The notes beneath the pieces are model-generated. The model saw nothing but the letters and a program-made list of their open reading frames with translations, searched no databases and had not been told where the DNA came from. A stretch of DNA of 11,537 nucleotides from an uncultured beta proteobacterium (GTDB lineage: Bacteria; Pseudomonadota; Gammaproteobacteria; Burkholderiales; Burkholderiaceae_C), in the NCBI GenBank assembly GCA_903870955.1, contig CAIQEX010000501.1, positions 1-11,537 of the forward strand, in the 5' to 3' direction. Positions 1 through 11,537 of this stretch are shown one piece after another. The position numbers and the translations under genes are program-made. Position 1 is the first letter of the stretch; each line of letters opens with the position of its first letter.

Positions 1-3000
1 ATCACCCCAACCAGCTGGTCGAGGTCATAGGGCTTGCCAACATGGTGATTCATGCCAGCAGCACGACATTGGGCGATGTCTGAATCCAGCACATTGGCCG
101 TGACCGCGATGATCGGGAGGTTGACCAGATGCGGTACCTTGCGGATCAGGCGTGTGGCCTCATAACCGTCCATCACCGGCATTTGAATATCCATCAGAAC
201 CACATCAAAACCCGTCTCCATCGGAGCCGCCAACGCGGCATCGACGCCCAGCCTGCCATTGGCAGCCAGGGTAACGACGGCCCCCTCCATGGTCAGCAAC
301 TGCTGGATCACAGTCTGATTGATCGCCACATCGTCCACCGCCAATATCCGTAGCCCTTTGAGTCTCTGCGGCTGCAAAGGCGGGGCTGGTAACGTTGGCA
401 GCGCTGGCAGCGCTGGCAGTGCTGGCAATGCTGCTTGAGGCATGCGGCCTTTGGCGTCTGCCCATGCAGCCTGCAACATGCTGGCGGTGAAGGGCTTGGC
501 CAGGTTCGCATTGACCTGCTCTGCCAAATCGAGCATGCGTTGCTGGCACACCGGATTGGCGTTGTTGCTGAGCAGAATGATGCACGGTTGGGGTTGTTGG
601 GCATCGCGGTACAAAGACCTGATCTGCGGCACCATCTGCGTGCTTTCCAGGTCAGGCAGATTCCAATCCAACAGGAGCAAGGTAAATGCCGTGCCGCCCG
701 GAGCAAGACCGCTCTGAATCATCGCCATGGCCGCCATAGCACTGTCAGTCGTGGAGACGCACCACTGCAATTGACTGGCCATTTCGCTGATCAGATCCAG
801 CGAAGTCCGGCTGTCATCCACAAGCAGCACCGCCTGTGAAGGCGACGGCGGGCTCAAAACAGGTTGAAGTACGGGATTTTCGTCAGGCATTGCGAGATCC
901 AGCGCAAAGGTAAAACTGCTGCCCACGCCGAGTGTGCTTTCCAGCGCGATGCTTCCCCCCATCAGCTCAACCAACCGCTGACTGATGGGCAGCCCCAGCC
1001 CGACACCCCCAAATGCGCGCGTCGTCGTCGACTCCACCTGCGTAAAGCTCTGAAAAACGCGCTGCCTGTGTTCGGGGGCTACGCCTATACCGGTATCCTG
1101 AATACAAAAGGTCAAGCGGCTGAAATCACTCTCAGGGTTTTGCAAGCCGATGCGGCAGATCACTTCGCCAGACAGGGTGAACTTGATCGCATTTCCCAGC
1201 AGGTTGCCCAGTACCTGCTGTAACCGCTGCTTGTCGCCAAACAAAAAGGCCGGCAAACGGGGATCCAAGTCGAATAACACCTCGATTTCCTTGGTTCCCA
1301 CGCTACCCAAAACCATGTCCGAGAGCGGTTGCAGGACTTCCTCCAACCGAAACGGCTTGGGAACCAGCAAAACAATTCCTGAGTTCAACTGTGCATATTC
1401 CAGCACCTGGTCAATCAGAACCACCATCATGTGTGAAGCCCGTCTGGCACTGTCAATATAGTTGCGCTGAATGCTACTCACATCGCTGCTGGACAGCAGT
1501 TTGAGAATGCCAAGTACCGCATTCATGGGGGTGCGCATTTCATGGCTCATATTGGTCATGAACTGGGTCTTCGCGAGTACCGCTTCTTCAGCCTTATCTC
1601 GCGCATCCTTCATGATCTCGGCCAGAAGGGTGGCATCGGTAACATCCATGTTGGTGCCGAATATGTATTCCACCCGTCCGTCCGCGTCCATGCGAGGGCT
1701 TCCTAGCGCCTTGATGTAGCGCACCGCGCCATCGGGTCGGATGATGCGAAATACGTGATCAAACGGCAGACCGGTGTTGATGGTGTGCTGGAACGCCTCG
1801 CGCGCAGCCTCAGCATCCTCTGGGTGCAAGTGTTCAGACCACAAGTCATAGATTTTGCGGGCAGCATGGGTCTTGCCGTCGACACCAAACAGGCGGTATT
1901 GCTGCTGGTCCCAGCTCTGTTCACCCGTTACCGTGTTTAAGGACCATATGCCGATACCGGCACTCTCCGTGGCCAGACGTACCCGCTCCAGAGCTTCGAC
2001 CAATTGGAGTTGCTTAGCTTTTCGCTCGGTGTTGTCGCGGTAGTTCAGCACCGTCCATCCGTTAGCAATCGGATAGGCTCGCAACTCGATATGGCGGCCA
2101 TCGAACTGGCGTCGCTCCAGAATCAAACTCTCTCTCGCTGCCATGGCGTTCTGCAAACGTGCCAGCACCGCATCTAAACTCTGTGCGTCCGAGTAGTCAC
2201 CGCGCGCATACTGGTAGCGAATCTGCTCGGCAAAATAGCAGGGCTTCCTGGATAGCAATTCGGGCGGCAGAGCCAGCATTTCTTCGAATTGTGCGTTGTG
2301 AAGACGCAGTATCTGCTGTTCGTCGTATACCGCCACACCATAGGGCGACGCGTCCACGACTTCGGCCAGCAACTGCGTTTGCCTTTCCAACTCCAACTCG
2401 GAAACCTTGCGCGCAGTGATGTCCAGGCGCATGGAAACATATTTTTCCACGCGGCCATCAACACCGAGAAACGGCGCAATCATGCTATCGACCCAATACA
2501 GTTGACCCTGGCTGTTGCGATTGCAAATTTCACCGCGCCAGGGCCGTCCATTGGAGATGTCCGCCCACATGGATAACCAGAACTCAGGCGAGTGCGTGCC
2601 GGAGTTCAGAATTTTGTGGTCTTGCCCGATCAATTGCTCAGCGCTGTAGCCGCCAATGGCACAGAAGGCCGCATTGACATCCATGATCCGACCAGAGCGG
2701 TCGGCGACCGAAACAATGGCATGCGTATTCATGGTTTGAAGCAAAGCCCTTGATTCACGCAGGCTCGCCTCCAGCGCGCGCTCGGTCCGCTTCAATTCCG
2801 TAATGTCGGTGCAGATTTCGATGAATCCGACCAGCTTGCCGCGTTTGTCGTAATGTGGCCTGAAGTCGACATCGACGAAATAGTGGCTGCCATCCTTGTG
2901 CCGGTTGCAGACGATGGCCCTGCAGGGTTGGCACCCACCAAGGCTGGTCTTGAGGGTTGCCAAAACTTTTGCGTCCGTCTGGCCACTGTCCAGTATTTCG

Positions 3001-3356
3001 TTCGGCCTGCGGCCGATGACTTCCTCCAGCGTGTAGCCACTCATCTGCGTGAAGCCGGCGTTTAACCAGTCAATGCGCCCGTCGATATCCAGCAGCAAGA
3101 CGGCCGTACTGGAAAGTTGAACCGCCTCTGACAGGATTTGTACCTCGCGGCCGTGCACCGCGCGGCTGCGCCAGAAAATGAAGGGGCCGACCAGAAGCGC
3201 CAGACTGAACGCGTCCAGCAACTCGACCTGCAGCGCACTCCCGCTTGGCGCCAGGTAGTCCAAAAAAAGCATGACGGCAAACTCGCCCAGCACCACCATT
3301 CCCAGAATTTCCAGGAAGAGGCGATTGCGTTGGAGCAGCCTTTTGATGTCAGTCAT
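1..3356 (-). CDS. Membrane hybrid sensor histidine kinase, four PAS domains and two receivers (3' end cut by window edge)
   Basis: The frame is open from ATG 3356 to the window edge: 1118 residues seen, no stop, no frameshift in my translation. Two hydrophobic helices (about 13-33 and 46-62) with a short loop anchor it in the inner membrane. Four PAS-type sensor domains follow at about 74-186, 199-315, 326-445 (PAS_7-like) and 455-573 (PAS_3-like). Next are HisKA with His605 in SHEMRTP, a HATPase with N box near 716-727 (GNLLGNAIKF) and glycine boxes QDTGIG and GVGLGL, then receiver 1 (Asp897 in LLDWNLPD, Lys954) and receiver 2 (Asp1056 in LMDIQMPVMDG). By family knowledge it autophosphorylates on His605 and passes phosphate to its receivers. 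No HPt domain is seen, but one could lie beyond the edge. It is the third gene in line after two sugar genes, 75 bases downstream of the second. Base composition seems lower in GC than its neighbours. The signal sensed is unknown. Confidence 0.95.
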   Translation of the reverse strand, partial: MTDIKRLLQRNRLFLEILGMVVLGEFAVMLFLDYLAPSGSALQVELLDAFSLALLVGPFIFWRSRAVHGREVQILSEAVQLSSTAVLLLDIDGRIDWLNAGFTQMSGYTLEEVIGRRPNEILDSGQTDAKVLATLKTSLGGCQPCRAIVCNRHKDGSHYFVDVDFRPHYDKRGKLVGFIEICTDITELKRTERALEASLRESRALLQTMNTHAIVSVADRSGRIMDVNAAFCAIGGYSAEQLIGQDHKILNSGTHSPEFWLSMWADISNGRPWRGEICNRNSQGQLYWVDSMIAPFLGVDGRVEKYVSMRLDITARKVSELELERQTQLLAEVVDASPYGVAVYDEQQILRLHNAQFEEMLALPPELLSRKPCYFAEQIRYQYARGDYSDAQSLDAVLARLQNAMAARESLILERRQFDGRHIELRAYPIANGWTVLNYRDNTERKAKQLQLVEALERVRLATESAGIGIWSLNTVTGEQSWDQQQYRLFGVDGKTHAARKIYDLWSEHLHPEDAEAAREAFQHTINTGLPFDHVFRIIRPDGAVRYIKALGSPRMDADGRVEYIFGTNMDVTDATLLAEIMKDARDKAEEAVLAKTQFMTNMSHEMRTPMNAVLGILKLLSSSDVSSIQRNYIDSARRASHMMVVLIDQVLEYAQLNSGIVLLVPKPFRLEEVLQPLSDMVLGSVGTKEIEVLFDLDPRLPAFLFGDKQRLQQVLGNLLGNAIKFTLSGEVICRIGLQNPESDFSRLTFCIQDTGIGVAPEHRQRVFQSFTQVESTTTRAFGGVGLGLPISQRLVELMGGSIALESTLGVGSSFTFALDLAMPDENPVLQPVLSPPSPSQAVLLVDDSRTSLDLISEMASQLQWCVSTTDSAMAAMAMIQSGLAPGGTAFTLLLLDWNLPDLESTQMVPQIRSLYRDAQQPQPCIILLSNNANPVCQQRMLDLAEQVNANLAKPFTASMLQAAWADAKGRMPQAALPALPALPALPTLPAPPLQPQRLKGLRILAVDDVAINQTVIQQLLTMEGAVVTLAANGRLGVDAALAAPMETGFDVVLMDIQMPVMDGYEATRLIRKVPHLVNLPIIAVTANVLDSDIAQCRAAGMNHHVGKPYDLDQLVGV
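394..429 (-). repeat. Nine-base tandem repeat encoding an Ala-Leu-Pro linker between the two receivers
   Basis: Four consecutive 9-base units (plus-strand GTTGGCAGC, GCTGGCAGC, GCTGGCAGT, GCTGGCAAT) stay in frame in the hybrid kinase. They encode a run of Ala-Leu-Pro with one Thr-Leu-Pro, at about residues 976-990, continuing into a Pro-rich stretch. The run sits exactly between receiver 1 and receiver 2, so it probably acts as a stiff, extended spacer. A repeat of this kind can change copy number by slippage without breaking the frame. Confidence 0.85.
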
Positions 3357-3365
3357 GCCGCCTTA

Positions 3366-3372
3366 CCTTCCT
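3366..3372 (-). promoter_or_regulatory. Ribosome binding site of the large hybrid kinase
   Basis: On the minus strand the bases read AGGAAGG, ending 9 bases before ATG 3356. It is the best Shine-Dalgarno match near any start in the window and supports that start, which also leaves the two membrane helices complete. Confidence 0.7.
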
Positions 3373-3431
3373 GGTGTGATCGAACAATGGGGCCCTCATG
3401 AATGGTGACTGGCCGTCTGCCGCTTGTCGGG

Positions 3432-4904
3432 TCATCGGCTGCGCCACGCATGGGCATAGAGAATTTTGACACGCCCGGACAGGGTGGATTGCACCGCCAT
3501 GAAGGCATCTGCGGCGGCATAGGACTCACTGTCGAGCTGGCCACCCTTTTCGGTCCAGGCCGGTGCATGAATGAGGCCAATGGCGGTACGGCTGAAAAGC
3601 TCCTGCCAGTCCCGTCCCAGGGCATACCATTCCGGTTCCTGGCGGGGACGCAAACCAAACCAGCTGCGTCGGCCCTGCGCGATATCCAGCAATGCACCGT
3701 AGTGGGCCATCCAACGGTCCAGCGGGCGCGTGCTATGCGGCAGGCGCACGCTGACTTGCGTCAGGCGATCCTGTTCGCGCACACGCACGCGCGACTGCAC
3801 CACTTCGACCTGGCGCCAAAGCCCACGGCCGTTGCTGAGCCATTGCAACAACAGTGCGGGCAGCAAAAGCGGGCCCAGCACCAGCGCCACCAGCAGCGCC
3901 ACGGCCCGCGAAAACCACGGTGTTGTGGTGCGTGGGGCGCTGCGCAAAGTGGCCATCATGGCGTCTTCGGGGCTCAGCACGGTACGCACCGACCACTTCA
4001 GGCTTTGAATGGAGTTGCCCTGCGCCAGGGAATTTTCGAGTGTGATCTGGCCGCCCACATAGGTATTGGCCATGACCAGCGAGTGCCGCACAAGCGCACC
4101 ACGGGCCACATAGACGTCCCGCGCCAGCACCGTGCCCGGTCCCAACTCGGCCCCGGCTTCCACCACACAGGCGGGGCCAATCAGCACCGGGCCGTGAATC
4201 GCGGCGTCAGCATGAATCACGGCATCGGGGCTTGCCGCACCCCAAGGCATGGTTAGCCAGGACGCGGGAATGCACGCTTCCTGCGTGGCGTCCAGTGCGT
4301 GTGCCTGGGCCGACAGCAAATCCGTACCGCTCAGGCATTGCGCATGCTCCGCCTCGGTCGCAATCACGCAACGGGCGGCGTGCATACTGCGCACCCGCAG
4401 GGACAGCGACGCATAGTCCTGGTGCGGGCCCAGCGCGGTTACGGCGGCTGCATCGGCGCTAAACCAGCCGGTCCACGCCACGTCATTTGCCATGTGCAAA
4501 GCCGCTCCATTGGCGTCTACCAGTTCGCGCACGATGCGACTGGCCACCCATTGGTGCGCGTGTCCCAGCACAATGCGCTGGGTCGGATCCAGGGACATGC
4601 CGCGCAGCACTTTGTAGGGAGAAGCAGAATCCTTGGCGTGGTGCCACTGGATTCGGATGCCCCAGGGTGCACCGTCCTGCAGGATGCGGCGCAAAGCTTC
4701 GGGGTGCTCGCTAACCACCACATCGACCTGGCGCAGCCCGGCCAGTGCACAACTGTCCATGACGCGCTCTGCAAAGCTTGAGGATCCCATGGGCAAGAGG
4801 CAGGCCAGGGGCTGGTCTTCGCCCGGCACGTCGGCGGGTCGCCCATGGGTCATGAACAACACCACACGGGCAGGCTTGGGGGTGGAATGAAGGGAATCTT
4901 GCAT
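3432..4904 (-). CDS. Nucleotidyltransferase-like / left-handed beta-helix membrane protein with a sugar-transferase-like C-terminus
   Basis: 490 residues from ATG 4904. An in-frame start at 5006 would read backward through the end of the preceding transferase gene and adds unconserved-looking sequence, so I reject it. Residues about 12-215 resemble the NDP-sugar nucleotidyltransferase fold (PLACLLPMGSSSFAERVMD, then LAGLRQVDVVVSEHPEALR), but the usual GGxGTRL nucleotide loop is absent. Residues about 225-300 are hexapeptide-like turns of a left-handed beta helix (AVIHADAAIHGPVLIGP and following). A hydrophobic helix lies at about 334-357. Residues about 395-486 resemble the second half of bacterial sugar transferases: IAQGRRSWFGLRPRQ recalls their KGDMSLVGPRP segment, and the end recalls their DLKIL tail. 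The Asp-Glu catalytic pair of that family is missing. It follows the initiating transferase after 35 bases, pointing to a role in the same glycan pathway. Catalytic activity is doubtful; a structural, regulatory or modifying role is possible. Confidence 0.85.
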   Translation of the reverse strand: MQDSLHSTPKPARVVLFMTHGRPADVPGEDQPLACLLPMGSSSFAERVMDSCALAGLRQVDVVVSEHPEALRRILQDGAPWGIRIQWHHAKDSASPYKVLRGMSLDPTQRIVLGHAHQWVASRIVRELVDANGAALHMANDVAWTGWFSADAAAVTALGPHQDYASLSLRVRSMHAARCVIATEAEHAQCLSGTDLLSAQAHALDATQEACIPASWLTMPWGAASPDAVIHADAAIHGPVLIGPACVVEAGAELGPGTVLARDVYVARGALVRHSLVMANTYVGGQITLENSLAQGNSIQSLKWSVRTVLSPEDAMMATLRSAPRTTTPWFSRAVALLVALVLGPLLLPALLLQWLSNGRGLWRQVEVVQSRVRVREQDRLTQVSVRLPHSTRPLDRWMAHYGALLDIAQGRRSWFGLRPRQEPEWYALGRDWQELFSRTAIGLIHAPAWTEKGGQLDSESYAAADAFMAVQSTLSGRVKILYAHAWRSR

Positions 4905-4939
4905 GGGTGGTTTCGTGCTGAGAAAAGTACAAGCCGGCG

Positions 4940-5638
4940 TCAATAGGCGCCGCGGCCAAAAAGAACGGCAGGGATGGTTTTGAATAGAAGCTTGATATCG
5001 GTCCAAACCGACCGCTGATGGATGTAGTCAAGGTCCATTTCCACCTGCTGATCAAAGGGAATTTCGGAGCGACCGTTGACCTGCCAGAAACAGGTCAAGC
5101 CTGGCACCACACGCAGGCGCTCACGGTCACGCAGGCTGTACTGGGCGACTTCCGATGGCATTGGCGGACGTGGCCCGACCAGGGTCATCTGGCCGACGAG
5201 CACGCACCACAGCTGCGGCAACTCGTCGATGCTGAAACGGCGGATAAAGCGCCCGGTGGGGGTGATGCGCGGGTCACGCTTCATTTTGAAGGTGATGCCA
5301 TTGGCACCGTGCTGGTTCATGGCCGCAATTTTGGCGCGCACGGCGTCCGAATCCACACACATCGAGCGGAATTTGGGAAATGCGAACTCGCGCCCGCGGC
5401 GTCCCACGCGCTTTTGCCAATACAACACCGGGCCGCCGTCATACAAGCGGATGCACAGCGCCACCAGCAAAAAAAGCGGTGCCAACAAAACCAGGGCGGG
5501 CAGCACCAAGGCGATGTCCATGCCACGTTTAAGCACATTCAAGGTGCCCACTTTGATGCGCCACAGGAGACGTTTTTTGGCCGCCTGAAACTGGCTGGCG
5601 CGCTGGCTGGGAATCTGAGGCAGTTCGGGTGTTTTCAT
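4940..5638 (-). CDS. Undecaprenyl-phosphate sugar phosphotransferase (PglC-like monotopic phosphoglycosyl transferase)
   Basis: 232 residues from ATG 5638; the frame extends upstream, but that part lies in the divergent regulatory region. The family transfers a sugar-1-phosphate from a UDP-sugar to undecaprenyl phosphate, the first step of building a lipid-linked repeat unit at the cytoplasmic face of the inner membrane. Seen here: a membrane-insertion helix at about 41-65 after KRGMD, then GGPVLYWQKRVG and FPKFRSM (86-93), RDPRITPTGRFIRRFSIDELP with the Asp138-Glu139 catalytic pair, LVGPRPPMP, and PGLTCFWQVNGRSEIPF. It is the short form: it lacks the four N-terminal membrane helices of WcaJ/WbaP proteins. 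No clear ribosome binding site precedes the ATG. It heads a minus-strand group with the beta-helix protein and the large kinase. The sugar it uses cannot be read from sequence. Confidence 0.93.
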   Translation of the reverse strand: MKTPELPQIPSQRASQFQAAKKRLLWRIKVGTLNVLKRGMDIALVLPALVLLAPLFLLVALCIRLYDGGPVLYWQKRVGRRGREFAFPKFRSMCVDSDAVRAKIAAMNQHGANGITFKMKRDPRITPTGRFIRRFSIDELPQLWCVLVGQMTLVGPRPPMPSEVAQYSLRDRERLRVVPGLTCFWQVNGRSEIPFDQQVEMDLDYIHQRSVWTDIKLLFKTIPAVLFGRGAY

Positions 5639-5781
5639 GTTTTTCGTAGCTCGGGATGCGGTTACAGTTAACTCAACATGCCAATTACAGTTCAGTGCCG
5701 TCCCCAACATGTGACCGGATTGTGAATTTCGAAAATACCCCCTCTCCGTCCGTTCCCGCGTCCGCCCACGCCCATGCATCC
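5639..5781. promoter_or_regulatory. Divergent intergenic region between sugar transferase and signalling operon
   Basis: This is the only sizeable gap between divergent genes, so promoters for both the minus-strand sugar group and the plus-strand phosphorelay operon should lie here. I find no convincing -35/-10 pair. The left part (about 5640-5720) is visibly AT-richer than the coding DNA and carries two copies of TTACAGTT plus an AGTTAACT palindrome. The right part (5722-5781) may instead be coding, if the kinase starts at GTG 5722. Confidence 0.5.
5662..5692. repeat. Direct repeat TTACAGTT x2, 23 bases apart (possible operator)
   Basis: TTACAGTT occurs at 5662-5669 and again at 5685-5692, a 23-base period or about two helical turns, so both copies would face the same side of the DNA. 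The first copy runs into the palindrome AGTTAACT (5666-5673). The position between divergent starts suggests a regulator binding site. That function is inferred; I do not recognise the motif. Confidence 0.4.
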
Positions 5782-7563
5782 ATGAAGGTCATGGTTGCCG
5801 ACGATATCGACGCCAGCCGCCAGGAACTGCTGCAGACGGTGCGCAGTCTTGGCCATGAAGCCATCGAGGCGGAGAGCGGAGAGGCGGCCTTGCAATTGAT
5901 CGCGACCCAGCACCCGGATGTGCTGTTGCTGGACTTGCTGATGCCGGGCATGAACGGCTTTGAAGTGGCCCGCGCCATACGCCAGCGTGTCACCGGCCAA
6001 TGGCTTCCCGTGATTGTGTTGTCCGCGTTGCAGGGTGACGAGCACTACGCCCATGCCTTGGCCAGTGGCGCAGCCGATTGCCTGCTCAAACCGGTTAATC
6101 CCGCGATTTTGCAGGCCAAGCTGCGCCAGTACCAGCGCGTGCTAGGCCTGCAGGCCAGTGTGTCGCTGATGGCCCAGCGCCAGCATGCGATTCACGAACA
6201 CATTGCCGATGCCATCATCACCACAGACCGAAACGGCCGCGTCAGTGAACTCAATCGCGCCGCACGACGCCTGTTTGGACTGGACGAAGAGCAACTGAAG
6301 GCAGGCGTTTCGATCACGCAGCTGACCGGATCGGACATGGCTTTTCTGCTGGGTCAGACGAACGTGGATATCGATGTACGACAGGGTGTGAAAACACCGT
6401 TTTTCATCTCCCACAATTTCTGGAATATGGGCGACCAGGCGTTTTGCACCATTGCCCTGCATGACTTGAGCGAGTCGCGCCGACTGGAGCGCATGAAAGA
6501 TGAATTTCTGGCCACCGTCAGCCACGAGTTGCGCACCCCGCTGACTTCCATTTTGGGCGCGCTGGGCCTGCTGGCAGCCGGTGCCGGTGGCGCGCTGCCT
6601 GGGCGGGCTTTGGAGCTGGCCCATGTGGCCAAACGCAACGGTGACCGGTTGAGCCGCCTGATTGACGATGTGCTGGACTTGACCAAGCTGGAAGGCAATC
6701 GCATGCCGTTCAATCAGCGACCAAGCGCATTGGCCCCACTGATCCGGGAGGCCATCAACGCCAACGCCGGCTATGCGCAGCGCGGTGAGGTCACCTTGCA
6801 TTTTGAGGATGACGCCATGCCCTGCAAGGCGCAGGTGGACCCTGACCGGTTTCTGCAAATCATGGCCAATCTGCTGTCCAACGCCATCAAGCACACGCCC
6901 AAAGGCCGCGTGGTGCGCGTCGAGCTATTGCAGCGCGATTCCCATCTGCATGTCGACGTGGTGGACCAAGGGCCGGGCATTGATCCGGCATTTCGCAAGA
7001 AGTTATTTGAAAAGTTTACCCAAGCCGATAGCTCGGACCAGCGCGCCATTGGCGGCACCGGGTTGGGCCTGTATATCAGCCGCATGCTGGTGGAAAAAAT
7101 GGGCGGCACGATCCAGGCGGAGTCGGGTCCACAGGGTGGTGCCACCTTTCGGGTCACGCTGCCGCGCCTGTCGCAACCGCAGGAAGCACCCTGGATTCTG
7201 TGCATCGCCCAGGACCACCAATGGCTCGAACGCATGGCGGACTGGCTCTCGGAATTGGGCCATGTGGAGCGGGTCAACAGCCTGGGCGCCGCCGACGCGC
7301 TGGTGCGCCGGCGTGGACCGCCTGCTGCCCTGCTCGCCAACCCGCAGGCACAAGGGCCGGCGGATGCATTCTGCACACGCCTGCTGCAGATGCAGCAAGC
7401 CGAGCGCATTCTGTTGCTGAGTGACGCATTGGACGGCGCCTTTGCCGCACGCCATGGCATTAGCCTGGTTTCTGCATCCGCCACAACGCGCCATGAAATC
7501 ATTAACCAGGTGCGGGCTGCGCTGTCCGGACCCAGCGGAGACATACCCCATGGACATGTTTGA
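5782..7563 (+). CDS. Soluble hybrid histidine kinase: receiver-PAS-HisKA-HATPase-degenerate receiver
   Basis: 593 residues from ATG 5782. GTG 5722 and ATG 5656 are in-frame alternatives, none has a clear ribosome binding site, and I chose the start that begins right at the receiver's first strand (MKVMVADD). Receiver: about 2-120, Asp7/Asp8, phosphoacceptor Asp51 in LLLDLLMP, Ser81, Lys103. PAS: about 133-232. HisKA: His248 in ATVSHELRTPL. HATPase: about 350-462 with N box ANLLSNAIKH, DQGPGI and GGTGLGLYIS. The last domain, about 470-583, has the length and strand pattern of a receiver but lacks its acidic pair, phosphoacceptor Asp and Lys. No membrane helix, so it is cytosolic and its activity may be set through its own N-terminal receiver. 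Its end overlaps the stand-alone receiver gene. An input receiver at the front suggests it sits in the middle of a signalling chain. Certain as a kinase; the start is uncertain. Confidence 0.93.
   Translation: MKVMVADDIDASRQELLQTVRSLGHEAIEAESGEAALQLIATQHPDVLLLDLLMPGMNGFEVARAIRQRVTGQWLPVIVLSALQGDEHYAHALASGAADCLLKPVNPAILQAKLRQYQRVLGLQASVSLMAQRQHAIHEHIADAIITTDRNGRVSELNRAARRLFGLDEEQLKAGVSITQLTGSDMAFLLGQTNVDIDVRQGVKTPFFISHNFWNMGDQAFCTIALHDLSESRRLERMKDEFLATVSHELRTPLTSILGALGLLAAGAGGALPGRALELAHVAKRNGDRLSRLIDDVLDLTKLEGNRMPFNQRPSALAPLIREAINANAGYAQRGEVTLHFEDDAMPCKAQVDPDRFLQIMANLLSNAIKHTPKGRVVRVELLQRDSHLHVDVVDQGPGIDPAFRKKLFEKFTQADSSDQRAIGGTGLGLYISRMLVEKMGGTIQAESGPQGGATFRVTLPRLSQPQEAPWILCIAQDHQWLERMADWLSELGHVERVNSLGAADALVRRRGPPAALLANPQAQGPADAFCTRLLQMQQAERILLLSDALDGAFAARHGISLVSASATTRHEIINQVRAALSGPSGDIPHGHV
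7537..7540 (+). promoter_or_regulatory. Ribosome binding site of the stand-alone receiver, inside the kinase gene
   Basis: GGAG lies 9 bases before ATG 7550, within the last codons of the kinase. It selects ATG 7550 over the in-frame GTG at 7421 and implies that receiver and kinase are translated in a coupled way. Confidence 0.55.
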
Positions 7564-7936
7564 GCGCGTGATGTGTGTGGAGGACGATGCCGACATTCGC
7601 ACCATCCTGGATTTCAGTTTGGGCGGCATGGGCGGTTTCACGCTCAGCCTGTGCGAAAGTGGTCCACAGGCGCTGGAGCGGGCGGAATCGTTCCGACCGC
7701 AATTGGTGTTGCTGGATGTGATGATGCCCGAGATGAGCGGCCCGGAAACGCTGATCAAGTTGCGCGCGCTGCCCGCGATGAAGGGCGTACCCATCGTCTT
7801 CCTGACCGCCAAGGCGATGCAGGATGAGGTCGAGGCGCTATTGGAATGTGGTGCCACAGGCATCATCGTCAAGCCGTTCGATCCGGTGGCGTTGCCGCAA
7901 AACATCCGCATTTACTGGGAACACGGGCGTGGCTAG
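7550..7936 (+). CDS. Stand-alone response regulator receiver protein (CheY/DivK type)
   Basis: 128 residues, a receiver domain and nothing else. The acidic pocket is Glu11-Asp12-Asp13 (CVEDDADI), the phosphoacceptor Asp56 in VLLDVMMPEMSG, the switch Thr86 in VFLTAK, and the lysine Lys108 in VKPFDP, so all residues needed for phosphorylation are present. With no output domain it should act by protein contact or as a phosphate carrier. The gene begins 14 bases before the end of the kinase gene and its own end overlaps the HPt gene, so the three are made together. Likely phosphodonor is the upstream kinase (His248); likely acceptor is the HPt protein. Both are inferred from gene order. Confidence 0.93.
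   Translation: MDMFERVMCVEDDADIRTILDFSLGGMGGFTLSLCESGPQALERAESFRPQLVLLDVMMPEMSGPETLIKLRALPAMKGVPIVFLTAKAMQDEVEALLECGATGIIVKPFDPVALPQNIRIYWEHGRG
7917..7921 (+). promoter_or_regulatory. Ribosome binding site of the HPt gene, inside the receiver gene
   Basis: GGGAA ends 7 bases before GTG 7929 and lies in the last codons of the receiver. It is the reason for choosing the GTG at 7929 rather than the next one at 7938. Confidence 0.45.
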
Positions 7937-8243
7937 CGTGCCAACGGGTCTGGGCCCTGCCTTCGCCGAACAGTTTCTAAAAATACAGCAAACCTTTGTC
8001 GCTGGTCTGGCGCAACGTCTGCACGATATTCAACACGCACCCGATGCACAGGCCTGCCATGTGGCCCTGCATCGCCTGGCCGGTGCAGCAGGTGGTTACG
8101 GTTTTGAGGCCTTGAGTCGGTTGGCCCGCGAGACCATGGAGGCACAGCAGGCAGGCCAGGAATTGCTCTTTCAGTCCGCGCTTCAACGCCTGGCTCAAGC
8201 CGTTACCGACATCCAGGCCACGCCGGCTGATCGGGCCACCTAG
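7929..8243 (+). CDS. Stand-alone histidine phosphotransfer (HPt) protein
   Basis: 104 residues from GTG 7929, overlapping the receiver's stop by 8 bases. Nearly the whole protein is one HPt helical bundle. The phosphorylatable residue is His48 in ALHRLAGAAGGYGFEAL, which fits the family pattern His-x-Leu-(Lys/Ala)-Gly-x-x-x-x-x-Gly. The lysine often following this histidine is replaced by Ala51. Family knowledge: HPt proteins shuttle phosphate between receivers and have no catalysis of their own. Here it probably takes phosphate from the stand-alone receiver or a kinase receiver and hands it to a regulator outside the window. It could also serve the large hybrid kinase nearby, which shows no HPt domain. 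Short, with a GTG start, so easily missed in annotation. Confidence 0.85.
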   Translation: MASVPTGLGPAFAEQFLKIQQTFVAGLAQRLHDIQHAPDAQACHVALHRLAGAAGGYGFEALSRLARETMEAQQAGQELLFQSALQRLAQAVTDIQATPADRAT

Positions 8244-8260
8244 CGGCGCTTGACAACACT

Positions 8261-8285
8261 GTGCACGCCGGTCGGCGGGGTGCAC
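8261..8285. terminator. Stem-loop between convergent genes (possible two-way terminator)
   Basis: GTGCAC at 8261-8266 and again at 8280-8285 is self-complementary and can pair. Inside it, GCC and GGC can pair around a four-base loop, with three unpaired G on one side. It fills the 41-base gap between the convergent HPt and glycosyltransferase genes, the right place for a shared terminator. No T-run follows on either strand, so classical intrinsic termination is not assured. Confidence 0.4.
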
Positions 8286-9349
8286 TACGCCTTTACCGTC
8301 AGCACACCCAGCAAGCTGTGTGTGGCATCGGTCCACGAATAGGCGTGGGCTGTGGCATGGGCCCGGTCTGACAGGGTTTGCCAGGCGGCATGGGAATCAC
8401 GACACAAGGCCACGATGGCACGCGCCATGTCTTCGGCAGATTCGTTGTGTACCAGCACCCCACCACCTTGCGCAATCAGATCGGGCGCGGCGCCAATCGG
8501 CACGCCGATGACCGGGGTGCGACAGGCCATGGCTTCCAGAATGGGCAGGCCAAAGCTGTCCAGACGCGAGCCAAACAACCAGTAGTCGCAAGCCGCATAG
8601 TGCGCACGCAACTCCTGCTGCGCCGGGCGGTAGAAGTATTGCGCACCCACCGGCAACGGCAACTCTGCAGACACCGCCTCGGTGCCAAAGGCCAACACCT
8701 GCAGATCGGGAATTTGCTGGCGCGCCAATTCACAGGCGGCAATACAGATGTCGCTGCCTTTGATGGCGGCATGCGCATAGATAAAGCCGACGCGTGTCGG
8801 GCTGTTGCGCGCACGCAAGGGCGCGTTGAACTGCTGCAGATCGACCGCATTGGGCACCACCTTGATGTCCAGCGGTCCGAGCTCTGCCTCGATGGTTTGT
8901 GCCAGTCCGCGCGAGATGGCTATCTTGGTGTTGGGCAGGCGCAAAGCGGCATGCAGTTGCGGCAGCACCTGCGGGCCAAACCAGCTTTCGTAGCCCTGGA
9001 TCAGGTGCACCCGGCGGCCCTTGGCCTCGGGGAAGCCATGCATCCAGACCGCTGTCTCCCACCAGGTGGCCACCACCACGTCGGCTTCGGGCACATCCCG
9101 GGCGGTAATGGGGCCCAGGCGGTCCATCACTTTGTGCGGCACACCCGAGAGTTCGATGTGGCCGAGCGGGCCTGGAGGCCGGCTCGGGGCGAACCACGCG
9201 CGCAGTCGCTGGCGCCAGGGCAACCGGTCTTGGGCACAGGTAATCACCAGCACCTCGTGGCCGAGTTTTTGTAGCTCGCTGGCATACACCGCGACGACAC
9301 GCGCGCCACCGGTGAAGTTGTCGCAGGGTAATAAAAAAGTAAAGCGCAT
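8285..9349 (-). CDS. Glycosyltransferase family 4 (GT-B fold)
   Basis: 354 residues from ATG 9349. The N-terminal half has the loop DNFTGGARVVA (10-20) and helix typical of GT-B enzymes. The C-terminal Glycos_transf_1 half begins near 186 (RVGFIYAHAAIKGSD, with Lys197 at the usual phosphate-binding place) and ends with the donor site SRLDSFGLPILEAMACRTP. The family E-x7-E motif appears as Asp264-x7-Glu272, a conservative change. Such retaining enzymes move a sugar from a nucleotide sugar to the growing lipid-linked chain at the cytoplasmic membrane face. It follows the flippase gene by 21 bases and is surely part of the same transcript. No clear ribosome binding site is visible. Donor and linkage cannot be told. 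Confidence 0.93.
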   Translation of the reverse strand: MRFTFLLPCDNFTGGARVVAVYASELQKLGHEVLVITCAQDRLPWRQRLRAWFAPSRPPGPLGHIELSGVPHKVMDRLGPITARDVPEADVVVATWWETAVWMHGFPEAKGRRVHLIQGYESWFGPQVLPQLHAALRLPNTKIAISRGLAQTIEAELGPLDIKVVPNAVDLQQFNAPLRARNSPTRVGFIYAHAAIKGSDICIAACELARQQIPDLQVLAFGTEAVSAELPLPVGAQYFYRPAQQELRAHYAACDYWLFGSRLDSFGLPILEAMACRTPVIGVPIGAAPDLIAQGGGVLVHNESAEDMARAIVALCRDSHAAWQTLSDRAHATAHAYSWTDATHSLLGVLTVKA

Positions 9350-9370
9350 GGCAGAAATGGAGTGTGCTGT

Positions 9371-10753
9371 TCAGCGCAAAAACGCACTGAGCAACTGGTG
9401 AATAAGCCAACCCAGGCCGCTGCTAACCAGCAGGGCCAGCGGCCAGACGGCCTCGGATTTCCAGGACATCAGGCCATGCCGCACCTTGAAGACCAGGGCT
9501 ACAGGCCAACCGGCAAACTGGCTTGCCACCACGGCCAGCACGGCTCCCTGCACGCCGCCCCACGCATAGGCCAGCGGCACCAGCACCACCAGTGCAAGCG
9601 CACGCAGCGTGTTGCTCAAGGTGACCCAGCCGGGTCGGTTGCGGGCAAACATCATCTGCTCCAGCACCTGGTAGCGCATGGCCACCAGACCCAGGGCCAG
9701 CAACTGCAGCATCCATCCGGCTTCGGCATAGCGCGTGTCGTACAACACCTGCACCACCCAACCGCCCAGCACCAGCGTCAAGCCGGAAATGCTGCCCAGG
9801 ATGGCATCGGCCAGTTGCTGCACGCGGGTGTACACCTTGTGCGCCTCGGCATCCCCGTTGCGCAGTGCTTCGCTCAGGCTGGGAAACACCAGGTGCGCAT
9901 TGAGGTTGCCCACCAGACCGACGATGGCCGCCAGCAACAGCGAGGCAATGGAGAACACACCAAAGTACTGCGCTGCCAAGGTGCCGCCCATGATGAGCTT
10001 TTCGCCATTCGCAGCGGCAAAGCCGATGATGGACGAGAGAAATATCCATTTGCCAAAGCCCACGATGTCGCGCAGGCTGGCGCGGTCCCAGCAGGGCTTG
10101 TAGGCCGGGCCATCAAACAGGGTGTGGCTGAGCACGGTGCGCGCCAGCGTCGCTGTGACGGTACCCAGCAGCAGGCTCCAGACCGAATGCGTCCACCCCG
10201 CACAGCCGATGGTGACCAGCATGCCGGCGAGTTGCGTCAGGAGTTCCAGGCGCGTAAGAAGTCGGGTTTGCAGGGCGCGCTGCGCGGTGGCAATGTGCAT
10301 CGACTCAAGCCCTTGCAACACGGCACTGAGTGCGAAGACCAGCACCATGGCGGGCAGTCGCGCATCGGCGTAGACGGTATCGGCCCGAAACGGTGCATAG
10401 AGGGCGCTGAGCTTGAGGCCCAACGCAATCAGCGCCACGATGGCGGCCAGCAGCAGTCCCCGAACGCATTGGACGGAGAACGCGGTGCCCAGAAATTTTG
10501 GCTGTTCGCCTTGCGGGTGCGTGACCACGCTTTGCCAGACGCCCAGATCAGAAAACATGACCAGCCCAAAGTACAGCGTTTGCACCGCAGCCATCAGGCC
10601 AAAGGACTCGGGCAACAGCAGCCGTGTGAGCACCAGGCTGCTGAGCAGACGCAGCGCTTGCGATGTCACATTGCTGCCCACCAGCCAGGCGGCTGCGTGC
10701 CACATGCGGCGCTGCAAGGCGCGGCTGGTGTCCGGTAAGGCTGCGGCTACCAC
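9371..10753 (-). CDS. Wzx-like lipid-linked oligosaccharide flippase (MOP superfamily, polysaccharide biosynthesis protein)
   Basis: 460 residues from GTG 10753, the size usual for Wzx. The protein is mostly hydrophobic, with about 12 predicted membrane helices separated by short charged loops. The first follows RALQRRMWHAAAWLVGS, the typical amphipathic start of this family; further examples are GLLLAAIVALIALGL and ALALVVLVPLAYAW. The family flips undecaprenyl-linked repeat units from the cytoplasmic to the periplasmic face. The GTG overlaps the preceding gene's stop as GTGGTAG, suggesting coupled translation. ATG 10705 is an alternative giving 444 residues but loses the basic leader; an upstream start at 11104 runs through the glycosyltransferase gene in another frame and is rejected. 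The matching Wzy polymerase is not in the window. Membership in the superfamily is firm; the exact substrate is unknown. Confidence 0.9.
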   Translation of the reverse strand: MVAAALPDTSRALQRRMWHAAAWLVGSNVTSQALRLLSSLVLTRLLLPESFGLMAAVQTLYFGLVMFSDLGVWQSVVTHPQGEQPKFLGTAFSVQCVRGLLLAAIVALIALGLKLSALYAPFRADTVYADARLPAMVLVFALSAVLQGLESMHIATAQRALQTRLLTRLELLTQLAGMLVTIGCAGWTHSVWSLLLGTVTATLARTVLSHTLFDGPAYKPCWDRASLRDIVGFGKWIFLSSIIGFAAANGEKLIMGGTLAAQYFGVFSIASLLLAAIVGLVGNLNAHLVFPSLSEALRNGDAEAHKVYTRVQQLADAILGSISGLTLVLGGWVVQVLYDTRYAEAGWMLQLLALGLVAMRYQVLEQMMFARNRPGWVTLSNTLRALALVVLVPLAYAWGGVQGAVLAVVASQFAGWPVALVFKVRHGLMSWKSEAVWPLALLVSSGLGWLIHQLLSAFLR

Positions 10754-11537
10754 GGCTTGACCGGGCTGGTGGTGCCGGAGTGCGTGTCGGTCCAGGCTTG
10801 ACGCAACTGGCTGCAGTGCATCGCCATGTCGCTGGCCTTGTCGGTTTGGCGGCGCAACGCAGCGCGCAGTCCGCGCAGGCGGTGCCAAACCCACTCGATC
10901 GCCATCAAACCGAACGCACCGGACAGGCCGTGGTGCTTGCGGTAATACAGCATGGCGCTGCGCATGCGCCAGCTCTCCAGTTGCGAGCCCGCGCGTGAGA
11001 CGCGGGCGCTGGTCACCGTCTTGGCTGAAGCGCCGCCGATGTGCACGGCCTTGAGGCGCGGCCAATACAGGACGGAATAGCCGGCTTGCTGCAGGCGTCG
11101 GCACAGGTCCACTTCTTCGTAGTACATGAAGAAGCGTTCATCAAAGCCGCTCAGTTTCAGAAACACGTTGCGCGGCAGAAACACGAAGGCGCCGGGAATC
11201 CAGTCCACCGCCGCGTCCTGCTCGGGGTCTGCCCAGCGCCGGTCCAGCCGCGCAAACGTGCGGCTCTGCGGATACTTGGCAGCCAGGCCGGACATGGTGA
11301 AAATTTCGTCACGCAGCGTGGGGAACATGCGCGCCGAGGGCTCGCGCTCGCCACGGGTGTTGCGCAGCTCACCGCCGGCCATGCCCGCTTCGGGATGCGC
11401 GTCCATTAGCGCAATGCCTTGCGCCAGCGCACCGGGTGCGGGCACTGCATCGGGGTTGAGCAATAGCAAGTAGCGGCCACTGGCACTTTTTGCGGCCAGA
11501 TTGTTGCCTGCGGCAAAGCCCAGGTTGATGCGGTTGG
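10747..11537 (-). CDS. Glycosyltransferase family 2, rhamnosyltransferase (WbbL)-like, N-terminus cut by window edge
   Basis: 262 residues are visible in an open frame that enters from the right edge; the start and the nucleotide-binding first strands lie outside. Seen: NLGFAAGNNLA, then the acidic metal-site region LLLLNPDAVP, the acceptor-side segment AVDWIPGAFVFLPRNVF, and GFDERFFMYYEEVDLCRRLQQAGY with the conserved acidic pair, followed by VHIGG. These are hallmarks of the GT2 group that includes rhamnosyltransferase WbbL. It transfers a sugar from a nucleotide donor to the lipid-linked glycan in the cytoplasm. A C-terminal basic, weakly hydrophobic tail may lie on the membrane. It overlaps the flippase gene by 7 bases. 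Rhamnose as donor is only a family guess. Confidence 0.92.
   Translation of the reverse strand, partial: NRINLGFAAGNNLAAKSASGRYLLLLNPDAVPAPGALAQGIALMDAHPEAGMAGGELRNTRGEREPSARMFPTLRDEIFTMSGLAAKYPQSRTFARLDRRWADPEQDAAVDWIPGAFVFLPRNVFLKLSGFDERFFMYYEEVDLCRRLQQAGYSVLYWPRLKAVHIGGASAKTVTSARVSRAGSQLESWRMRSAMLYYRKHHGLSGAFGLMAIEWVWHRLRGLRAALRRQTDKASDMAMHCSQLRQAWTDTHSGTTSPVKPW

What the first reader, a model, noticed from the sequence alone, without database searches (positions are those of the whole stretch)
5782..8243. Split three-gene phosphorelay inserted between exopolysaccharide genes
Kinase, lone receiver and lone HPt are encoded in order with both junctions overlapping (14 and 8 bases), between a convergent flippase/glycosyltransferase group and a divergent initiating transferase. 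No output domain is encoded, so the relay must act through a regulator elsewhere or directly on glycan machinery. The overlaps suggest fixed ratios of the three proteins. Placement implies control of polysaccharide production, which is an inference from context.
Basis: partly seen in the sequence, partly recalled or inferred. Interest (0 to 1): 0.7.

Follow-up and report, generated by a model that had tools for sequence, protein, structure and literature searches.

The report
Exopolysaccharide phosphorelay feeding a partner switch

Summary
In detail: kinase 5782-7563, lone receiver 7550-7936 and lone HPt 7929-8243 follow each other with 14- and 8-base overlaps, between a divergent sugar transferase and a convergent GT4. 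The kinase is REC-PAS-HisKA-HATPase plus a C-terminal pseudo-receiver (predicted fold). The 'no output' reading needs changing. The window is one contig of a MAG; its first 227 bases match (97.8%) the end of contig C642, where the window's hybrid kinase ends in an HPt and is followed by a REC-SpoIIE(PP2C)-HATPase_c_2 regulator, the genome's only SpoIIE hit. In 25 of 30 distinct loci (window included) a STAS gene follows the HPt. Among 299 family genomes, close STAS relatives (E<=1e-30) occur in exactly the 12 that hold a lone HPt in the three-gene set, and in none of 287 others. Best reading: HK-RR-HPt is the input of a STAS/PP2C partner switch, here attached to an exopolysaccharide locus, working like HptB-HsbR-HsbA of Pseudomonas or SypE-SypA of Vibrio. 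Linkage to the transferase is real but partial (15 of 28 assessable loci). Phosphotransfer and the final target are inferred. New variant of a known kind.

The parts
5782..7563 (+). Kinase, 593 aa: REC (5788-6123) - PAS (6184-6297) - HisKA (6493-6696) - HATPase_c (6838-7167) - C-terminal pseudo-receiver (7180-7533)
   Evidence: Pfam; relatives aligned (HisKA His 248 invariant in 12 of 12; REC Asp 51 in 11 of 12); AF2, Foldseek for the C-terminal domain
7550..7936 (+). Lone receiver (CheY-like), 128 aa; Asp 12, 13, 56, Thr 86 and Lys 108 invariant in 12 of 12
   Evidence: Pfam; alignment
7929..8243 (+). Lone HPt, 104 aa, GTG start; His 48 invariant in 11 of 11 (L038, cut, left out)
   Evidence: Pfam; alignment
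5639..5781 (.). Gap between the divergent transferase and kinase genes, presumed shared promoter region (inferred)
   Evidence: start codons; relatives align to the transferase from about residue 47-48 in L029 and L030
4940..5638 (-). Initiating sugar-phosphate transferase (Bac_transf); the ORF can be read back to 5779
   Evidence: Pfam, start
3432..5006 (-). 524-aa protein with a weak hexapeptide (left-handed beta-helix) match, below Pfam's cut-off; in two relatives fused behind Bac_transf-like and WecG/TagA domains
3..3356 (-). Hybrid kinase PAS-HisKA-HATPase-REC-REC, cut by the contig end; on contig C642 it continues to an HPt and is followed by REC-SpoIIE-HATPase_c_2
1..227 (.). Overlap with the right end of contig C642 of the same genome (11596-11822), 97.8% over 227 bases: the join to the partner-switch gene
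8285..9349 (-). GT4 glycosyltransferase, convergent with the HPt gene
9371..11104 (-). Flippase (Polysacc_synt_3); the true start is probably further in, since the ORF overlaps the GT2 gene
   Evidence: Pfam match 158-461
10747..11535 (-). GT2 glycosyltransferase, 5' end off the contig

Best explanation
The three genes are the input half of a signalling unit whose output half is a partner switch. Proposed steps: the kinase autophosphorylates on the HisKA histidine (residues present, activity inferred). Phosphate passes through a receiver (its own N-terminal REC and/or the lone receiver) and the lone HPt (inferred). The HPt and the C-terminal HPt of the neighbouring hybrid kinase set the state of the REC-SpoIIE-HATPase_c_2 regulator (inferred). 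That protein dephosphorylates (PP2C domain) or phosphorylates (HATPase_c_2 domain) a single-domain STAS protein at its D-S-S-G motif (inferred from the families). The STAS protein then changes partner and raises or lowers exopolysaccharide output, either by freeing a regulator or through a diguanylate cyclase such as the REC-GGDEF encoded just upstream of this genome's STAS gene (inferred). The pseudo-receiver at the kinase's C-terminus probably tunes the kinase rather than taking phosphate (inferred). What is shown: gene structure, intact catalytic residues, conserved gene neighbourhood and co-occurrence. What is not shown: any phosphotransfer, the direction of control and the final target.
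For: STAS co-occurrence: in 299 family genomes close STAS relatives (E<=1e-30) occur in 12 genomes, the same 12 that hold the lone HPt with HK-RR; 0 of 287 others; Fisher p about 1e-21, relatedness not corrected, cut-off chosen after seeing the list. Neighbourhood: STAS follows the HPt on the same strand, within about 500 bases, in 25 of 30 distinct loci; in Pseudacidovorax L047 HK-RR-HPt-STAS-SpoIIE/HATPase_c_2 is one run with the last three junctions overlapping. SpoIIE: best E<=1e-20 in 12 of 12 module genomes against 54 of 287 others (counted by me from its rows; Fisher 6e-9); a query of SpoIIE plus HATPase_c_2 hits 11 of 12 module genomes and 0 of 11 module-less genomes of the same genera at E<=1e-20. 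Own genome: one SpoIIE hit, REC-SpoIIE-HATPase_c_2, on the contig that overlaps the window's end. Catalytic residues kept (motifs recalled). Precedents: HptB to HsbR (REC-PP2C-kinase) to HsbA (PMC6482189 passages), HsbA-P binding a diguanylate cyclase (PMC5085249 passages), SypE acting on SypA in a polysaccharide locus (PMC3610818 abstract).
Against: In this genome the STAS gene is not beside the HPt but on another contig (C654). Of seven SpoIIE proteins from module loci scanned with Pfam, only the three of the window's clade (own, L041, L042) have a receiver; L038, L045, L047 and L089 (the last cut off by the fetched stretch) show sensor domains and none, so a direct HPt-to-SpoIIE transfer cannot be the general rule. 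The receivers on SpoIIE proteins are not a clade with the lone receiver. At E<=1e-3 SpoIIE matches are in 260 of 299 genomes, so the SpoIIE contrast depends on the stricter cut-off. G017 has no SpoIIE-HATPase_c_2 match at 1e-20. The divergent transferase is absent beside the kinase in 13 of 28 assessable loci. The genome has 25 HPt matches, so other donors exist. Three of 20 STAS relatives vary at the serine motif: L039 DSAG, L056 DSLG, L060 DGIG. The two Pseudomonas-type loci dropped from the counts have no STAS match.
Confidence: 0.5

Rival explanations
1. The relay and the partner switch are co-inherited neighbours that both regulate the same process, without phosphate passing from one to the other: the relay ends on the lone receiver or a transcription regulator, while the SpoIIE protein senses its own signal through PAS or Cache domains.
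For: SpoIIE proteins scanned from module loci outside the window's clade (L038, L045, L047, L089) carry sensor domains and no receiver; receivers on SpoIIE proteins do not group with the lone receiver; STAS/REC-SpoIIE pairs beside transferase genes exist with no HK-RR-HPt set found (L091, L092, L096, L097).
Against: The 12-for-12 STAS co-occurrence and close, often overlapping placement behind the HPt suggest a closer tie; in this genome the SpoIIE protein does carry a receiver.
Confidence: 0.2
2. The relay ends on a separate DNA-binding response regulator that transcribes the polysaccharide genes: the OmpR-type regulator encoded convergently beside the STAS gene in this clade.
For: OmpR-type regulator next to STAS in the own genome (L098:6567-7322) and in L030 (7429-8136); a protein cluster with an OmpR-type member (L045) is found in 4 of the 21 loci clustered (L042, L045, L056, L061).
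Against: That cluster was not called in the other 17 of 21 loci, whereas STAS is nearly always there.
Confidence: 0.13
3. The relay controls c-di-GMP: the HPt donates to a REC-GGDEF protein, and the STAS protein modulates it.
For: In Stutzerimonas and P. benzenivorans an HPt resembling this one is fused to REC-GGDEF right behind an HK-RR pair (L062, L065); in the own genome a REC-GGDEF gene ends 22 bases before the longest STAS ORF (L098); HsbA-P binds diguanylate cyclase HsbD (PMC5085249 passages).
Against: GGDEF was not seen in the other module-locus neighbours scanned with Pfam, but only part of them was scanned; the Pseudomonas-type kinases and receivers are distant (41-49%).
Confidence: 0.12
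4. As the first reader's alternative: the phosphorylated lone receiver binds the glycan machinery (such as the divergent transferase) directly.
For: The lone receiver is the best conserved of the three proteins (mean pairwise identity 65% against 52% for the kinase and 40% for the HPt); the transferase gene is the divergent neighbour in 15 of 28 loci.
Against: The receiver is about as conserved in loci without the transferase (65-67% to the window's in L033-L037, 59-76% in loci with it); hub receivers such as MrrA (PMC5964349 abstract) are precedents for a signalling role.
Confidence: 0.05

Closest known systems
HptB-HsbR-HsbA of Pseudomonas aeruginosa (PMC6482189, PMC5085249: passages seen)
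   Same: HPt protein feeding a regulator of REC-PP2C-kinase/anti-sigma domains, the domain order of the own genome's 548-aa protein; an anti-sigma-factor antagonist as partner; biofilm output; a diguanylate cyclase tied to the antagonist.
   Different: There the HPt is fed by three hybrid kinases; here kinase, lone receiver and HPt form one overlapping set beside polysaccharide genes, and four of seven scanned SpoIIE proteins of module loci show no receiver. No direct sequence comparison with HsbR or HsbA was made.
SypE-SypA of the Vibrio fischeri syp locus (PMC3610818 abstract; PMC8256260 passages)
   Same: Partner switch (REC with serine kinase and phosphatase, STAS protein) in a polysaccharide locus under two-component control.
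   Different: SypE order is kinase-REC-phosphatase; syp also has the response regulator SypG; that it has no three-gene HK-RR-HPt set is recalled, not checked.
MrrA-PhyK-PhyR of Caulobacter (PMC5964349 abstract)
   Same: A single-domain receiver acts as hub, passing phosphate through a protein with histidine-phosphotransferase role to a partner switch.
   Different: Alphaproteobacterial general stress response with PhyR rather than SpoIIE/STAS; not a polysaccharide locus.
CrsR-CrsA of Shewanella (named in PMC6482189 passages)
   Same: A regulator with anti-sigma domain and its antagonist, reported there as homologous to HsbR and HsbA.
   Different: Targets RpoS (recalled; the passages seen treat RpoS as its target too); not compared by sequence here.

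Membership tests
Multistep phosphorelay (HK, receiver, HPt) | HisKA plus HATPase_c kinase with phospho-accepting His | tested here: met
Multistep phosphorelay (HK, receiver, HPt) | Receiver with intact acidic pair, Asp, Thr, Lys | tested here: met
   also the kinase's N-terminal REC
Multistep phosphorelay (HK, receiver, HPt) | HPt with conserved His | tested here: met
Multistep phosphorelay (HK, receiver, HPt) | Phosphotransfer among the three proteins | not testable with these tools
   needs purified proteins
HptB-HsbR-HsbA type relay plus partner switch | REC-PP2C-HATPase_c_2 regulator in the genome | tested here: met
   (contig C642, overlapping the window's left end)
HptB-HsbR-HsbA type relay plus partner switch | Single-domain STAS partner co-inherited with the HPt | tested here: met
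   (12 of 12 against 0 of 287 at E<=1e-30)
HptB-HsbR-HsbA type relay plus partner switch | The SpoIIE regulator carries a REC wherever the module occurs | tested here: not met
   seen in 3 of 7 scanned SpoIIE proteins of module loci (own, L041, L042); not in L038, L045, L047, L089 (L089 cut by the fetched stretch)
HptB-HsbR-HsbA type relay plus partner switch | HPt transfers phosphate to the regulator; STAS serine is modified | not testable with these tools
   inferred only
HptB-HsbR-HsbA type relay plus partner switch | Orthology to HsbR/HsbA by sequence | not tested
   those sequences were not fetched
syp-type polysaccharide partner switch | STAS and kinase/phosphatase genes near polysaccharide genes | tested here: met
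   REC-SpoIIE gene beside Wzy_C and AAA_31 genes; STAS on a contig with NTP_transferase, ManC and PGM/PMM genes
syp-type polysaccharide partner switch | Kinase-REC-phosphatase domain order of SypE | tested here: not met
   order is REC-SpoIIE-HATPase_c_2
Pseudo-receiver (kinase C-terminus) | Receiver fold | tested here: met
   predicted only: AF2 pLDDT 94.8, (beta-alpha)5; most of the top 50 PDB matches are receivers, CikA's pseudo-receiver among them, 5 are decarboxylases. No sequence support: hhalign against the lone receivers 1.4%
Pseudo-receiver (kinase C-terminus) | No conserved phospho-acceptor site | tested here: inconclusive
   after strand 3 the nine relatives have Asn (4, window included), Asp (4) or His (1), and no Lys is invariant; which residue aligns with the acceptor is itself unsure

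The most novel reading that the evidence does not exclude
HK-RR-HPt-STAS (with a SpoIIE/HATPase_c_2 partner) is an undescribed signalling unit of Burkholderiales and relatives that plugs into polysaccharide loci and gates polymer assembly after translation through the STAS protein, with the lone receiver as a hub joining a histidine-aspartate relay to serine phosphorylation.
Probability: 0.25. Interest if true: 0.72.

Novelty: new variant of a known kind. Interest (0 to 1): 0.55.

Why it matters
If true, the missing output of a three-gene relay is found, and a compact gene set (kinase, receiver, HPt, STAS, PP2C/kinase), contiguous in the cultured strain Pseudacidovorax intermedius DSM 21352 (L047), becomes available to test how histidine-aspartate signalling is converted to serine phosphorylation. 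It would extend a mechanism known in detail from a few systems to a broader set of betaproteobacteria.

Tried and rejected
Kinase profile (A1) search over 399 order genomes found only the own genome: in the rows shown only 3 candidates per genome were scored, so this is a limit of the search, not evidence of absence; HPt and STAS were used instead. 'The lone receiver was fused onto SpoIIE elsewhere' (Rosetta stone) was tested with a tree and rejected: SpoIIE receivers do not form a clade with lone receivers; those of the own clade are closest to the kinase's N-terminal REC by BLAST (42-46%) (long branches, several weak forks). Sequence evidence for the pseudo-receiver failed (hhalign 1.4%); it rests on predicted structure. 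HPt profile against PDB gave no useful solved relative. Literature searches for an earlier description (0 papers; 3, unrelated by title and abstract start; 0; 29 papers, 12 listed, none recognised as describing this set) cover only the open-licence library. Rows dropped before counting: from 37 loci (window, 11, 25) five duplicates (L043, L044, L047, L057, L059, judged from contig lengths and positions) and two Pseudomonas-type loci (L062, L065); 30 remain.
Full report
What is there. The window is a whole contig (C501) of a 787-contig MAG, 86.8% complete, 5.6% contaminated. Pfam places REC, PAS, HisKA and HATPase_c in the kinase, Response_reg in the second protein and Hpt in the third. NCBIfam names no specific system for them: the matches shown for kinase and receiver (best 25 of 158 and of 90) are below their cut-offs, and the HPt has none. 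On the left, on the other strand, lie a Bac_transf transferase, a protein with a weak hexapeptide match and a hybrid kinase that runs off the contig; on the right, convergent, GT4, flippase and GT2.

The kinase has a further domain. Residues 467-584 match no Pfam family. Folded alone from nine relatives they give a (beta-alpha)5 model (pLDDT 94.8, pTM 0.87); most of its top 50 PDB matches are receivers, CikA's pseudo-receiver among them, and 5 are amino-acid decarboxylases. After strand 3 the nine relatives have Asn (4, the window included), Asp (4) or His (1), and no Lys is invariant, so an active site is not conserved. Profile comparison with the lone receivers gave no support (1.4%), so the claim rests on predicted structure. 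The domain is missing from three of the twelve aligned kinases (L033, L035, L037).

Relatives by HPt. In 299 genomes of the family, 26, own included, have an HPt match at E<=1e-3. I fetched 11 of the 25 others, those with an open frame of lone-HPt size; all 11 carry kinase, receiver and HPt in this order. The other 14 were set aside because their matches lie in long frames (487-2998 residues). A scan of named genomes gave 25 loci, among them a beta-proteobacterial MAG (L041: kinase 72%, receiver 89%, HPt 81% identical), Rhodoferax, Rubrivivax, Paucibacter, Azohydromonas, Pseudacidovorax, Burkholderia, Chitinilyticum and Deefgea. After removing five duplicates and two Pseudomonas-type loci, 30 distinct loci remain, the window included. 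In 28 of these the three genes can be read in order; L050 and L064 begin inside the set.

Linkage to sugar genes. The divergent transferase stands beside the kinase in 15 of 28 assessable loci (window, L029, L030, L031, L032, L038, L039, L041, L042, L046, L051, L054, L055, L058, L063). It was not found in 13, such as Azohydromonas and Pseudacidovorax (one of these, L034, has only 682 bases before the kinase). One more locus with the whole set and the transferase, L089, came from the STAS search.

The missing output. A STAS gene follows the HPt on the same strand, within about 500 bases, in 25 of 30 loci (Pfam for examples). The five others are the window, L030, L041, L042 and L038 (cut by the contig end). 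A STAS protein of the own genome (contig C654) is 84% identical to the one in Rhodoferax L042 and 70% to that of Paucibacter L058. Searched against the 299 family genomes it gives 14 genomes at E<=1e-12; 12 of them are at E<=1e-30, and these are the same 12 that hold the lone HPt set; none of the 287 others reaches that level (G051 and G245 come next at about 5e-24). The cut-off was chosen after seeing the list. In nine of the 12 the STAS gene is directly behind the HPt; in G130 it is 2 kb away; in G291 and the own genome it is on another contig.

SpoIIE-HATPase_c_2. The own genome has one SpoIIE match, on contig C642, in a 548-aa REC-SpoIIE-HATPase_c_2 protein. C642's last 227 bases match the window's first 227 at 97.8%, and the hybrid kinase cut at the window's end continues there to an HPt, directly followed by this gene. 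The same order is seen unbroken in L041 and L042. In the 299 genomes SpoIIE matches at E<=1e-3 are common (260 genomes); at E<=1e-20 there are 66 by my count: all 12 module genomes and 54 of 287 others (Fisher 6e-9). With a query of both domains, 11 of 12 module genomes and 0 of 11 module-less genomes of the same genera match at E<=1e-20; G017 is the exception. The 11 controls are the module-less same-genus genomes shown for genera g1, g29, g37, g72, g77 and g130, so their SpoIIE values were already known to me; one of them, G036, has a SpoIIE match of another kind (3.5e-28, no match). Relatedness is not otherwise corrected. Within the fetched stretches SpoIIE-HATPase_c_2 is seen in 16 of 30 loci.

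Mechanism. The precedents are HptB, which phosphorylates the REC of HsbR (REC-PP2C-kinase) and so sets HsbA (passages of PMC6482189, and PMC5085249), and SypE/SypA in a polysaccharide locus (abstract of PMC3610818). The own genome's set fits the first in domain order. In this genome the longest STAS ORF also begins 22 bases behind a REC-GGDEF gene, on a contig with NTP_transferase, ManC and PGM/PMM genes, which recalls HsbA and diguanylate cyclase HsbD. Against a simple picture: of seven SpoIIE proteins of module loci scanned with Pfam, three have a receiver (own, L041, L042) and four show only sensor domains (L038, L045, L047 and L089, the last cut off), and receivers on SpoIIE proteins do not group with the lone receiver. 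How the relay reaches the switch in those is open; the lone receiver, the best conserved of the three, is a candidate hub, as MrrA is in Caulobacter (abstract of PMC5964349). The STAS protein is as conserved as the receiver (mean pairwise identity 67% over 12 STAS rows, 65% over 12 receivers).

Beyond the family. A STAS profile search in 349 order genomes gave 8 at E<=1e-15 including the own one. Of the 7 others, all fetched, G351 has the full set with transferase; G429 and G556 have transferase, hexapeptide-type protein, STAS and a REC-PAS-SpoIIE-HATPase_c_2 protein with no HK-RR-HPt found in the stretch, and so do G051 and G245 of the own family; G597 has STAS with REC-PAS-SpoIIE; in G301, G485 and G410 the three-gene set was not found. 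So the partner switch can sit in such loci without the three-gene relay, with a receiver of its own.

Verdict. Observation confirmed; interpretation partly supported; a new variant of a known kind, with the co-occurrence as the firm new result and the phosphate route as inference. No earlier description was recognised in the listings of the open-licence library, which lacks most subscription journals.

Noticed in passing
window 1-227 and G000:C642 (L075) 11596-11822: Two contigs of the MAG overlap by 227 bases at 97.8%, inside the hybrid kinase gene: possibly strain variation that broke the assembly.
   Followed up: yes
L062:9938-11587 and L065:9911-11569: In Stutzerimonas and Pseudomonas benzenivorans an HPt resembling this one is fused to REC-GGDEF right behind an HK-RR pair.
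   Followed up: partly
L031:8708-11488, L039:4002-6818: The hexapeptide-type protein of the window is fused in relatives behind a Bac_transf-like and a WecG/TagA domain.
   Followed up: partly
L093:10304-13486: A 1060-aa protein with SpoIIE, two receiver matches and HATPase_c_2, beside a STAS gene: another arrangement of the same kind of switch.
   Followed up: no
L089:1-1776: A SpoIIE protein with HNOBA (heme-NO-binding-associated) and PAS domains, cut by the fetched stretch, in a genome with the full module: possible NO or redox input.
   Followed up: no
L035:7913-9376: The N-terminal receiver of the Pseudacidovorax kinase has lost its acidic pair and acceptor aspartate.
   Followed up: no
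L091, L092, L096, L097: Transferase - hexapeptide-type protein - STAS - REC-PAS-SpoIIE-HATPase_c_2 clusters with no HK-RR-HPt set found.
   Followed up: partly
G000:C654 (L098) 6567-8747: REC-GGDEF gene ending 22 bases before the longest STAS ORF, with a convergent OmpR-type regulator on the other side.
   Followed up: partly
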